Shown: one piece after another, positions 1-64,000 of the stretch | Layout: the number at the start of each line of letters is the position of its first letter | Position numbering within the stretch: the stretch's first letter is position 1 | Assembly (NCBI GenBank): GCA_902364975.1 | Contig: CABJFQ010000002.1 | Coordinates: 62,001 to 126,000 of the forward strand | Length of the DNA stretch: 64,000 nucleotides | Direction: 5' to 3' | Source of the DNA: Coriobacteriaceae bacterium | Lineage (GTDB): Bacteria > Actinomycetota > Coriobacteriia > Coriobacteriales > Coriobacteriaceae | Translations under genes and position numbers: made by a program | The notes under the pieces: model-generated | Told to the model about the DNA's origin: nothing | Database searches by the model: none | Seen by the model: the letters and a program-made list of their open reading frames with translations, nothing else

Positions 1-2361
1 GTTGTCGAGCAGTGCAAGGCTGCGGTTCAGTACCCTCCGTTTGGCCTGCCCATCCTCTTGAGCGGCGGCGTGGGTGTCGGTAAGTCTTTCCTTTCTCGCC
101 TTGTGTACGAGTACGGCAAGAACCAGGGCTTGCTGTCCCGCGACTCCTCCTATGTGCGCATCGACTGCGCCGGGGTCCCGGACGCCGCCTCGTTCAACGG
201 GCTTCTTGACGAGTCGATCGCGAATGCGCGCGGGGGTGTGGTCTTTGTCAACGGCATCGAGGCACTCTCTCCCTCTGCGATGGAGCACTGCCTTGCGACG
301 GCCCTCGGGCTCGATGCCTCCCAGGATGCGCCGCGCGCTCGCCTCGTTCTTTCGACGACGCTATCCGCCGATGACCTGAAGGTTTCCTCGGCCTACAGCA
401 AAATGCCCATCTGTGCCCGCGTCCCCTCACTCAAGGAGCGGACCCCCGAGGAGCGCGAGGATCTCATCTTGAGCTTCCTGCGCAGCGAGGGGTGCCGAAT
501 CGGTTCTGATGTGAAGATCAGCCGCGGCGCATACCGTTGCCTCGTGAACGCGGACTTTTCCGATAACATCGCCGGCTTGCGCGCCTGCGTGACGAACTGC
601 TGCGCCAAAGCGTTCCTCAATCGCGAGGGCGACTACGTCGTCGTTCGCCCGTATCTTCTTCCCAGCGGGCTCCTCTCCTCCGCGCAGATCGATCAACAGC
701 CCGACGATGGCGTTCTGATCGACGCGTCTCTGGATGCCGCCGAGAGCACAGGGCCGGTCGAGCAGGCGCTCGATGCCCTGTGCTCCCTCGATGAGCGATT
801 CTGCGCCGGGGAGCTCTCTGTCTCCGAGCTTGTCTCGCAAGCTGTCTCCGCTGTGCGCGGCGTTGAGGATCACTTGATCTTCGACCACGGCGTCGCCTCC
901 TCGAGGTCGCGCGCCTTCGAGCGCGTCGTGGGCGCGGTCCTTGCCGACGCAGGCTCTTCTTATGGCATCGAGCTTTCGAGGAAGGTCGCTTTTCTACTGG
1001 CCCAGGAGATTTGCCTGCAGTTGTGGCCGGGTATCGGCCTGGCTAAGCGAAAGTCTGCCTGTGCGGAGCAAATCTCCCATCTCCTCGGTGCCGTGACCTC
1101 CGAATTGCCGTTTGCCTCGAGTGTCTCCGATCAGGTCGCCGCAGACGTGGAAGGGGCGCTGGGAATCTCGCTCGATCACTTCACGAAGACGCTTCTGACG
1201 CTGTGCGTCGCATCGGAGTCTCGCGATGCGAAGGCCCTTCGGACGCTCTGCGTCATCCTGTCCCACGGCTACTCAACGGCGACGAGCATCGCCGACGCGG
1301 CGAACCGTATGCTCGGCATGCATGTGTACGAGGCTGTCGACATGCCCTACGACCAGCAGCTGAAGGACATCGTCGGTCCGCTCCAGCGCCTCGTCGACCG
1401 CCATTCCTACTGCACCGGGGTCGTGTTCCTCGTCGACATGGGCTCCTTGGAGGAGGCCTATAAGGCCCTCGAGAACGTTACCGACTCCACTATCGGCGTG
1501 GTGAACAACGTCTCTACCGGTCTTGCGCTCGAGATCGGGGTCGGGCTGCTCGGCGGCAAGTCCATCGCCGAGGTTCTTGGCGATGCGACCGCCGCGTGCG
1601 TGACGCACTGCAAGGTGATCGAGCGCGTCAACCGTGAGGACGCCATCGTCTTCTGCTCCGAGTCCGGGGTCGACGCCGCGGAGAGGATACGCCAGCTCGT
1701 CTCGCAGAGCCTCCCGCGCACCATAGGCGCGCGCCTGCTCACGAGGCCCTTCAAGCAGCTCGTCGCGAACGGGTCGAACGACGCCGTTTTCTCCGAGCAC
1801 CGCGTCTGCGCCGTCATCGGCACGGGAGACCCCGGGGTCGCCTCCGTCCCCTTCGTCGCCCTCGAGGACATCATGTCGACGGCGTCCGCCTCTAAGGTTG
1901 ATGTCGTGTTCGGCAGGTGGCTTGACGCTTCCGAGCTCTCTTCTTTCCACGAGAAGCTGCTCTCGAACATGACGCTGCAGAACGTCATCCGCTCCATCAC
2001 CATCCTCGACCCGGAGCGGCTATTCCATGAGATCGAGAGCGCCGTGCACGAGCTTCAGCGCAGGACAGGCGAGAAGATCGGCAGCAACGCCATCATTGGG
2101 CTCTACGTTCACCTCTGCTGTCTCGTCGAGCGCCTTGTTACCAGAAACCCCATTGAGACCTACGTTGGCCAGGACCGCTTCGAGGAGGAACGCGCCGATT
2201 TCATCGAGTCCTTCAGGCAGAGCTTCTCGAGCATCTCGACGCGCTATCGCGTAGAGGTTCCCGTAAGCGAGATCGCATATGTCTTCGACTACATAAGCGT
2301 GAGCGCCGCCCCGGCGCGAGAAGAGCGCCTCGGCTCCTCGGACCTCCTGCTCGACGAGTGA
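1..2361 (+). CDS. LevR-type PRD/PTS-controlled transcriptional regulator (5' partial)
   Basis: The reading frame is open to the left edge, so the N-terminus, where a DNA-binding domain would lie, is outside. Visible in order: an AAA+ P-loop (GGVGVGKS) just inside the window; a PRD1-like helical segment at about codons 245-345; an EIIA-mannose-like domain opened by SHGYSTATSIADAANRML with the likely phospho-His; an EIIB-Gat-like segment (FCSESGVDAAERI); and a C-terminal PRD2 with a His in LYVHLC. This matches LevR-family activators, which sense PTS phosphorylation. It lies directly upstream of a mannose-family PTS operon, its probable target. Oddities: the Walker B position reads VVFVNGIE instead of the usual LFLDE, and the GAFTGA loop expected between Walker A and B is missing. 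Sigma-54 activation is therefore doubtful. Confidence 0.85.
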   Translation, partial: VVEQCKAAVQYPPFGLPILLSGGVGVGKSFLSRLVYEYGKNQGLLSRDSSYVRIDCAGVPDAASFNGLLDESIANARGGVVFVNGIEALSPSAMEHCLATALGLDASQDAPRARLVLSTTLSADDLKVSSAYSKMPICARVPSLKERTPEEREDLILSFLRSEGCRIGSDVKISRGAYRCLVNADFSDNIAGLRACVTNCCAKAFLNREGDYVVVRPYLLPSGLLSSAQIDQQPDDGVLIDASLDAAESTGPVEQALDALCSLDERFCAGELSVSELVSQAVSAVRGVEDHLIFDHGVASSRSRAFERVVGAVLADAGSSYGIELSRKVAFLLAQEICLQLWPGIGLAKRKSACAEQISHLLGAVTSELPFASSVSDQVAADVEGALGISLDHFTKTLLTLCVASESRDAKALRTLCVILSHGYSTATSIADAANRMLGMHVYEAVDMPYDQQLKDIVGPLQRLVDRHSYCTGVVFLVDMGSLEEAYKALENVTDSTIGVVNNVSTGLALEIGVGLLGGKSIAEVLGDATAACVTHCKVIERVNREDAIVFCSESGVDAAERIRQLVSQSLPRTIGARLLTRPFKQLVANGSNDAVFSEHRVCAVIGTGDPGVASVPFVALEDIMSTASASKVDVVFGRWLDASELSSFHEKLLSNMTLQNVIRSITILDPERLFHEIESAVHELQRRTGEKIGSNAIIGLYVHLCCLVERLVTRNPIETYVGQDRFEEERADFIESFRQSFSSISTRYRVEVPVSEIAYVFDYISVSAAPAREERLGSSDLLLDE

Positions 2362-2484
2362 CCTTCCCCGCGCCGCCGCAAGCTGACCGCGCGTCCTCAA
2401 TAATCCGATAACCCCTTGCCCGGCGCGAATCCGGATAGCGCCGAGGCAGTACCGAACGCAAAACTTCATTTGATAGGAGCAAAC

Positions 2485-2958
2485 ATGAGTGTTGTTATGG
2501 CACGAATCGACAATCGCCTGCTTCACGGCATCATCGTGACGCAGTGGGCCCCGGTGTCGGGCGCGACCCGAGTCATGGTCATCGACGACAAGGTCGCTGG
2601 CGACGAGGTCCTGAAGTCCACCATGAGGATGGCGCGCCCCGCGGGCATGGCCGTTTCGATCATCTCCGAGCAGACCGCGCTCAAGAACTTCGCCGCGGGC
2701 AAGTACGACCGCGAGAAGGTCTTCGTCATCGCCAAGGAGCCCGAGACGATGCTTCGCCTGGTCGAGTCGGGCGTCGAGCTCCCGTCGCTGGTCGTCGGCG
2801 GCTCGCTCGTCAAGGAGGACGGCATCCAGCTCACCCAGCGCGCCTACGCCTCCGCCGAGAACGTCCAGAGCTACAAGGCGCTCATCGCCCGTGGCGTCAA
2901 GGTGACGGCCCAGTTCGTGCCCGCCGACAAGCCCGTCTCCGTCGCAGACCTCATCTAA
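2485..2958 (+). CDS. PTS mannose/fructose/sorbose family IIB subunit
   Basis: A 157-residue cytoplasmic phosphotransfer protein. The start ATG follows ATAGGAGC. RIDNRLLHGIIVTQW at residues 7-21 is the family signature, and His14 is the expected phosphorylated residue that passes phosphate from IIA to the sugar in the IIC/IID channel. The length is normal for a stand-alone IIB. It is the first gene of a tight IIB-IIC-IID-IIA operon, with only 9 bp before the next gene. The transported sugar cannot be read from the sequence; the downstream glycosidase and kinase hint at an oligosaccharide. Confidence 0.93.
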   Translation: MSVVMARIDNRLLHGIIVTQWAPVSGATRVMVIDDKVAGDEVLKSTMRMARPAGMAVSIISEQTALKNFAAGKYDREKVFVIAKEPETMLRLVESGVELPSLVVGGSLVKEDGIQLTQRAYASAENVQSYKALIARGVKVTAQFVPADKPVSVADLI

Positions 2959-2967
2959 GGGGGAAAT

Positions 2968-3753
2968 ATGGTCAACTTCACTATCCTGCAGGTCGTCCTT
3001 TTGACCCTGCTGGCCTTCATCAAGCACGTGGACTACTACGGCATCCCGATGATCTTCGTCAATTACGCCGTTTTCTGGGGCCTCATCACCGGAGTCGTCA
3101 TGGGCGACTGGAAGACCGGCCTTGTCATCGGCGGCACCATTCAGCTCATGCAGCTCGGCGTCGCGGGCTTCGGCGGCTCCTCCATTCCCGACTACGGCAC
3201 GATGGCCATCATCGCCACCGCCTACGGCGTGACCCTGGGCTCCGACACGGGCCTCGCCATCGGCCTGCCGGTCGGCATGCTCGGCATCCAGCTCGACGTC
3301 GTCGCCAAGATCCTCAACGGCTTTGTCGTCGAGAAGTCCCAGAAGTTCTGCAACGAGGGTAAGTTCAATCAGATGAACGCCATCCTGTGGGTCTGCCCCG
3401 CGCTCTTCGGCCTGTGCGCCGCCCTGCCCGTCTTTGTCTCCGTGACGCTCGGCCAGCCCGCCGTCAACTGGCTCCTCGAGGTCATGCCCCAGTGGTTCCT
3501 CTCCGGCCTCACCCTCGCCGGCAAGATGCTCCCGGCCGTCGGTATCGCCATGCTGCTCCGCTACATGCCAACCGCCAAGTACTTCCAGTACCTGCTCGCC
3601 GGCTTCTTCCTCTCGGCCTTCCTGAACGTGCCCATCATCGGCGCCGCCATCGTCGGCGTTGCCCTCGCGATTGCGTTCTACCAGCGTGCCGAGAGGGACA
3701 CCGAGCTCGCCGCCCACGCTTCCGCAGACGCCTTCATCGGAGAGGATGAGTAA
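2968..3753 (+). CDS. PTS mannose/fructose/sorbose family IIC permease subunit
   Basis: A 261-residue integral membrane protein with many hydrophobic segments, for example around residues 5-25, 35-60 and 210-245. The family-typical stretch GGTIQLMQLGVAGFGG sits near residue 55. With IID it forms the membrane channel of a mannose-family PTS. AGGGGGAAAT precedes the ATG. The stop is 2 bp before the IID start, which indicates coupled translation. The length is normal for AgaW/ManY-type IIC proteins. Confidence 0.93.
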   Translation: MVNFTILQVVLLTLLAFIKHVDYYGIPMIFVNYAVFWGLITGVVMGDWKTGLVIGGTIQLMQLGVAGFGGSSIPDYGTMAIIATAYGVTLGSDTGLAIGLPVGMLGIQLDVVAKILNGFVVEKSQKFCNEGKFNQMNAILWVCPALFGLCAALPVFVSVTLGQPAVNWLLEVMPQWFLSGLTLAGKMLPAVGIAMLLRYMPTAKYFQYLLAGFFLSAFLNVPIIGAAIVGVALAIAFYQRAERDTELAAHASADAFIGEDE

Positions 3754-3755
3754 CC

Positions 3756-4589
3756 ATGGAAAACGAGAACATCACCGCCGTCGCCGAGGGCAAGCCCTCC
3801 GGCTACAAGGTCACCAAGAAGGACCTGCGCAACGCGAACTGGCGCTGGCTCATGAGCGTGTGCACCTTCAACTACCAGACCCAGCAGGGCGCCTCAGTCG
3901 CCTACGCCCTCTCGCCGGTCCTGAGGAAGATCTACACGAACGACGAGGACTATAAGCAAGCGCTCAACAACCACTTCCGCTACTACAACACCCAGCCTTG
4001 GCTCGCCGCCATCATCCTTGGCGCCTGCGTGGCCATGGAGGAGCGCGACGGCCTAGCGGCGGCGGACGCCGTCCAAGACCTGAAGATCGGCACCATGGGA
4101 CCGCTCGCCGGCGTCGGCGACTCCCTGCTCATGACCATGATCCCGACCATCATGGGCTCCATCGCCGCCTACATGGCCATCGAGGGCAACCCCGTGGGAG
4201 CCGGCATCTGGTTCGCGCTCATCCTGGCCATCTTCTGGGTCCGCATGCACGCCCTCGAGTTCGGCTACAAGCAGGGCGTGAAGCTCGTCACCGACTTCAG
4301 CGAGAAGCTTCCCAACCTCACTGCCGCCGCCTCCGTGCTCGGCCTCACCGTGGTCGGCTGCCTCATCGCCTCGGTCATTGGCGTCACCTGCCCGATTAGC
4401 TTCAGCTTCGGCGACGTCGCGATGGAGATTCAGCCGCTGCTCGACAAGATCCTGCCTGCCATGATCCCCGCCGCCATCACGGGAAGCGCGTATTACCTTC
4501 TTACCAAGAAGAACGCGAGCATGACGGCCCTCATCCTCGTGGTGATCGTCCTCGCGATGGTCGCCTCCGCCGCCGGCATCCTCGCCTAG
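3756..4589 (+). CDS. PTS mannose/fructose/sorbose family IID subunit
   Basis: A 277-residue membrane protein found only in mannose-family PTS. The N-terminal cytosolic part contains the characteristic NWRWLMSVCTFNYQTQQG near residues 28-45 (family ER..F...N.ER..G-type region). GTMGPLAGVGDSL sits in the middle, and C-terminal membrane helices follow. It partners the upstream IIC. The start ATG overlaps the upstream ribosome-binding region, as expected for a coupled operon. No truncation is seen. Confidence 0.93.
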   Translation: MENENITAVAEGKPSGYKVTKKDLRNANWRWLMSVCTFNYQTQQGASVAYALSPVLRKIYTNDEDYKQALNNHFRYYNTQPWLAAIILGACVAMEERDGLAAADAVQDLKIGTMGPLAGVGDSLLMTMIPTIMGSIAAYMAIEGNPVGAGIWFALILAIFWVRMHALEFGYKQGVKLVTDFSEKLPNLTAAASVLGLTVVGCLIASVIGVTCPISFSFGDVAMEIQPLLDKILPAMIPAAITGSAYYLLTKKNASMTALILVVIVLAMVASAAGILA

Positions 4590-4615
4590 CTTCGACCCAA
4601 GAGATTGGTGAATCA

Positions 4616-5014
4616 ATGAGAAAGATAGTTGTGGCGAGCCATTCCCTTCTCGCCCAGGGCTTCAAGGACACCCTCGAGTTCCTTACGGGTAAGGGCGACG
4701 CCGTCAACGCCGTGTGCGCCTACGTGAACGACAACGGCGAGGGGCTCGACGCGGCGGTCGAGGCGGCTCTTTCGGGCACTGACGAGGTCGTCGTCCTCAC
4801 CGACGCGTACGGCGGCAGCGTGAACCAGCGCTTTTCCCGCTTCGCCTCCGACCGGATCCACGTGATCGCGGGTGTCAACCTCCCGCTCGCCATGACGGTC
4901 GCGCTCGCGCGCCCCGACGAGAAACTCGACTTCGACGCCCTCGTCAACGAGGCGCGCCAGCAGATCATCTACGTGAACGGTGCCAGTTCCGCCGAGTGCG
5001 ACGACGACGAATAG
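4616..5014 (+). CDS. PTS mannose-family IIA subunit
   Basis: A 132-residue protein that begins MRKIVVASHSLLAQGF. His9 is the expected phosphorylation site in the beta-strand-His motif of EIIA-Man domains. It receives phosphate from HPr and passes it to the IIB encoded upstream. The gene comes last in the IIB-IIC-IID-IIA order and is followed 12 bp later by the GH172 gene, so transport and hydrolysis appear co-transcribed. The homologous domain inside the LevR-like regulator could be its regulatory counterpart. Confidence 0.9.
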   Translation: MRKIVVASHSLLAQGFKDTLEFLTGKGDAVNAVCAYVNDNGEGLDAAVEAALSGTDEVVVLTDAYGGSVNQRFSRFASDRIHVIAGVNLPLAMTVALARPDEKLDFDALVNEARQQIIYVNGASSAECDDDE

Positions 5015-5026
5015 AGGAGGTCGACG

Positions 5027-6151
5027 ATGAGAGAGTTCCTTAAGGACGTGTGGATGCACGGCGGTGAGGAAAGCCGCGCCATCACCCCCGAGAACATCAC
5101 GGGCGAGAAGGGCCGCGCCGCCATGTCGGCCAGCCACCTCGGCGTCGGCCGCAAGGGCTCGTGCTGCGTGCCCCTTGAGTCCGGCGAGACCATCACGCTC
5201 GCGGACATCGAGGGCCCCGGCATCATCCGCCACATCTGGATGACCGTCCCCGACAAGACCGCCGCTGGCAGCTTCGTCATGCGTGACCTCGTGCTGCGCT
5301 TCTACTGGGACGACGAGGAGACCCCCTCGGTCGAGTGCCCTGTCGGCGACTTCTTCTGCAACGGCTTCGGTGAGCGCGCCATCGTCAACTCGATGCCCAT
5401 CTGCGTGAACCCGACGGGCGGCATGAACTGCTACTTCGAGATGCCCTTCAGGAAGCACGCCAAGGTCACGCTTACGAGCGAGCACCCCGGGTTCATTAAG
5501 TACATCTTCTACACGTTCAACTACGCGCTCACCGACGTGCCGGACGACGCCATGTACTTCCACGCCCGCTTTAACCGCGAGCGCAGCACCCGCAGGGGCG
5601 TCGACTACACCGTGCTCGACGGCGTGCGCGGCAAGGGCTACTACGTCGGCACCTACATGGCCCTGTGCGCCCTGGAGCGCTATTGGTGGGGCGAGGGCGA
5701 GATGAAGTTCTTCCTCGACGGCGACGAGGAGTTCCCCACGGTCACCTCGACGGGAGCCGAGGACTACTTCGGCGGTGCCTGGGCCTTCCTCGACAGGCCG
5801 CCCCACGCGCTGCCCGAGGCGCAGTGCTTCAACACGCTGTTCGCCGGCTACCCGTACCGCTCGACGCGCGACGCCACGCGCGACCGCTTCAGCGCGGGCA
5901 AGCCGAACCCGAATCCGATGCTCGCGACTAACGACGACGCGCTGCCCAGGCACGGCCTCTACAGGTGGCACCTTCCCGACCCGATCTCGTTCAAGGAGGA
6001 CCTGCGCGTGACGTTCCAGGACCTCGGCAACGACGACATCAAGCTCTACGAGCGCGAGGACGACATCTCCACCGTCGCCTACTGGTACCAAAGCGAGCCG
6101 CACGCCGTGCTCGCCCCGTTTGCCGCAAGGCAGGACCGCGTGCCCAGGTAG
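5027..6151 (+). CDS. DUF2961 / GH172 family glycoside hydrolase
   Basis: A 374-residue protein without a signal peptide, so probably cytoplasmic. Family hallmarks are WGEGEMKFFLDGD at about residues 221-233 and STGAEDYFGGAW at about 241-252, where GH172 enzymes carry conserved acidic catalytic residues. Characterised GH172 members act on difructose dianhydride I and on arabinofuranosides. The likely role here is to cleave the sugar brought in by the adjacent PTS. A ribosome-binding site (AGGAGG) precedes the ATG. The substrate is inferred, and an alpha-arabinofuranosidase role is equally possible. A stem region and a ROK kinase follow. Confidence 0.85.
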   Translation: MREFLKDVWMHGGEESRAITPENITGEKGRAAMSASHLGVGRKGSCCVPLESGETITLADIEGPGIIRHIWMTVPDKTAAGSFVMRDLVLRFYWDDEETPSVECPVGDFFCNGFGERAIVNSMPICVNPTGGMNCYFEMPFRKHAKVTLTSEHPGFIKYIFYTFNYALTDVPDDAMYFHARFNRERSTRRGVDYTVLDGVRGKGYYVGTYMALCALERYWWGEGEMKFFLDGDEEFPTVTSTGAEDYFGGAWAFLDRPPHALPEAQCFNTLFAGYPYRSTRDATRDRFSAGKPNPNPMLATNDDALPRHGLYRWHLPDPISFKEDLRVTFQDLGNDDIKLYEREDDISTVAYWYQSEPHAVLAPFAARQDRVPR

Positions 6152-6230
6152 GGTCGCCTCGAAACAAGCCAACGTTATGGGCGCCCGCGGTTGACCATGA
6201 CTGCGGGCGTCCCTTTGTAAGGAGGATCAC

Positions 6231-7115
6231 ATGAGCGAAAAGCAAATGAGGCTCGGCGCCCTCGAAGCCGGCGGGACCAAGATGGTCTGTGCCGTGGTGT
6301 CCGGCGACGGCGAGGTCCTCGACCGTATGGAGACCCCGACGCTTACGCCCGCCGAGACCGTCCCGCAGATGATCGAGTGGTTCACCGCCCGCGATGTGGA
6401 CGCGTTGGGCATCGGCGCCTTCGGCCCGACCTGCGTCGACCCCAACGACGAGCGCTACGGCTCCATCCTCCAGACGCCCAAGCTCGCGTGGCGAGGCCAT
6501 GGTCTTCGCGCCGCGTTCGCCGACGCCCTCGGGATTCCGGTGGCCTACGACACGGACGTGAACGTTGCCTGCCTCGGCGAAGTGGTCTTCGGCTGCTGCA
6601 AGGGGCTCGAGGACGCCGTCTACGTGACCATCGGCACCGGCGTGGGCGCGGGCGTCATGTGCGCGGGCAGACTCCTTCACGGCATGCTGCACCCCGAGGC
6701 CGGTCACATGCTGGTAAGGACCCGTCCCACCGAGGAGGGACGCTGCGTCTGCCCGAGCCACGCGAGCTGTCTCGAGGGGCTCGCCTCCGGCCCCGCCATC
6801 GCCGCGCGCTGGGGAAAGCCCGCGGCCGAGCTCGCGGACAACGATGAGGTGTGGGCGCTCGAGGGGGATTATCTGGGGCAGATGTGCGCGAACCTCGTGC
6901 TCATGTACTCGCCTCGCCGCATCGTCCTCGGCGGCGGCGTGATGCACCAGGAGCAGCTCTACGGCATCGTCCGCAAGAAGACCCTCGAATATCTGGGTGG
7001 CTACATCCAGACCGCCGAGCTTAAGGACATGGAGAGCTACATCTGCGCCCCGGGCTGCGGCGGCGACCAAGGAATCCTCGGCGCGGCCGAGCTGGCAAGA
7101 AGGGCGCTCGCGTAA
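6231..7115 (+). CDS. ROK family sugar kinase (fructokinase-like)
   Basis: A 294-residue kinase. The N-terminal phosphate-binding motif LEAGGTKM is at residues 11-18 and the presumed catalytic Asp109 lies in YDTDVNVA. The glycine-rich TIGTGVGAGV is at about 133-142. A zinc-type cluster (His159, then CVCPSHASC at 172-180) is typical of bacterial ROK fructokinases. GGAGG lies 6-7 nt before the ATG. It probably phosphorylates a free hexose, perhaps fructose, released by the GH172 enzyme. It is the last gene of the operon and is followed by a strong hairpin. Confidence 0.85.
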   Translation: MSEKQMRLGALEAGGTKMVCAVVSGDGEVLDRMETPTLTPAETVPQMIEWFTARDVDALGIGAFGPTCVDPNDERYGSILQTPKLAWRGHGLRAAFADALGIPVAYDTDVNVACLGEVVFGCCKGLEDAVYVTIGTGVGAGVMCAGRLLHGMLHPEAGHMLVRTRPTEEGRCVCPSHASCLEGLASGPAIAARWGKPAAELADNDEVWALEGDYLGQMCANLVLMYSPRRIVLGGGVMHQEQLYGIVRKKTLEYLGGYIQTAELKDMESYICAPGCGGDQGILGAAELARRALA

Positions 7116-7147
7116 CTTGCGCTCTCTCCGCCATACAACGCGTTAAG

Positions 7148-7197
7148 AAAAGACGAGCGCTTCTTGCCAATTGAGCGGCAAGAAGCGCTCGTCTTTT
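7148..7197. terminator. Bidirectional intrinsic terminator
   Basis: A perfect 21-bp inverted repeat (7148-7168 with 7177-7197) has an 8-nt loop and A-rich/T-rich flanks on both sides. It ends the PTS/GH172/ROK operon and also lies downstream of the opposing gene fragment at 7232-7518. Confidence 0.9.
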
Positions 7198-7231
7198 GCA
7201 TTTGTTTTTGGGGCAGGACGCCCCGCCTCCG

Positions 7232-7518
7232 CTAGAGTCCCTGGACCGCCACACCCACGAGGTTTGGACCGGTGTGGACAAGAAACGCGGGGCTGATGTC
7301 GGAGCGGACGACCTCCACCGCGTTGGCCACGCACTCGCACAGGGCCTGCTCCATGCGGTCGTAGAGGTCGGCGTGGGCCGAGGTGCGGCTCGCGGCAAAG
7401 CGCACCTTGGGGTGCTTCTCGACGATGGCGGCGATGAGCTTGACCTCGGTGCGATGCGGTACTTGCACAGCCATTTCGTGTACGCGAGGCTGTTGGCTTT
7501 CTGGGCCACAGCAATCAC
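7232..7518 (-). pseudogene. Decayed gene fragment, possibly DegV-like C-terminus
   Basis: The minus strand carries a gene-like segment in two frames. An N-terminal piece (MIAVAQKANSLAYTKWLCKY) runs out of frame and continues about 7430 in another frame as TEVKLIAAIVEKHPKVRFAA, ending with SPAFLVHTGPNLVGVAVQGL. The HTGP..VGVA ending resembles the C-terminus of DegV fatty-acid-binding proteins. The usual length is about 280 residues, so most of the gene is missing and a frameshift separates the parts. No function is expected. The family call is tentative; it could be another alpha/beta protein. Confidence 0.4.
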
Positions 7519-7710
7519 CTTCCCCCTAGTATGATGACCTGAACAATCCTCATGCTAGGGGGAAGGTTTTTGTCGCGTAGCGGAAATTGGCCTCCACCCG
7601 CTGAGCGGGTGGCTTTCTATGCCGCGCGTGCCGCGCGGCACGGACTAAAGTCCATGAATAAAAACGAGGAAGGCCACGTCCGGCCTCCCTCGCAAAGGGT
7701 CTCTGATTAC
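7517..7710. other. Hairpin-rich non-coding stretch (possible IS200/IS605-type end remnant)
   Basis: A 13-bp inverted repeat (7517-7529 with 7555-7567, ACCTTCCCCCTAG) is followed by a T-run. Then come compact hairpins: 7594-7601/7605-7612 (CCACCCGC), 7621-7628/7632-7639 (GCCGCGCG), 7642-7646/7649-7653 (GGACT) and 7671-7675/7682-7686. TTAC occurs at 7707-7710. No gene fits. Serial short hairpins of this kind are seen at ends of IS200/IS605 elements and in TnpB guide RNAs, but no tnpA or tnpB is nearby, so this is only a possibility. Confidence 0.35.
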
Positions 7711-7760
7711 TCCCACTCATTGGGGACAGACTTAAATGAGTGCTCTTGAAATGCCGGCGC

Positions 7761-7830
7761 CTGGGGACGTTCTTTTTCTGTCTGCAGTTTGGAACGTTCC
7801 TTTTCTGTCGGCAGTTTGGGACGGTCCTTA
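7761..7830. repeat. Dispersed intergenic repeat, copy 1
   Basis: Two or three near-copies of the motif TGGGGACGTTC plus TTTTCTGTCGGCAGTTTGG stand in tandem. The same motif recurs between genes at 58345-58413, 60376-60395 and 61373-61397, always outside coding regions. It looks like a REP-like repeat family of this genome. Confidence 0.6.
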
Positions 7831-8098
7831 GAGCTGCAGCGCGCCATGAGCGAAGGCGAAGCGGATCATCCTGTCTTTTGAGTTCTAAGCATAAGCCCCT
7901 GTCTCTGAGCAATGACCGGTTCGCATTTGTGCGTATTTGCGTGCGTGGGATTGCGTGAATATGCGTATAGATGCGCCGTTTACGGGACAAAAATGACCGT
8001 TTAGCGGTGAGATACGCAAAATCGCGCACAGACGCGCGTGTTTGTGCGAATATAGAGCTATCCGAAATGCAAGACGTTCTATGACACAGGAGGCACAT

Positions 8099-9178
8099 AT
8101 GGTAGATTCCAAGCAGGCTCCACTCGACTCCGCGGCAGCCGCAAAAGCAGCGTTCGCTTCGGTCCAGGACAAGCCATTCCCCGATGATATCTTTACGGCT
8201 CCCGAGCTTCGTTGGGCTGTGATCGGGTGCGGTGTTATCGCCAACCAGATGGCCCAGTCTCTCGCTCTTGCCGGCCGCAAGCTTGCGGGCGTCGCCAACC
8301 GTACGCTGTCCAAGGCTCAGGCTTTTGCCGAGCAGTATGGCATCGAGAAGGTCTATGAATCGGTTGAGGACCTCTACGCCGATCCGGGCATCGACGCCGT
8401 CTATATCACCACGCCGCACAACACGCATATCACCTATCTGCGTGACGCGCTGGCCGCCGGCAAGCACGTGCTCTGCGAGAAAGCCATTACCCTCAATTCC
8501 GCTGAGCTCGACGAGGCGCGTGCCATCGCCGACGAGCGCAACGTCGTCCTCATGGACGCCACCACGGTGCTTCATATGCCCTTGTATCAAGAGCTGCGCC
8601 GTCGCATGGATGCCGGTGAGTTCGGCCGCATGAACCTCGCCCAGCTCAACTTTGGTAGCTACAAGGAGTACGGCGATCTGACCAATCGCTTCTACAACCG
8701 CAACCTTGCTGGCGGTGCCATGCTCGACATTGGCGTGTATGCCCTGTCCGTCATGCGTCTCTTTATGGCAAGCCAGCCCATTGAGGTCGTTTCGTTGGGC
8801 AACACCTGTGAGACCGGTGTTGACGTTGCGGGCGGCATCGTCTGCCGTAATGCCGAGCAGCAGCTGGGTGTTGTGAGCCTCACGCTCCACTCCAAGCAAC
8901 CCAAGCGCTCGATTATTAGCTTCGATAAGTGCTATATCGAGGTCAACGAGTATCCGCGCGCCGATCACGCGACCATCGTGTGGACTGCGGACGGCCACCG
9001 CGAGGAGGTCCACGCCGGCACCGAGGCTTACGCCCTTTGCTATGAGATGGCCGATCTTGAGAAGGCCGTTGCCGGCGACGACTCTAAGCGTGAGCTGCTG
9101 GATTATGCTTCTGATGTTATGGAGCTGATGACCAAGCTACGCGCCGACTGGGGAGTCGTGTACCCCGAGGAGGAGTAA
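8099..9178 (+). CDS. Gfo/Idh/MocA family NAD(P)-dependent oxidoreductase
   Basis: The start ATG at 8099 has AGGAGG 5 nt upstream. The product is 359 residues. The Rossmann motif WAVIGCGVIA lies near residue 39, and the catalytic-type EKA motif in GKHVLCEKAITL near residue 122, as in dihydrodiol/glucose-fructose dehydrogenase-like enzymes. The C-terminal alpha/beta domain is intact (GGAMLDIGVYAL). It probably oxidises a sugar, inositol or related substrate, which cannot be deduced. The next gene, a DeoR regulator, begins 3 bp after the stop, so they form an operon and regulator and enzyme are likely linked. Confidence 0.88.
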   Translation: MVDSKQAPLDSAAAAKAAFASVQDKPFPDDIFTAPELRWAVIGCGVIANQMAQSLALAGRKLAGVANRTLSKAQAFAEQYGIEKVYESVEDLYADPGIDAVYITTPHNTHITYLRDALAAGKHVLCEKAITLNSAELDEARAIADERNVVLMDATTVLHMPLYQELRRRMDAGEFGRMNLAQLNFGSYKEYGDLTNRFYNRNLAGGAMLDIGVYALSVMRLFMASQPIEVVSLGNTCETGVDVAGGIVCRNAEQQLGVVSLTLHSKQPKRSIISFDKCYIEVNEYPRADHATIVWTADGHREEVHAGTEAYALCYEMADLEKAVAGDDSKRELLDYASDVMELMTKLRADWGVVYPEEE

Positions 9179-9181
9179 GCG

Positions 9182-9928
9182 ATGCTAGCGGAAGATAGGC
9201 TCAACGCGATCGTGTCGATGGTTCAGCAGACCGGCTCGGTTACCGTGCCGGAGCTTGCCGAAGCCCTGGGCGTGACGGCGTCTACCATTCGGCGCGACCT
9301 GCAGATGCTCAATCGCGCACACCGTATCGCCAAGGTGCACGGTGGGGCGACGAGCCTTGAGCGCGCGCACGTGACGCGCGACCTAACGCTTAATGAGCGC
9401 AGCGACCTCCATAACGACGACAAGGAACGTATCTGCGCCCGTGCGGCGGCACTTGTGGAGCCCGAGAGCTTTGTATACATCGACTTGGGTTCGACGACGC
9501 TCAGGCTCATCGAGCATCTTCCACACCTTGAAGATGTCACCTATGTGACCGATTCCGTGCTCCATGCTCAACGCCTTGCTTTGCGCGGCATGCGTACCGT
9601 GGTGCTGGGTGGCGAGCTCAAACCCGAGACCGAGGCGCTCGTCGGTCCCGATGCCTTGGCAACCTTAGACCGCTACAACTTCAACTGCGGCTTTTGGGGC
9701 TCTAACGGCATTGCCGCCGAGCAGGGCTTCACGGCGCCCGATATCGAGGAGGCGCAAGTAAAGCGTATCTCGATGCGCCATACGGCCAAGCGCTTCGTAA
9801 TCTCGGACGCCAGTAAATTTGGCATGGTGGCGCCCGTCAAGTTCGCGGACTTCCGTGACGCAACGATTATTACCGCAGGCGATGTCCCTGCCAAGTACCG
9901 GGCAATGGACAACGTCATCACGGTCTAA
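9182..9928 (+). CDS. DeoR family transcriptional regulator
   Basis: A 248-residue protein. The N-terminal winged HTH includes TVPELAEALGVTASTIRRDL at residues 20-39, the DeoR signature, followed by a sugar-phosphate sensor domain of the DeoR C-terminal type (YIDLGSTTLRLIEHL; VLGGELKPETEALVG; VISDASKFG). Such proteins usually repress carbohydrate genes and respond to a phosphorylated sugar. It is co-transcribed with the oxidoreductase. Two strong hairpins follow. Confidence 0.9.
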   Translation: MLAEDRLNAIVSMVQQTGSVTVPELAEALGVTASTIRRDLQMLNRAHRIAKVHGGATSLERAHVTRDLTLNERSDLHNDDKERICARAAALVEPESFVYIDLGSTTLRLIEHLPHLEDVTYVTDSVLHAQRLALRGMRTVVLGGELKPETEALVGPDALATLDRYNFNCGFWGSNGIAAEQGFTAPDIEEAQVKRISMRHTAKRFVISDASKFGMVAPVKFADFRDATIITAGDVPAKYRAMDNVITV

Positions 9929-9950
9929 CAGCAAGGGACGGGCTAAGACC

Positions 9951-9990
9951 AAAACCACCGCGAAGGGGCAGGAACCTTTGTGGTGGTTTT
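9951..9990 (+). terminator. Intrinsic terminator after the DeoR gene
   Basis: A 16-bp stem (AAAACCACC... with ...GGTGGTTTT, including two G-U pairs) with a short loop lies just downstream of the DeoR stop codon. Confidence 0.75.
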
Positions 9991-10005
9991 GACGTTTGTC
10001 CAGAT

Positions 10006-10046
10006 AAAACCTGCCAAAATAAACCTGTCCCTTTTTGGCAGGTTTT
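10006..10046. terminator. Intrinsic terminator between convergent genes
   Basis: A perfect 14-bp inverted repeat, AAAACCTGCCAAAA at 10006-10019 with its complement at 10033-10046. It touches the stop codon of the minus-strand pseudouridine synthase and can serve both directions. Confidence 0.75.
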
Positions 10047-10704
10047 AGGGCTCCCAGGGGCAGGGGGCTTCGATGTGGATGTGCTCGCCGGTTACGGGAT
10101 GCGTAAAGGACACGCTGTGGGCATGGAGCATGAGGCCGCAGGGGCGCGGCGTTCCGTACAGGTCGTCGCCAACCAGGGGATGATGCTCGCTTGCCAGGTG
10201 CACGCGAATCTGATGCTTGCGGCCGGTGAGCAGCTCGACATCAATATACGAGCGCGCGGGCAGGCCGCGGCGGCTCTTAAGGCGCTTGAGTACCTTGACG
10301 CGCGTCTGAGACGGCTTGCCGCTGGCGCCAACGCGCATCTTGCGGCTATCGTGGCGGTCGCGGGCGATAGGCTTGTCGATGAGCTTCTCGTTCCAGTCGA
10401 TTTTGCCCTCGGCGAGCGCCAGATAGTGCTTTTCGAATGCGCGGTCGATGACCATCTGGTCAAAGGCGGGCTGCGTCTGCTTGTCGAGCGAGAACAGCAC
10501 CACGCCGGTGGTGTTGCGGTCCAGGCGATTGAGCGGCTGCATGTCGGTCGCGGCAAAGCCGTCGCCCATCGCCAGCAGCAGGTCGCTGGCGTAGTCGGTG
10601 AGCGTGCGCTCGCCGGTGCCGTCGCCGTGGACGATCATGCCGGCGGGCTTGTCGATGGCCATGAGCCAGGCGTCGCAGTAGAGGACTTGAGGTTCTTCGT
10701 TCAC
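10045..10704 (-). CDS. RluA/RluD family pseudouridine synthase
   Basis: A 219-residue enzyme that isomerises uridine in rRNA or tRNA. The catalytic-Asp motif is NRLDRNTTG at residues 59-67 with Asp62. The family form is usually HRLD, so His is replaced by Asn here, but the Asp is kept. VELLTGRKHQIRVHLA near residue 158 is the second family motif. No S4 domain is present at the N-terminus, which fits the short RluA/TruC-like group. It sits 15 bp downstream of the U32 gene on the same strand and is probably co-transcribed with it. Confidence 0.9.
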   Translation of the reverse strand: MNEEPQVLYCDAWLMAIDKPAGMIVHGDGTGERTLTDYASDLLLAMGDGFAATDMQPLNRLDRNTTGVVLFSLDKQTQPAFDQMVIDRAFEKHYLALAEGKIDWNEKLIDKPIARDRHDSRKMRVGASGKPSQTRVKVLKRLKSRRGLPARSYIDVELLTGRKHQIRVHLASEHHPLVGDDLYGTPRPCGLMLHAHSVSFTHPVTGEHIHIEAPCPWEP

Positions 10705-10719
10705 GTGTAAGCCTTTCGG

Positions 10720-13215
10720 TTAGCTAATTCCCACAAACATGCAGCCCGAGGTCGCCCCGCGCAGGCGGGCGGCGGGCTTGCGGCCGGCCTGCGCTGCTTC
10801 GACGGCGCGACGGACGCGGGCGACGGCACGGCCCACCTCATCCGTCTCGAGCAGCGTTCCGTCCACCATGAGACGACGCACGCCAGCATCGAGCAGCTGA
10901 GGAACCTGCGGCGTGAGGTCGATGGGGTAGGCATCGTACAGGCGAGAGCGGCCGTGGATGTCGGTGCGGACGGGCATGACCTTTCCGTCGATATTCTTGA
11001 GCGAGAGCTTGCGGGCACGCAAGCGGCAGTTGGCACAATCGTGGATGCAGCCGTTGGCAACCTGCAGAATGCAATGCTCGCTTGTCATGACGCGCGGGCG
11101 GCCAAAGACGGTGATGCCTAGAGCCGCGGGCGCGGCGGTGCCGAGCGAGACAATCTCGTCGAGCGTGATCTCGGGCGAGAGCCAAAACGCACCGGCTCCG
11201 CGCTCGGCAAGCGCCTCCATGCAGGGCGTGTTGTGTACCGGCAGGCAAGAGCGAATCTCGGCCGTAGCGCCAACCTGGGCGGCCAGGGCAAGCTCAGAGA
11301 TGTTGCCAATAGCGACCGTGGCGCCGGCAACAACCCACGGGTCGACGCGTACGTGGTCAACGGCGCGGCAGACCTCGTCGAGCACGGGTACGATGCCCTG
11401 CTCAAATGCATCGGCGGGGGAGAGCTCGGCCGCATCGAGCGCGTCGGTGGTCATGTAGATGCGCGTTACACCCTCGGCGCGAGCGGCCTCGGCGGCCTCG
11501 AGCGAGGTGACGGTGGCACAGATCTGCGGCTCATCGCGGTAGTGCTCGGGCGCGGGGCGGGAATCACTGGTTACAATCGCCGGCAGCTCGAGCGTTTTCG
11601 TGCGCTCCTCGTACGGTGCCAGAATGGCCTCTTCCAGCGCCTTACAAGCGGCGGCGCGCACCTTGTGCACGGCGGAAAAGCCCATACCGCAGCCGGCGTC
11701 GAGCGAAACGTCAAAGCTTGCGGCCTCAAAGGGGGAGGAGCCCATGCGCCCGACGTGCTCAACCAGATCGGATGCCTCGACGGCGCGGGTCTTGGCAGCC
11801 TCGACGGTAAAGCCCGTGGCCGTGGCCGTAAGCGAAGGATCGTCGCAACAGGTGAGCGCAACGGCAAACGGCTCGCCCAGACGCGCCACAACGGACACGT
11901 CTACGGCGCGGCGGCGCAGCACATCGCGCTTGAGCGCGGCGCCGGCGGCGTCAATGGCGCGCTGGCTTCGAATCACGCGCACGCGGCAGCCCTCGGGCAT
12001 GCTACGGGGCACGCGACACTCGATAACATCGCCGGCAGCGGCATCATCGGCGGCAATGGTGGTCAGGAACTGGTCAAACTCGTTATCGTGGCGAAGCTCC
12101 AGCAGGTCGCCCTTGCCCACGGGCTCAAACAGCTCAATGCGGGCGATGGCGGCGCGGCGACGGCGATCGTCGGGCTTGAGTCCGCGTACATCGCGGTTGG
12201 CCAGGCGGCTGCCCAGCACCGTGCCCACAATCTGGCCGCGGTTGTTGGAACGCTCATAGCTCATCATCTCGTCGCCCGAGGTGCCATCCTGGTAGGCGTG
12301 CGTAAAGTCGCGGTTAAAGCAGCGCTTGAGCTGGCGCTGGCGGGCGGCATCCTCATCCTTAGAGGTCGAAACATCGGCAAGCATGTCATCAATCTGGTGA
12401 CGGTACACATCGACGATGGAGTACACGTAATCGGGAGCCTTCATGCGGCCCTCGAGCTTGAGCGATGCGGCGCCGGCGTCATACAGACGGCGAACAAGCT
12501 GCGAAGTGTTGGTGTCGCGCGGGCACAGTGCGCGCTCGCGACCGGCAGGGGAGAGCGAGCGGCCGTTCTCGTCAATTAGCTCGTAGGGTAGGCGACAGGG
12601 CTGAGCGCACATGCCGCGGTTGGCCGAGCGGCCCGCCATGGCAAAGCTCGACAGCAGGCACAGACCCGAGTAGCAAAAGCAGATGGCGCCGTGGCTAAAG
12701 ACCTCAAGGTCAACATCGGGCGCAGCGTCGTGAATGGTGGCAATCTCGTCGATGGAAAGCTCGCGCGAGAGGGTCACGCGGTCGGCGCCCTGCTCACGGC
12801 ACCAAAGGGTTCCGCGGTCGTCGTGGATGTTTGCTTGGGTTGAGATGTGCGCCTCGATGCCGGGCATGGTGCGCTTGACCTCAAAGAACAGGCCCCAGTC
12901 CTGGATGATGAAGGCGTCAGCGCCCAGCGTGGAGCAGCGATGGATGAGCTGCAGCGCATCGCTCATCTCGGATTCCTTGATGACGATGTTGACCGTGACG
13001 TAGACGCGCGAGCCGGCCAGGTGTGCAGCACGGCAGGCCTGCTCAAAGGCCTCGTCGGTAAAGTTCGTTGCCTTGCGGCGGGCGTTGAAGCTGCCCATGC
13101 CGCAGTAGATGGCGTCTGCCCCGGCGGCGAGTGCGGCGGCAAAGGGCTCGGGCCCTCCGGCGGGCGCTAAAAGCTCGGGTCTGCGGTTGGTGGTTCGACT
13201 GGCGGTTGCGGTCAT
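10720..13215 (-). CDS. Peptidase U32 family protein, long form (TrhP/RlhA-like)
   Basis: An 831-residue protein. It begins near ELLAPAGGPEPFAAALAAG, and the U32 signature EVFSHGAICFCYSGLCLLS with GMCAQPCRLPYEL falls at about residues 172-210. A long C-terminal region ends in a Cys-rich segment (CILQ..NGCIHDC.NC), consistent with an iron-sulfur cluster. Characterised bacterial U32 members hydroxylate tRNA or 23S rRNA rather than act as proteases, so an RNA-modifying role is likely. It neighbours an RNA pseudouridine synthase. The start has GAAAGGCAGG upstream. A second, shorter paralog lies at 54990-56966. Confidence 0.88.
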   Translation of the reverse strand: MTATASRTTNRRPELLAPAGGPEPFAAALAAGADAIYCGMGSFNARRKATNFTDEAFEQACRAAHLAGSRVYVTVNIVIKESEMSDALQLIHRCSTLGADAFIIQDWGLFFEVKRTMPGIEAHISTQANIHDDRGTLWCREQGADRVTLSRELSIDEIATIHDAAPDVDLEVFSHGAICFCYSGLCLLSSFAMAGRSANRGMCAQPCRLPYELIDENGRSLSPAGRERALCPRDTNTSQLVRRLYDAGAASLKLEGRMKAPDYVYSIVDVYRHQIDDMLADVSTSKDEDAARQRQLKRCFNRDFTHAYQDGTSGDEMMSYERSNNRGQIVGTVLGSRLANRDVRGLKPDDRRRRAAIARIELFEPVGKGDLLELRHDNEFDQFLTTIAADDAAAGDVIECRVPRSMPEGCRVRVIRSQRAIDAAGAALKRDVLRRRAVDVSVVARLGEPFAVALTCCDDPSLTATATGFTVEAAKTRAVEASDLVEHVGRMGSSPFEAASFDVSLDAGCGMGFSAVHKVRAAACKALEEAILAPYEERTKTLELPAIVTSDSRPAPEHYRDEPQICATVTSLEAAEAARAEGVTRIYMTTDALDAAELSPADAFEQGIVPVLDEVCRAVDHVRVDPWVVAGATVAIGNISELALAAQVGATAEIRSCLPVHNTPCMEALAERGAGAFWLSPEITLDEIVSLGTAAPAALGITVFGRPRVMTSEHCILQVANGCIHDCANCRLRARKLSLKNIDGKVMPVRTDIHGRSRLYDAYPIDLTPQVPQLLDAGVRRLMVDGTLLETDEVGRAVARVRRAVEAAQAGRKPAARLRGATSGCMFVGIS

Positions 13216-13513
13216 ATCCTGCCTTTCAAAATGCTCAGATACTCGAAAGTATAGTGGTGCCGTCGCGGCAGGCGATGCCCGTGCTCCAAGCGGGATAAAG
13301 TCTTCAGCAGCTTGGGCTGGCTGACCCCGTGGAGAACCGTTCAGCGGTCCAGGGAAACCGTTGGACGATAAAATATTCTCGCAACGTGATAATAATCTTG
13401 CATCGCGCGGAAACCTTGAGTACTATCCCAATCAAGCGCGGTGTTCAGACCGAACTGTGCCTCCCGGTGTGAACGCCGCGCTCTCGTTCCCTTTTACTTG
13501 TAAGGAGAAAAAC

Positions 13514-13891
13514 ATGAGCAAGACCGTCGTGTCTTCCGATAACGCACCCGCAGCCATCGGCCCGTATTCCCCTGGTATCCAGACCGGCAACATGGTGTTC
13601 CTGTCCGGCCAGCTGGGCATCGATCCCGCAACTGGCAAGATGCCCGAGGGCGTCGAGGCCCAGGCCAAGCAGTCCCTTGCTAACGTCGAGGCCCTGCTGA
13701 CCGCTGCCGGCGCCACCTTTGCCGATGTCGTCAAGACCACAGTCTACCTGGCTGACATTGCCGACTTCGCTGCCGTAAACGAGATCTACGCCTCCAAGTT
13801 CGAGGCCCCGTTCCCCGCGCGCAGCGCTTTTCAGGTTGCCGCTCTTCCGGCTGGCGGTCTGGTCGAGATCGAGGTCGTCGCCGCTCTCTAA
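13514..13891 (+). CDS. ridA: RidA family reactive intermediate deaminase
   Basis: A 125-residue protein with the start chosen at ATG 13514 after AAGGAG. It shows the YjgF/RidA landmarks: GPYSPGIQTGNMVFLSGQ at 16-33, VKTTVYLADIADF near 68-80, and the C-terminal ARSAFQVAALPAGGLVEIE with the conserved Arg. RidA hydrolyses enamine/imine intermediates such as 2-aminoacrylate made by PLP enzymes. The DpaL lyase in this window generates such an intermediate, so RidA would be useful, although it is not in the same operon. A strong terminator follows. Confidence 0.93.
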   Translation: MSKTVVSSDNAPAAIGPYSPGIQTGNMVFLSGQLGIDPATGKMPEGVEAQAKQSLANVEALLTAAGATFADVVKTTVYLADIADFAAVNEIYASKFEAPFPARSAFQVAALPAGGLVEIEVVAAL

Positions 13892-13921
13892 GGCGTTGGC
13901 CACAACTAAACATGACATGCA

Positions 13922-13959
13922 AAAAGACCCTGCAGCGCGTGCGAGCTGCAGGGTCTTTT
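13922..13959. terminator. Intrinsic terminator between convergent ridA and YheO-type gene
   Basis: A perfect 15-bp stem, AAAAGACCCTGCAGC at 13922-13936 with its complement at 13945-13959, an 8-nt loop, and T's on either strand. Confidence 0.9.
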
Positions 13960-14003
13960 GTCAAGTGACGAATCGCTTGTGGAGCCGCGCTCCATTTTGC
14001 TCG

Positions 14004-14660
14004 TTAGCCCTCCTTGCGGACTTTTTGCAGGTAGCGGTACACGCTGGGCTCCGAGATGCCCAACGCGGTGGCGGCACAGGCCACGGCGCCCTTGAGCATG
14101 AACACCCCGTTGCCGTTGAGGTGGCGAATGACGTCCACGCGGTCGCTCTGACCAAGCGACGCTACATCCAGCCCGCGCGCGCTCAGCAACTCGGCAATGC
14201 TGCGGTCGATGAGCTCCTGTGTGGACTCCGAAAGGCTTTCGACCTCGATAGGGGCGGGCTCCGTGCGCGTCGGCGCCGCGTCGAAGCACGCCATGAGCTG
14301 CTGCGCCATGGCGTTGATGGAGCGCACGGTCGAGAGGTCGGTGTTGACGCAGAGCATACCGACGATCTCGTCATCCTCGCGGATAAAGAACGTCGCGGAC
14401 TCCAGCGTCTTGCCTCCGGCGCCGCGGCCCTCGTAGCCCGTAATAAACGGCAGGTCGCGATACTTGGGGTCGTGCATGATCTTGAGCGCCAGATCGGTGG
14501 CGGGACCGCCGACCTTGCGGCCACTCACGATGCCGTTGCGAATATCGACGATGGCGTGGTCGGGATCCGAGAAATCGTGCAGCACGATCTCGCTGTTCTT
14601 ACCGAGTATCTGCTCCAAGAAATCGACCATCGGCAAAAAGCGGCGTACGGTCTCGTTCAC
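14004..14660 (-). CDS. YheO-type PAS/HTH transcriptional regulator A
   Basis: A 218-residue protein read from GTG at 14660, chosen because AAGGAG lies 6 nt upstream. The open frame continues further but has no better start. The N-terminal YheO-like PAS domain contains EIVLHDFSDPDHAIVDIRNG and GRKVGGPATDLAL, and a C-terminal HTH includes ATALGISEPSVYRYLQKVRK. It is transcribed divergently from the NCS2 permease gene, the first gene of the purine operon, so it probably controls that operon in response to a purine-related ligand. A paralog at 29570-30223 sits next to dpaL in the same way. Confidence 0.88.
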   Translation of the reverse strand: MNETVRRFLPMVDFLEQILGKNSEIVLHDFSDPDHAIVDIRNGIVSGRKVGGPATDLALKIMHDPKYRDLPFITGYEGRGAGGKTLESATFFIREDDEIVGMLCVNTDLSTVRSINAMAQQLMACFDAAPTRTEPAPIEVESLSESTQELIDRSIAELLSARGLDVASLGQSDRVDVIRHLNGNGVFMLKGAVACAATALGISEPSVYRYLQKVRKEG

Positions 14661-14896
14661 GGGTAACTCCTTTGGGTGAAATCGGAAATGTTCATAACAA
14701 TTTTTTCTCATGGTAACACGCTGCTCATCATCTCGTATGTCCGCAGGTACATTGCGTAATGCAGACGAACGGTATGATTTTGGCGGTAAACGGTCGACCA
14801 AAAGAAAAGTAAGATGTTATTTAGACCAGACACATTCCTGACCTGCGGAAACGAGTTATTTCAGCTTAAGAATAGTCTGATAACAAAAAATTATTA

Positions 14897-14925
14897 TTGA
14901 GAATAAGAACCATCTTTAATACGAT
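14897..14925 (+). promoter_or_regulatory. Candidate promoter of the permease-ssnA-ygfK operon
   Basis: TTGAGA (14897-14902), a 17-bp spacer, and TACGAT (14920-14925), about 88 bp before the permease ATG. It lies in the 352-bp AT-rich gap between the YheO-type gene and the permease. No ORF or clear hairpin is seen in the rest of that gap. Confidence 0.45.
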
Positions 14926-15012
14926 ATCCAACGAAGGCACAACCTCAACCCCGCACTGCGTCACAATAGAGCGTTAGATGCGAAAACAACTATTTCGAGG
15001 ATTGGTGGTCAA

Positions 15013-16407
15013 ATGACCCAGGAGACGGTTACGAACGGCACTGAAGCCCTGTTCACTCGCGAAGGCATGCCTCCCGTTAAGGAAATGATCCCGTGTGCCC
15101 TTCAGCACGTACTGGCATCGTTTGCCGGCATCATTACCCCGGCGGTCATCATGGCCGGCGTCTACGGCTTTAATAGCCAGCAGAGCACCGATATCATTCA
15201 GGTCGCGCTCATTCTTTCGGCGATCGACACGGCCCTTCAGGCTTTCGCTCCCTTCCGTCGCATCGGCGGCGGCCTGCCCATCGTCATGGGCGTTTCGTTC
15301 GCGTTCCTCCCGGCCCTGCAGGCCATGGGCGCCTCGGGCTTTAGCTTTGGCGCGCTGTTGGGAGGCGAGATCGTCGGCGGCGCCGTCGCGGTCCTCTTTG
15401 GTCTGGCCTACAGCAAGATCAAGTGGCTGTTCCCGCCCGTCGTGACCGGTACGGTCATCTTCTCCATTGGCGTCTCTCTCTATCCCACGGCCGTCAAGTA
15501 TATGGCCGGCGGTATGGGTACGCCGCTGTGGGGTACCCCGCAGGCCTGGTGCGTCGCTCTTATCACCTTTGCCGTGGTCTTTGCGCTCGCCAACTTTGGC
15601 AAGGGCACGCTCAAGCTGGGATCCGTGTTCTTTGGCATGATCGTCGGTATGATCGTCTCCATCCCCTTTGGCATGATCGACTTCTCCAGCGTCGCCACCG
15701 CCCAGGTCTTCGCCCTTCCCAAGCTCATGCCCTACGCGCTCGAGTTTGATCCCGAGGTCTGCATTACCCTCGCCGTCGTGTTCCCCATGGTTGCCATCCA
15801 GGTTATCGGTGACGTCTCCGCCGCCTGCCTGGGCTCCATCGACCGTATGCCCACCGAGCGCGAGCTCTCCGGCGCTATCGTGTCGCAGGGCCTCACCTCT
15901 ATGGTCGGCGGCCTGCTGGGCGGTCTTCCCACCAGCGCCCTTGGCCAGAACGTGGGCATCATCTGCTCCAACAAGGTCGTTAACAAGTGGGTCTTTGTGA
16001 TCATCGCGGCCGTCTTTGCCATCGCCGGTCTGTTCCCGCAGCTCTCTGCCGTCCTTTCCGCTATCCCGCAGCCCGTTATCGGCGGCGCGACCGTCGGCGT
16101 CTTTGGCACCATCACCATGAACGGCGTGCGCATGTTCACCCGCGAGGGCCTCACGCAGCGCACTACCACCATCGTCGGTACCTCCGTCGTCTTTGGCCTG
16201 GGTATCTGGATGGCCAGCGGTTGCCTTGCCGGCGAGGGTATGCCCGCCTGGGTGTCCACCGTCATCGGTTCCAATGCCGTAACCCCCACCGCCATCATGG
16301 CCATTGTCCTTAACCTGATCCTTCCGCAGACGCCGGTCGTGGCTCAACACATCGATGCTGCCAAGGACGCTGCCGTGGATCTGGTCTTGCCCGAGAGCAA
16401 GAAGTAA
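15013..16407 (+). CDS. NCS2 family nucleobase:cation symporter (xanthine/urate/uracil permease)
   Basis: A 464-residue polytopic membrane protein. NCS2 landmarks are QVIGDVSA, the Q-x-G-D-type motif, near residue 260 and GGLLGGLPTSALGQNVGI near 303. FRRIGGGLPIVMGVSFAF lies in the first third. It imports purines or pyrimidines with a cation. As first gene of the operon with ssnA, ygfK and xanthine dehydrogenase, it most likely brings in xanthine or urate, like YgfU/YgfO. GAGGATTGGTGG precedes the ATG. Confidence 0.92.
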   Translation: MTQETVTNGTEALFTREGMPPVKEMIPCALQHVLASFAGIITPAVIMAGVYGFNSQQSTDIIQVALILSAIDTALQAFAPFRRIGGGLPIVMGVSFAFLPALQAMGASGFSFGALLGGEIVGGAVAVLFGLAYSKIKWLFPPVVTGTVIFSIGVSLYPTAVKYMAGGMGTPLWGTPQAWCVALITFAVVFALANFGKGTLKLGSVFFGMIVGMIVSIPFGMIDFSSVATAQVFALPKLMPYALEFDPEVCITLAVVFPMVAIQVIGDVSAACLGSIDRMPTERELSGAIVSQGLTSMVGGLLGGLPTSALGQNVGIICSNKVVNKWVFVIIAAVFAIAGLFPQLSAVLSAIPQPVIGGATVGVFGTITMNGVRMFTREGLTQRTTTIVGTSVVFGLGIWMASGCLAGEGMPAWVSTVIGSNAVTPTAIMAIVLNLILPQTPVVAQHIDAAKDAAVDLVLPESKK

Positions 16408-16602
16408 CCAATTCGGTGCTATTCGTCGGCGGGCGCATCGCCTCGTCCGCCGACGCCATGCGGCGCCAAGCCGCACTTCAAAGGGTTTGTCCCTTTGGTG
16501 AAGCGTTGACGGGAGAGGGCCCGTTTCCGGTGTAGGCCGGCGCTTCGCACTCCGCCATGTCAGAGGTGTCAAACCCCGCCTCTGATGTTGAAGGGAGCAT
16601 CC
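16408..16602 (+). other. Stem-loop-rich spacer between permease and ssnA
   Basis: Three successive hairpins are visible: GTCGGCGG/CCGCCGAC (about 16427-16456), AAAGGG/CCCTTT (about 16480-16496) and CAGAGG/CCTCTG (about 16562-16585). None is followed by a T-run, so they may be mRNA-stabilising or attenuating structures rather than full terminators. Confidence 0.4.
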
Positions 16603-17958
16603 ATGCTTCTGGTCGCTAACGGTTCCGTTTTTACCCGCAACGCTCAGACCCCGTTTATTCCAAACGGTGCGGTCGCCATTGACGGAGATACGATCGTCGA
16701 AGTGGGCCCCGAGTGCGAGCTCAAGGCCAAGTACCCGGATGCCGAGTACGTCGACGCCCAGGGCAACCTCATCATGCCCGGACTCATCAACTGCCACACC
16801 CACATCTACTCGGGTCTGGCCCGCGGCCTTGCCATTAAGGGCTGCAACCCCACCAACTTCCTGGAGAATCTTGAGCAGCAGTGGTGGAAGATCGATGACA
16901 ACCTGACGCTCGACGGCACCAAGGCCAGCGCCTATGCCACGATTTTGGACTCCATCCGCGATGGCGTCACCACGATCTTCGATCACCATGCGAGCTTCTG
17001 CGAGATCCCGGGAAGCCTCTTTACCATTAAGGATGCAGCTCAGGAGCTGGGCATGCGTTCGTGCCTGTGCTACGAGGTCTCCGACCGCCGCGGTCAGGAA
17101 AAATGCGACCAGGCCATTGCCGAGAACGCCGAGTTTGCCCAGTGGGCCGCCAAGGAGCGTCGCGATAACGACAACCACATGATTGCCGCCATGTTTGGCG
17201 GTCACGCCACCTTTACGCTGTCGGACGAGACCATGGATAAGATGGCCGAGGCCAACAACGGCCTGACCGGCTTCCACATCCATGTGTGCGAGGGCATGAA
17301 TGACGTGTGGGACTCCCGCCTCAACCGCGGTGGCATCAGCCCCGTCGAGCGCCTGCTGCAGCACAATCTGCTGGGTCCCGACACCATGCTCGGCCACTGC
17401 ATCCACGTGACGCCCGCCGAGATGGATATCGTCAAGGAGTCCGGTACCTGGCTCGTCAACAACCCCGAATCCAATATGGGCAACGCCGTGGGCTGCGCCC
17501 CCGTGCTCGAGTTCTTCCGCCGCGGCATCCCCGTGTGCATGGGCACCGACGCCTACACCCACGATATGCTCGAGAGCCTCAAGGTCTTCCTGATCATTCA
17601 GCGCCACAACGCCGCCATGTCCAACGTGGGCTGGTGCGAGGCCATGACCATGCTGTTCGAGAACAACGCCAAGATGGCGAGCAAGTACTTCGATCGCAAG
17701 CTCGGTGTGCTCGAGGCCGGCGCTGCCGCCGACGTCATCGTCATGGACTACAAGCCCTTTACGCCGCTGAGCGAGGAGAACATTGACGGCCACATGCTCT
17801 TTGGCATGATGGGCAAAAACTGCCGCACCACCATCATCAACGGCCGCGTCCTGTACAAGGATCGTGAGTTCGTTGAGATTGATGAGGACAAGATCAACGC
17901 GTGGACCATGGCCGAGTCCAAGAAGCTCTGGAGCACGCTCAACGATCGCGTGTATTAA
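16603..17958 (+). CDS. ssnA: SsnA-like amidohydrolase (putative aminohydrolase)
   Basis: A 451-residue metal-dependent hydrolase. The start ATG at 16603 has GAAGGGAG upstream; an in-frame ATG 18 nt earlier has none. Metal-site motifs are NCHTHIYSGLARG (His65, His67), GFHIHVCEG, LGHCIHVTP and the late Asp in MGTDAYTHDM. These fit the guanine deaminase/chlorohydrolase-like branch to which SsnA belongs. In other bacteria ssnA sits beside ygfK and xdhD in purine-degradation clusters, as here. The exact substrate of SsnA is not deducible from the sequence; a ring deamination or hydrolysis step on a purine-derived compound is likely. Confidence 0.87.
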   Translation: MLLVANGSVFTRNAQTPFIPNGAVAIDGDTIVEVGPECELKAKYPDAEYVDAQGNLIMPGLINCHTHIYSGLARGLAIKGCNPTNFLENLEQQWWKIDDNLTLDGTKASAYATILDSIRDGVTTIFDHHASFCEIPGSLFTIKDAAQELGMRSCLCYEVSDRRGQEKCDQAIAENAEFAQWAAKERRDNDNHMIAAMFGGHATFTLSDETMDKMAEANNGLTGFHIHVCEGMNDVWDSRLNRGGISPVERLLQHNLLGPDTMLGHCIHVTPAEMDIVKESGTWLVNNPESNMGNAVGCAPVLEFFRRGIPVCMGTDAYTHDMLESLKVFLIIQRHNAAMSNVGWCEAMTMLFENNAKMASKYFDRKLGVLEAGAAADVIVMDYKPFTPLSEENIDGHMLFGMMGKNCRTTIINGRVLYKDREFVEIDEDKINAWTMAESKKLWSTLNDRVY

Positions 17959-18108
17959 TTCCAATTGGAGATTCGCGCGCGTCGGATGTTTCGCCGCATC
18001 CGACGCGCGCATAGGCGGCCTCCGCGGGGTCGCCGGCGCTGTGCTAGCGCTGCACCGTATTTGCGCCCGCCGCGCGGTCTCGCCGGGCGTTACAGAGAGG
18101 AGCTCACT

Positions 18109-21108
18109 ATGAGCGACATCATGAGGCCGATCCCGTTTTCGCAGCTGATGAACTGGATCATCGAGGAGCACAAGACCCAGGACGCCATCTTTGGCGTGCG
18201 CAAGATGGCCACGACCAACCAGGAGGGCGCGCTTCCCATTTTTGACGAGCGCATCGAGACTCCGTTTGGCCCGGCCGCCGGTCCCAATACGCAGCTTGCC
18301 CAGAACATCGTGGCATCCTATGTGGCTGGTTCCCGCTTCTTTGAGCTCAAGACCGTCCAGGTTATGGACGGCGAGGAGCTCTCCAAGTGCGTCAACAAGC
18401 CCTGCATCGTGGCTCAGGACGAGTGCTACAACTGCGAGTGGTCGACCGAGCTCGAGGTTCCGCAGGCATTTGCCGAGTACGTGAAGGCATGGTTTGCCTG
18501 CCACCTGATCGCTCGCGAGTACGGTCTGGGCAGCCCGGACGGCTTTGTCTTCAACATGTCGGTGGGCTATGACCTGGAGGGCATTAAGAGCCCCAAGGTC
18601 GACGCGTACATCGAGGGCATGAAGGACGCCAGCGGCTCCGACGTCTGGAACGAGTGCCGCGCATGGGCGCTCGCCAACCTGGACAAGTTTGAGCATGTCG
18701 ACGCTGCGTTTGTCGAGTCCATCCCGGCGCGCGTCTCCAACTCCATCACCGAGTCTACCCTGCACGGCTGCCCGCCTGCCGAGATCGAGCGCATCGCGAC
18801 CTACCTCATCACCGAGAAGGGCCTTAACACCTACATCAAGTGTAACCCCACGCTGTTGGGCTATGAGTTTGCCCGCCAGCGCCTCAACGAGCTGGGCTTT
18901 GATTACATCGTCTTTGATGACACGCACTTCCGCGAGGATCTGCAGTGGGCCGATGCCGTGCCCATGTTCGAGCGCCTGATTGCCCTGTGCGCCGAGCGCG
19001 GTCTGGAGTTTGGCGTCAAGCTGACCAACACGTTCCCCGTCGACGTGACGAGGAACGAGCTGCCCTCCACCGAGATGTACATGTCCGGTCGTTCGCTGTT
19101 CTCGCTGACCATCGAGGCCGCCCGCCGCATTACCGAGCAGTTCGATGGCAAGCTGCGCATCAGCTACTCCGGCGGTGCCACGGTCTACAACATCCGTGCC
19201 CTGTACGATGCCGGCATTTGGCCCGTTACCCTGGCGACCGACGTGCTCAAGCCCGGTGGCTACGAGCGCTTTAGCCAGATGGCCGGCGAGTTTACCGATC
19301 TGGACGGCAAGCCGTTCGCGGGCGTCTCGCTCGAGGCCGTGACCGCGATCCAGACCGACTCGCTCACCAACCCGCTCTACAAGAAGCCGCTGCGCCCGCT
19401 GCCCGACCGCAAGGTCGCCGGCAAGAGCCCGCTTTCCGACTGCTTTACCACGCCGTGCCGCACGAGCTGCCCCATCCAGCAGGATATTCCCGCCTATCTG
19501 GCGGCTGTTGACGAGGGCCGCTACGAGGACGCACTCAACATCATCATCGAGCGCAACGCCCTGCCGTTCATTACCGGCACCATCTGCCCGCATCCCTGCG
19601 GCCGTGCCTGCGAGCGTGCATTCTACGAGCCCGAGGGCGCCCAGATCCGCGCCAGCAAGCTCAAGGCCGCCCGCGAGGCCATGACCACCGTGCTGCCCAA
19701 GCTGCGCGCCCAGGCCATCGCCAACGACGGCGAGCGCAACGTTGCCGTTATCGGCGGCGGCCCGGCCGGCCTGGCGACGGCGTTCTTCCTGACGCGTGCC
19801 GGCGTGTCCGTCACCATCTTTGAGGCCCGCGATTCGCTCGGCGGCGTGGTCCGTCACGTGATCCCCGAGTTCCGTATTGCCAGCGACGATATCTCCCACG
19901 ACGCCGAGCTTTGCCTGGCCTTTGGTGCCAAGGTTCAGCTCAACGCCCGCGTGGAGTCCATTGACGAGCTCAAGGCCCAGGGCTTTACTGACGTGGTCGT
20001 GGCCACCGGTGCCTGGATGCCCGGCTCTGCGGGCCTAGGCGAGGGTGCCGAGCTCGATGTGCTGGAGTTCCTCGAGGCCGCCAAGAAGGGCGAGAAACTC
20101 GAGCTGGGCGAGGACGTCGTGGTCATTGGCGCCGGCAACACCGCCATGGACGCCGCCCGCGTGGCCAAGCGCCTGGCAGGCGTGAAGAACGTGCGTCTGG
20201 TGTATCGCCGCACCAAGAAGCAGATGCCCGCCGACGAGGAAGAGCTCGATCTTGCTCTTGCCGACGGCGTTGAGTTCTGCGAGCTGCTGGCGCCCAAGGC
20301 ACTCAACGGCGCCGTGCTGACCTGCGACGTTATGGAGCTTGGCGAGCCGGATGCAAGCGGCCGTCGCAGCCCCGTCGCCACGGGCGAGACCGTCGAGCTT
20401 TCCGCCACCACGGTGATCTGCGCCGTGGGCGAGGGCATCGATGCCAGCCTGTACGATGCCGCGGGCGTCGAGCATGACCGTCGTGGCCGTCTTGCCGCCA
20501 CCTCCACCGGTGTTGAGGGCGTCTGGGCTGCGGGCGACTGTCGCCGCGGTCCCGCCACCGTAGTCGAGGCTATCGCCGACGCCGCCGAGGTCGCCCGTGC
20601 CATTGCCGACGTGGACTTTAACAAGTACGCCGACTGCAACGAGCAGGCCGGCCGCGAGGACACCTGCTATGAGCGCAAGGGGTCGCTGTGCCGCGACAAG
20701 CGCAACTGCACCAAGACTCGCTGCCTGGGCTGCGGCTCGGTGTGCGAGGTCTGCTGCGACGTGTGCCCCAACCGCTCCAACGTTGCCATTAAGGTGCCGG
20801 GCCTGGCCAAGCATCAGGTCGTCCATGTCGATGGCATGTGCAACGAGTGCGGCAACTGCGCCGTGTTCTGCCCCTACCAGGAGGGTCGTCCCTACAAGGA
20901 CAAGCTCACCCTGTTCTGGAGCGAGCAGGACATGGAGAACTCCGAGAACGAGGGCTTCCTGGCCGTGGACGAGGATCACTTTAAGGTCCGCGTCGCCGGC
21001 ACGGTCCGCACCGTCTCGGTCGATGCCGTCAACACCGGTCTGCCCGAGGCCGTCCGCCTGACCATCAAGGCCGTGCGCGACAGCTATTCGTATCTCCTTA
21101 AGAAATAG
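18109..21108 (+). CDS. ygfK: YgfK-like flavoprotein/iron-sulfur oxidoreductase ('putative selenate reductase subunit')
   Basis: A 999-residue protein with GAGAGGAG before the ATG. An N-terminal dihydroorotate-dehydrogenase-like barrel (STLHGCPPAEIERIA near residue 215; KCNPTLLGYEF) is followed by a GltD-like part with an N-terminal Cys cluster (CRTSCPIQQDIPAYL, about 450). An FAD site, VIGGGPAGLATAF, is near 545 and an NAD(P) site, VIGAGNTAMDAARV, near 671. C-terminal ferredoxin cysteines (MCNECGNCAVFCP) are near 908. In purine clusters YgfK is thought to reduce a ring intermediate or serve the molybdenum hydroxylase with electrons. The database name 'selenate reductase' is probably not its role. 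Confidence 0.9.
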   Translation: MSDIMRPIPFSQLMNWIIEEHKTQDAIFGVRKMATTNQEGALPIFDERIETPFGPAAGPNTQLAQNIVASYVAGSRFFELKTVQVMDGEELSKCVNKPCIVAQDECYNCEWSTELEVPQAFAEYVKAWFACHLIAREYGLGSPDGFVFNMSVGYDLEGIKSPKVDAYIEGMKDASGSDVWNECRAWALANLDKFEHVDAAFVESIPARVSNSITESTLHGCPPAEIERIATYLITEKGLNTYIKCNPTLLGYEFARQRLNELGFDYIVFDDTHFREDLQWADAVPMFERLIALCAERGLEFGVKLTNTFPVDVTRNELPSTEMYMSGRSLFSLTIEAARRITEQFDGKLRISYSGGATVYNIRALYDAGIWPVTLATDVLKPGGYERFSQMAGEFTDLDGKPFAGVSLEAVTAIQTDSLTNPLYKKPLRPLPDRKVAGKSPLSDCFTTPCRTSCPIQQDIPAYLAAVDEGRYEDALNIIIERNALPFITGTICPHPCGRACERAFYEPEGAQIRASKLKAAREAMTTVLPKLRAQAIANDGERNVAVIGGGPAGLATAFFLTRAGVSVTIFEARDSLGGVVRHVIPEFRIASDDISHDAELCLAFGAKVQLNARVESIDELKAQGFTDVVVATGAWMPGSAGLGEGAELDVLEFLEAAKKGEKLELGEDVVVIGAGNTAMDAARVAKRLAGVKNVRLVYRRTKKQMPADEEELDLALADGVEFCELLAPKALNGAVLTCDVMELGEPDASGRRSPVATGETVELSATTVICAVGEGIDASLYDAAGVEHDRRGRLAATSTGVEGVWAAGDCRRGPATVVEAIADAAEVARAIADVDFNKYADCNEQAGREDTCYERKGSLCRDKRNCTKTRCLGCGSVCEVCCDVCPNRSNVAIKVPGLAKHQVVHVDGMCNECGNCAVFCPYQEGRPYKDKLTLFWSEQDMENSENEGFLAVDEDHFKVRVAGTVRTVSVDAVNTGLPEAVRLTIKAVRDSYSYLLKK

Positions 21109-21119
21109 GCGAGTCTCTT

Positions 21120-21599
21120 ATGGCCAAATCCATTCAACATAACGTGGCCTACGTTGCCTGCGGAAGCGGTTGCGCCTCCGCAGGCGGCGACGCCCACTGC
21201 AGCGAAGGCTGCATTGGCTGTGGCGCCTGCGTCACGGCCTGCCCCCACGGCGCCATTGCGCTGATTGATGGCATCGCTCGCGTGGATCGCTCCAAGTGTA
21301 CGGGCTGTGGCCTGTGCGGCATGGCGTGCCCGCAGCGCGTGATTGCCTTCGTTCCCGGCTACCAGAACATCCTGGTGCGCTGCAACAACACCGATAAGGG
21401 CGCCATCGCCCGCAAGATCTGCGACACGAGCTGCATCGGTTGCGGCATGTGCGCCAAAAAGTGCCCTGCCGGCGCTATCCGCATCGAGGACAACTGCGCC
21501 CATATTGATGGCGCGGATTGTCTGTCGTGCGGCATGTGCGCCGTCGTCTGCCCGCATGGCGCCATCCACGACCGCACCGGCATAGCCGCCGGCGTGTAG
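21120..21599 (+). CDS. 4Fe-4S ferredoxin-type protein with four cluster motifs
   Basis: A 159-residue Cys-rich protein. Four CxxCxxCxxxCP motifs are visible: GCIGCGACVTACP, KCTGCGLCGMACP, SCIGCGMCAKKCP and DCLSCGMCAVVCP. It has the look of an RnfB/electron-bifurcation-type polyferredoxin fragment. It lies 11 bp after ygfK and 12 bp before the xanthine dehydrogenase gene, so it likely shuttles electrons between them. An N-terminal CGSGCASAGGDAHC stretch adds three extra cysteines. Confidence 0.88.
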   Translation: MAKSIQHNVAYVACGSGCASAGGDAHCSEGCIGCGACVTACPHGAIALIDGIARVDRSKCTGCGLCGMACPQRVIAFVPGYQNILVRCNNTDKGAIARKICDTSCIGCGMCAKKCPAGAIRIEDNCAHIDGADCLSCGMCAVVCPHGAIHDRTGIAAGV

Positions 21600-21611
21600 A
21601 AGGGAATCACC

Positions 21612-24389
21612 ATGGCACAGGAATTCACTTTTACCGTTAACGGCGTCGAGCGCACGACGACCCAAAACAAACCGTTGCTGCGCTACCTGCGCGACGACCT
21701 GCACATTCACTCCGCCAAGGACGGCTGCTCCGAGGGCGCGTGCGGTACCTGCACCATCCACGTGGACGGTGAGGCCGTCAAGGCGTGCGTGCTGACCACC
21801 GCCCTTGCCGCCGGTCGCAACATCGTGACCGTCGAGGGCCTGCCCCAGGACGTGCGCGAGGCCTTTGTGTACGCCTTTGGCGCCGTGGGCGCCGTGCAGT
21901 GCGGTTTTTGCATCCCCGGTATGGTCATGGCGGGTGCGGCGCTGATCGCCGAGGATCCCGAGCCCACCGAGGAGCAGATCAAGTACGCCATCCGCGGCAA
22001 CGTCTGCCGCTGCACCGGCTACAAGAAGATCATCGAGGGCATTTCGCTGGCAGCTGCGGTGCTCCGCGGCGAAAAGCAGATCGACGAGGACCTGGAGCGC
22101 GGCGACGACTACGGCGTGGGCAAGCGCGCCTTCCGTATCGACGTGCGCAAGAAGGTGCTCGGCGAGGGCAAGTATCCCGATGACATCGACGAGCTCGATC
22201 AGCCGGGTCTGACCTACGCCAGCGCCGTGCGCTCCAAGTATCCGCGCGCCCGCGTGCTCTCCATCGACACCTCCAAGGCCGAGGCCCTGCCCGGTGTGGT
22301 GGGCATCCTGCGCGCCGAGGACGTGCCGGTCAACCAGGTCGGCCACCTTATCCAGGACTGGGACGTTATGATCGCCCAGGGCGATATCACCCGCTGCGTG
22401 GGCGATGCCATCGTGCTGGTGGTTGCCGAGGACGAGGCGACGCTCGAGAAGGCCAAGAAGCTCGTAAAGATCGATTACGAGCCGCTGGAGCCCGTGCGTA
22501 ACATTGTCGAGGCCAGGGCTGCCGACGCCCCGCGCCTGCACGACAGCTTCTTTGCCTTTGGCAACACGGTGGAGCTCAAGAACAACGTGTGCCAGAGCCG
22601 TCACGTGACGCGCGGCGACGCCGCCAAGGCGCTGGCGGAGAGCGCGTTTACCGTGACGCAGCGCTTTACCACGCCCTTTACCGAGCATGCCTTCTTGGAG
22701 CCCGAGTGCGCCGTTGCCTTCCCGTACAAGAACGGCGTTAAGGTGCAGTCGACCGACCAGGGTGCCTACGACACGCGCAAAGAGTGTGCCCATATGTTTG
22801 GCTGGGATAGCGAACCCGAGCGTGTGGTCGTCGAAACCATGCTCGTGGGTGGCGGCTTTGGCGGCAAGGAGGACGTGTCCATCCAGCACCTGGCCGCGCT
22901 CGCCGCATATAAGTTCCAACGTCCTGTGAAGTGCAAGCTCACGCGCGCTGAGTCGCTTGCGTTCCATCCTAAGCGCCATGCCATGGACGGTACCTTTACG
23001 CTGGGTTGCGACGCCGAGGGCAACTTTACCGGCCTTGATTGCGAGATCAACTTTGATACCGGCGCCTACGCTTCGCTGTGCGGCCCGGTGCTCGAGCGCG
23101 CCTGTACGCACGCCGTTGGCCCCTACAAGTACCAGAACACCGACATTCGCGGCTTTGGCTACTACACCAACAACCCGCCCGCCGGCGCGTACCGCGGCTT
23201 TGGCGTTTGCCAGTCCGAGTTTGCGCTCGAGAGCTTGATCGACTTGCTGGCAGAGAAGGTCGGCCTGGACCCGTGGGAGATTCGTTACAGAAACGCCATC
23301 GAGCCGGGCGAGGTTTTGCCCAACGGCCAGATTGCCGACTGCTCCACGGCGCTGAAGGAGACGCTGCTTGAGGTCAAGGATGCCTACTATGCGCATCCCG
23401 GACACGCCGGTATCGCCTGCGCCATGAAGAACGCCGGCGTGGGCGTGGGCCTGCCCGATGCCGGCCGCTGCAAGATTCGCGTCGAGGATGGCCGCGCCGT
23501 GGTCTACGCCGCCACGTCCGACATCGGCCAGGGCTGCAACACGGTCTTTTTGCAGGACGTTGCCGAGGCGTGCGGTCTGCCGCTGAGCTGCATTGCCAAT
23601 GGCGAGTGCTCCACCGAGAACGCTCCCGACTCCGGCACCACGTCTGGCTCGCGACAGACGGTCGTGACCGGCGAGGCCGTGCGCGGTGCCGCCTTCCTGC
23701 TGCGCGATGCCATGCTTGACATCGAGGCCGGCAAGCCTGCACCCGATGTTCCTGTGAGCGCGCATGGTGACGGCGTCAAGATCGAGTACGACGACGGTCG
23801 AGCCTATCAGTTGCGCACGCAGGAGCTCGTCGCCGGCCAGGGCATGCATCCTCAGGATCCCGCGGCCGCCATCAAGGCGCTCGAGGGATGCGAGTTTGGC
23901 TACGTGTACCTGGAGCCGACTGACAAGCTGGGCGCTGACGTTCCCAACCCCAAGAGCCACATCTGCTACGGTTTTGCCACGCATGTGGTCATTCTGGATG
24001 ATGACGGTCGCGTGAGCGAGGTCTATGCCGCGCACGATTCCGGCAAGGTGGTCAACCCCATCTCCATCCAGGGTCAGATCGAAGGCGGCGTGCTCATGGG
24101 TATGGGCTATGCGCTTACCGAGGACTGGCCGCTCAAGGACTGCGTGCCCCAGGCAAGGTACGGCACGCTCGGGCTGTTCCGTGCGCCCGAGATTCCGGAT
24201 ATCCACGCCATCTACGTGGAGAAGGACGAACTGCTGCCCGTGGCATACGGCGGCAAGGGCATCGGCGAGATTGCAACGATCCCCACGGCGCCCGCCGTGC
24301 AGAACGCCTATCGCGCATTCGACGGCAAGCTGCGTCCGGATCTGCCCATGGTGGATACCCCGTACAGCCGTGCCCGTCACCGCGGCTAG
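21612..24389 (+). CDS. xdhD: Fused molybdenum hydroxylase (selenium-dependent xanthine dehydrogenase type, XdhD-like)
   Basis: A 925-residue protein combining the small [2Fe-2S] subunit and the large molybdopterin subunit. The plant-type cluster uses Cys39, 44, 47 and 59 (KDGCSEGACGTC), and the second cluster Cys97, 100, 132 and 134 (QCGFC...CRC). The molybdenum domain has GGGFGGKED and, near the C-terminus, GGKGIGEIAT with the catalytic Glu. No FAD subunit gene is adjacent, so YgfK and the ferredoxin probably take over electron transfer. Selenium here is a labile sulfido-like ligand and not encoded, so selenium dependence rests on the neighbouring yqeB/yqeC genes. A terminator follows. Confidence 0.9.
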   Translation: MAQEFTFTVNGVERTTTQNKPLLRYLRDDLHIHSAKDGCSEGACGTCTIHVDGEAVKACVLTTALAAGRNIVTVEGLPQDVREAFVYAFGAVGAVQCGFCIPGMVMAGAALIAEDPEPTEEQIKYAIRGNVCRCTGYKKIIEGISLAAAVLRGEKQIDEDLERGDDYGVGKRAFRIDVRKKVLGEGKYPDDIDELDQPGLTYASAVRSKYPRARVLSIDTSKAEALPGVVGILRAEDVPVNQVGHLIQDWDVMIAQGDITRCVGDAIVLVVAEDEATLEKAKKLVKIDYEPLEPVRNIVEARAADAPRLHDSFFAFGNTVELKNNVCQSRHVTRGDAAKALAESAFTVTQRFTTPFTEHAFLEPECAVAFPYKNGVKVQSTDQGAYDTRKECAHMFGWDSEPERVVVETMLVGGGFGGKEDVSIQHLAALAAYKFQRPVKCKLTRAESLAFHPKRHAMDGTFTLGCDAEGNFTGLDCEINFDTGAYASLCGPVLERACTHAVGPYKYQNTDIRGFGYYTNNPPAGAYRGFGVCQSEFALESLIDLLAEKVGLDPWEIRYRNAIEPGEVLPNGQIADCSTALKETLLEVKDAYYAHPGHAGIACAMKNAGVGVGLPDAGRCKIRVEDGRAVVYAATSDIGQGCNTVFLQDVAEACGLPLSCIANGECSTENAPDSGTTSGSRQTVVTGEAVRGAAFLLRDAMLDIEAGKPAPDVPVSAHGDGVKIEYDDGRAYQLRTQELVAGQGMHPQDPAAAIKALEGCEFGYVYLEPTDKLGADVPNPKSHICYGFATHVVILDDDGRVSEVYAAHDSGKVVNPISIQGQIEGGVLMGMGYALTEDWPLKDCVPQARYGTLGLFRAPEIPDIHAIYVEKDELLPVAYGGKGIGEIATIPTAPAVQNAYRAFDGKLRPDLPMVDTPYSRARHRG

Positions 24390-24458
24390 GGTAGGGCGCG
24401 GACAGCCATTACTGACGAGCTGTTCGCGCTCAACACCAACTGCATATGCTGCGCTTTT

Positions 24459-24494
24459 GGCCCCAGCTCCATCGCGAGCCGGGGCCTTTTGTTT
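24459..24494 (+). terminator. Intrinsic terminator after the xanthine dehydrogenase operon
   Basis: GGCCCC (24459-24464) and GGGGCC (24481-24486), extended inward by a GCTC/GAGC pair, followed by TTTTGTTT. It ends the permease-to-xdhD operon. Confidence 0.8.
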
Positions 24495-24499
24495 GGAGC

Positions 24500-24698
24500 G
24501 GAAACTGTGTCCCGGAATGAGCGCTCAGAACGGGACGCGCTTTTCCCTTGGAGCCCTCGGCGGAAATTACATCCCAGAATCGATGCTCAGAATGGGATGC
24601 GCTTTCCGGTAGAGCCTCTGGCGGAAAGCGCATCCCGGAATTCGGCTCCAAACCGGGACACACTTTCCGGTTGGAGCTTCAACTGGAAAGTGTGTCCC
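24500..24698. repeat. Array A: alternating palindromic 14-bp arms, about 61-62 bp period
   Basis: Forward arms GGAAA...TCCC start at 24500, 24562, 24623 and 24685. Inverted arms GGGA...TTTCC start at 24532, 24594 and 24655. Inverted arm 24594-24607 is the exact complement of forward arm 24623-24636, and 24655-24668 of 24685-24698, although the two pairs differ in sequence. Spacers between arms are about 18 and 15-16 bp and partly conserved. The array ends 37 bp past the stop codon of the AbiEi-like gene. The matching second array is at 25960-26220. Confidence 0.85.
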
Positions 24699-24734
24699 GG
24701 TTTGGCAGGCAGACGGGCATAAGCTCAACAGCTC

Positions 24735-25733
24735 CTACAACTCCACCTCGTTGAGCCATGCCGGCAGAGCGGTCTGCCGGATGCCTGCCGTCTGCAGCTT
24801 TTTGGCGAGCATTCCTGCCGAGCGGACCTCGTTCATGGTAAAGCGCAGCAGAGGGTGACCGTAGAGCGATAGATGCGCCTCGCGCTGTCGTTCGGCGACG
24901 AGCGCCTCGGCAGTGGTGCGTCCGGCCAGCATGGTCTGGTCGGTATATTTGATGAGCCCGTCGAGCTCGCCCAGCGTGAGTTCCCGCGCCTGGCGCTCCC
25001 AGGCAAAATCCGTTCGCATGCTTTCGGTCGAATCGAAGGGGTCCGTCAACTCGTATTGAAGCCAGTCGGGCGCAAAGCCCGTCTCGATCATGACGGCTCG
25101 GGCGACCGATTCCCCGCCGCTCTCGGCGCGGGCGTCGGCATATCGAAGCGTTGTGAGGGCGGTGCGAATCGCGCGACCATTGCGGGCAGTCGCTCGTTGC
25201 TCAACGGCCTCCATCAGCTGTTCCCGTGCAAGGCCGAGCTTTAAAATCGCCGAATCGGCAATGGGCATGCCGTCGGCAAAACCAGTTTGCAGCAGGCAAT
25301 CTGTGACCGTTTGGATTGGCGGCGTTACCGATATGCCGGCTCTGCGTATTGCTCCGGCCGGCTCAATCTGGTGCCGCTGAATATGTGCGCCCGGACGAGC
25401 CGACGGCTTTGTCGAGCTGCAAACATGCACGATGTTCAGGTGTCGCCACGAGACCTCGAGCCCCAGCAGACAGGCGGCCGAAAACGAGCAGAACGTCCAA
25501 TCGGGGTGGATGATCGCAAGGGCGCGAATAATCTCGCAATGGCGTTGCGCTCGGTTGAGTTCATCCCAGCGCGTTTTTCGCGCGAACAGTCCCGGCATGG
25601 GCGAGACGACCGCGCTGCCGATGCGCCGAAGGAGCGCTTTTCGGATCGCCGCGCTCGGGGGAATCAGACAGCGCCTCTCTTGTTCGGCTTGAGTGAGCAG
25701 TTGGTCGATGAGTTGGTCATTGCAATGGGTCAT
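24735..25733 (-). CDS. AbiEi-like winged-helix protein with a nuclease-like C-terminus
   Basis: A 332-residue protein. The N-terminal half resembles AbiEi/type IV antitoxin-type proteins of actinobacteria (TFCSFSAACLLGLEV, then strand-rich HVQR/AGISVTPPIQTVTDCL). The C-terminal part has ARDTWE-like spacing: TDFAWERQARELTLGELDGLIKY, then an EALVAERQREAHL..GHPLLRFT pattern of restriction-endonuclease-fold (DUF559/Vsr-like) domains. No adjacent AbiEii toxin gene is seen. It is flanked on both sides by palindromic arrays, which suggests a mobile or defence-related cassette. The family call is from pattern memory; the function is unknown. Confidence 0.6.
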   Translation of the reverse strand: MTHCNDQLIDQLLTQAEQERRCLIPPSAAIRKALLRRIGSAVVSPMPGLFARKTRWDELNRAQRHCEIIRALAIIHPDWTFCSFSAACLLGLEVSWRHLNIVHVCSSTKPSARPGAHIQRHQIEPAGAIRRAGISVTPPIQTVTDCLLQTGFADGMPIADSAILKLGLAREQLMEAVEQRATARNGRAIRTALTTLRYADARAESGGESVARAVMIETGFAPDWLQYELTDPFDSTESMRTDFAWERQARELTLGELDGLIKYTDQTMLAGRTTAEALVAERQREAHLSLYGHPLLRFTMNEVRSAGMLAKKLQTAGIRQTALPAWLNEVEL

Positions 25734-25959
25734 GAGCTACCGCCTCCTTTTGGGTAGCAAAAACGTATCAGCCGCAACTTGCCGCTCAACTGACCAAAAG
25801 CTGACCAAAATCTAACCATGCAGGTAGATGGCCTGTTTTCGGCGACATTTTTACATCCGAATCGGTGGGCGGTAATCGGCTCCCGTGAACGGCAACAAGT
25901 TATGAAGACCTGGTAAGTTTAGGGACGTGTACTTTTTCGAAAAACGGTAGTCTCTCCGC
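25734..25959. promoter_or_regulatory. Upstream region of the AbiEi-like gene
   Basis: A near-duplicate CTGACCAAAA/GCTGACCAAAAT occurs at about 25793-25815, close to where a minus-strand promoter for the AbiEi-like gene would lie, and may be a binding site. No ORF or strong hairpin is seen in the remaining 226 bp. Confidence 0.3.
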
Positions 25960-26220
25960 GGAAAGTGCATCCCAGAATTAAGCCTCGGAACGGGATGCAT
26001 TTTCCAGTAGATGCTTCAGTGGAAAGTTCATCCCAGAATTCAGGCTCAGAACGGGACACGCTTTCCGGATGGCATGCTTGGCGGAAACTACGACCCAGTA
26101 TTTGGCTCCAGAACGGGACAACCTTTCCGAATCGGTCTTCAAGCGGAAACTACGCCCCGGATTTGACCTTCAGACCGGGATCCCGTTTCCGGTTGAGGCC
26201 TCGAGCGGAAAGCGCATCCC
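25960..26220. repeat. Array B: alternating palindromic 14-bp arms, about 61-62 bp period
   Basis: Forward arms start at 25960, 26021, 26083, 26145 and 26207; inverted arms at 25992, 26053, 26115 and 26177. The first pair (GGAAAGTGCATCCC with GGGATGCATTTTCC) matches at 13 of 14 positions; later pairs match less well. The last forward arm, GGAAAGCGCATCCC, is identical to the third arm of array A. Spacer consensus is about RGAATTNNGCTCAGAAC and GGTTGNNGCCTCNAGC. It is upstream of the AbiEi-like gene. Confidence 0.85.
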
Positions 26221-26289
26221 ATAATCCCCAATGGCACCGCAGCGCATTTCGTGTCCGCGTGGGCGTTTGCGCCGGTCGTCGAATGACGT

Positions 26290-26320
26290 TATAGCTGGCT
26301 ATATTATGGGTAGCTATAAT
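26290..26320 (+). promoter_or_regulatory. Candidate promoter with an operator-like dyad
   Basis: A perfect -10 hexamer TATAAT at 26315-26320 overlaps an inverted repeat, TATAGCT (26290-26296) with AGCTATA (26312-26318). The -35 region is weak. It would start the candidate RNA that follows. Confidence 0.4.
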
Positions 26321-26325
26321 GTTCG

Positions 26326-26531
26326 ACTTTTCGACAACCCTCGGCCTGTGGCAGAGCATGGGTCGCCAATCAAGGCGGCGGTTGCCGAGGCCTCGTTACC
26401 GAAAATCCATTTGTTAAACCTGGCACCCGTGGGTAGAATAAAGTCGACGGCAGCCCAAGTAGTGAAGAGCTGGGCAGCGCCGTTACTCAGTTTAAGGGGT
26501 CAATGCCTTAACGGCGTCGACCCCTCTTTTT
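26326..26531 (+). ncRNA. Candidate structured small RNA
   Basis: About 205 nt downstream of TATAAT has no convincing ORF but successive stems: CCTCGGC (26339-26345) with GCCGAGG (26384-26390); ACGGC-GCCCA (26447-26457) with TGGGC-GCCGT (26471-26483); and a terminator stem, AGGGGTC (26495-26501) with GACCCCT (26519-26525) followed by CTTTTT. It resembles no RNA family I recognise (not SRP, tmRNA, 6S or RNase P). Its 3' end overlaps the 3' end of an opposing hydrophobic mini-ORF, the geometry of a type I antitoxin. Confidence 0.35.
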
Positions 26532-26648
26532 ATGCTTCGAATGCTGCTTGAGTGCCTCGGAAAGTTCGATAAGCGCCGTGAAGAGCGAGACCAAAGCAAC
26601 CAAGAGCTCTACGAGCTCTGATGGGCCCGGGATGACCTCTGATTCAAG
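26508..26648 (-). CDS. Candidate hydrophobic micro-protein (type I toxin-like), start uncertain
   Basis: An uninterrupted minus-strand frame, too short for routine calling. It has a hydrophobic core, LVELLVALVSLFTALIEL, and a basic tail, KQHSKHKKRGRRR. This is the layout of Fst/TxpA-like membrane toxins. The frame opens after a TGA at about 26649, and the only canonical start is TTG at 26603, giving 31 residues. A possible ribosome-binding sequence is weak, so the gene may be degenerate. The last codons lie within the terminator of the opposing candidate RNA. Judged by residue pattern only. Confidence 0.3.
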   Translation of the reverse strand, partial: LESEVIPGPSELVELLVALVSLFTALIELSEALKQHSKHKKRGRRR

Positions 26649-26669
26649 TCACCGGGCCTAAATCTTTTT
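26624..26669 (+). terminator. Hairpin with T-run (also 5' leader hairpin for the opposing mini-ORF)
   Basis: GGCCCGG (26624-26630) pairs with CCGGGCC (26652-26658), with an inner TGAC/GTCA pair, followed by TTTTT. On the minus strand the same stem would lie in the leader of the hydrophobic mini-ORF. Confidence 0.5.
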
Positions 26670-26832
26670 CAGGCATTTGAATAGAGCGGGCGATTCTCTT
26701 GGGGCCGTCTGCATGGCGTATGCCTGGCGCGCGTGGCATTGCGTCCCGCTTTTGTGTCCGCACGGGCGCCTATCCTTACGGCAATGTAGCCGCCTATGTA
26801 ACGAGCGGCAGTTGACGGAGAAAGGCCCAACC

Positions 26833-27654
26833 GTGTCAGCTGAAAAGACGCCGTGTATCTCGGCTATCGATACGACGAACTTTGCGCGCCAGATTGTGCT
26901 GGACTTTGAGTTTGCGCCGGTGCCAAAGCAGCGTCAGCGCCGTGGACTGTGCAATGAGATTATCGAGGCCGGCGCCGTCAAGCTCGATTACCACGGCAAC
27001 GTTATGGGCGAGTTCTCGCAGTTTGTACAGACGGAATTTACCGAAGGCGTTGCGTTCCCCGTCCGCGAGCTCACAGGGATATCGGCCGTGGGCACCGCGA
27101 TGGCCGATCCGCTCTACATGGTGATCAAAAGGCTCAGCGATTGGATCGGGCGCTACTCCGCCCGGGTGGTCTGTTGGAGCGGGGCGGATCGTCGACAGCT
27201 TTTGATCGAGTGCCAAGCAAAGCACATCGATCTTTCCGCATTTCCTACGGACTGGGCCGACCTGCAGGCGTTTTACACCTCGATCATGGACATGAGCAGC
27301 CACGGGTGCGTCTCTTTGAGTGACGCAGCGACGTGGTTTGGCATCGAGTTCGACGAGTCGACGGGTCACGCCCACAGCGCCCTAGCCGATGCGCGCGTGA
27401 CCGCCAAGCTGCTCAAGCAGATGGTGGACGGGGACTACCGCGTGAGCCCGCGCGCCCAGGAGGTCCGTCAACGGTGGGGGATGGGCGAGCGAGCTCAGAC
27501 GCGCCTTTCCAGCAAGTGCTCCGAGCTGGGCGACCTGCTGCTAAAGCTGAAGGCGGAGGGGGTAGGCCTTTTGAGAACGCCATTCGGTTTGGCATGGCGG
27601 GGCTGTAAGCGCGAGCCCGCCCTGTTGTTTGAATCGAAGCGTCAACCAGTATGA
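26833..27654 (+). CDS. DEDDh 3'-5' exonuclease domain protein
   Basis: 273 residues read from GTG 26833 after TTGACGGAGAAAG. An in-frame ATG 156 nt earlier would add a stretch unlike the family. ExoI is IVLDFEFAPV (Asp and Glu) near residue 25, with NEIIEAGAVKLD just after. The final ExoIII is GHAHSALADARVTAKLL with His and Asp near 178-185. This matches the DnaQ/KapD/ERI-1-like exonuclease superfamily acting on RNA or DNA ends. It is a single gene in the accessory island with no obvious partner. It could act in RNA trimming or in defence. Confidence 0.8.
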   Translation: MSAEKTPCISAIDTTNFARQIVLDFEFAPVPKQRQRRGLCNEIIEAGAVKLDYHGNVMGEFSQFVQTEFTEGVAFPVRELTGISAVGTAMADPLYMVIKRLSDWIGRYSARVVCWSGADRRQLLIECQAKHIDLSAFPTDWADLQAFYTSIMDMSSHGCVSLSDAATWFGIEFDESTGHAHSALADARVTAKLLKQMVDGDYRVSPRAQEVRQRWGMGERAQTRLSSKCSELGDLLLKLKAEGVGLLRTPFGLAWRGCKREPALLFESKRQPV

Positions 27655-27732
27655 CGAGCTGTCTGGTCTGTCTGCCTACGCCCCCGCAATCCCGCGGGCC
27701 GCACTCAACAGCTCATACTCCCTCTGGCTCCA

Positions 27733-28098
27733 CTAGTACAGCTCGGCCGTGCGTACGGCGTCGCGGCACAGGTCCAGGAATGCCTCGGCTCCCTCGCAGA
27801 AGCACTCTCGGGCAAAGGCGCCGGATCCGTCCGCAACGCATACGCCGTCAGCAAAGAGCTTCCAGCTAGACGGCTCGCGAGAGTCGTCTCCAAGCAGCTT
27901 GATCTGCAGCACGTGCGGGCTGCCGGCGGCGCAGAGTTCTTCCTCGAGCACCTGCACCGTAAAGCGCATCTGGTGGGAGAGGCTGCTCTTGATCATGGCC
28001 GAGGCGTAGCCATTTGGCTTATCCAGAAGATGCATGTGATTCGGTTTGACGATCAGGTTGTGGAAGTTACGCTCGCTGCGCACGGAGAAATTGTCCAT
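27733..28098 (-). CDS. Hypothetical protein
   Basis: 121 residues; the start at ATG 28098 was chosen for AAAGGAGTCCGT directly upstream. The sequence is mixed alpha/beta, with no signal peptide or membrane segment. It includes NLIVKPNHMHLLDKPNG, VLQIKLLGDD and an acidic, cysteine-containing end (CFCEGAEAFLDLCRDAV). I do not recognise the family. It stands alone between the exonuclease gene and a one-TM protein gene. Confidence 0.6.
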   Translation of the reverse strand: MDNFSVRSERNFHNLIVKPNHMHLLDKPNGYASAMIKSSLSHQMRFTVQVLEEELCAAGSPHVLQIKLLGDDSREPSSWKLFADGVCVADGSGAFARECFCEGAEAFLDLCRDAVRTAELY

Positions 28099-28316
28099 AC
28101 GGACTCCTTTCATCGATGTTGGCAGGGCCACCGTGCCTCTTGGCCGGTTGGCGTCGGGATCGTGGAGCCAACTCTCTACCCCGACTCTGGATAAAATGCG
28201 CCCGCTCCTTGCGGGCAAGAGGAAGTCTATCAACGTGTACGGACAGAAATCAAGCGCCGCCTGCGAAATGACGCGTGAACGGCGTTGGTTTCCCAAGTGA
28301 TTATTCGGCTTTCATC

Positions 28317-28393
28317 CGGAAAAGTGTCGAAATCAGCCGTGTAAAAGTACGGAAAAGTGTCGAAATAGGCACCTTAAAACTTCGGAAAAGTGT
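28317..28393. repeat. Three iteron-like direct repeats at 33-bp spacing
   Basis: CGGAAAAGTGTCGAAAT occurs at 28317-28333 and 28350-28366, and a partial copy CGGAAAAGTGT at 28383-28393, exactly 33 bp apart, about three helical turns. They lie in the 364-bp gap between the hypothetical gene and the one-TM protein gene. No ORF is supported in the rest of that gap. Confidence 0.75.
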
Positions 28394-28462
28394 AGCTGGA
28401 TGACAAAACAGCACTTAGAAGCCGGTGCTGGATGCGGAATCCTGTGGCCGCCTTAACCCCCG

Positions 28463-29446
28463 CTACTCGTCCCCGTCGTTGGGGTCGCCCTTGAGGGTGT
28501 TGATGTCCAGGTACTGGTTGTCGTCCTCTTTTTCCTGCGTTGCCGACTCCGCTTGGGTGGGGCCGGAGAACAGCCGGAATCCCTCAAACGCAATGACACC
28601 GAGCAGGGCAATGACAATGGCGATAAAGGCAACCTTGACTGCCTGCGGAAATTCCGAGAAACGCAGTGCCTTTTCCTCGGCGTAATAATCGGCGAAGCGC
28701 TCTTCGCCCGTGCTTTTGGTATACGCCGGTGCGGACGCGGCCTCCGGGTCATATTCCGGTGCAGGCGTGGCAGCGTACGGATCGTTGAGATAATCGCTCG
28801 ATGCGGTGCCATAATCCTCGGTCTCGATGCGACCGGTGCCAGCATAGCCATCGGAATAATCGGAATATGCCGCACCGCCCTCATAGTCCGCGGCGCTCGT
28901 GTTGGCGGCAAAAAGCGGGTTAACTGGAACGTCGAGCGCCGACATGCCGGTAGAGGTCTCATCCAGATCGGCTGCAGCCCAGGAATCGTAGGCAACCTGA
29001 CGGGCAACGGGCTCATCGAGCCTTGTGACCGGAGGCTTGCGTGCCGCAGGAACGGGCAACTGCTGGGCGTTGAACATAACGGTGCTGTCGGCCGATTTGC
29101 CCTGCGTCGCTGCAGCGAGAAATGCCGCCGTCTCGGACGGGTCGCTTGCAGGGCGGGGAGCGGGCGTGGGCGCCGAAGTGGGTGCGGGCGTAGGCGCGGG
29201 CGTCGAAACAGACGACTGCGCAGGAGTCGGCGCAGATGCGGGCTTAGGCGCAAGTGCGGGATTGGGGCTTGACGGGCGAGCCCCGCCGCCCATGAGTTCG
29301 TCGGCGGTCCACGGGCGATCATCCATCACGTCGTCAAGGCTCAGCGAAAACAGGTCGTCTTCACCCTCATCGAACATGCGGTGCACATGTCCACCAATTG
29401 CCGGAATCAATCCGCGACCGGTGCATGATGCCTTGCTCAACGCCAT
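28463..29446 (-). CDS. Hypothetical one-TM protein with Pro/Ala-rich cytoplasmic region
   Basis: 327 residues read from ATG 29446, which has an AAAGGGTGG-type ribosome-binding site. A short acidic N-terminus (FDEGEDDLFSLSLDDVMDD) is followed by a low-complexity region of PTPAP repeats (residues about 60-105), a Tyr/Asp-rich stretch, one transmembrane helix, VKVAFIAIVIALLGVIAFEG, near residue 275, and an acidic tail. There is no signal peptide, so the large N-terminal part is probably cytoplasmic. The family is not recognised. A divisome or scaffold role would be pure speculation. Confidence 0.7.
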   Translation of the reverse strand: MALSKASCTGRGLIPAIGGHVHRMFDEGEDDLFSLSLDDVMDDRPWTADELMGGGARPSSPNPALAPKPASAPTPAQSSVSTPAPTPAPTSAPTPAPRPASDPSETAAFLAAATQGKSADSTVMFNAQQLPVPAARKPPVTRLDEPVARQVAYDSWAAADLDETSTGMSALDVPVNPLFAANTSAADYEGGAAYSDYSDGYAGTGRIETEDYGTASSDYLNDPYAATPAPEYDPEAASAPAYTKSTGEERFADYYAEEKALRFSEFPQAVKVAFIAIVIALLGVIAFEGFRLFSGPTQAESATQEKEDDNQYLDINTLKGDPNDGDE

Positions 29447-29569
29447 TCTGTTCCACCCTTTCGAAATACTAATGACATCGATTATATGGAACTTTCCAAG
29501 CGGCTCGGTCTTGGATTCATGCTTTCCAGAACTCGCGCCCAAAAGGGGAGGGGCAATCCAGGCGAGTGC

Positions 29570-30223
29570 CTACTTGTCGCCTGCTGCCGCCTTGGCCTCA
29601 TTGAGGTAGCTATAGAAGCTGTATTTGGAGATGCCAAAGAACTCGCAGGCGCGCTCGCTCGACTTGGAAATGAGGAAGGCGCCGCGACGGTCGAGGTAGC
29701 CAATGGCGCGAATGCGCTCATCTTTGGTCATAAGGGCTGCGGGCTTGCCCACGTATTGCTCGCACTCGCGCAGCAGATCTTCGAGCAGGTCGCCGATGTT
29801 TTTGGTAATGGGCTCGGGCTCGGTGTAGCCCGTGGCGCCGGTGCCGGTAAAGGCATCGAGCGAGCGCTCAAAAGCCTTCATGAGCGTAATGTCAAAGTTA
29901 ATGCCCAAAATGCCGACGGGTTTGCCCTCGTCGTTGCGGATAAAGATGGTCGAGGACTTGAGCAGCTTGCCATCGGTGGTTTTGGTGAGGTATGGCTCGC
30001 GGTCGTGCACGTCGGTGGTGCCCTCGTGCATGGACTCAAACACAATATGGCTGGGGCCGTCACCCAGTTTGCGCCCGCTGACGTGGCCGTTTTCGATCAC
30101 TACGATGGAGTGGTCCACGTCTTCGGTTTCCAGGTCGTGGACGACGACTTCGCAGTTGGGGCCAAATTGGAGCGCCAGGCCGTGTGCAAGGCGCTTATAA
30201 AACTCAATCTGTGCGGGGGTCAT
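29570..30223 (-). CDS. YheO-type PAS/HTH transcriptional regulator B
   Basis: A 217-residue protein, paralogous to the one at 14004-14660. The YheO domain has EVVVHDLETEDVDHSIVVIENG and GRKLGDGPSHIVFE. The sensor continues through STIFIRNDEGKPVGILGINFD, and the C-terminal HTH is FFGISKYSFYSYLNEAK. It lies divergently from dpaL, 277 bp away, with dyads in between. YheO-type regulators of this class are often next to diaminopropionate ammonia-lyase genes (DpaR-like). The probable role is purine- or diaminopropionate-responsive control of the dpaL-ygeY-ygeW genes. Confidence 0.88.
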   Translation of the reverse strand: MTPAQIEFYKRLAHGLALQFGPNCEVVVHDLETEDVDHSIVVIENGHVSGRKLGDGPSHIVFESMHEGTTDVHDREPYLTKTTDGKLLKSSTIFIRNDEGKPVGILGINFDITLMKAFERSLDAFTGTGATGYTEPEPITKNIGDLLEDLLRECEQYVGKPAALMTKDERIRAIGYLDRRGAFLISKSSERACEFFGISKYSFYSYLNEAKAAAGDK

Positions 30224-30342
30224 GGGTGCCTTCCTAAAAATTAGTTTGGGCTCACTTTGCCATAAACCACACCTGTTCGCAAATAACGAAAGCGTTGCTG
30301 CGTTATGTAACCGTTCGGCGACGAAAAGGTACCGATTACGGC

Positions 30343-30413
30343 AACAAACAATTTGTTAGGTTTGCCAATCAAAAAGTGTGATAGAACAGTGCTAACAAAC
30401 TTTTTGTTTGGCA
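30343..30413. promoter_or_regulatory. Operator-like dyads upstream of dpaL
   Basis: Two AACAAA-N-TTTGTT-type dyads, at 30343-30358 and 30394-30409, and an interlocking inverted repeat, TGCCAATCAAAAAG (about 30363-30376) with CTTTTTGTTTGGCA (30400-30413), 13 of 14 matching. They are well placed to bind regulator B between the divergent genes. Confidence 0.5.
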
Positions 30414-30500
30414 TCCACATAAAAGTTCAGTCGCATGAATGGGAATGGACTGAAACGCGTATGCGGGGGCCGGCAAGAGAGGACTTAAGGAGTTCACCGT

Positions 30501-31715
30501 ATGGCCGATAAGATCCAGTGGGCGGGCAACACGATGCCCAAGAGCGATGACAAGCACTTGGGAATCATGAGCCTCGACCACGTGAAGAAGGCCCGCGCCT
30601 TCCACCAGTCGTTCCCTCAATATACCGTCACTCCGCTTGCCCGCCTGGATGGCCAGGCCGCGCGCCTGGGCCTGTCCAACCTGTGCGTCAAGGACGAGAG
30701 CTATCGCTTTGGCCTCAACGCCTTTAAGGTTCTGGGCGGTTCGTTTGCCATGGCCAACTACATTGCCGACGAGACCGGCAAGGACGTTGCCGAGTGCACC
30801 TTCGATTACCTGACCTCCGATCAGCTTGCCAAGGACTTTGGCCAGGCCACCTTCTTTACCGCCACCGACGGCAACCATGGCCGCGGCGTGGCATGGGCTG
30901 CCAACAAGCTGGGCCAGAAGGCCGTCGTGCACATGCCCAAGGGTTCCACCAAGCCCCGCTTCGATAACATCGCCGCCGAGGGCGCCACGGTGACCATCGA
31001 AGAGGTCAACTACGACGAGTGCGTGCGCATGGCCGCCGCCGAGGCCGATGCCTGCGAGCGCGGCGTTATCGTTCAGGACACCGCCTGGGAGGGCTACGAG
31101 AAGATCCCGTCCTGGATCATGGAGGGCTACGGCACCATGGCTTCCGAGGCTGCCGAGCAGCTGCGCGAGATGGCCATCAACCGCCCGACGCACGTCTTTG
31201 TTCAGGCTGGCGTGGGCTCGCTGGCCGGCGCTGTGGTGGGCTACTTCACCAACCTGTATCCCGATAACCCGCCCACCTTCGTCGTGGTCGAGTGCGCGCC
31301 TGCCGCCTGCCTGTACAAGGGCGCTGCCGCCGGCGACGGCAATCCGCGCATCGTGGACGGCGACATGCCCTCCATCATGGCCGGCCTGTGCTGCGGCGAG
31401 CCCAACATCCTGGGCTGGGATATCCTGCGCAACCACACCACCGCCTTCGTGTCCTGCCCCGACTGGGTTACCGCTCGCGGCATGCGCACCCTGGGCGCTC
31501 CCGAGAAGGGCGACCCGCGCGTCATCTCCGGCGAGTCCGGCGCAGTGACCACCGGCCTGGTCGAGACCCTCATGCTCGATCCCGAGTACGCCGAGCTCAA
31601 GGAGCTCATCGGTCTGGACAAGACGAGCTCCGTGCTCTGCTTCTCCACCGAGGGCGACACCGATCCGGATCAGTATCGCCGCATCGTCTGGGAGGGCGAG
31701 TATCCGACCTGCTAG
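30501..31715 (+). CDS. dpaL: 2,3-diaminopropionate ammonia-lyase (YgeX/DpaL)
   Basis: A 404-residue PLP fold-type II enzyme that converts 2,3-diaminopropionate to pyruvate and two ammonia. The PLP lysine is Lys76 in SYRFGLNAFKVLGG. The phosphate-binding loop is in ATDGNHGRGVAWAA, and VQAGVGSLAGAVVG follows in the middle. AAGGAG precedes the ATG. In purine clusters this is the final step, linking ureido-derived diaminopropionate to central metabolism. It is first of the dpaL-ygeY-ygeW series; a strongly structured spacer separates it from ygeY. Confidence 0.93.
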   Translation: MADKIQWAGNTMPKSDDKHLGIMSLDHVKKARAFHQSFPQYTVTPLARLDGQAARLGLSNLCVKDESYRFGLNAFKVLGGSFAMANYIADETGKDVAECTFDYLTSDQLAKDFGQATFFTATDGNHGRGVAWAANKLGQKAVVHMPKGSTKPRFDNIAAEGATVTIEEVNYDECVRMAAAEADACERGVIVQDTAWEGYEKIPSWIMEGYGTMASEAAEQLREMAINRPTHVFVQAGVGSLAGAVVGYFTNLYPDNPPTFVVVECAPAACLYKGAAAGDGNPRIVDGDMPSIMAGLCCGEPNILGWDILRNHTTAFVSCPDWVTARGMRTLGAPEKGDPRVISGESGAVTTGLVETLMLDPEYAELKELIGLDKTSSVLCFSTEGDTDPDQYRRIVWEGEYPTC

Positions 31716-31730
31716 CAGACTGACCTGTCC

Positions 31731-31848
31731 GGAGGCAGCCGGAGGACTTTACTCCCTGCTCGGACAGTCCTGCTCGCACGGAGAGCACATTAAGTGCTCT
31801 CCGGCTCGTGCGGAACTCGCGACGGAGCAAAGTCCTCCGTCCGCCTCC
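31731..31848 (+). other. 118-nt highly structured intergenic element
   Basis: Nested complementary segments: GGAGGC (31731-31736) with GCCTCC (31843-31848); GGAGGACTTT (31741-31750) with AAAGTCCTCC (31829-31838); CGCAC (31775-31779) with GTGCG (31808-31812); and GGAGAGCAC (31780-31788) with GTGCTCTCC (31794-31802). Together they make one long branched hairpin. No T-run follows, so it is not a simple terminator. It may be a MITE, an mRNA processing site or a regulatory RNA. Confidence 0.65.
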
Positions 31849-31952
31849 TATGGTTACTTGCTTGTGGGGTGCTCGACCTCACGCTGCTTGGCACAAGTGA
31901 TCTATCTGAAATATCTACCTGTAGGTAAACCCTTGTAGAAAGGTTGACTGTT

Positions 31953-33338
31953 ATGACTAAAGAACTCGATTTTGATGCCATTAAGGCTGCTGCGGAGTCT
32001 CATCGTGCTGATATGACTCGCTTCCTGCGCGCCATGATCTCCCACCCCTCTGAGTCCTGCGAGGAGGGTGAGGTTGTTGCCTGCATCAAGGCCGAGATGG
32101 AGAGCCTTGGCTATGACGAGGTCAAGGTCGACGGCCTGGGCAACGTTATGGGCTTTATGGGCGAGGGCGACAAGATCATCGCCATCGACTCCCACATCGA
32201 CACCGTCGGTATCGGCAACATCGAGAACTGGGACGCCGATCCCTATGAGGGCTACGAGACCGACGAGATCATCTACGGCCGCGGCGGCTCCGACCAGGAG
32301 GGCGGCATGGCTTCCGCTACCTACGCTGCCAAGATGATGAAGGACATGGGCCTCATCCCCGAGGGCTACAAGATCATGGTCGTCGGCACCGTCCAGGAAG
32401 AGGACTGCGACGGCATGTGCTGGCAGTACATCTACAACAAGGACGGCATTAAGCCCGAGTTCGTCATTTCCACCGAGCCCACCGACGGCGGCATCTATCG
32501 CGGTCACCGCGGCCGCATGGAGATCCGCGTCGACGTTCACGGCACCTCCTGCCACGGCTCCGCTCCCGACCGCGGCGACAACGCCATTTACAAGATGGCC
32601 GACATCATCGCCGACGTCCGCGCCCTCAACAACAACGGCTGCGACGAGTCGACCGACATCAAGGGCCTCGTCAAGATGCTCGACCCCAAGTACAACCCCG
32701 AGCACTTCGAGGACGCCCGCTTCCTGGGCCGCGGCACCTGCACCGTCAGCCAGATCTTCTACACCAGCCCCAGCCGTTGCGCCGTGGCTGATTCCTGCGC
32801 CATCTCCATCGACCGTCGCATGACCGCCGGTGAGACCTGGGAGTCCTGCCTGGACGAGATCCGTAACCTGCCGGCCGCCAAGAAGTACGGCGACGACGTG
32901 AAGGTCTCCATGTACATGTATGACCGTCCGTCCTGGACCGGCGAGGTCTACGAGACCGAGGCTTACTTCCCCACGTGGATCAACAAGGAGACTGCTCCGC
33001 ACGTCAAGGCCCTCGTCGACGCCCACAAGGCCATGTTCGGTGACAAGCGCATCGGCTGCGAGCCCAGCATGGACAAGCGCACCGGTCGCCCGCTGTGCGA
33101 CAAGTGGACCTTCTCCACGAACTGCGTTTCCATCCAGGGCCGCTATGGCATCCCCTGCGTCGGCTTCGGCCCGGGTGCCGAGTCTCAGGCTCACGCTCCC
33201 AACGAGGTCACCTACAAGGACGACCTGGTCACCGCTGCTGCCATGTACGTGGCTGCCCTGAACCTCTACGATCCGAGCAAGGCCGATGGCGACGCCACCG
33301 TGTTCCGCGCCGGTCTGACCAACAACAAGATCGACTAG
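31953..33338 (+). CDS. ygeY: YgeY-type M20 family hydrolase
   Basis: 461 residues read from ATG 31953 with AGAAAGG upstream. M20 metal motifs are SHIDTVG (His81, Asp83), [10 protein letters not shown] with Asp114, and VQEEDCDG with Glu149/Glu150. YgeY proteins are named selenium-metabolism hydrolases for their co-occurrence with yqeB/yqeC. In the purine cluster the likely job is hydrolysis of a ureido or carbamoyl-amide bond in a urate-derived intermediate before YgeW acts. Dimerisation-domain residues ([20 protein letters not shown]) are intact. Confidence 0.9.
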
Positions 33339-33360
33339 TCCCATTCCTTGATCTTGTTGA

Positions 33361-33385
33361 GCCGGGGGCCGCTCGTATCCCCGGC
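33361..33385 (+). other. Stem-loop between ygeY and ygeW
   Basis: GCCGGGG (33361-33367) with CCCCGGC (33379-33385), 22 bp after the ygeY stop. No T-run follows, so it may slow decay or partly terminate. The rest of the 201-bp gap holds no ORF. Confidence 0.4.
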
Positions 33386-33539
33386 ACCCCCTGTTGACTT
33401 GGGGCCCGCGGTCGTTTTCTCCCATGCTTCCTCAACGGTGGCGGGTCCTCGTCATGGTGCTCTGCATGTTCTAGCCACACGCGCATGCCGGGGCACATCT
33501 ACTCATTGCGATCGTTTCACCTTTAGAAAGGACATTTAC

Positions 33540-34742
33540 ATGGACGCTAAGTTTACCGAGCTCGTCGAGCAGCTGAACGGCCTCGATTTTAAGGGCATGT
33601 ACGGCAGCGACTTCCTGCACACCTGGGACAAGACCACCGATGAGCTCAAGGCGCTCTACATCGTCGCCGACGCCCTGCGCGAGCTGCGCGAGAACAACGT
33701 TTCGTCCAAGATCTTCGATTCGGGTCTGGCCGTCTCGCTGTTCCGTGACAACTCCACCCGTACGCGCTTCTCCTTCTCTAAGGCAGCCAACCTGCTCGGC
33801 CTTGAGCTGCAGGACCTGGACGAGAAGAAGTCCCAGATCGCTCACGGCGAGACCGTCCGCGAGACCGCTACCATGATCTCCTTCATGGCCGACGTCATTG
33901 GCATCCGCGACGACATGTACATCGGCAAGGGCGACGCCTACATGGCCGAGGTCTCCGAGTCCGTGCAGCAGGCCTACGAGGACGGCGTTCTGGATCACCG
34001 TCCCACGCTCATCTCCCTGCAGTCCGACTCCGATCACCCCACGCAGTCCTCTGCCGACATGCTCTACCTCATCAACGAGTTTGGCGGCCTCGAGAACCTC
34101 AAGGGCAAGAAGGTTGCTGTCACCTGGGCCTACTCGCCCTCTTACGGCAAGCCGCTGTCCTGCCCGCAGTCGCTGATCAGCCTGCTGCCCCGCTTTGGCA
34201 TGGACGTCACCCTGGCCCACCCCGAGGGCTACGACCTCATGCCCGAGGTCGTCGAGCGCGCTAAGGGCTACGCCGCCGAGTCCGGCACCACCTTTAAGCA
34301 GGTCAACACCATGGCCGAGGCCTTCGAGGGCGCCGACATCGTGATCCCCAAGAGCTGGGCTCCGTTTGCCGCCATGGAGAAGCGTACCAACCTGTACGCC
34401 GAGGGCGACGACGCCGGCATCGCTGCGCTCGAGAAGGAGCTGCTCGCTCAGAACGCTACGCATCAGGATTGGTGCTCCACGACCGAGCTCATGGAGAAGA
34501 CTGCCAACGGCCAGGACACCATCTTTATGCACCCGCTGCCCGCCGACATCTCCGGTGTCTCTTGCGAGCACGGCGAGGTCAACGCCGACGTCTTCGACAT
34601 GCACCGTGTGGGCATGTACAAGGAGGCCAGCTACAAGCCGTACGCTATCGCAGCCATGATGTTCCTGCAGAAGGTTGCCGATCCCGCCGCTACCCTCAAG
34701 GCCCTCGACGAGCGCAACACCGCCCGTTGGTTCCAGGCCTAA
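33540..34742 (+). CDS. ygeW: Knotted carbamoyltransferase YgeW
   Basis: 400 residues read from ATG 33540 after AAAGGACA. The carbamoyl-phosphate motif is FRDNSTRTRFSF (Ser72 to Arg76). HPTQSSADML is near 170 and HPLPADISGVSC near 335, the usual transcarbamylase landmarks. YgeW acts with an unknown amine/ureido partner. In this pathway it is thought to run toward carbamoyl phosphate, which a carbamate kinase could use to make ATP. No carbamate kinase gene is in the window. A terminator follows. Confidence 0.92.
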   Translation: MDAKFTELVEQLNGLDFKGMYGSDFLHTWDKTTDELKALYIVADALRELRENNVSSKIFDSGLAVSLFRDNSTRTRFSFSKAANLLGLELQDLDEKKSQIAHGETVRETATMISFMADVIGIRDDMYIGKGDAYMAEVSESVQQAYEDGVLDHRPTLISLQSDSDHPTQSSADMLYLINEFGGLENLKGKKVAVTWAYSPSYGKPLSCPQSLISLLPRFGMDVTLAHPEGYDLMPEVVERAKGYAAESGTTFKQVNTMAEAFEGADIVIPKSWAPFAAMEKRTNLYAEGDDAGIAALEKELLAQNATHQDWCSTTELMEKTANGQDTIFMHPLPADISGVSCEHGEVNADVFDMHRVGMYKEASYKPYAIAAMMFLQKVADPAATLKALDERNTARWFQA

Positions 34743-34765
34743 AGCCGGGTTGAGGTAAGCCATGT

Positions 34766-34806
34766 AAAAGGGGCACTCTGCCAACCGGCGGGGTGCCCCC
34801 TTTTTT
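34766..34806 (+). terminator. Intrinsic terminator after ygeW
   Basis: AAAAGGGGCAC pairs with GTGCCCC, followed by TTTTTT at 34801-34806. Confidence 0.85.
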
Positions 34807-34894
34807 GCATCGTGGGCGTGCGGGATAAGCGCTTTCGATGCAGATGCCCCACGGCGCGAGTTATGGGTACGATGGTTTCAGGGGAGGTATCGCC

Positions 34895-35509
34895 ATGAAA
34901 CTTGGTTGCGTCATTATGGCCTCGGGCGAGGGCAAGCGGTTTGGCTCTAACAAGATGCTCGCCGATATCTATGGCGAGCCGCTGATTGCCCGGACCATCG
35001 ATTCGGTCCCCGGGGGCTTTGATGTTGTGGTTTCGACGCGTTGGCCCGAGGTCGCTCAGATTTGCGAGGACAAGCATTGCCCGTGCGTGCTGCACGATGG
35101 CGAGTTGCGCAGCGAAAGCGTCCGTGCGGGCCTTTCGTGGGGAGTCGAACGCAACTGGAAAGGTTGCCTCTTTTTGCCGGGCGACCAGCCGCTCGTGAGT
35201 TTGGATTCTTTTGAGGCTATGGTTCGTGCATTTGACGAGCGTGGCCGCAAGCATCCGGTGCGTCTTGCGTGCAACGGTGAGCCTTCGAGCCCGGTGCTCT
35301 TCCCAAGGCGACTGTTCCCTTCGCTCGTGCTTCTCGAGGGCAAGGACGGTGGTGGGTCGATTATCAAGGGCCGCACCGACGTTGCGTTAGTCGAGGCGCG
35401 TGCCTACGAGCTGTGGGACGTCGATACCGCCAAGGGACAGCGACGCATAACGGAGCATATCGCCGCCTGCTCGTATTTTGATCGCGTGGCCAACTGCATC
35501 AATCAATAA
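34895..35509 (+). CDS. mocA: MocA/YgfJ-like molybdenum cofactor nucleotidyltransferase
   Basis: 204 residues read from ATG 34895 with GGGGAGG upstream. The nucleotidyltransferase N-terminus is IMASGEGKRFGSNKML, and FLPGDQPLVS near residue 93 is the family metal/substrate region. It likely attaches CMP to molybdopterin for the xanthine dehydrogenase. It is followed by hyuA after only 9 bp, so maturation and ring-opening genes are co-transcribed. MobA-type guanylyltransfer is less likely given the neighbours. Confidence 0.85.
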   Translation: MKLGCVIMASGEGKRFGSNKMLADIYGEPLIARTIDSVPGGFDVVVSTRWPEVAQICEDKHCPCVLHDGELRSESVRAGLSWGVERNWKGCLFLPGDQPLVSLDSFEAMVRAFDERGRKHPVRLACNGEPSSPVLFPRRLFPSLVLLEGKDGGGSIIKGRTDVALVEARAYELWDVDTAKGQRRITEHIAACSYFDRVANCINQ

Positions 35510-35518
35510 GGAGCAATT

Positions 35519-36886
35519 ATGATCATCATCAAAAACGGCGCGCTCGTGACGCCCCAGGGGCTTCGCCGCGCCGATCTTGCCATGGAGGGCGACAAGATTG
35601 TGCGGATCGCCGCAGCGATTGAGCCGGCCGAGGGCGATACCGTCCAGGACGCCACCGCCTGTTGGGTGTTCCCCGGCTTTGTCGATGGCCACACGCACAT
35701 GCAGTGCTGGACTGGCATGGATTGGACGGCCGATAGCTTTGAGACCGGCACACGTGCGGCTGCCTGCGGCGGTACGACGACCATCGTGGACTACGCGACG
35801 GCTGATCGCGGCGTGACCATGCCCGATGTCCTTGCCGAGTGGCATCATCGCGCCGACGGAACCTGCACGGCCAACTACGCTTTTCATATGGCACTCGCCG
35901 AGTGGAATGAGCGCAACCGCGCCGATCTTTCGGCCATGCGCGAGGCGGGCGTATCGTCGTTTAAGACCTACTTTGCCTACGACCACCTGCGCTTGGACGA
36001 TGCCGAGACGCTCGAGGTGCTGGAGGAGCTCAAACGCGTGGGCGGCATGCTCTGCGTGCATTGCGAGAACGGCACGTTGGTGAATGAGCTGCAGAAGCGC
36101 GTGTACGAGCAGGGGATTCATGGGCCCGAGGGGCATGCGCTCAGCCGTCCGGACGTGTGTGAGGCCGAGGCCGTGAGCCGCCTGCTGTATCTGGCGCACC
36201 TAGCCGGCGACGCACCGGTCAACGTGGTGCATCTTTCGACCAAGCTGGGGCTCGAGGCCATTCGCGCTGCCAAGGCGCGCGGGCAGAAGAACATCTATGT
36301 CGAGACCTGCCCTCAGTATCTGATGCTCGACGATACGTGCTACTTGGAGCAGGGCGAGGACGGCTTTGCGGGCGCCAAGTATGTGATGAGCCCGCCGCTG
36401 CGCCATGCCGGTGACCGTGCCGCGCTGCGCGAGGCGCTTGTGGCCGGCGAGATCGATACCATCGCCACCGACCACTGCAGCTTTAACCTGCATGGGCAAA
36501 AGGACCGCGGGCGCGACGACTTCCGCGCGATTCCCAACGGCGGGCCCGGTGTGGAGCATCGCCCCGTCGCGATCGCTACGAGCTTTGAGGGACAGCTGGG
36601 CCCCGAGGATCTGTGCCGCTTGATGAGCGAGAACCCGGCGCGCGTCTTTGGCATGTATCCGCGCAAGGGCTGTCTTGCTGAGGGCTCCGATGCCGACGTG
36701 TGCGTGTGGGATCCCAAGGTGCGCTGGACGATCAGTGCCGCGACGCAGCATCAGGCCGTGGACTACACGCCGCTCGAGGGCTTTGAGGCACATGGCCGCG
36801 CCAAGGCCGTGTTTGTGAATGGCGTGCTGGCGGCGCGCGACGGCGAGCCCACCGGAGCCCAGCCCGGTCGCTACGTTCCCCGCTAA
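35519..36886 (+). CDS. hyuA: Dihydropyrimidinase/hydantoinase-type cyclic amidohydrolase
   Basis: 455 residues with AAGGAG before the ATG. The metal site is VDGHTHMQ (His58, His60), the carboxylated lysine Lys149 is in SSFKTYFAYD, then LCVHCENG and VVHLSTK, and the late Asp in ATDHCSFN. The enzyme opens cyclic imides such as dihydropyrimidines or hydantoins. In the purine cluster it most likely opens a hydantoin- or imide-like ring. A nine-G run and a palindromic repeat follow the stop. Confidence 0.9.
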   Translation: MIIIKNGALVTPQGLRRADLAMEGDKIVRIAAAIEPAEGDTVQDATACWVFPGFVDGHTHMQCWTGMDWTADSFETGTRAAACGGTTTIVDYATADRGVTMPDVLAEWHHRADGTCTANYAFHMALAEWNERNRADLSAMREAGVSSFKTYFAYDHLRLDDAETLEVLEELKRVGGMLCVHCENGTLVNELQKRVYEQGIHGPEGHALSRPDVCEAEAVSRLLYLAHLAGDAPVNVVHLSTKLGLEAIRAAKARGQKNIYVETCPQYLMLDDTCYLEQGEDGFAGAKYVMSPPLRHAGDRAALREALVAGEIDTIATDHCSFNLHGQKDRGRDDFRAIPNGGPGVEHRPVAIATSFEGQLGPEDLCRLMSENPARVFGMYPRKGCLAEGSDADVCVWDPKVRWTISAATQHQAVDYTPLEGFEAHGRAKAVFVNGVLAARDGEPTGAQPGRYVPR

Positions 36887-36913
36887 CGGGGGGGGGTGCC
36901 GGACCCTCTCCGC

Positions 36914-36980
36914 AGTTGCGGTGAAATAGTTCCTGTTTAGCCGCCAAATAGGCCGTTTCAGGAACTATTCCACCGCAACT
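36914..36980. repeat. Large palindromic repeat, copy 1
   Basis: AGTTGCGGTGAAATAGTTCCTG (36914-36935) pairs with 36959-36980 at 21 of 22 positions, separated by 23 nt. The same element, with outer TGCGG.GAAATA and inner parts changed together, occurs at 39711-39771. It lies between the convergent hyuA and yqeC and may act as a two-way terminator. Confidence 0.75.
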
Positions 36981-37005
36981 TATAGGCCTGCTGGGGCAGC
37001 GCCGG

Positions 37006-37740
37006 CTACTTGAGGCTGGTGGCGACGATGGGGCGGCCGAGGACAGCCTCGAAGCGATCTGCCATCGTTGGGTCGGCAAGCGTATCGACTTGGTTGAGCA
37101 TGACGCGTGCGGTGCTGAGTTTCAGCACCTGCATCTCGGCATTGAGCACCTGGGCGACGCGCTCGGGCGTGGCGATGTCGGTGAGCTCGCAGCCGCAACG
37201 CTCGCAAAAGAGCTCGGGGCGGTGGACGGCTTCGTTGATGGGCTTGCCGAGCCCCGAGGCGCCGACGAGCCAGATAACGTTGACCGTCCCGGCGGGAACG
37301 ACCGGCTCCCACGGGGCGTGCGCCTTGAGCGGGAGCCGCTTGCTGCCGTCCGCCTCGGCCAGGACGTAGTCAAAGCGCTGCGCCAGCTGGTCGAGCGGCT
37401 CGGCAGGGGAGGAGAGCTTGCCCGTCTCCGGGTCCAAAACACCCGCCTGGCAGATACTTCCGCGGCTCATGCCCGCGCATGCCTCGCAGGTGCAACCGGG
37501 GACATGCGAGGCGCCCGGCTTCCAAGGCACGGCGTCCAGGCGACGGCTCGACCCGTCCCACGGCACGCCGGCGACGGGGAACATATGCGTGGTGGTGCAG
37601 AGGAGCGCGCGGCCGCCAGCGCGCATAAGCTCAAGGCCGAGCGTCTTTAGCAAGGTCGACTTGCCACCGCTGCCGATAATCGCGGTAATGCCCGGCTTGA
37701 TCCTGAGCGCCGAGGCAAGATTGCCGCTAACCGTTTCCAT
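37006..37740 (-). CDS. yqeC: YqeC-like selenium/molybdenum hydroxylase accessory P-loop protein
   Basis: 244 residues. The P-loop GSGGKST is near residue 23, and a Cys-containing CEACAG/ICQAG stretch near 80 could bind metal. DUF2289/YqeC-type proteins occur only with selenium-dependent molybdenum hydroxylases, and their exact biochemical step is not settled. It diverges from yqeB with a 102-bp gap that holds a TATAAT near 37754. It is transcribed toward the palindrome at 36914-36980. Confidence 0.85.
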   Translation of the reverse strand: METVSGNLASALRIKPGITAIIGSGGKSTLLKTLGLELMRAGGRALLCTTTHMFPVAGVPWDGSSRRLDAVPWKPGASHVPGCTCEACAGMSRGSICQAGVLDPETGKLSSPAEPLDQLAQRFDYVLAEADGSKRLPLKAHAPWEPVVPAGTVNVIWLVGASGLGKPINEAVHRPELFCERCGCELTDIATPERVAQVLNAEMQVLKLSTARVMLNQVDTLADPTMADRFEAVLGRPIVATSLK

Positions 37741-37842
37741 CTGTTCACCGCCGTATAATACTGTGATAATAAATAATCATCAGAGTAGCGGTCGAACCGC
37801 TTTTGCTCTGCTCAAACCGTAGCACAGGGAGGTGCCCCGGGA

Positions 37843-38637
37843 ATGCTCGTTTATGTTCGCGGCGCCGGCGATATCGCCACGGGTGTCGCTGCCCGTTTGG
37901 TGCGCGCCGGCGTGTCGGTCGTTATGGCCGATATCGCGGTTCCCACGTGCATCCGTCGCACAATCAGTTTTTGCGAGGCCATTCGCTTGGGCGAGGTCCA
38001 GGTCGAGGGTATTTGCGCCCGCTTGGCGCAGACGCCGGCAGAGGTGCTTGCAATTACCGAGGCCGGAGACGTCGCCGTCGTGGTAGACCCCCAGGCCAAG
38101 ATGCTCGACGAACTGAAGCCCGCGGCCGTGGTGGACGCGATTCTGGCCAAGCGCAACTTGGGCACCACGCGCGATATGGCGCCTGTCGTTATTGCCGTGG
38201 GACCGGGCTTCACCGCGCCGGTTGACTGCGACGCCGTGGTCGAGACCATGCGCGGGCATTTTCTCGGCCGTGTCATTACCCAAGGTTCGCCCCAGCCCAA
38301 CACGGGCGTGCCGGGCATTATCGCCGGCTATGGCAAGGAACGTGTTATCCACAGCCCCGCCGCCGGCGTGTTTCGGTCCGACCGCGCAATCGGCGACATC
38401 GTGAGCGCCGGAGACGTGATTGGCTACGCGGGCGATACGCCCATGTGCACGCAGATCGATGGCTGTCTGCGCGGGCTTTTGGCGAACGGCGTGCAGGTGA
38501 CTGAGGGCTTTAAATGCGCCGATGTCGACCCGCGCGGCGATGCCAGCTATATCAACTACATTTCGGACAAAGCGACGTCGGTCGGCGGCGGCGTGCTCGA
38601 GGCACTCGCTATGCTCACCGATGTCTTTAGAGGATAG
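37843..38637 (+). CDS. yqeB: YqeB-like selenium-dependent molybdenum hydroxylase system protein
   Basis: 264 residues read from ATG 37843, preceded by an AGGGAGG site. The N-terminus LVYVRGAGDIATGVA looks like a nucleotide-binding Rossmann-like start. KCADVDPRGDASYINYISDKA is near the end. Members of this family are co-inherited with SelD and YqeC, and are thought to help place labile selenium on the molybdenum cofactor. It is followed 9 bp later by xdhC, completing a maturation module. Confidence 0.87.
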   Translation: MLVYVRGAGDIATGVAARLVRAGVSVVMADIAVPTCIRRTISFCEAIRLGEVQVEGICARLAQTPAEVLAITEAGDVAVVVDPQAKMLDELKPAAVVDAILAKRNLGTTRDMAPVVIAVGPGFTAPVDCDAVVETMRGHFLGRVITQGSPQPNTGVPGIIAGYGKERVIHSPAAGVFRSDRAIGDIVSAGDVIGYAGDTPMCTQIDGCLRGLLANGVQVTEGFKCADVDPRGDASYINYISDKATSVGGGVLEALAMLTDVFRG

Positions 38638-38646
38638 AAGGCGGCA

Positions 38647-39690
38647 ATGGAAAAGCTCGATGTGGTGAATGCGGCGCTTGCCGCCCTGCGTGCTGGCGAG
38701 ACGTGCGAGCTGGTGGTCGTGGCCGGTACGGCGGGGTCGTCCCCGCGCGGTGTGGGCGCCTGGATGGCCGTCTTTGCCGATGGCAGCCAGGCGGGCACTA
38801 TCGGCGGCGGCAAGATTGAGCTCTTTGCGCTGGATGAGGCGCGCGAGCTCCTGAGCGCGGGACGGTCGCGTCTGGTCCGCTACACCATGGGCGGCGAGAA
38901 CTCCGATACCGGCATGATCTGCGGCGGAGCCATCTGCCTGTGCTACCTGCATTTGGATGCGACTCAGGCACCGTTGTTCCAGTCGGTTGCCGACGTCTTG
39001 GCCTATCGGCGCATCGGCGACTTCGTCATCGACTTTGAGCCGTTTATCGCGAGCGCGCTCGAGGGCGATGTGGTTGAGTACCATGGCGAGACATCGCGCC
39101 ATACCATTGCCGGCTGCCCCGAGCTTTCGCTGGTGGAGGAGGGGAGTAAGGTCACCTACACCAACGCCGCCTCCGAGATTCCCCCGGCGCACATCGAGAC
39201 GCTCTGCCCCGAGGGCCTGACCTATATCTTTGGCTGCGGCCACGTGGGTGCTGCGACGGCGCGGGTGCTCACGGCGGCGGGCTTTGCCGTTGTGGCTTGC
39301 GACGACCGCCCCGGCACACTGACCCCCGAATGGGTGCCCGGTGTCTACGACCGTCGTCTGGTCGACTACAAGAGCCTGAGCAAGCAGTGCCCCATCGGCC
39401 CGCGTGACCTAGTGGTCGTCGCCACGGCGGGTCACAAGTCCGATATCGACGTGGTGATTCAGGCCATGCGCGCCAAGCCAGCCTATCTGGGCTGCTTGGG
39501 TTCGCGCCGTAAGACGGCCTTTGTGCGCGCCCGCCTGGAGCAGGAGGGCTTTACGCAGGACCAGATCGACGGGCTGCACCTGCCGATCGGCGTTGCCATC
39601 GAGGCCGAGGATCCCGAGGAGATTGCCATCTCCATCGCTGCCGAGATGATCCACCTGCGCCGCACCAAGCTCGTCCCCCGCAAGCGCTAG
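38647..39690 (+). CDS. xdhC: XdhC/CoxI family molybdenum cofactor insertion protein
   Basis: 347 residues. The N-terminal XdhC motif is GTAGSSPRGVGAWMAV with IGGGKIELFALDEA. The C-terminal NAD-type Rossmann domain is YIFGCGHVGAATARVL near 194. XdhC proteins bind the sulfurated (or selenated) cofactor and insert it into xanthine dehydrogenase. It forms a unit with yqeB. It is the last catabolic gene before the ribosomal operon and is followed by a palindromic repeat. Confidence 0.9.
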   Translation: MEKLDVVNAALAALRAGETCELVVVAGTAGSSPRGVGAWMAVFADGSQAGTIGGGKIELFALDEARELLSAGRSRLVRYTMGGENSDTGMICGGAICLCYLHLDATQAPLFQSVADVLAYRRIGDFVIDFEPFIASALEGDVVEYHGETSRHTIAGCPELSLVEEGSKVTYTNAASEIPPAHIETLCPEGLTYIFGCGHVGAATARVLTAAGFAVVACDDRPGTLTPEWVPGVYDRRLVDYKSLSKQCPIGPRDLVVVATAGHKSDIDVVIQAMRAKPAYLGCLGSRRKTAFVRARLEQEGFTQDQIDGLHLPIGVAIEAEDPEEIAISIAAEMIHLRRTKLVPRKR

Positions 39691-39710
39691 TCGCATCCCC
39701 ATCAATAAGA

Positions 39711-39771
39711 TGCGGCGAAATACGGACTGTTTAAGCCGGTTAAGCCGTCAAACAGTCCCTATTTCACCGCA
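39711..39771. repeat. Large palindromic repeat, copy 2
   Basis: The arm at 39711-39732 (TGCGGCGAAATACGGACTGTTT) matches the complement of 39750-39771 at 20 of 22 positions. It is the same family as 36914-36980 and lies 20 bp after the xdhC stop, so it may be a terminator. Confidence 0.75.
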
Positions 39772-39780
39772 ACTGCCATT

Positions 39781-39799
39781 TTGATCCCCTAGGGATCAA
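39781..39799. other. Short perfect palindrome
   Basis: TTGATCCC and GGGATCAA around a 3-nt centre, between xdhC and rplE. An operator or a weak terminator is possible; no protein partner is evident. Confidence 0.35.
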
Positions 39800-39845
39800 T
39801 ATGTGCGGGGGAGTTGTGGAGTTGTGCAGGCAGACGAGGTTTTTC

Positions 39846-39874
39846 TGGAAATACGCTCCCGATGCGCGTATAGT
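39846..39874 (+). promoter_or_regulatory. Candidate promoter of the rplE-led ribosomal operon
   Basis: TGGAAA (39846-39851), a 17-bp spacer and TATAGT (39869-39874), about 139 bp before the rplE ATG. A dedicated promoter is expected because rplX and earlier genes of the spc operon are absent upstream. The rest of the 322-bp gap carries only the palindromes listed separately. Confidence 0.5.
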
Positions 39875-40012
39875 ACCGATTGTTTTGTCGGCTCCTGCTG
39901 CGTCGAGTCCAAACCGCGTAAATGCCATGAGCGGCGCGGATGCAGCCAGGAGGCACGAGGACAACCCATCGTGGCCACGCCCCGTGCTTAAAACCCCAAG
40001 AAGGAGTGAACA

Positions 40013-40570
40013 ATGGCAGAAGAGAAGTATGTGCCGCGTCTGAAGACCAAGTACAACAACGAGGTCAAGCAGCAGCTTCAGGACAAGTTCCAGTACGAGA
40101 ACGTCATGATGATCCCCAAGTTTGAGAAGATCGTCGTGAACATGGGTGTCGGCGAGGCCGCTACCGATTCCAAGGCCATCGACGGTGCCGTGCGCGACCT
40201 GCGCGCCATCACCGGCCAGCAGCCGATGATCACCCGTGCCCGCAAGTCCATCGCTACCTTCCGCCTGCGCGCTGGTATGCCGATCGGCTGCAAGGTTACC
40301 CTGCGTGGCGACCGTATGTGGGAGTTCTTCGATCGTCTGACCTCCGTCGCGATCCCCCGTATCCGCGACTTCCGCGGCATCTCCGCCAAGAGCTTCGACG
40401 GCCGTGGTAACTTCTCCATGGGCGTCACCGAGCAGCTCATCTTCCCCGAGATCGACTTCGACTCCGTCGATCACCAGCGTGGTATGGACATCACTTTCGT
40501 GACCACCGCCAACACCGATGAGGAGGCCAAGGCCCTTCTGGACGCCTTCGGTTTCCCGTTCAAGAAATAG
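40013..40570 (+). CDS. rplE: 50S ribosomal protein L5
   Basis: 185 residues, normal for L5, which binds 5S rRNA. Characteristic stretches are [12 protein letters not shown] and [22 protein letters not shown] precedes the ATG. It is the first gene of this ribosomal block. The rpsJ-to-rplX part of the S10/spc operon is not upstream; the purine cluster lies there instead. Confidence 0.98.
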
Positions 40571-40649
40571 GTTCACCTGCCCTATGAGCGCCGTTCCCAG
40601 AAGGGGGCGGCGCTTGGGGCGAACAATACTCTATGTGAGGAGGATATAA

Positions 40650-40835
40650 GTGGCTAAGACATCGATGATCGTCAAGTGCAATCGCAAGCAGAAGTTCTCT
40701 ACTCGTGAGTACACGCGCTGCCAGCGCTGCGGCCGTCCGCACTCTGTGTACCGCAAGTTCGGCCTGTGCCGTGTCTGCTTCCGCGAGCTTGCACTCAAGG
40801 GCGAGCTTCCCGGCGTTAAGAAGGCCAGCTGGTAA
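40650..40835 (+). CDS. rpsZ: 30S ribosomal protein S14, zinc type
   Basis: 61 residues starting at GTG 40650 after GAGGAGGA. Two CxxC pairs (CQRCGRPH and CRVCFREL) form the zinc knuckle of the short type Z S14. It is translated between rplE and rpsH. A hairpin region lies in the 79-bp gap before it. Confidence 0.97.
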
Positions 40836-40954
40836 GTCACTACCAGCGTTTCAAGCATCAGTTTGGAACAGGGAAAACGCGCTAAAAAGGCTTTGCCGTT
40901 AAGGGCGGCGAAGAACCAAGAGCACGTGTTCATCAAGAACGAAGGAGAATCTGT

Positions 40955-41353
40955 ATGAACCTTACAGACCCGATCGCAGATATGCTTACGCGCATCCGTA
41001 ACGCTAACTCTGTGAACAAGGCCACGGTCTCCATGCCGAGCAGCAAGAAGCTCGTCGAGATCGCTCGTGTTCTGCACGAGGAGGGCTACATCGAGGGCTA
41101 CGATGTCGAGGACACCGTTCCCCAGAAGACTCTGCACATCACGCTTAAGTATGGTCCCAAGAAGGCTAAGGTCATCAACGGCATCCGCCGCATTTCCAAG
41201 CCGGGCCTGCGTAAGTACACCGGCGTTGCCGACATGCCCCGCGTCCGCGGTGGCCTTGGTACCGCCATTATTTCCACCAGCCATGGCGTCATGACCGACC
41301 GCGATGCTCGCAAGCACAACGTCGGCGGCGAGATCATCGCTTACGTCTGGTAA
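40955..41353 (+). CDS. rpsH: 30S ribosomal protein S8
   Basis: 132 residues; it begins [18 protein letters not shown] and ends with the typical [17 protein letters not shown]. It binds the central domain of 16S rRNA. AAGGAG precedes the ATG. Its length and position match the spc operon. Confidence 0.98.
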
Positions 41354-41386
41354 TTCGCTCGGTAGGTAGAAGGAAAGGAGATCACC

Positions 41387-41923
41387 GTGTCTCGTATCGG
41401 TAATAAGCCTGTCCAGATTCCCGCCGGAGTCGAAGTGGCAGTCAACGGCAACAACGTTGTCGTCAAGGGCCCCAAGGGCCAGCTCGAGCTCGATGTCTTT
41501 GAGAAGCTCGCTATCAACATCGAGGACAACGTCCTCACCGTTTCCCGTCCCGACGACGAGCGTGAGACCCGTGCCCGCCACGGCCTCACCCGCGCCCTCA
41601 TCCACAACATGGTTGTTGGCGTTTCCGAGGGCTTCGAGAAGAAGCTCGAGCTCGCCGGCGTCGGTTACCGCGTGCAGCAGAAGGGCAAGAACCTCGAGTT
41701 CTCCCTGGGCTTCTCGCACCCCGTGATCGTCGAGGCTCCCGAGGGCATCACCTTCGAGGTTCCCGACAACACCCACGTGAACGTCAAGGGTATCAACAAG
41801 CAGCAGGTCGGTCAGATCGCCGCTGAGATCCGCGGCCATCGTCCTCCCGAGCCTTACAAGGGCAAGGGTATCCACTACGTTGGCGAGCACATCCGCCGCA
41901 AGCTGGGTAAGGCCGCCAAGTAG
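41387..41923 (+). CDS. rplF: 50S ribosomal protein L6
   Basis: 178 residues starting at GTG 41387 behind AAAGGAG. It begins [16 protein letters not shown] and shows the C-terminal [16 protein letters not shown]. The usual length is about 175-180, so it is complete. Confidence 0.98.
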
Positions 41924-41998
41924 TCGTAACCGACTCACTCGCATAAGACCAGCACCCCGTCAGGTGCTGGCAAGATCAACCTTTTTAGGAGTTTACGT

Positions 41999-42367
41999 AT
42001 GAACAAGCATAAGGCGAAGCTGGAAGGCCTCAAGCGTCGTCAGCGTCGTGTTCGCGGCAAGGTCTCGGGTACCTCCGAGCGTCCGCGTCTTCGCGTGACC
42101 CGTACTAACGCCAACATCTATGCCCAGATCATCGACGACAGCAAGGGCTCCAGCCTGACGCTCGTCTCTGCCTCGACCCTCGAGGCCGAGTTCAAGGGCA
42201 CCCACACCTCGAACAAGGAGGCTGCGGAGAAGGTCGGTCAGCTCGTTGGCAAGCGCGCCATCGAGGCCGGCATCACCAAGGTCGCCTTCGATCGCGGTGG
42301 CCGTATCTACCATGGCCGCGTCAAGGCCCTCGCCGACGGTGCTCGTGCCGCCGGTCTCGAGTTCTAG
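41999..42367 (+). CDS. rplR: 50S ribosomal protein L18
   Basis: 122 residues. The RNA-binding region reads [20 protein letters not shown] and the end [19 protein letters not shown]. It binds 5S rRNA together with L5. TTTAGGAG lies upstream. Confidence 0.98.
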
Positions 42368-42381
42368 GAGGTATGTAGCAC

Positions 42382-42906
42382 ATGGCTCGTAATCAGAAGC
42401 AGCAGCGCGAGGCCTCCGAGTTCGAGGAGCGCGTCGTTTACATCAACCGCGTGTCGAAGACCGTCAAGGGTGGTCGTCGCATGAGCCTCGTCGCTCTCGT
42501 CGTCGTTGGCGACGGCAAGGGCAACGTCGGCGTTGGCATGGGCAAGTCCGCTGAGGTGCCCCTGGCCATCTCCAAGGCGTCTCTCGATGCCAAGAAGAAC
42601 ATGTTCCACGTGCCGGTGACCGAGCAGGGCACCATCCCGCACGAGGTTCTCGGCCACTTTGGTGCCGGCCGCATCATCATCAAGCCCGCTGTCGAGGGTA
42701 CCGGCGTTATCGCCGGCGGCGCTGTGCGTCCCCTCTTCGAGCTTGCTGGCATCAAGAATGTCCTGTCCAAGTCCCTCGGTACCGACAACGGCCTCAACAT
42801 CATCAAGGCTGCCGTCGAGGGCCTCAAGGAGCTCTCCAGCCCTGAGGACGTCGCGGCTCGCCGTGGCCTGACGGTCTCCGAGATGTTCGTCGGTAAGGAG
42901 AACTAA
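42382..42906 (+). CDS. rpsE: 30S ribosomal protein S5
   Basis: 174 residues; it contains [20 protein letters not shown] and [19 protein letters not shown], the S5 signature. AGGAGG precedes the ATG. It is located 14 bp after rplR. Confidence 0.98.
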
Positions 42907-42908
42907 GC

Positions 42909-43091
42909 ATGGCTGACACCATCAAGATCAAGCAGGTCCGCAGCACCAACGGTTGCAAGCAGGACCAGGTCCGTACTGTCCGTGCCCTCGGTCTCCACAG
43001 GATCCGCGAGGTTCGCGAGATTGCTGACAACGAGTCCGTCCGCGGCATGATCTTCAAGGTCAAGCACCTTGTCGAGATTGTAGAGGAGTAG
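42909..43091 (+). CDS. rpmD: 50S ribosomal protein L30
   Basis: 60 residues, e.g. IKIKQVRSTNGCKQDQVRTV and LGLHRIREVREIADNESVRG. It starts 2 bp after the rpsE stop codon with GGAG inside rpsE. It is a normal-length bacterial L30. Confidence 0.97.
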   Translation: MADTIKIKQVRSTNGCKQDQVRTVRALGLHRIREVREIADNESVRGMIFKVKHLVEIVEE

Positions 43092-43094
43092 CAA

Positions 43095-43544
43095 ATGCAG
43101 CTTCACGATCTTACTCCCGCGCCCGGTTCCACCAAGAACCGCAAGCGCGTCGGCCGTGGCAATTCTTCGGGTCACGGCACCACTTCTGGCCGCGGCCAGA
43201 AGGGCCAGGGTTCCCGCTCTGGCGGCACCAAGGGTGCCGGCTTCGAGGGTGGCCAGACTCCGCTGGCTATGCGCCTGCCCAAGCTCCCGGGCTTCCGCAA
43301 CCCCCGTCGTATCGAGTACACCGCTGTCAACGTCGAGCGTCTCGAGCGTAAGTTCGAGGACGGCGCTGTGATCGACGGTGCCGCTCTTAAGGCCGCTCGC
43401 ATCACCAAGAGCGAGTTCGAGCCCGTCAAGGTGCTCGGCAATGGTGAGCTCACCAAGAAGTTCACGGTCAAGGTCGACAAGGTCAGCGCTTCTGCGCAGG
43501 CCAAGATCGAGGCCGCCGGCGGAAAGGTCGAGCTGCCGTGCTAA
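43095..43544 (+). CDS. rplO: 50S ribosomal protein L15
   Basis: 149 residues. The N-terminus [20 protein letters not shown] and the glycine-rich [20 protein letters not shown] are typical of L15. Its last codons overlap the start of secY by 7 bp, so the two are translationally coupled. Confidence 0.98.
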
Positions 43545-44824
43545 ATGGTCTTAAGAATGCTTTCCGCATCAAAGAATTGCGCGAAAAGATTCTTTTTACC
43601 ATAGCTATGCTCGTCGTGTACCGCATTGGTGCGCACGTTCCTGTGCCCGGCATTCCCTTCCAGGGGATGCTGGGCCTTTTCTCGACCGATAACAATTCGG
43701 TCGCCGCAGGTGCTATGGCCCTCCTGAATCTTTTCTCTGGCGGCGCGTTGAGCTATGTGTCGGTGTTTTCGCTGGGCATCATGCCTTACATCACCAGCTC
43801 GATCATCCTCCAGATGCTCCAGGCCGTTGTGCCTTCCCTGCATGAGCTTGCCCGCGAGGGCGAGGTCGGTCAGACCAAGATTACGCAGTATTCGCGTTAC
43901 CTCACCTTGGCTCTGGCAATCCTCAACTCCGTGGGTTACCTCTTCCTCTTTAAGAGCTTCGGCATCAGCTTTAATGGCGCTGGCGCTCCCGAGATCATCT
44001 TCGACCTCATGATCGTCGGCACGCTCACTGCGGGCGCCATGCTGATCATGTGGATTGGTGAGCTCATCACCCAGCGCGGTATCGGCAATGGCATGTCCCT
44101 GATCATCTTTGCGAACATCATGGCCGGCCTGCCGCAGGCGATCTTCTCCAGCACCGAGGGTAATGCCGGTGGCATCATCACCATGGTGATCATCTGCGCC
44201 ATCATCCTGCTGGTTATCCCGCTGATTGTTTTTCTTGAGCGCGGCCAGCGCCGCATCCCGGTCTCCTACGCTAAGCGCGTCGTGGGCCGTCGCATGATGG
44301 GTGGCCAGACCACCTACCTGCCCATCAAGGTCAATACCGCGGGTGTCGTGCCGATCATCTTCGCTTCGGCGCTGCTGTACTTCCCGGCTCAGATTGCCGT
44401 GTTCTTCCCCGGCATCGGCTGGATTCAGGCAGTTGCCTCTGCGCTTTCGACCGGTTGGCTCAACTGGGTGCTTAATGTTGTCCTCATCGTGTTCTTCGCG
44501 TACTTCTACACCTCCATGGTGTTCAACCCCGATGACACGGCCGACAACCTTAAGAAGCAGGGCGGCTTTATTCCGGGCGTCCGTCCGGGTAGGGCTACCG
44601 CGGCCTACATCAAGAACGCGCTCAACAAGATCACGCTTCCCAGCGCTGTCTTTTTGGCGCTCATCGCCATCGTGCCTTCGATCATCTTCTCCTTCACGGG
44701 TAACCATCTGATCCAGGCATTTGGCGGCACGTCCATCCTCATCATGGTCGGCGTCGTGCTCGACACGGTCGATAAGCTCGAAGGCCAGATCAAGATGTAT
44801 GATTACGATGGATTCTTTAAATAG
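43538..44824 (+). CDS. secY: Protein translocase subunit SecY
   Basis: 428 residues; the inner-membrane channel of the Sec system with ten predicted helices. GTG 43538 is the start because GGAAAGG lies upstream and the nearby ATG is out of frame. Signatures seen: [27 protein letters not shown], and the C-terminal [20 protein letters not shown]. Confidence 0.98.
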
Positions 44825-44842
44825 GCTAGAGGAGGATTGCTC

Positions 44843-45469
44843 ATGAACCTCGTATTGCTCGGAGCTCCGGGTGCCGGTAAGGGCACCGTCGCACAGGAGC
44901 TCGTCGCCGAGTTTGGCGTCGCTCACATTTCCACGGGCGACCTGCTGCGTGCTGCCGTCAAGGGTGGCACCGAGCTTGGTATTCAGGCTAAGAAGTACAT
45001 GGACGCTGGCGAGCTCGTTCCCGACCAGCTCGTGATCGACCTTGTCAAGGAGCGCCTTGCTGCCGATGACGCCCAGCAGGGCTTCATCCTCGACGGCTTC
45101 CCGCGCAACACCGCCCAGGCTGTGACGCTCGATTCCGAGCTCTCCGCCATGGGTCGCGAGATCGACTGCGCCCTTCTGGTCGACGTGGCCCCCGAGGTCA
45201 TCATCGATCGTCTGTCTTCGCGTCGCACCTGCCGCGCCTGCGGTTACACCGGCACCGCTGCCGATGCTACCTGCCCCAAGTGCGCCGGCGAGATGTATCA
45301 GCGCGACGACGACAAGCCCGAGACCATCAAGAACCGTCTCGACGTCTACGAGAAGTCCACGAGCCCGCTCGTCGACTACTATCGTGGCCAGGGTCTGCTC
45401 AAGTCGGTCAACGGTGACCAGGCTCGCGAGACCGTGTACGGGGATGTCAAAGAGGCTCTCGGTCTATGA
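44843..45469 (+). CDS. adk: Adenylate kinase
   Basis: 208 residues read from ATG 44843 after GAGGAGG. It interconverts ATP+AMP and 2 ADP. P-loop GAPGAGKGT, lid/zinc cysteines CRACGYTG and CPKC near 126-150, and DGFPRNTAQA are visible. The zinc-lid form is usual in Gram-positive-type bacteria. The stop overlaps map in ATGA. Confidence 0.97.
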   Translation: MNLVLLGAPGAGKGTVAQELVAEFGVAHISTGDLLRAAVKGGTELGIQAKKYMDAGELVPDQLVIDLVKERLAADDAQQGFILDGFPRNTAQAVTLDSELSAMGREIDCALLVDVAPEVIIDRLSSRRTCRACGYTGTAADATCPKCAGEMYQRDDDKPETIKNRLDVYEKSTSPLVDYYRGQGLLKSVNGDQARETVYGDVKEALGL

Positions 45470-46254
45470 TCAAGATTAAGTCTGCAACGCAAATCGAGCA
45501 GATGAAGAAGGCAGGAGCGCTATCTAAGATGGCGCTCCGCCACGTTGGAGCCATGGTGCGCCCTGGTGTTTCGACCTTTGAGCTCGATCAGCTCGCGGAG
45601 CAGATTATCCGTATGCATGGCGGCACCCCGGCCTTTAAGGGTTACGGCGGGTTCCCCGGTACCATTTGCGCATCGATTAACGATGCCGTGGTCCACGGTA
45701 TTCCCAACCCCGACATGATCCTGCGCGATGGCGATATCATCTCCATCGATACGGGAGCCGTTGTCGACGGTTGGGTTGGCGATAACGCTTGGACGTTTTT
45801 CGTCGGCACCCCTACGCCCGAGGCCAAGGCCCTGTGCGAGGTCACGCGCGATTGCCTTAAGGCTGCCATCGAGCAGGCTATTCCCGGTAACCATATCGGG
45901 GACGTCGGTTATGCCGTTCAGTCTCTCGCCGAGTCTCACGGTTACGGCGTGCTTCGCGACTATGTGGGCCATGGCATTGGCCGTGTGATGCACGAGGACC
46001 CCAACGTTCCTAACTATGGAAAGAAGGGGAGAGGCGTTCGCCTCCAGGCCGGCATGGTCATTGCCATCGAGCCGATGGTTACGATGGGCTCCAACCATGT
46101 GAGCACGGGCTCCGACGGTTGGATCGTCACGACCAACGACCACCTGCCCGCCGCGCACTACGAGAACACCGTCGCCATTACCAATGACGGCCCGGTGATT
46201 CTCACCACGGATGCCCAGGGTGCTTGGTGTTCGCTCCAAGGCGGAGAAATGTAA
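45466..46254 (+). CDS. map: Methionine aminopeptidase, type I
   Basis: 262 residues; it removes N-terminal Met. Metal-site residues lie in DGDIISIDTGAVVDGWVGDN, YVGHGIGRVMHEDPNVP and AIEPMVTMG. Its ATG overlaps the adk stop by 4 bp. It is typical of the adk-map-infA order. Confidence 0.97.
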   Translation: MIKIKSATQIEQMKKAGALSKMALRHVGAMVRPGVSTFELDQLAEQIIRMHGGTPAFKGYGGFPGTICASINDAVVHGIPNPDMILRDGDIISIDTGAVVDGWVGDNAWTFFVGTPTPEAKALCEVTRDCLKAAIEQAIPGNHIGDVGYAVQSLAESHGYGVLRDYVGHGIGRVMHEDPNVPNYGKKGRGVRLQAGMVIAIEPMVTMGSNHVSTGSDGWIVTTNDHLPAAHYENTVAITNDGPVILTTDAQGAWCSLQGGEM

Positions 46255-46358
46255 CAAGTTCCACTTAGTTGTGGAGCCATTACGAAGTTATTACGATGCG
46301 TGCATACGTGTTGTAGAATACTCAATCGCTGTCGTTTTCTAGAGAAAGATGATTGCTT

Positions 46359-46577
46359 GTGAAGAAGGAAGACGCAATTGAGCTCGAGGGTACGGTAAAG
46401 GAACCGTTGCCCAATGCCATGTTTAAGGTTGAGCTCGAGAACGGTCATTCGGTTCTGTGCAACATTTCTGGCAAGATCCGAATGAATTACATCCGTATTC
46501 TCCCCGGTGACAGGGTTGTCGTGGAGCTTTCCCCGTACGACCTGACCCGCGGCCGCATCACCTATCGCTACAAATAG
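46359..46577 (+). CDS. infA: Translation initiation factor IF-1
   Basis: 72 residues from GTG 46359, giving [20 protein letters not shown]; a TTG 6 nt earlier is also possible and closer to AGAGAAAG. It has the OB-fold S1-like sequence [20 protein letters not shown] and ends [12 protein letters not shown]. Confidence 0.95.
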
Positions 46578-46727
46578 CGGCACGCATACACGCACTCCAT
46601 TTCCGACTGCAGGCTTAGCTCAACCTACGGTCGGATTGTGTGTGAAGACCAGCCATAGTTTTAAACGCCTGCGGCTGGGCGAGTAGATAGTAGGGAAGTA
46701 GTTTGAGCGCTACCGAAAGGAAGAACG

Positions 46728-46841
46728 ATGAAGGTACGTCCTTCGGTCAAGAAGATGTGCGATAAGTGCAAAATCATTAGGCGCCATGGCAAGGTCCTCG
46801 TCATTTGCGAGAACCCCCGTCATAAGCAGCGTCAGGGTTAA
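46728..46841 (+). CDS. rpmJ: 50S ribosomal protein L36
   Basis: 37 residues, [20 protein letters not shown] then [17 protein letters not shown]. The CxxC and later Cys/His are the zinc-binding C+ form. AAAGGAAG precedes the ATG. Short, but its place between infA and rpsM and its full length are diagnostic. Confidence 0.97.
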
Positions 46842-46855
46842 GAGAGGAGACTACG

Positions 46856-47230
46856 TTGGCCCGTATTAATGGTGTCGACCTCCCGCGTGAGAAGCGCGTT
46901 GAGATCGGTCTGACCTACATTTACGGCATCGGCCGCACCACTGCGACGAAGATCTGCGTCGAGTGCAACGTTAACGTGGATACGCGCGTTAAGGATCTCA
47001 CCGAGGATGAGGTTAACGCCATCCGTGATTATATCGATAAGAACCAGATCATGGTTGAGGGCGACCTCCGCCGTGAGCGCAACCAGAACGTCAAGCGCCT
47101 TATGGACATCGGCTGCAACCGCGGCCTTCGTCACCGCAAGGGCCTCCCGGTCCGCGGCCAGCGCACCCACACTAACGCTCGTACCCGCAAGGGCCCGAAG
47201 CGTCAGATCGGTGCTAAGAAGAAGAAATAA
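46856..47230 (+). CDS. rpsM: 30S ribosomal protein S13
   Basis: 124 residues starting at TTG 46856, behind GAGAGGAG. It begins [20 protein letters not shown] and has [20 protein letters not shown] near the end, as in S13. Confidence 0.97.
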
Positions 47231-47244
47231 GGAGCGCTAGATAG

Positions 47245-47649
47245 ATGGCTACTGCTAAGAAGAACGTTCGCGCTGCCCGTCTGAAGCGCGCGGACCGTAA
47301 GAACATTTCCGTGGGCCAGGCTCACATTCGTTCTACGTTCAACAACACGATCGTTTCGATCACCGATCCCCAGGGCAACGTCATTTCCTGGAAGTCGGCT
47401 GGCCAGGTGGGCTTCAAGGGCTCCCGTAAGTCCACGCCGTTCGCTGCCCAGATGGCTGCCGAGGCTGCTGCCAAGCAGGCCATGGAGCACGGTATGAAGA
47501 AGGTTTCCGTCTTCGTCAAGGGCCCCGGCTCCGGTCGTGAGACCGCCATTCGCTCCCTCCAGGCTGCTGGCCTCGAGGTCTCGAGCATCCAGGACAAGAC
47601 CCCCATTCCGCACAACGGCTGCCGCCCCAAGAAGCGTCGCCGCGTGTAA
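47245..47649 (+). CDS. rpsK: 30S ribosomal protein S11
   Basis: 134 residues. [19 protein letters not shown] and [19 protein letters not shown] with the C-terminal [13 protein letters not shown] are the S11 hallmarks. It is 14 bp after rpsM. Confidence 0.98.
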
Positions 47650-47668
47650 CTGAAAGGATCGTATCAAT

Positions 47669-48265
47669 ATGGCAATCGACAGGACTCCTGTTCTTAAGCG
47701 CTGCCGTCAGCTCGGGATCGATCCCGCTGAGCTCGGTTACAGCAGCAAGAAGGAATCTATCCGTCAGCCCAAGCGCCGTCGCAAGGAATCTGAGTACGGC
47801 ATGCAGCTGCGCGAGAAGCAGAAGGTCAAGTTCATCTATGGCGTTCTGGAGAAGCAGTTCCACGGCTACTTCAACAAGGCCCGTAAGATGAACGGCGTCA
47901 CCGGTGAGAACCTCATGATCATCCTTGAGTCTCGCCTTGACAACGTCGTCTTCCGTCTTGGCTTCGCCCGCACCCGCAAAGAGGCTCGTCAGTCCGTCCG
48001 TCACGGTCACTTCACCGTGAACGGCAAGCGCGTGGATATTCCGTCCTACCGCGTCAAGGCCGGCGACGTCGTCGCTGTCGGCGAGAAGTTCCGTGACCTC
48101 CTCCCCATCAAGGAGGCTCTGATTTCCTCCGAGCGCTTTGAGGTCCCTGGCTGGCTCGAGGTCGATATCGAGAAGCTGTCTGGTAACGTGCTCGCTCTGC
48201 CGACGCGTGAGCAGATCAGCGGTGATATCAACGAGCAGCTCATCGTCGAGCTCTACTCTAAGTAG
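47669..48265 (+). CDS. rpsD: 30S ribosomal protein S4
   Basis: 198 residues. It contains ESRLDNVVFRLGFARTRKEA and RQSVRHGHFTVNGKRVDIPS, the S4 RNA-binding domain. Lacks the zinc-binding N-terminal cysteines found in some S4 proteins. It follows rpsK by 19 bp. Confidence 0.97.
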   Translation: MAIDRTPVLKRCRQLGIDPAELGYSSKKESIRQPKRRRKESEYGMQLREKQKVKFIYGVLEKQFHGYFNKARKMNGVTGENLMIILESRLDNVVFRLGFARTRKEARQSVRHGHFTVNGKRVDIPSYRVKAGDVVAVGEKFRDLLPIKEALISSERFEVPGWLEVDIEKLSGNVLALPTREQISGDINEQLIVELYSK

Positions 48266-48297
48266 TCCATCCGGGCTGCTGAGGCTGGAGGTAATAC

Positions 48298-49239
48298 ATG
48301 TCAGAATTCATTAGGCCTCAGGTTCAGGTCGAAGAGATCAACGAGACGTCTGCTCGTGTCTCCGTCGAGCCGCTCGAGCGTGGCTACGGCGATACGCTGG
48401 GTAACTCCCTTCGTCGCGTACTTCTGTCCTCGCTCGAGGGTGCCGCCGTCGAGGCTATTCAGATCGATGGTGCACAGCACGAGTTCATGACCATCCCTAA
48501 CATGGTCGAGGATGTCACCGACATCGTCCTGAATGTCAAGGGTCTTGTCTTCAGGGCTCTCGGCACGACCGACGAGGCGACCGCCACCATTTCTGTTGAC
48601 GGCCCCTGCGAGGTCACCGGTGCGGACTTCTTTATTCCGTCCGAGTTTGAGCTGGTCAACCCCGAGCAGCACATCGCTACGCTTACCGAGGGTGGCCATC
48701 TCACCATGAGCATGCGCATCGGCTATGGCCGCGGCTATGTCTCTGGCGAGGCTAACAAGCGCGACAACGATCCCATCGGTGTGATCCACGTCGACTCGCT
48801 GTACTCGCCGGTGTCCCGTTGCGCCAAGCTCGTTGAGGCTTGCCGTGTCGGTCAGCACACCGACTACGACCGCCTTGTCCTCGAGATCGAGACCAACGGC
48901 TCCATCGCTCCGCGCGACGCCGTGGTCCAGGCTGCCAATATCATCAACCAGCATATGGCTGCCTTTATGAACCTTGCCGAGACCCCCGAGGTCGAGGAGG
49001 AGGCTTCGATTTTCGCTCCCGAGGTCACCAACGACAACGCCGAGCTGGACAAGCAGATCGAGGATCTGGACCTTTCCGTCCGTTCCTACAACTGCCTTAA
49101 GCGCGCCAGCATTCACTCGGTCCGTCAGCTCGTTGAGTTCTCGGAGAACGATCTGCTTAACATCCGTAACTTCGGTGTTAAGTCGATCGAGGAAGTGAAG
49201 GACAAGCTTGAGTCCATGGGCCTGAGCCTGAAGGCTTAA
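48298..49239 (+). CDS. rpoA: RNA polymerase alpha subunit
   Basis: 313 residues. The N-terminal dimerisation region reads VEPLERGYGDTLGNSLRRVL. The C-terminal alphaCTD helix-hairpin-helix reads SENDLLNIRNFGVKSIEEVK. Its size is usual. GGAGGTAAT precedes the ATG. Confidence 0.98.
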   Translation: MSEFIRPQVQVEEINETSARVSVEPLERGYGDTLGNSLRRVLLSSLEGAAVEAIQIDGAQHEFMTIPNMVEDVTDIVLNVKGLVFRALGTTDEATATISVDGPCEVTGADFFIPSEFELVNPEQHIATLTEGGHLTMSMRIGYGRGYVSGEANKRDNDPIGVIHVDSLYSPVSRCAKLVEACRVGQHTDYDRLVLEIETNGSIAPRDAVVQAANIINQHMAAFMNLAETPEVEEEASIFAPEVTNDNAELDKQIEDLDLSVRSYNCLKRASIHSVRQLVEFSENDLLNIRNFGVKSIEEVKDKLESMGLSLKA

Positions 49240-49269
49240 TGCTTCGCATATTTGAGGAGAAACTAGACC

Positions 49270-49737
49270 ATGCGTCACAACGTTAAGAAGGGCCTGAAGC
49301 TCGGCACCGATGCGAGCCACACCAAGGCCATGAAGAAGAGCCTGGCCAAGGCCCTCTTCGAGAACGACCGCATCAAGACCACCGAGACCCGCGCTAAGGC
49401 GCTGCGTTCGGTCGTCGACCCGATCATCACCTGGGCCAAGAAGGGCGACCTGCACTCTCGTCGTCTGGCCATCGCCAAGCTCGGCGATAAGCAGCTCGTT
49501 GCCGAGATCTTCGACAAGGCTGCCCAGGGCATGTGGCAGGACCGCAACGGCGGTTACACCCGCATCATGAAGCTCGGCAACCGTAAGGGCGACAACGCTC
49601 CTATCGTTATCATGGAGCTCGTCACCGAGCCTTGCACGCCTAAGGCCAAGAAGGCTGCTCCGGCCCCCAAGAAGGCCGCTGCTCCCAAGAAGGTCGAGGC
49701 CGTCGAGGAGGCTCCTGCTGAGGAGACCGCTGAGTAG
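49270..49737 (+). CDS. rplQ: 50S ribosomal protein L17 with Lys/Ala-rich tail
   Basis: 155 residues. The core matches L17 (LGTDASHTKAMKKSLAKALF; NGGYTRIMKLGNRKGDNAPI). The last about 33 residues are Ala/Pro/Lys then Glu-rich (APAPKKAAAPKKVEAVEEAP), an extension seen in some actinobacteria. It ends the alpha operon; a terminator follows. Confidence 0.97.
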   Translation: MRHNVKKGLKLGTDASHTKAMKKSLAKALFENDRIKTTETRAKALRSVVDPIITWAKKGDLHSRRLAIAKLGDKQLVAEIFDKAAQGMWQDRNGGYTRIMKLGNRKGDNAPIVIMELVTEPCTPKAKKAAPAPKKAAAPKKVEAVEEAPAEETAE

Positions 49738-49763
49738 ACAATCCGTCTGCATAGGCTATATTC

Positions 49764-49794
49764 GAGGGGTACGTTCGCGTACCCCTCTTTTTTT
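49764..49794 (+). terminator. Intrinsic terminator after rplQ
   Basis: GAGGGGTAC pairs perfectly with GTACCCCTC around a 6-nt loop, then seven T's. It closes the ribosomal operon. Confidence 0.95.
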
Positions 49795-49829
49795 GTCGCG
49801 ATACCGTTGATTGTTTGTTGGGAGCGCCC

Positions 49830-50654
49830 ATGACCGCGCCGTCTGATTTCAATTCGATTCCTGAGCTCGATGCCACGCTTGTATTCTGTGTTGCCTATGA
49901 TGGCTCGTCCTATAGCGGATTTGCCGAGCAGCCGGGCCAGACGACCGTTGCGGGCGAGTTGCGCCGCGCTATCGAGACGCTGCTGCGCCGCCCGATCGAT
50001 CTGACGTGTGCGGGTCGTACCGATGCCGGCGTGCATGCGGTGGCCCAGTACATTAGCGTGCCCGTAACGGACGCTGAGCTTGCTCTGACGCGCCGTAGGT
50101 GGCTGAGGGCTATGGATGCCCTCCTGCCCAAAGATATCGCCATAAACGAGGTCTACAAGGCCCGTAGGGGCTTTTCTGCCCGCTTTGACGCGCGGTCCCG
50201 TACGTATACGTACCGTATTGCCGATCGCGATGCGCGCCCCGTGCTCTCGCGCGGTGCGGTGTGGTGGCATCGCTATCCCCTCGACGTCGATGCGATGGCG
50301 GCCGCCTGCCCTGCGCTTTTGGGCGAGCAGGACTTTAAGAGCTTTTGCAAGGTTGCCTCTGCTGTGGGCAAGCCCACGCACCGCTGCGTGATGCGTGCGG
50401 AGTTTGGCCACGAGGTCGCTTTTGGCGAGGATATCCTGACCTTCACTATCGAGGGCAATGCGTTTTTGCACTCGATGGTGCGTACCATTGTAGGAACGCT
50501 CGTGGAGATTGGCATGCATCGTCGCGATCCCCAGTGGATGCGCGAGGTTATTGACGCCCGTGACCGAACCGCTGCGGGTCCCACGGCGCCTGCCTGCGGC
50601 CTTACGTTTATGGGTGTGGATTACGGCCCCGACGAGCTTGTCGTTCTCGACTAG
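49830..50654 (+). CDS. truA: tRNA pseudouridine(38-40) synthase TruA
   Basis: 274 residues read from ATG 49830 with GGGAG upstream. The catalytic Asp is in CAGRTDAGVHA near 57-67. FCKVASAVGKPTH and FLHSMVRTIVGTLVEIG follow. It modifies the anticodon stem of tRNA. Location after rplQ is common in bacteria. Confidence 0.96.
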   Translation: MTAPSDFNSIPELDATLVFCVAYDGSSYSGFAEQPGQTTVAGELRRAIETLLRRPIDLTCAGRTDAGVHAVAQYISVPVTDAELALTRRRWLRAMDALLPKDIAINEVYKARRGFSARFDARSRTYTYRIADRDARPVLSRGAVWWHRYPLDVDAMAAACPALLGEQDFKSFCKVASAVGKPTHRCVMRAEFGHEVAFGEDILTFTIEGNAFLHSMVRTIVGTLVEIGMHRRDPQWMREVIDARDRTAAGPTAPACGLTFMGVDYGPDELVVLD

Positions 50655-50806
50655 GGGAGTGCTCGGCGCGTCTGTGCCTTGCACATACTATGTGTGAGCT
50701 GCGCGTGTGCAACATCTGTTCTTGGCGTGCAACATGTTAGGCGGCTCTTTGCTTTTATAGCTCGGGTGTACCATGAACGACAGTTTGATTTGGTGCTATC
50801 GAGAGG

Positions 50807-51856
50807 ATGGAAAACTTGGTTCGACGTTGTTCGCATCCGCGACTTTCGGTGATCCTTGTGGTAGAAGGTTCGCCCAGCTATGCGATGCGTGCGCTCGAGA
50901 GTATCCAGAACCAAGACCTCTATGATTTGCAGATTGTCGTTGTCTGCCGCGATGCTGTGCCCGGTGTGCGCCATTCGCTTCAAGTTGCTGCCGACAGGGA
51001 CATCCATATTGATTTGATTGACGTCGAGGACGCGAAGCGCGGCGCTTGTCTTCGTGCCGGTTTTGATGCCTCGCGCGGCTCTCAAATCATCGCCATGAAC
51101 GCCGATGAGTGGTTTGCTCCGCAGGCCCTTTCCAAGATGGTCGATATCGCGTGCGATACTGCGGCAGACATTGTGCTCCCCTCGGTGTCGCTCGATCGAT
51201 ACGATGCGCATCGCGAGCGTCATTCGCGCGTCTTGGATGCTGCCTCTATTGCCATAGAAGACGAGTCTTCTATGGTGACTGGGCTGCCCCAGTTGATTTT
51301 AGGCGGCTTGGTTGCTCAAGTCTCTGGCGTGATGTACAGCCGTCCACTGTTTGAGGCATGTCTTTTGTGCGATAAGACGTTTCGCACGGTTGGGTTTATG
51401 GCGTGCGCGCTCTCGCAGGCACAGCGCGTCTCCGGATGCGGCGACGCTTGTTTCCACGCGGCGGCGCCTAAGCTTACAGATGCCTTTGATCCCACCATGT
51501 ATGCCAAGGTATCCGATGACGCCCGGGCGCTCGACGAGCTTGCGGACTCACTCTCGGAAGCAGATAGCGGTGGTCGGCTCAAGCTGGCAAGCCAAAAGTT
51601 CTACTTTGCCGGACTGGTCGCCTGCATCGAGAATTTGTGTCTGAGCCCGCATGGAGTGTCGTCAATCGAGCGTTCCGCCCGCATGCGTGATATGCTCGAG
51701 GCGCCTCGAACCCGTCAGATGGTCGCCGCGCTCAAGGATAACCATCGGGGACTCGGTCTGTTGTTTGGGCCGATCGCCAGCGCCAAGCCCGCGCGCTGCG
51801 TGATGTGTACGCATCTGGCAGCTTTTCTTAACCGGACGGGCGCAAAAACCGCCTAA
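50807..51856 (+). CDS. Glycosyltransferase family 2-like protein
   Basis: 349 residues. The N-terminus follows the GT-A pattern: LSVILVVEGSPSYAMRALES, LQIVVVCRDAV and, where a DxD is expected, IIAMNADEWFAPQAL. The C-terminal half is not recognised and lacks obvious membrane helices. Substrate unknown; perhaps a cell-surface sugar. The start at ATG 50807 has GAGAGG immediately before it, so a slightly later start such as TTG 50816 is possible. No operon partner. Confidence 0.65.
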   Translation: MENLVRRCSHPRLSVILVVEGSPSYAMRALESIQNQDLYDLQIVVVCRDAVPGVRHSLQVAADRDIHIDLIDVEDAKRGACLRAGFDASRGSQIIAMNADEWFAPQALSKMVDIACDTAADIVLPSVSLDRYDAHRERHSRVLDAASIAIEDESSMVTGLPQLILGGLVAQVSGVMYSRPLFEACLLCDKTFRTVGFMACALSQAQRVSGCGDACFHAAAPKLTDAFDPTMYAKVSDDARALDELADSLSEADSGGRLKLASQKFYFAGLVACIENLCLSPHGVSSIERSARMRDMLEAPRTRQMVAALKDNHRGLGLLFGPIASAKPARCVMCTHLAAFLNRTGAKTA

Positions 51857-51988
51857 ACGGCTCATTACGAAACAAACTTGCATAGAATTGTTTCGAAATG
51901 CGTTCTTATACACAAAAGCCTTCAAATAGCGTTAAACTATTCAATCACTGATTGATTGTCTCCGCCATCTTTTGGAGAGAGGGTTTGT

Positions 51989-52426
51989 ATGGCTAAAAAA
52001 CGCAATGGGCGCCAGGATGCCATTAGAGATATTGTGCGCAATAAGGATGTCCGCACGCAGCGCGTGCTGGTCGATGAGCTCCGTGCTATGGGCTTTGATT
52101 GCACGCAGGCGACTGTCTCTCGCGATATTGCCGATATGGGGCTGCGTAAGCTCCCTGAGGGCATCTATGTTCTGGCAGAGGACCTGCACCTGCAGCGTAT
52201 GGTTTCCGAGCTCGTAACGGGCGTTCTGCGTACCGATAATCTGGTTATGATCAAGGCTCAGCCTGGCACGGCTTCCGGCATCGCCGCCGCCGTTGATGCG
52301 GCAGAGTTGCCCGATGTGCTTGGCTCGCTTGCCGGCAACGATACGATTTTGGTTATTGCCCAGACGGCCGAGGACGGCGAGCGCCTCGAGGCGCTGATCA
52401 ATAAGCTGAGCAATTCTCGCAAGTAG
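51989..52426 (+). CDS. argR: Arginine repressor ArgR
   Basis: 145 residues from ATG 51989 after GGAGAGAGG. The N-terminal winged HTH is VDELRAMGFDCTQATVSRDI. The C-terminal hexamerisation/arginine domain holds the characteristic GTASGIAAAVDAAELPDVLG and NDTILVIAQT. It would repress arginine genes, none of which lie in this window. A hairpin with a T-run follows. Confidence 0.93.
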   Translation: MAKKRNGRQDAIRDIVRNKDVRTQRVLVDELRAMGFDCTQATVSRDIADMGLRKLPEGIYVLAEDLHLQRMVSELVTGVLRTDNLVMIKAQPGTASGIAAAVDAAELPDVLGSLAGNDTILVIAQTAEDGERLEALINKLSNSRK

Positions 52427-52475
52427 GTGTGCGGGCCGTGCGCTCGGCATTGCGTGCGCTGACATAGTGGCTTGT

Positions 52476-52508
52476 AAGGGGCATCGACGTTGGTCGGTAC
52501 CCCTTTTT
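52476..52508 (+). terminator. Intrinsic terminator after argR
   Basis: AAGGGG with an inner CGAC/GTCG pair and CCCC, followed by TTTTTGTTT. Confidence 0.8.
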
Positions 52509-52550
52509 GTTTGCCGGTATAAAGACCGCCCACCAGGTCGCTTCAAACTA

Positions 52551-52588
52551 AAAGGCCCCGAGCAGTTCAATAAGCTGCTCGGGGCCTT
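52551..52588. terminator. Intrinsic terminator at the end of the PBP gene
   Basis: A perfect 14-bp stem, AAGGCCCCGAGCAG (52552-52565) with CTGCTCGGGGCCTT (52575-52588). It faces the minus-strand PBP gene, whose stop lies 22 bp away. Confidence 0.85.
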
Positions 52589-52610
52589 GTTGGCTTTAGT
52601 CGCGTACTTC

Positions 52611-54827
52611 TTAGCCGACCGTATCGTCAGGCGTGGGCGAGGGGTCGGGAGTGGGCGTAGGCGTAGGCGTGCCGCCATCGCCGCCGGTCGAGCCACCAGT
52701 GGAGCCGCCCGTCGAGCCACCAGTGGAGCCGCCCGTCGAGCCACCGGTCGTACCGGTGCCGCCGGTGGTGTCGCCGCCCGTGGTCTCGGTGGTCGTGGTC
52801 GTCGTGGTAGTTGTTGTGGTGGTTTCCTCTTCCTCTTCGTCCTCGTCCTTGTCGTCGTTCTCCGACTTCTTGGTGTTGTTGGTGCCGTAGAACTTCCAGA
52901 CGCTGTTGTTCTTGTAGGTGGGCGCCGTTCCGGTCGCAAACTCCTCGCGCTCGGTACCGGTCAGAACGGTGTTCATAAACCGCTTAAAGACAGGCAGGTT
53001 GGTGCTGTCGCCCAGCAGGTCCGTGCCGTACTTTTGGATGGGGATCTCGCCCGCGGAATAGCCGGTCCACAGGGCGCACGCCAGCTGCGGGGTATAGCCG
53101 CAGAACCAAAGGTTGGTGGTGTTGTCGGTGGTGCCCGTCTTGCCGGCATAGGGCTGGTTGACACTCAGGGCGCCGGCAGCACCCGTACCGCTGCCCTTCA
53201 TGACGCCGGACAGAACATCGGTGACCGCGGCGGCCTCGCCCTCGGTAAGCACCTGTGAGGGATTGTCGGTGTGCTGGTACAGCACCGAACCGGTACGAGA
53301 ATCAATCTCGGTGATGGCGATCGGCTGGCGATAGTAGCCGCCGTTGGCAAACGTCGCGTAGGCGGCGGCCATCTCGAGTGGCGAGATCGAGCCGGTGCCG
53401 AGCGTCATGACGGGAACGTCCTCGATGTTGTCCTTGGCGGGGTCGATGCCGAGCTTTTTGACGAGCGAGATGATCTTGCTGTTGCCGACGGCTTCCGCCA
53501 CCTGGATGTAGCCGGTGTTGGAGGAGTATGCCGTCGCCTGCTTAAGCGTGATGTTGCCGTAGCTCTGGTTGGCGTAATTTTGGACCTCGGTCGTGGTGCC
53601 CTTGGCCTTGAGCGGCGAGTTGCAGTTGAGGGTGACGTTGGGGTTCATGCCGTTTTGGATGGCAGTTGCCAGCGTAAAGGCCTTAAAGGTGGAGCCGACG
53701 GGACGCTTGGCCGTGGCATGGTTTACGTGGTTCTCGTCGGCGTTGTAGTCGTAGCCGCCCACCATGCACTTGATGTAGCCGGTCTTGGGGTCGACGACGA
53801 CCATGCCCATGTCCAGGCCGTCAAGCGAGAGCGTGTCGAGCTGCTCGCGGACGGCATTCTCTGCCACCTGCTGCATCGTGGGGTCGATGGTGGTCTTGAC
53901 GGTCAGGCCGCCCTTAAAGAGCACGTCGGTCGAGAACTCCTGCTCCAGCAGCTGCTTGACGTAGGAGACAAAGTAGGGCTGCGAGTATACGTCGACGCCG
54001 CTGCCCGAGATTTCGGTCACATTGAGGGTGATGGGCTCGGCCTGTGCGGCATCGTGCTCCTCCTGGGTGATGTGGCCCAGGCGCAGCATGTTGTCGAGAA
54101 CCTTGTTGCGGCGAGACAGTGCCAGATCGGGATTGACCGTGGGGTCGTACTGCGAAGGCGAGTTGGGAAGGCCGATGAGTAGCGCGGCCTCGCTCAGGGT
54201 GAGGTCGGCGGCGCTCTTGGACAGATAGGTCTCGGCTGCGGCCTCGATGCCGTAGGCGCCGTGGCCGTAATAGATGGTGTTGAGGTACATCATGAGGATC
54301 TCGTCTTTGGAGTACATGTCCTCCATCTTGATGGCGATGTAGGCCTCGCGCACCTTACGCTCAATGGTCGAGTCGAATTGCTCCTCCTGCAGGATGGTGT
54401 TGCGCACAAGCTGCTGGGTGATCGTCGAGGCGCCTTCGTGCCCGCCGCCGAGGGTTGCCACCGCAGCACGCGCGATACCCCACAGGTCGATACCGCCGTG
54501 CTCGTAGAAGCGCTCGTCCTCGACGTCAACGGTGCCCTGCAGCACGTAGGGGGAGACCTCGTCCTTGGTGATGGATTTGCGGTTTTGCGTGTAGAAGCTC
54601 GCGATCTTGTTGCCGTTACAGTCGACGATCTCGGTGGGCTCGCTCACCAGATACGCGTTGGCGTCGGTGTAGTCGGGCAGATCGGACAGCCAGCGGTTGA
54701 CGTTACCGACCATGCCGATGCCAAACGCCACGCCCGCAATCAGCAGAAAGCCCAAAAACGAGAGCAGGATTATGGGCAGGGCGTGCGTCTTTGAACGGCT
54801 GTGTCCCTGTCGTTGGCGAGGACCCAT
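52611..54827 (-). CDS. Class A penicillin-binding protein (transglycosylase/transpeptidase)
   Basis: 738 residues from ATG 54827, which has GGAGG upstream. A short basic N-terminus and one membrane anchor (LPIILLSFLGFLLIAGVAFG) are followed by a GT51 domain with EDERFYEHGGIDLW (103-116) and GASTITQQLVRN, then a transpeptidase with SxxK in GSTFK near 378, SSN, and KTG near 560. It polymerises and crosslinks peptidoglycan outside the membrane. The extracellular tail is low-complexity: a Thr run, then tandem GGST units, then Pro/Thr. Confidence 0.95.
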   Translation of the reverse strand: MGPRQRQGHSRSKTHALPIILLSFLGFLLIAGVAFGIGMVGNVNRWLSDLPDYTDANAYLVSEPTEIVDCNGNKIASFYTQNRKSITKDEVSPYVLQGTVDVEDERFYEHGGIDLWGIARAAVATLGGGHEGASTITQQLVRNTILQEEQFDSTIERKVREAYIAIKMEDMYSKDEILMMYLNTIYYGHGAYGIEAAAETYLSKSAADLTLSEAALLIGLPNSPSQYDPTVNPDLALSRRNKVLDNMLRLGHITQEEHDAAQAEPITLNVTEISGSGVDVYSQPYFVSYVKQLLEQEFSTDVLFKGGLTVKTTIDPTMQQVAENAVREQLDTLSLDGLDMGMVVVDPKTGYIKCMVGGYDYNADENHVNHATAKRPVGSTFKAFTLATAIQNGMNPNVTLNCNSPLKAKGTTTEVQNYANQSYGNITLKQATAYSSNTGYIQVAEAVGNSKIISLVKKLGIDPAKDNIEDVPVMTLGTGSISPLEMAAAYATFANGGYYRQPIAITEIDSRTGSVLYQHTDNPSQVLTEGEAAAVTDVLSGVMKGSGTGAAGALSVNQPYAGKTGTTDNTTNLWFCGYTPQLACALWTGYSAGEIPIQKYGTDLLGDSTNLPVFKRFMNTVLTGTEREEFATGTAPTYKNNSVWKFYGTNNTKKSENDDKDEDEEEEETTTTTTTTTTTTETTGGDTTGGTGTTGGSTGGSTGGSTGGSTGGSTGGDGGTPTPTPTPDPSPTPDDTVG
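52687..52750. repeat. Tandem repeat coding the Gly-Ser-Thr tail of the PBP
   Basis: A unit of about 24 bp (GAGCCACCAGTGGAGCCGCC-type) is repeated at least twice and with further partial copies, coding STGGSTGG on the minus strand. Such repeats can change in number by slippage. Confidence 0.7.
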
Positions 54828-54989
54828 ATATTGACCTCCAGGTATGTCGTGCCAGACGGTGGATGTGCCGTCGGGGCAGGATGGACATAAGTTATTACAC
54901 GATAAACCAAACGGGGCGCGCGAGGCCTCGTGTATGCTGGAAGACGGCATTTTTCAGAGTGAATGCATACCTTGGTAAGGAGTTTGTCG

Positions 54990-56966
54990 ATGGCGATTCG
55001 GACGATGGGGCCGAGCGGACAATACGAGACTGGATTGGATGCTGCCGGTGCGGCGCTGCCCGAGCTGCTGGCGCCGGCGGGCGGACTCGACCAGATGCTT
55101 GCGGCCATCGCCGCGGGTGCCGATGCCATCTATGCGGGGTTGGGCGGCTTTAACGCCCGTGTGAGTGCGCACGGTTTTACCGACGACGAGTTTGCACGCG
55201 GCTGCGCCGTGGCGCATGCCCATGGCGTGCGTGTGTACGTAACGCTCAACGTGTTCGTATTTGACGACGAGTTGTCCGACGCGGTGGCGTTGGGAGCTCA
55301 TGCACTAGAGCTGGGCGCCGATGCTCTGATTGTCGCCGATGCCGGGTTGGCCTGCGCGCTGCGCGCGGCGATTCCCGGGGTCGAGATTCACCTGTCCACG
55401 CAGGCGGGCGCTCATAGCGAAGGCGCCGTGCGGCTTGCCGCCGATGAGCTGGGGGTCGAACGCGTGACGACGGCACGCGAGCTGACGGTCGACGAGATTG
55501 CCTCCTTGTGCGGTACGGGCGTGCCTATCGAGGTGTTCTGCCACGGGGCCATCTGCATTGGCTACTCGGGTGCTTGTGAGTTCTCAGCCCTGAGACGCGG
55601 GCGCTCGGCGATGCGCGGGGAATGCACACAGCCGTGCCGTCTGGCGTACGACCTGGTGGACGAGGCGGGACAGAGCGTTGTCGCCGTCGAGGGAGATCGC
55701 CTGCTGTGCCCGCGCGACTATCTGGGTATTGCGCATCTGCCCGAGCTTGTAGATGCCGGCGTGGCGTCGCTCAAGATCGAGGGGCGCATGAAGAATCCCG
55801 ACTACGTCTTTAACGTGGTGCGGGTGTGGCGCCGGGCGCTCGATATGCTGTGCGACGGCGCGTGGGACCCCGGTGCCGTGGAAGAGCTTGAACGCGAGCT
55901 GGGCCGGTCGTTCAACCGCGGGTTTACCGACGCGTATCTGCGGGGGCGTTCGGGCGCCGAGCTTATGAGCTTTGAGCGTGCGATCAACCAAGGTGTGCGC
56001 GTGGGACGCCTGGTGGCCGTTGGCCACGAGGAAGTGACCGTCGAGCTCGATGCCGCCGTGGCGGCGGGTGACACGCTCGAGATTCGGTTCTATCCGGGTG
56101 CCGACGCGCGTCCCGATGTGCCCAAGCGCTGGCCGCAGGTGCCCTGCCCGGTGGATGCCGCAGCGGGGAAGCGCGTCGTCGTGCATTGCAAGCGTAAGGT
56201 GGACGCGGGCTGCGAGGTGTACCTGATTCGCAGTGCCGGCGTGCTGGGGCAAACGGCAACGGTGTTGGAGCGCATGCGGGCCGAGGCAGATGCGGTCGCG
56301 CCTGTTGAGCGGTCCGTTGAGGTGCTGCCGTTTGAGGGCGTTCTGGCAGATGTCGATGTGCCGACGGAGTTGGCGGGGCCGGCGGAGCCGGCAAAGCATG
56401 AGGCTTTTGCCCGTATGGTCTTTGCTTGGGAGCTGATGGATGTGGATCCGCGTGATGAGCGGGATCTGTCCGATGCAACGGTGGTGCTTGACGAGGTGTG
56501 CCGCACGGGTGACGCTGACCGGACCCGCTCACTGACACAGCGTGCCGGGCGCGTCGTCTGCCGCAACCTAGGACAGGTGGTGATCGCTCGCGAGCTGGGC
56601 GTGACGTTTGACGTGGCGGCGCCGGTGTTCTGCGCGAATCGGGCCACGCTTGCCTGGCTGCGCGAACTCGGTGCGGGGCGGGTGTACTTGCCGGCCGAGT
56701 TGCTCGGCAATGATGCGGAGCGTATTGCCGAACTGGCTGCTGAACCCGGCGTCTGGGGTCCGGTCGACGCCGATCGTCCCGAGCTTATGGTGTGCGAGCA
56801 CTGCCTGCTGACCGCCGAGGGCGTCTGCGCTACCGATGCGACGGGACAGGTCCGTTGCCGCGACTGCTTGCGTCGTCGGCGGGTACGCTATCTGGTCGAG
56901 CGTGACGGTACACGTCTGCCGGTCGCCGTTGACGCGTGCGGCAGGACGAGGATTTTCCTGTCGTAG
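54990..56966 (+). CDS. Peptidase U32 family protein, paralog (TrhP-like)
   Basis: 658 residues from ATG 54990 with TAAGGAG upstream. The signature EVFCHGAICIGYSGACEFS with GECTQPCRLAYDL is in the first third. The C-terminal Cys-rich ending (CEHCLLTAEGVC...CRDC) may hold iron-sulfur. It shares the LLAPAGG start and domain order with the 831-residue protein at 10720-13215 but is shorter. TrhP-type tRNA 5-hydroxyuridine formation is likely for at least one. It sits upstream of tyrS. Confidence 0.87.
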   Translation: MAIRTMGPSGQYETGLDAAGAALPELLAPAGGLDQMLAAIAAGADAIYAGLGGFNARVSAHGFTDDEFARGCAVAHAHGVRVYVTLNVFVFDDELSDAVALGAHALELGADALIVADAGLACALRAAIPGVEIHLSTQAGAHSEGAVRLAADELGVERVTTARELTVDEIASLCGTGVPIEVFCHGAICIGYSGACEFSALRRGRSAMRGECTQPCRLAYDLVDEAGQSVVAVEGDRLLCPRDYLGIAHLPELVDAGVASLKIEGRMKNPDYVFNVVRVWRRALDMLCDGAWDPGAVEELERELGRSFNRGFTDAYLRGRSGAELMSFERAINQGVRVGRLVAVGHEEVTVELDAAVAAGDTLEIRFYPGADARPDVPKRWPQVPCPVDAAAGKRVVVHCKRKVDAGCEVYLIRSAGVLGQTATVLERMRAEADAVAPVERSVEVLPFEGVLADVDVPTELAGPAEPAKHEAFARMVFAWELMDVDPRDERDLSDATVVLDEVCRTGDADRTRSLTQRAGRVVCRNLGQVVIARELGVTFDVAAPVFCANRATLAWLRELGAGRVYLPAELLGNDAERIAELAAEPGVWGPVDADRPELMVCEHCLLTAEGVCATDATGQVRCRDCLRRRRVRYLVERDGTRLPVAVDACGRTRIFLS

Positions 56967-57062
56967 GTGCCGCGTCGCGTCAGTTTGTTATCATATGAGA
57001 GTTTATGGACTTCCAGCACCGCCGTATCCGGTGAGGGTGCTATAGCAAAAGGAGGATACCCA

Positions 57063-58274
57063 ATGCTGTCTGTTGACGAGCAAATGCGTATCATCACCTC
57101 GGGCGCTGCGAAGATCGTCCCCGAGGCCGACCTTCGTAAGAAGCTTGAGAAGGGCGAGCCCCTCAACATCAAGCTCGGCGTCGACCCCACCAGCCCCGAC
57201 CTGCACCTGGGCCATGCCGTGCCGCTGCGCAAGATGCGCCAGTTCCAGGACCTGGGCCACAACGTCACCCTTATCATCGGCAACGGCACCGCGCTGATCG
57301 GCGACCCCTCGGGCAAGAACTCCACCCGCCCGCAGCTTTCGCAGGAGCAGATCGAGGCCAATGCCGAGACCTACGTGAGCCAGGCCATGAAGATCCTGGA
57401 CCCCGAGAAGACCACCATCGTGCACAACGGTGACTGGATTCTGTCGATGGATCTGGCCGGTCTGCTGCAGGTGTGCTCCAAGTTCACCGTTGCCCGCATC
57501 CTTGAGCGCGACGACTTTACCAAGCGCTACCAGTCTCAGACGCCGATCGCCCTGCATGAGTTCCTGTATCCCGTGATGCAGGCCTTCGACTCTGTGCAGA
57601 TCAAGGCCGACGTGGAGATGGGTGGCACCGATCAGCTCTTCAACCTGCTCGCCGGCCGCGAGCTCATGGAGAAGATGGGCATGGAGCCCCAGATCGCGCT
57701 CACCATGCCGCTGCTCGAGGGCACCGATGGCGTTCGTAAGATGTCCAAGTCCTATGGCAACTACATCGGCCTGACCGACGCCCCCAAGGATATGTTCGGC
57801 AAGACCATGTCCATCCCCGACGAGATGATCGGCAAGTACTATCGTCTGGCCAGCTCGCTCACCCCGGCCGAGGTCGACAAGATCGACGCCGCTTTGGCCG
57901 ATGGCTCTGCCGACCCCTATGAGCTCAAGCGTGCCCTGGGCCGCGACCTGTGCGACACCTACCACGGCGCCGGTGCCGGCGACGAGGCTCAGGCCGAGTT
58001 CGACCGCGTGTTCAAGGAAGGCCAGCTCGCCGACTTCCCCGAGAAGCATGTCGAGCTGACCGTCAACGACGAGGGCCAGATCTACCTCGCAGGCCTGCTT
58101 AAGGACCTGGGCCTTTCGGCGAGCGCCGGCCAGGCCCGTCGCGATATCGACGGCGGCGGCGTCAAGATTAATGGCGAGGCCGTGGCTCCCAAGAGCTACA
58201 ACATCGACCCCAGCGCGCTCAAGCTGGGCGACACCCTCTCCGTAGGCAAGCGCAAGGGCTTCAAGTTGGTCTAA
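57063..58274 (+). CDS. tyrS: Tyrosyl-tRNA synthetase
   Basis: 403 residues from ATG 57063, with AGGAGG 7 nt before. HIGH-like HLGH is near residue 47 and KMSKS near 227. The C-terminal S4-like domain (GLSASAGQARRDIDGGGVKI) binds tRNA. No T-box leader is seen in the 96-bp gap upstream. A strong terminator follows. Confidence 0.96.
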   Translation: MLSVDEQMRIITSGAAKIVPEADLRKKLEKGEPLNIKLGVDPTSPDLHLGHAVPLRKMRQFQDLGHNVTLIIGNGTALIGDPSGKNSTRPQLSQEQIEANAETYVSQAMKILDPEKTTIVHNGDWILSMDLAGLLQVCSKFTVARILERDDFTKRYQSQTPIALHEFLYPVMQAFDSVQIKADVEMGGTDQLFNLLAGRELMEKMGMEPQIALTMPLLEGTDGVRKMSKSYGNYIGLTDAPKDMFGKTMSIPDEMIGKYYRLASSLTPAEVDKIDAALADGSADPYELKRALGRDLCDTYHGAGAGDEAQAEFDRVFKEGQLADFPEKHVELTVNDEGQIYLAGLLKDLGLSASAGQARRDIDGGGVKINGEAVAPKSYNIDPSALKLGDTLSVGKRKGFKLV

Positions 58275-58301
58275 CGAGCAAGTTGACCTCACAAGTGCAA
58301 C

Positions 58302-58339
58302 AAGGCCGCAGCCGGAACGATTCCGACTGCGGCCTTTTT
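58302..58339 (+). terminator. Intrinsic terminator after tyrS
   Basis: AAGGCCGCAG pairs with CTGCGGCCTT, with an inner CGGAA/TTCCG pair, followed by T's. Confidence 0.9.
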
Positions 58340-58340
58340 G

Positions 58341-58413
58341 GCACTTGGGGACGTTCCTTTTGTGCCGGCACTTTGGGACACTCCTTGTCATTGGTGCAAA
58401 GCAACCTGTCCCC
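58341..58413. repeat. Dispersed intergenic repeat, copy 2
   Basis: TTGGGGACGTTCCTTTTGTG, CGGCACTTTGGGACACTCCT and a closing CCTGTCCCC. The same family as 7761-7830. It precedes the adenine deaminase gene. Confidence 0.6.
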
Positions 58414-58549
58414 ATCGCGCCAAGCGGCGTGTGCCGTTAAGCGGAGGGGCGTATTGTTGGCCCATCGTTTGGGCATACAATGGCTATTGGCTTGCTGCGG
58501 TGAAGGCTCGTCCGCTCCGCAGCTGTTTTCTACGGTTAAAGGAGTATGT

Positions 58550-60370
58550 ATGTCCGTTGAGGTCATGAGGTCTGTGATCGAGGCCGCCGAGGGTCGCGTG
58601 CCCGTCGACACGCTGTTTACCAATGCGCAGATTGTCGACGTGTACGGTCAGCGCGTGGCGCGTGGCAGCGTTGCCGTCAAGGACGGCGTAATCGTCGGCG
58701 TGCTCTACAACGGTCGCGACGATGCCGCCGGTACCTATGAGGCTGCCGAGGTTATCGACTGCCAGGGTCGCTATCTCGCCCCCGGTTTTATCGACGGACA
58801 TCTGCACATTGAGTCCTCGAACATCCGCCCCGCCGAGTATGCGCGCATGGCGGCGACGCGCGGTACCACCACCGCCATTGCCGACAGCCACGAGATTGCC
58901 AACGTGGCGGGCCTCGACGGCCTACGCTTTATGATCGAGGACGGTCGTCGCGCGCCCATTTCCATCAAGTACATGATGCCCTCGTGCGTGCCCGCACTGC
59001 CCGATGAGCAGGCCGGTGCCGTCATCACCGCCGCCGATATGCAGGCGTTTTTTGGCGAGCATCCGGGCGATGTCTTTGGTCTGGGCGAGATGATGAACCT
59101 GCCGGGCGTCTTTATGGCCGATCCCGAGACCTGCGCTCGCATCGATGCTGCCAACCAGACGCCGTCAAAGCAGGTCGATGGCCATGCTCCGCTCGTTGCC
59201 GGCAAGGATCTCAACGCCTATGCTGCAGCGGGTATTATCGCCGACCACGAGTCGACGATTCCCGAGGAGGCGCTCGACAAGCTGTCTCGTGGCATGTACG
59301 TGATGCTGCGCGAGGGTACGTGCAGCCATGACCTGGCCAACCTGTCGCCGATGCTGCTGGAGAATCCCGCGCGCGCCCGCCGCTGTTGCTTTGCGACTGA
59401 CGACCGCGCCCCTTCCGATGCGCTTGCGACCGGCATGATCGACAATGCCTGCCGCGTGGCGATTGAGGCCGGTATCGACCCCGTGGTCGCTATCTCTATG
59501 GCGTCCCTCTCCACGGCCGAGGCGTTTGGCCTGGATCACGGCTGCCGCGACCCGCATGAGCTACGTGGTGCGATTGCCCCGGGTAAGCGTGCCGACCTGC
59601 TGGTGCTCAATGACCTGACGTTTGCCACGGCTCCGCATCGCGTATATGCCGCCGGTGCTCTGGTGGCGCAGGACGGCACCTTTGTGGGCGAGATCGCACC
59701 CGAGATGGCCGAGGTTGCGGCCCTTGCCGATGAGCTGCGCGCCTCTGTTAAGCTGCCGAAGCTTTCGCTCGACGTATTCGACTATGCCTTTAAGCCGGGC
59801 GAGGCCGTGATTGACGTGGTGCCGGGTAAGGCCATCACGGGTATGGCTCGCCCCGAGAGTGTCGAGGGCCTGCGCCGCATTATGCTGATCGAGCGCCACG
59901 GCCGCGGCGTGTCACTGCAGGCCGAGGGTGCCGACGGTGATGGCCCTGCGGGCCTGGGTCTTGTTGGCAAGCACATCGGTCGCGGCTGGGTGCGCGGCTT
60001 TACCATCACGGGCGGTGCCATCGCCTCGACGATCGGCCACGATTCGCACAACGTGTGCGTGGTGGGCGACAACGCGGCCGATATGATGGCTGCCGTCGAG
60101 GCTGTTGGCCAGGGCGGTCACGTGCTGGTACGCGATGGCGAGGTCGTAGCGCGCATCCCGCTGGCGCTCGGTGGCCTGATGAGCGAGGGCGCGGCCGAGG
60201 ACGTGGCGGCGCAGCACGACGACTTTATGGTCAAGGCGCGCGCCATGGGTATTGAGCCGCCGCTCGACCCCATCATGGGCATCATCTTCCTGCCCCTGCC
60301 GGTCATCCCGACGCTTCGCATCCGTCCCGAGGGCATGTTCGACGTCACGACCTTCACCTACGCCGACTAG
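58550..60370 (+). CDS. ade: Adenine deaminase
   Basis: 606 residues from ATG 58550 after AAAGGAG. Metal motifs are DGHLHIESS, DSHEIANV and CFATDDRAP, typical of the AdeC-type adenine deaminase, which makes hypoxanthine. It is not next to the purine cluster but would feed it. The C-terminal domain (PVIPTLRIRPEGMFDVTTF) is complete. Confidence 0.92.
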   Translation: MSVEVMRSVIEAAEGRVPVDTLFTNAQIVDVYGQRVARGSVAVKDGVIVGVLYNGRDDAAGTYEAAEVIDCQGRYLAPGFIDGHLHIESSNIRPAEYARMAATRGTTTAIADSHEIANVAGLDGLRFMIEDGRRAPISIKYMMPSCVPALPDEQAGAVITAADMQAFFGEHPGDVFGLGEMMNLPGVFMADPETCARIDAANQTPSKQVDGHAPLVAGKDLNAYAAAGIIADHESTIPEEALDKLSRGMYVMLREGTCSHDLANLSPMLLENPARARRCCFATDDRAPSDALATGMIDNACRVAIEAGIDPVVAISMASLSTAEAFGLDHGCRDPHELRGAIAPGKRADLLVLNDLTFATAPHRVYAAGALVAQDGTFVGEIAPEMAEVAALADELRASVKLPKLSLDVFDYAFKPGEAVIDVVPGKAITGMARPESVEGLRRIMLIERHGRGVSLQAEGADGDGPAGLGLVGKHIGRGWVRGFTITGGAIASTIGHDSHNVCVVGDNAADMMAAVEAVGQGGHVLVRDGEVVARIPLALGGLMSEGAAEDVAAQHDDFMVKARAMGIEPPLDPIMGIIFLPLPVIPTLRIRPEGMFDVTTFTYAD

Positions 60371-60375
60371 TCATC

Positions 60376-60410
60376 GGGGACGTTCTTAAACGACTAGCCG
60401 TCGGGGTGGC
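60376..60410. repeat. Dispersed intergenic repeat, partial copy 3
   Basis: CGGGGACGTTCTTAAACG and following bases, directly after the adenine deaminase stop. It matches only the front part of the repeat. Confidence 0.4.
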
Positions 60411-60568
60411 GTGTCGCCTGACGCTGCGGCCGTGGGACATCCGGCGCGCGTGAGCTATTTGCTAGGTCCTTGTAACGTTTACGCCCGCAGAGTCTTATCT
60501 GAGCTCCTTTTGGGTACGGTGATTTTGGATATACGTCCGATTCCATCAAGCCCGAAGGGAGCTTTTCT

Positions 60569-61363
60569 ATGTTTAAACTGATTGCATCCGATATGGACGG
60601 CACGTTGCTTGATGAGAATAGCCAGGTACCGCCCGAGACATATGAGCTGATTGAGGCCCTGCGCGAGCATGGCGTGCACTTTGCTGCGTCCTCGGGCCGC
60701 CGTTACGACCGCCTATGCGAGTTCTTTGCGCCCGTTCGCGACAAGATGGACTTTGTCGCGGCGAATGGTGCGCAGGTCTATGCAGAAGGGGTTGAGGTCG
60801 ATCGCGAGGTATATTCTCATCTCGCCGTCCGCAAGCTCGCGCGCACGGTCAAGATGTTTCCTAACATGCATCTGGCGCTCTTTGATCGCACCAAGTCCTT
60901 TTTGCTCGACGACGAGGACAAATTTGTCCGCGAGATCGACAAAGATCTGCCCAACGCCGAACGCATTTGGGGACTGCCCGATCCGCATGTGAATATCATC
61001 AAGGCATCGATTATCTGCGATGACGGCAACGTGATGGACAACGCCTACGTGTTGCAGCGCGAGCTGGGCGACCTGTTCTCTTTCGCGCCTTCGGGCAACG
61101 CGTGGATCGATGCCATGCAGCCCGGTGTGTCGAAGGCCTCGGGCATCGCACAGCTTGCGGAGCATTACGGCATTGGACGCGACGAGATCATGGCGTTTGG
61201 CGACTCGATGAACGACTACGAGATTATTCGCTTTGTCGGCACGGGCTGCGCGATGGAAAACGCGCGCCCCGCGCTCAAAGCGGTTGCCGATCGCGTCGTA
61301 GGCTGCAACCGCGACCACGCTGTTCAACAGGAGCTTCGTCACGTGCTAGAGGGCCTCGCTTAA
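60569..61363 (+). CDS. Cof-type HAD-superfamily phosphatase
   Basis: 264 residues. Catalytic DMDGTLLDE at residues 8-16, a C2b-type cap, and late FGDSMNDYEII with Asp residues. These enzymes dephosphorylate sugar or nucleotide phosphates and often act as housekeeping phosphatases. Substrate unknown. GAAGGGAGC precedes the ATG. It converges with another HAD gene on the opposite strand. Confidence 0.9.
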   Translation: MFKLIASDMDGTLLDENSQVPPETYELIEALREHGVHFAASSGRRYDRLCEFFAPVRDKMDFVAANGAQVYAEGVEVDREVYSHLAVRKLARTVKMFPNMHLALFDRTKSFLLDDEDKFVREIDKDLPNAERIWGLPDPHVNIIKASIICDDGNVMDNAYVLQRELGDLFSFAPSGNAWIDAMQPGVSKASGIAQLAEHYGIGRDEIMAFGDSMNDYEIIRFVGTGCAMENARPALKAVADRVVGCNRDHAVQQELRHVLEGLA

Positions 61364-61368
61364 TCCGA

Positions 61369-61397
61369 CAGCTGGGGACGTTCCTTTTCTGCCGGGT
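61369..61397. repeat. Dispersed intergenic repeat, copy 4
   Basis: CTGGGGACGTTCCTTTTCTG followed by CCGGG, right after the HAD gene. Same family as copies 1 and 2. Confidence 0.55.
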
Positions 61398-61405
61398 TGC
61401 TGCTG

Positions 61406-62248
61406 CTAGGCGAGGGCGGCCATGATGGTGCGGGCGACGCCGTCGTGGTCGTTGTCGTATTCGGTGATGGCGTCGGCGGCCTCGCGGTCCTCGGGCTCGG
61501 CGTTGATCATGGCCATGCCGTGGCCCGCTGCCTGCAGCATGGGGATGTCGTTGATGTTGTCGCCGAACGACCAGGCGTCGGCGAGACGCTCGCCCAGGTG
61601 CTCACATAGCCACGTGAGGGCCGTTCCCTTGGTGGCTCCCTCGCCCATGACCTCGATATTCATGGCGTACGAACGCGTGACCTCGATGCCTTCGAGCGTG
61701 TCGAGCGCTGCCGCGATGGCGTCGCGATCGGCTGGGTCGTGCCAGTACATGGCGATGCGTTCGAGTGTCTCGACTCCGTCGATCTTGCTGTCGATATCCA
61801 TGTCGATCGGCGTTCGCGTGCGCTTGAGCGAAGCTGCGATGTGGGGGTCGCCGCCGCAGAATTCGTCCAGGCGCTCGTAGAGCGAGCGGGGGAGGAAGCA
61901 CTGCCCGTCCGCGAAGATATCGAAGGTCACATCGTGGCCGGCGGCAATGCTATGGACGCGGTGGGCGATGGCGCGGTCGAGCGGTCGGCTCAAAATGCGC
62001 GTAGCACGTGAGGCATCGGTGGGCGTACCGTCGTCGAGCTGCCAGACGCTGGCACCGTTGGCGCAGACCGCGTAGTGTACGGCGGGGTGGGCGAGGATGG
62101 GCTCAAAGATGCCCGACAGCGGGCGCCCCGTGCAGGGCACAAACTCAACACCGCGGCGCGCAAGCTCGTCGAGCATCGTCCAGGTGGCGTCGCTCATCTG
62201 CTTATCGCTCGTCAGCAGCGTTCCATCCATATCGGAAAACACAATCAT
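61406..62248 (-). CDS. HAD-superfamily (Cof-like) hydrolase
   Basis: 280 residues; begins MIVFSDMDGTLLTSDKQM, with the nucleophile Asp in FSDMDGTL. The cap is present, and SFGDNINDIPMLQ near the end carries the metal-binding Asp. The same broad family as the 60569-61363 gene but clearly different. Start ATG 62248 has AGAAAGGG upstream. Substrate not known. Confidence 0.9.
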   Translation of the reverse strand: MIVFSDMDGTLLTSDKQMSDATWTMLDELARRGVEFVPCTGRPLSGIFEPILAHPAVHYAVCANGASVWQLDDGTPTDASRATRILSRPLDRAIAHRVHSIAAGHDVTFDIFADGQCFLPRSLYERLDEFCGGDPHIAASLKRTRTPIDMDIDSKIDGVETLERIAMYWHDPADRDAIAAALDTLEGIEVTRSYAMNIEVMGEGATKGTALTWLCEHLGERLADAWSFGDNINDIPMLQAAGHGMAMINAEPEDREAADAITEYDNDHDGVARTIMAALA

Positions 62249-62273
62249 TCGATGCAGCCCTTTCTACTGGCAT

Positions 62274-62311
62274 AAAAAGCGTGGCCGAGGGCGGTGATGC
62301 CCTGGCCACGC
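62274..62311 (-). terminator. Intrinsic terminator after citrate synthase
   Basis: GCGTGGCC (62279-62286) pairs with GGCCACGC (62304-62311), and the minus strand continues with TTTTT. Confidence 0.85.
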
Positions 62312-62335
62312 TCGGGTTCTATAACGGTCCGCGTC

Positions 62336-63754
62336 CTAGCGGTCGGCGAGCGGCTTGTACTCCAGCGGCTCGATCACCGGACGGTATGCCGGGCGGATGA
62401 TGCGGTGCGCGCAGAAGAGCTCTTCCATGCGGTGCGCCGACCAGCCGGCCATGCGGGCGACGGCGAACAGCGGTGTAAAGAGCGTCTCGGGCACGCCGAG
62501 CATCTTGTAGATAAAGCCCGTGTACAGGTCGATGTTGGCGCAGATGGGCTTGGTCATGCCGTGCTCGCGCATCACCTGCGGTGCCAGGCGCTCGATGCGC
62601 TCGATGAGCGCGAACTCATCGCCCAGGTCCTTCTTGGCGGCAAGCGTGCGTGCGTAACGGCGGCACACCTCGGCACGCGGGTCGCTCAGCGTGTAGACGG
62701 CGTGGCCCATACCGTAGATGAGACCCGTGCCGTCGAAGGCCTGCTTGTCGAGGATCTTGCCCAGGTAGGCTGCGACCTCGTCCTCGTTCTCCCAATTGGA
62801 GACGTGCGCACGGATGTCCTCGTGCATGGACACGACCTTGGCGTTGGCGCCGCCGTGGCGCGGACCCTTGAGCGAGCCGATGGCCGCGGCATAGGCGGAA
62901 TACGGGTCGGTGGCCGAGGAGGACAGCACGCGGCAGGCAAACGTGGAGTTGTTGCCGCCGCCGTGTTCGGCATGCAGCATGAGCATCACGTCGAGCAGCA
63001 TGGCTTCGTCGCGGGTGAATTCCATGCCGCCGCGCAACACCTGCAGGATGGTCTCGGCGGTGGAGAGGCCGGGTGTGGGGTGCGGTACATGAACCTCGGA
63101 GCCGCGGCGCTTGGCGACCGAGGCCATATGCGCGAAGGCGGCGATGCGGGGGAGACGGGCGAGCATGGAGATGGCCACGTCGATTTCGTGCTCGGGTGTA
63201 ATGGCGTCGGGCTCGGCGTCGAAGGCGTAGAGCAGCAGTACGGCGCGCTGAAGCACATTCATGATGCTCGACGACACCGTGGTCATAGGGAACTCTTTGA
63301 CGTACTCGTCGCTCAGATGTCTAAAGGCACCTAGGCGCTCGCAGAAGCCGTCGAGCTCTTCCTTGTTGGGTAGCGAACCCGTGATAAGCAGATAGGCGAC
63401 TTCTTCGTAGCCGTAGCGATTCTCGGCCTGGGCATTGTTGACCAGATCCTCGATGCTGTAGCCGCGAAGCGTGAGCTTGCCCTGATCGGGCACGACCTTT
63501 CCGTCGACCTTGTTGTAGCCGTGCACATCCGAGATACGAGTGAGGCCCGCGACCACGCCCGAGCCGTCGGCATTGCGCAGGCCGCGCTTGACATTGTGCT
63601 CGACAAACAGGCCCTCGTCATAAGGGTCGGTCGGCAGGCCGTGGTAGAGGTTTTCGCTCTCAGGCGAAATCTGGCGGCTTGCTTCGTAATCCAGAACCAG
63701 GCGGCTCAAGTGGTCATCGAAGCGGTAATAGATTTTCTTGGCGTCGTAGGCCAT
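62336..63754 (-). CDS. gltA: Citrate synthase
   Basis: 472 residues, longer than the usual 370-430 because of an N-terminal extension with a YDAKKIYYRFDDHLSRLVLD start. Catalytic motifs HAEHGGGNNSTFACRV, GPRHGGANAKV and GYEEVAYLLITG are present. It makes citrate from oxaloacetate and acetyl-CoA. AGAGGAGCG precedes the ATG. This long form resembles the citrate synthases of Clostridia and Coriobacteriia that feed glutamate synthesis. Downstream of an ACT-domain gene on the same strand. Confidence 0.93.
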   Translation of the reverse strand: MAYDAKKIYYRFDDHLSRLVLDYEASRQISPESENLYHGLPTDPYDEGLFVEHNVKRGLRNADGSGVVAGLTRISDVHGYNKVDGKVVPDQGKLTLRGYSIEDLVNNAQAENRYGYEEVAYLLITGSLPNKEELDGFCERLGAFRHLSDEYVKEFPMTTVSSSIMNVLQRAVLLLYAFDAEPDAITPEHEIDVAISMLARLPRIAAFAHMASVAKRRGSEVHVPHPTPGLSTAETILQVLRGGMEFTRDEAMLLDVMLMLHAEHGGGNNSTFACRVLSSSATDPYSAYAAAIGSLKGPRHGGANAKVVSMHEDIRAHVSNWENEDEVAAYLGKILDKQAFDGTGLIYGMGHAVYTLSDPRAEVCRRYARTLAAKKDLGDEFALIERIERLAPQVMREHGMTKPICANIDLYTGFIYKMLGVPETLFTPLFAVARMAGWSAHRMEELFCAHRIIRPAYRPVIEPLEYKPLADR

Positions 63755-63831
63755 GCGCGCTCCTCTCCGGGCCGCATCGGGGTGACTTGCATGGGCATGC
63801 GCGCGTCAGGCTATCCCCAGCGGCTTGCTCG

Positions 63832-64000
63832 CTACAGGCGGTACATAAAGTTAAAGACGTCCTCGCGCTGGATGGACACGTTGACGCCCGAAAGCTCGCC
63901 GGCCTCGGCCAGCGCCTTCTGCAGCTCGGCGAAGTCGAGCTTGGACTCGGCGGTATCGGCCAGCATGGTCATGGTGAAGATGTCCTCGATAATGGACTGC
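63832..64000 (-). CDS. ACT-domain protein, UPF0237-like (5' partial)
   Basis: The last 55 codons are in the window, running from the right edge to TAG at 63832. QSIIEDIFTMTMLADTAESK and VNVSIQREDVFNFMYRL match the C-terminal half of short (about 90-residue) ACT proteins of the UPF0237 group. They are usually next to a PFL-family/DUF711 gene, which would lie outside the window. Role probably amino-acid sensing. Confidence 0.7.
   Translation of the reverse strand, partial: QSIIEDIFTMTMLADTAESKLDFAELQKALAEAGELSGVNVSIQREDVFNFMYRL

What the first reader, a model, noticed from the sequence alone, without database searches (positions are those of the whole stretch)
24500..26220. Two palindromic arrays bracket an AbiEi-like gene, with arm pairs that change together
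Seen: 14-bp forward and inverted arms alternate every about 31 bp in two arrays (24500-24698 and 25960-26220) on either side of the gene at 24735-25733. In array A the inverted arm at 24594 is the exact complement of the forward arm at 24623, and 24655 of 24685, while the two pairs differ in sequence. Such matched changes suggest that a hairpin is being kept. One arm is identical in both arrays. Inference: a cassette whose gene product may bind or process these structures, or a repeat cluster used for mobility or defence.
Basis: partly seen in the sequence, partly recalled or inferred. Interest (0 to 1): 0.85.

Follow-up and report, generated by a model that had tools for sequence, protein, structure and literature searches.

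The report
Collinsella repeat arrays bounding swappable genes
One group of human gut Collinsella bacteria carries scattered, strictly spaced arrays of a short conserved DNA site; they look like docking strips for an unidentified protein, and at two places a gene is present or absent with its joints at such an array.

Summary
The arrays are real: 15 exact 14-bp arms (GGAAA-N6-CCC) and one with a mismatch alternate in strand every 29-32 bp at 24500-24698 and 25960-26220, on both sides of an AbiEi-like gene. They belong to a dispersed family in one part of the genus Collinsella: 22 of 43 genus genomes, and no other of 107 genera sampled in the order.

The covariation reading fails. Adjacent arms pair no better than shuffled (+- units) or slightly better (-+ units), and changes between orthologous arrays are mostly one-sided. 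What is conserved is GGAAA...CCC itself: 0-5% mismatch per position against 5-22% elsewhere. That suggests a protein site, not a hairpin.

A functional tie to the gene fails too: 1 of 22 sampled array sites lies near an AbiEi-like gene. The cassette idea survives in another form. Genomes without the gene carry one array that starts like array A and ends like array B of most relatives. A surface-protein gene at an unrelated locus shows the same. I read the arrays as helically phased binding strips that also serve as recombination hinges. The binding protein was not found.

The parts
24500..24698 (.). Array A: 7 alternating 14-bp arms (+24500, -24532 with one mismatch, +24562, -24594, +24623, -24655, +24685), 110 bp past the stop of the xanthine-dehydrogenase-like gene
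25960..26220 (.). Array B: 9 alternating arms (+25960, -25992, +26021, -26053, +26083, -26115, +26145, -26177, +26207)
24735..25733 (-). AbiEi-like gene, 332 aa, the cassette gene between the arrays; no significant Pfam match; PADLOC AbiEi E=9e-4
24594..24636 (.). -+ pair with exactly complementary arms (strong stem when folded as RNA, -34.4 kcal/mol)
24655..24698 (.). -+ pair with exactly complementary arms (-34.5 kcal/mol)
24459..24493 (+). Terminator-like stem and T run of the upstream gene, directly before array A (read by eye; not listed by the consensus scan)
   Evidence: general enrichment
21612..24389 (+). Xanthine-dehydrogenase-like gene (my label), left neighbour of array A; the same gene precedes an array in 18 of 19 relatives that have it at 96-99% identity
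26830..27654 (+). RNase_T / KapD-like exonuclease gene, right neighbour; interrupted by stops in several relatives

Best explanation
The arrays are copies of a lineage-specific family of dispersed DNA elements in the Collinsella aerofaciens group. Each element is a strip of bipartite sites, GGAAA-N6-CCC, on alternating strands at about 31 bp (close to three helical turns), so the sites face the same side of the helix. They lie between genes, more often than expected between convergent genes and next to terminators. SHOWN: family, spacing, taxonomic limit, strong conservation of the eight motif positions with free N6, little or no pairing covariation. INFERRED: an unidentified protein binds the strip cooperatively, perhaps to structure or insulate the chromosome between operons. 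SHOWN by comparison: a gene lying between two arrays is present or absent with joints at the arrays at two unrelated loci; at the locus in hand the gene is AbiEi-like. INFERRED: homologous (RecA-type) recombination or slippage between the direct array repeats does this, so the arrays act as hinges for cassette gain and loss. The minority of exactly complementary neighbours is best explained by occasional hairpin-templated correction (recalled mechanism, not tested).
For: Motif against chance. Dispersed: 22 of 43 genus genomes with 13-47 units each; the reversed control pattern gives 0 in 42 genomes and 1 in one. 22 of 297 genomes of the order, 1 of 107 genera. Spacing in 152 unique arrays: +- 32 bp in 344 pairs against 31 or 33 bp in 4; -+ 30 or 29 bp in 292 against 31 or 32 bp in 2 (arrays there were chained with a 26-35 bp tolerance, without chaining, agrees). 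Constraint: 500 weighted, not independent arm comparisons at 16 array positions, motif 0.0-5.0% and others 5.0-21.6% mismatch, motif lower at 15 of 16. No or weak pairing covariation. Convergent placement: 15 of 37 flank-pair representatives against 53 of 373 control gaps (Fisher p=2e-4; some representatives share a locus). Terminator-like stem reading towards the array at 20 of 78 edges, against 22 of 780 random positions and 5 of 78 reading away. Hinge, locus 1: four single-array alleles match the window's array-A left side at 0.90-0.97 over 60 bp, and the right side of array B at 0.88-1.00 in 6 of the 7 relatives compared; wrong ends score 0.52-0.62. Locus 2: flank pairs (4,28) in three stretches and (6,29) in two with the surface gene, (4,6) in seven without it. 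Homology ends inside or at the array there.
Against: No binding protein was identified; clade-specific genes could not be listed because whole genomes were not available. A purely DNA-structural constraint is not excluded. -+ units do show a weak covariation score (4 of 500 shuffles) and an excess of exact pairs. Y1_Tnp genes occur in 21 of 21 array-bearing and 15 of 21 array-less genomes tested (Fisher p=0.02), so a link to a REP transposase is not fully excluded. At locus 1 the left match is 0.87-0.97 for 3 of 11 two-array alleles but only 0.72-0.80 for the other 8, whose array-A edge differs. The window, G012, G019 and G001 have another right neighbour beyond array B, so the right-hand match is shown on relatives, not on the window. 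At locus 2 only one stretch (L092) holds both arrays with both outer flanks. A third event (the ATPase gene) has poorly matching near flanks, and some of the seven flank-switching components break about 25 bp or more beyond the array or not at it. Direction (gain or loss) is not known. Any direct repeat would allow such deletions, so hinge use may be a by-product.
Confidence: 0.6

Rival explanations
1. REP/BIME elements moved by a REP-associated tyrosine transposase (RAYT), recognised as hairpins in single-stranded DNA or RNA.
For: Extragenic, regularly spaced, alternating orientation as in BIMEs (abstract and passages of PMC2817692). Y1_Tnp genes in 21 of 21 array-bearing genomes tested and 15 of 21 array-less ones.
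Against: 20 of the 54 Y1_Tnp places counted for array-bearing genomes were taken with flanks; none holds an exact arm or an arm pair (85 kb). Two of three inspected carry a different flanking inverted repeat with CATTGGGGACAGAC. [quoted passage not shown] The other 34 places were not looked at.
Confidence: 0.15
2. A dedicated site-specific recombinase uses the arms as joints and shuffles gene cassettes, much as an integron does.
For: In-register junctions at array units despite divergence between units; a first unit in G002 that looks chimeric by eye; two unrelated loci.
Against: No recombinase tied to the arrays was found, though none was searched for beyond Y1_Tnp. Units are direct repeats, enough for homologous recombination; array size and content vary in place.
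Confidence: 0.1
3. Bidirectional transcription terminators or mRNA 3'-end stabilisers acting as RNA hairpins.
For: Enriched between convergent genes; eight of nine window units fold better than the shuffle mean by z below -1.8, two of them very well.
Against: Pairing is not conserved; one window unit folds no better than shuffles (26083-26128, z -0.24); terminator-like stems already lead to 20 of 78 array edges.
Confidence: 0.1
4. The AbiEi-like protein binds the arrays as its operator or processes them, as a defence or mobility cassette.
For: All 10 close orthologues found among 42 genus genomes, and the window gene, are bracketed by arrays.
Against: 1 of 22 sampled array sites lies near such a gene and 0 of 10 paralogue loci has an arm pair; array-bearing genomes such as G002 and G003 lack a close orthologue.
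Confidence: 0.03

Closest known systems
REP sequences and BIMEs (bacterial interspersed mosaic elements)
   Same: Extragenic, many copies per genome, regular spacing, alternating orientation, reported protein-binding roles (abstract and passages of PMC2817692).
   Different: The conserved feature is a bipartite sequence with free N6, not a kept palindrome; very strict 61-62 bp period; no arm at 20 RAYT loci looked at; array-bounded gene presence/absence.
Integron gene cassettes (attC sites; recalled)
   Same: Single genes bounded by imperfect palindromic repeats and present or absent as units.
   Different: Arrays of many units; 15 of 22 sampled array sites show no change of flank; no integrase was searched for.
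Phased multi-site nucleoprotein arrays such as plasmid centromeres or iterons (recalled)
   Same: Many copies of a short site at helical spacing, suited to cooperative binding.
   Different: Chromosomal and scattered over several loci per genome; binding protein unknown.

Membership tests
REP/BIME with RAYT | Extragenic, repeated, alternating orientation | tested here: met
   (one of 38 classified representatives lies in a called frame)
REP/BIME with RAYT | Palindrome preserved by complementary changes | tested here: not met
   weak signal in -+ units
REP/BIME with RAYT | Cognate RAYT gene flanked by the same repeat | tested here: not met
   0 of 20 Y1_Tnp loci looked at, out of 54 counted in array-bearing genomes, carries an arm; a different repeat flanks two of three inspected
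REP/BIME with RAYT | Conserved GTAG/GGAG-type head beside the hairpin (recalled) | not tested
   no scan made
Integron cassette | Genes present or absent singly at the repeat | tested here: met
   at two loci
Integron cassette | IntI integrase and attC core sites | not tested
   no integrase search made; core sites not scanned
AbiE toxin-antitoxin (AbiEi) | AbiEi-type sequence | tested here: inconclusive
   PADLOC AbiEi 9e-4 for the gene, 3e-9 for a paralogue; no Pfam match at 0.1; Foldseek PDB no match at E<=0.001
AbiE toxin-antitoxin (AbiEi) | AbiEii nucleotidyltransferase partner next to it | tested here: not met
   no second gene between the arrays; neighbours are the xanthine-dehydrogenase-like and exonuclease genes
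Known Rfam RNA | Match to an Rfam family over the arrays at gathering score | tested here: not met
   only a SAM riboswitch at 28107-28197

The most novel reading that the evidence does not exclude
A previously undescribed chromosomal cassette system: a dedicated protein binds phased GGAAA-N6-CCC strips and promotes in-register exchange between strips, so that single genes (AbiEi-like, PDC-S27-like ATPase, surface proteins) are swapped between array-bounded slots in the C. aerofaciens group.
Probability: 0.1. Interest if true: 0.85.

Novelty: new variant of a known kind. Interest (0 to 1): 0.56.

Why it matters
A strongly constrained, strictly phased DNA element at 22 sampled sites in a common group of gut bacteria predicts an undiscovered DNA-binding protein and can be tested directly. 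It also offers a sequence basis for some gene presence/absence between strains: at two loci a gene between arrays comes or goes with joints at the arrays. Paper searches listed nothing that I could see describes it; I saw listings, and passages of three papers (a word search in a fourth found nothing); the library holds open-licence papers only.

Tried and rejected
Hairpin covariation: tested four ways and rejected as the general rule; one search gave per-position matching at chance for +- units and slightly above for -+ units (p about 0.011). An excess of exact neighbours remains. RAYT mobility: family search, coordinates compared by eye in G001-G003, and 20 of 54 counted RAYT places scanned: no arm. 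The presence figures (21/21 against 15/21) speak mildly the other way. Viral carriage: 0 viral contigs with the exact unit. Rfam: no match on the arrays. Fold of the AbiEi-like protein: model pLDDT 89, best PDB match TnsA but E>0.05, so no claim. First flank-family version took flanks right at the array edge and gave 9 switching components; degenerate repeat units in flanks could explain some, so the stricter (7 of 22) is used. still use the families, so several of their positions share a locus. One search read minus-strand loci without turning them; redone. One search used wrong cores for -+ units; one search corrected them. still held three chance loci (L099, L100, L107); leave them out. In one search motif mismatches were counted in one direction only; one search corrects this.

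The same genome can be present both as a named contig and as a G handle; exact duplicates were removed, near-duplicates were not. Gene calls are my own simple caller. The window's own assembly is not held. In one search at most 20 candidates per genome were scored, with stricter filters.

Full report
OBSERVATION. The two arrays are present as described. GGAAA-N6-CCC occurs 16 times in 64 kb, 15 of them in the arrays, against 1.63 in shuffles; one further arm has a mismatch. Arms alternate in strand at 32 and 29/30 bp. The printed motif (N6-TCCC) is off by one base.

WHAT IT BELONGS TO. The nearest held genome has 20 two-arm units on eight contigs. In its genus 22 of 43 genomes have 13-47 units each and 21 have none; the reversed control pattern gives at most 1. 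A sequence model made from 60 units finds 22 of 297 genomes of the order, all in this one genus of 107 sampled. No viral contig carries the exact unit.

FORM. In 152 unique arrays the + to - spacing is 32 bp in 344 pairs (31 or 33 bp in 4) and the - to + spacing 30 or 29 bp in 292 (31 or 32 bp in 2). Arrays were chained with a 26-35 bp tolerance there; the unchained count agrees. The mean of about 31 bp is close to three turns of B-DNA, so the sites face one way (inference).

WHAT IS CONSERVED. Orthologous arrays at 16 array positions were aligned; some of these share a locus and the comparisons are not independent. The eight motif positions differ in 0.0-5.0% of comparisons; the N6 positions differ in 10-20% and the other flanking positions in 5-22%. 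Motif divergence is lower at 15 of 16 positions; the exception has four comparisons. The N6 parts of neighbouring arms vary independently: +- units match the shuffled level. In ortholog comparisons 350 core positions changed in one arm and 45 in both, with 15 compensatory. -+ units have a slightly raised score, and exact neighbours are three to four times commoner than among non-adjacent arms. A few units are thus made into perfect inverted repeats, but pairing is not what selection keeps. The pattern is that of a bipartite protein site.

WHERE IT LIES. Of 37 flank-pair representatives (families) with a gene on both sides, 15 are convergent, 16 tandem and 6 divergent, against 53, 236 and 84 of 373 control gaps (Fisher p=2e-4, not corrected for shared loci). 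One more representative lies inside a called frame and five were incomplete. Terminator-like stems read towards 20 of 78 array edges, against 22 of 780 random positions and 5 of 78 reading away. Several neighbours look like housekeeping genes, named by me from their first residues. The arrays thus tend to sit in the space after terminators, which fits a DNA-level role.

RELATION TO THE GENE. Of 42 genus genomes, 10 have an orthologue at 93-95%, all in this place with an array on each side. Paralogues at 25-43% are common, also in array-less genomes, and 0 of 10 paralogue loci (six from array-bearing genomes) has an arm pair within 1.5 kb. Of 22 site components only this one has an AbiEi-like gene within 2 kb. 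PADLOC gives AbiEi at 9e-4 for the gene and 3e-9 for a paralogue. No Pfam family at 0.1 and no significant PDB fold match.

CASSETTES. In 19 genomes with the xanthine-dehydrogenase-like gene at 96-99%, 18 have an array right behind it and one (G035) a single degenerate unit, read by eye. In the ten with the AbiEi-like gene a second array follows it. Of the nine without it, seven (G002, G003, G005, G008, G011, G032, G035) go on, after the array or the single unit, into the flank or the start of an ATPase gene, and G007 and G031 into other sequence. Four of the nine were measured (G003, G002, G011, G008): their left 60 bp match array A of the window at 0.90-0.97. They match array A of three of the 11 two-array alleles (window, G012, G001) at 0.87-0.97 and the other eight, whose array edge differs, at 0.72-0.80. 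Their right 60 bp match the right side of array B at 0.88-1.00 in six of seven two-array genomes compared, and the last unit at 0.96-1.00 in five of seven. G010 is out of register because its last arm is imperfect, and G006 has another last unit. The wrong ends score 0.52-0.62. The window, G012, G019 and G001 were left out of the right-hand comparison because their array B has another right neighbour. G002 has a first unit that, by eye, begins like array A and continues like array B. The ATPase (DUF234, PADLOC PDC-S27) has a third array on its far side in several genomes. A second locus shows the same: a fibronectin-III surface-protein gene with LPXTG matches below cut-off lies between two arrays in L026, and in L092 in two frames; seven stretches have one array with the outer flank of each. 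Only L092 holds both arrays with both outer flanks. Breakpoints of homology lie inside or at the array in these cases. Of 22 site components 15 are stable in this sample, some seen in one stretch only, and 7 show flank change. Only these two are closed presence/absence cases; a third (the ATPase) is likely but its near flanks match poorly, and some others break beyond the array or not at it.

MECHANISM. Shown: family, spacing, constraint, placement, junctions at arrays. Inferred: a cooperatively bound protein; homologous recombination between arrays. Unknown: the protein, its benefit, and whether cassettes are gained or lost.

KNOWN KINDS. Closest are REP/BIME repeats (abstract and passages of PMC2817692). 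Form and placement fit; preserved pairing and a cognate RAYT do not: 0 of 20 RAYT loci looked at, of 54 counted in array-bearing genomes, carries an arm, and two of three inspected have another inverted repeat. RAYT-type genes are nevertheless present in 21 of 21 array-bearing genomes tested against 15 of 21 array-less. Seven paper searches listed no description of these arrays that I could recognise. PMC7771070 (passages) lists Collinsella strains among frequent horizontal-transfer insertion sites and discusses palindromes as a feature of such sites in general, a lead only; PMC8040213 (passages) names a Collinsella RNA candidate before L7/L12, with no link seen; a word search of PMC3733652 finds no mention of Collinsella.

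Noticed in passing
L219:1112-1500: An array-less genome of the genus (G041) has different repeat arrays in the same place, downstream of the xanthine-dehydrogenase-like gene: 20-bp-spaced GTCAGTACGGAGTCCC-type copies with inverted ones beside them, and a 33-35 bp tandem repeat. Other species may have their own array types.
   Followed up: partly
L229:1614-2672 and L231:1667-2718: Two Y1_Tnp (RAYT-like) genes lie between long inverted repeats with CATTGGGGACAGAC, perhaps the real REP family of these genomes.
   Followed up: partly
window 26532-26621: A 29-aa open frame (MLRMLLECLGKFDKRREERDQSNQELYEL) is identical in several relatives and present twice in some; terminator-like sequences by eye on both sides. 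Function unknown.
   Followed up: no
window 28107-28197: SAM riboswitch on the minus strand, just above the gathering score.
   Followed up: no
L156:10180-11571: DUF234 AAA ATPase matching PADLOC candidate PDC-S27 lies between arrays, next to the AbiEi-like slot of relatives: a small defence-like spot.
   Followed up: partly
window 26830-27654: KapD-like exonuclease gene is split or carries stops in several relatives.
   Followed up: no
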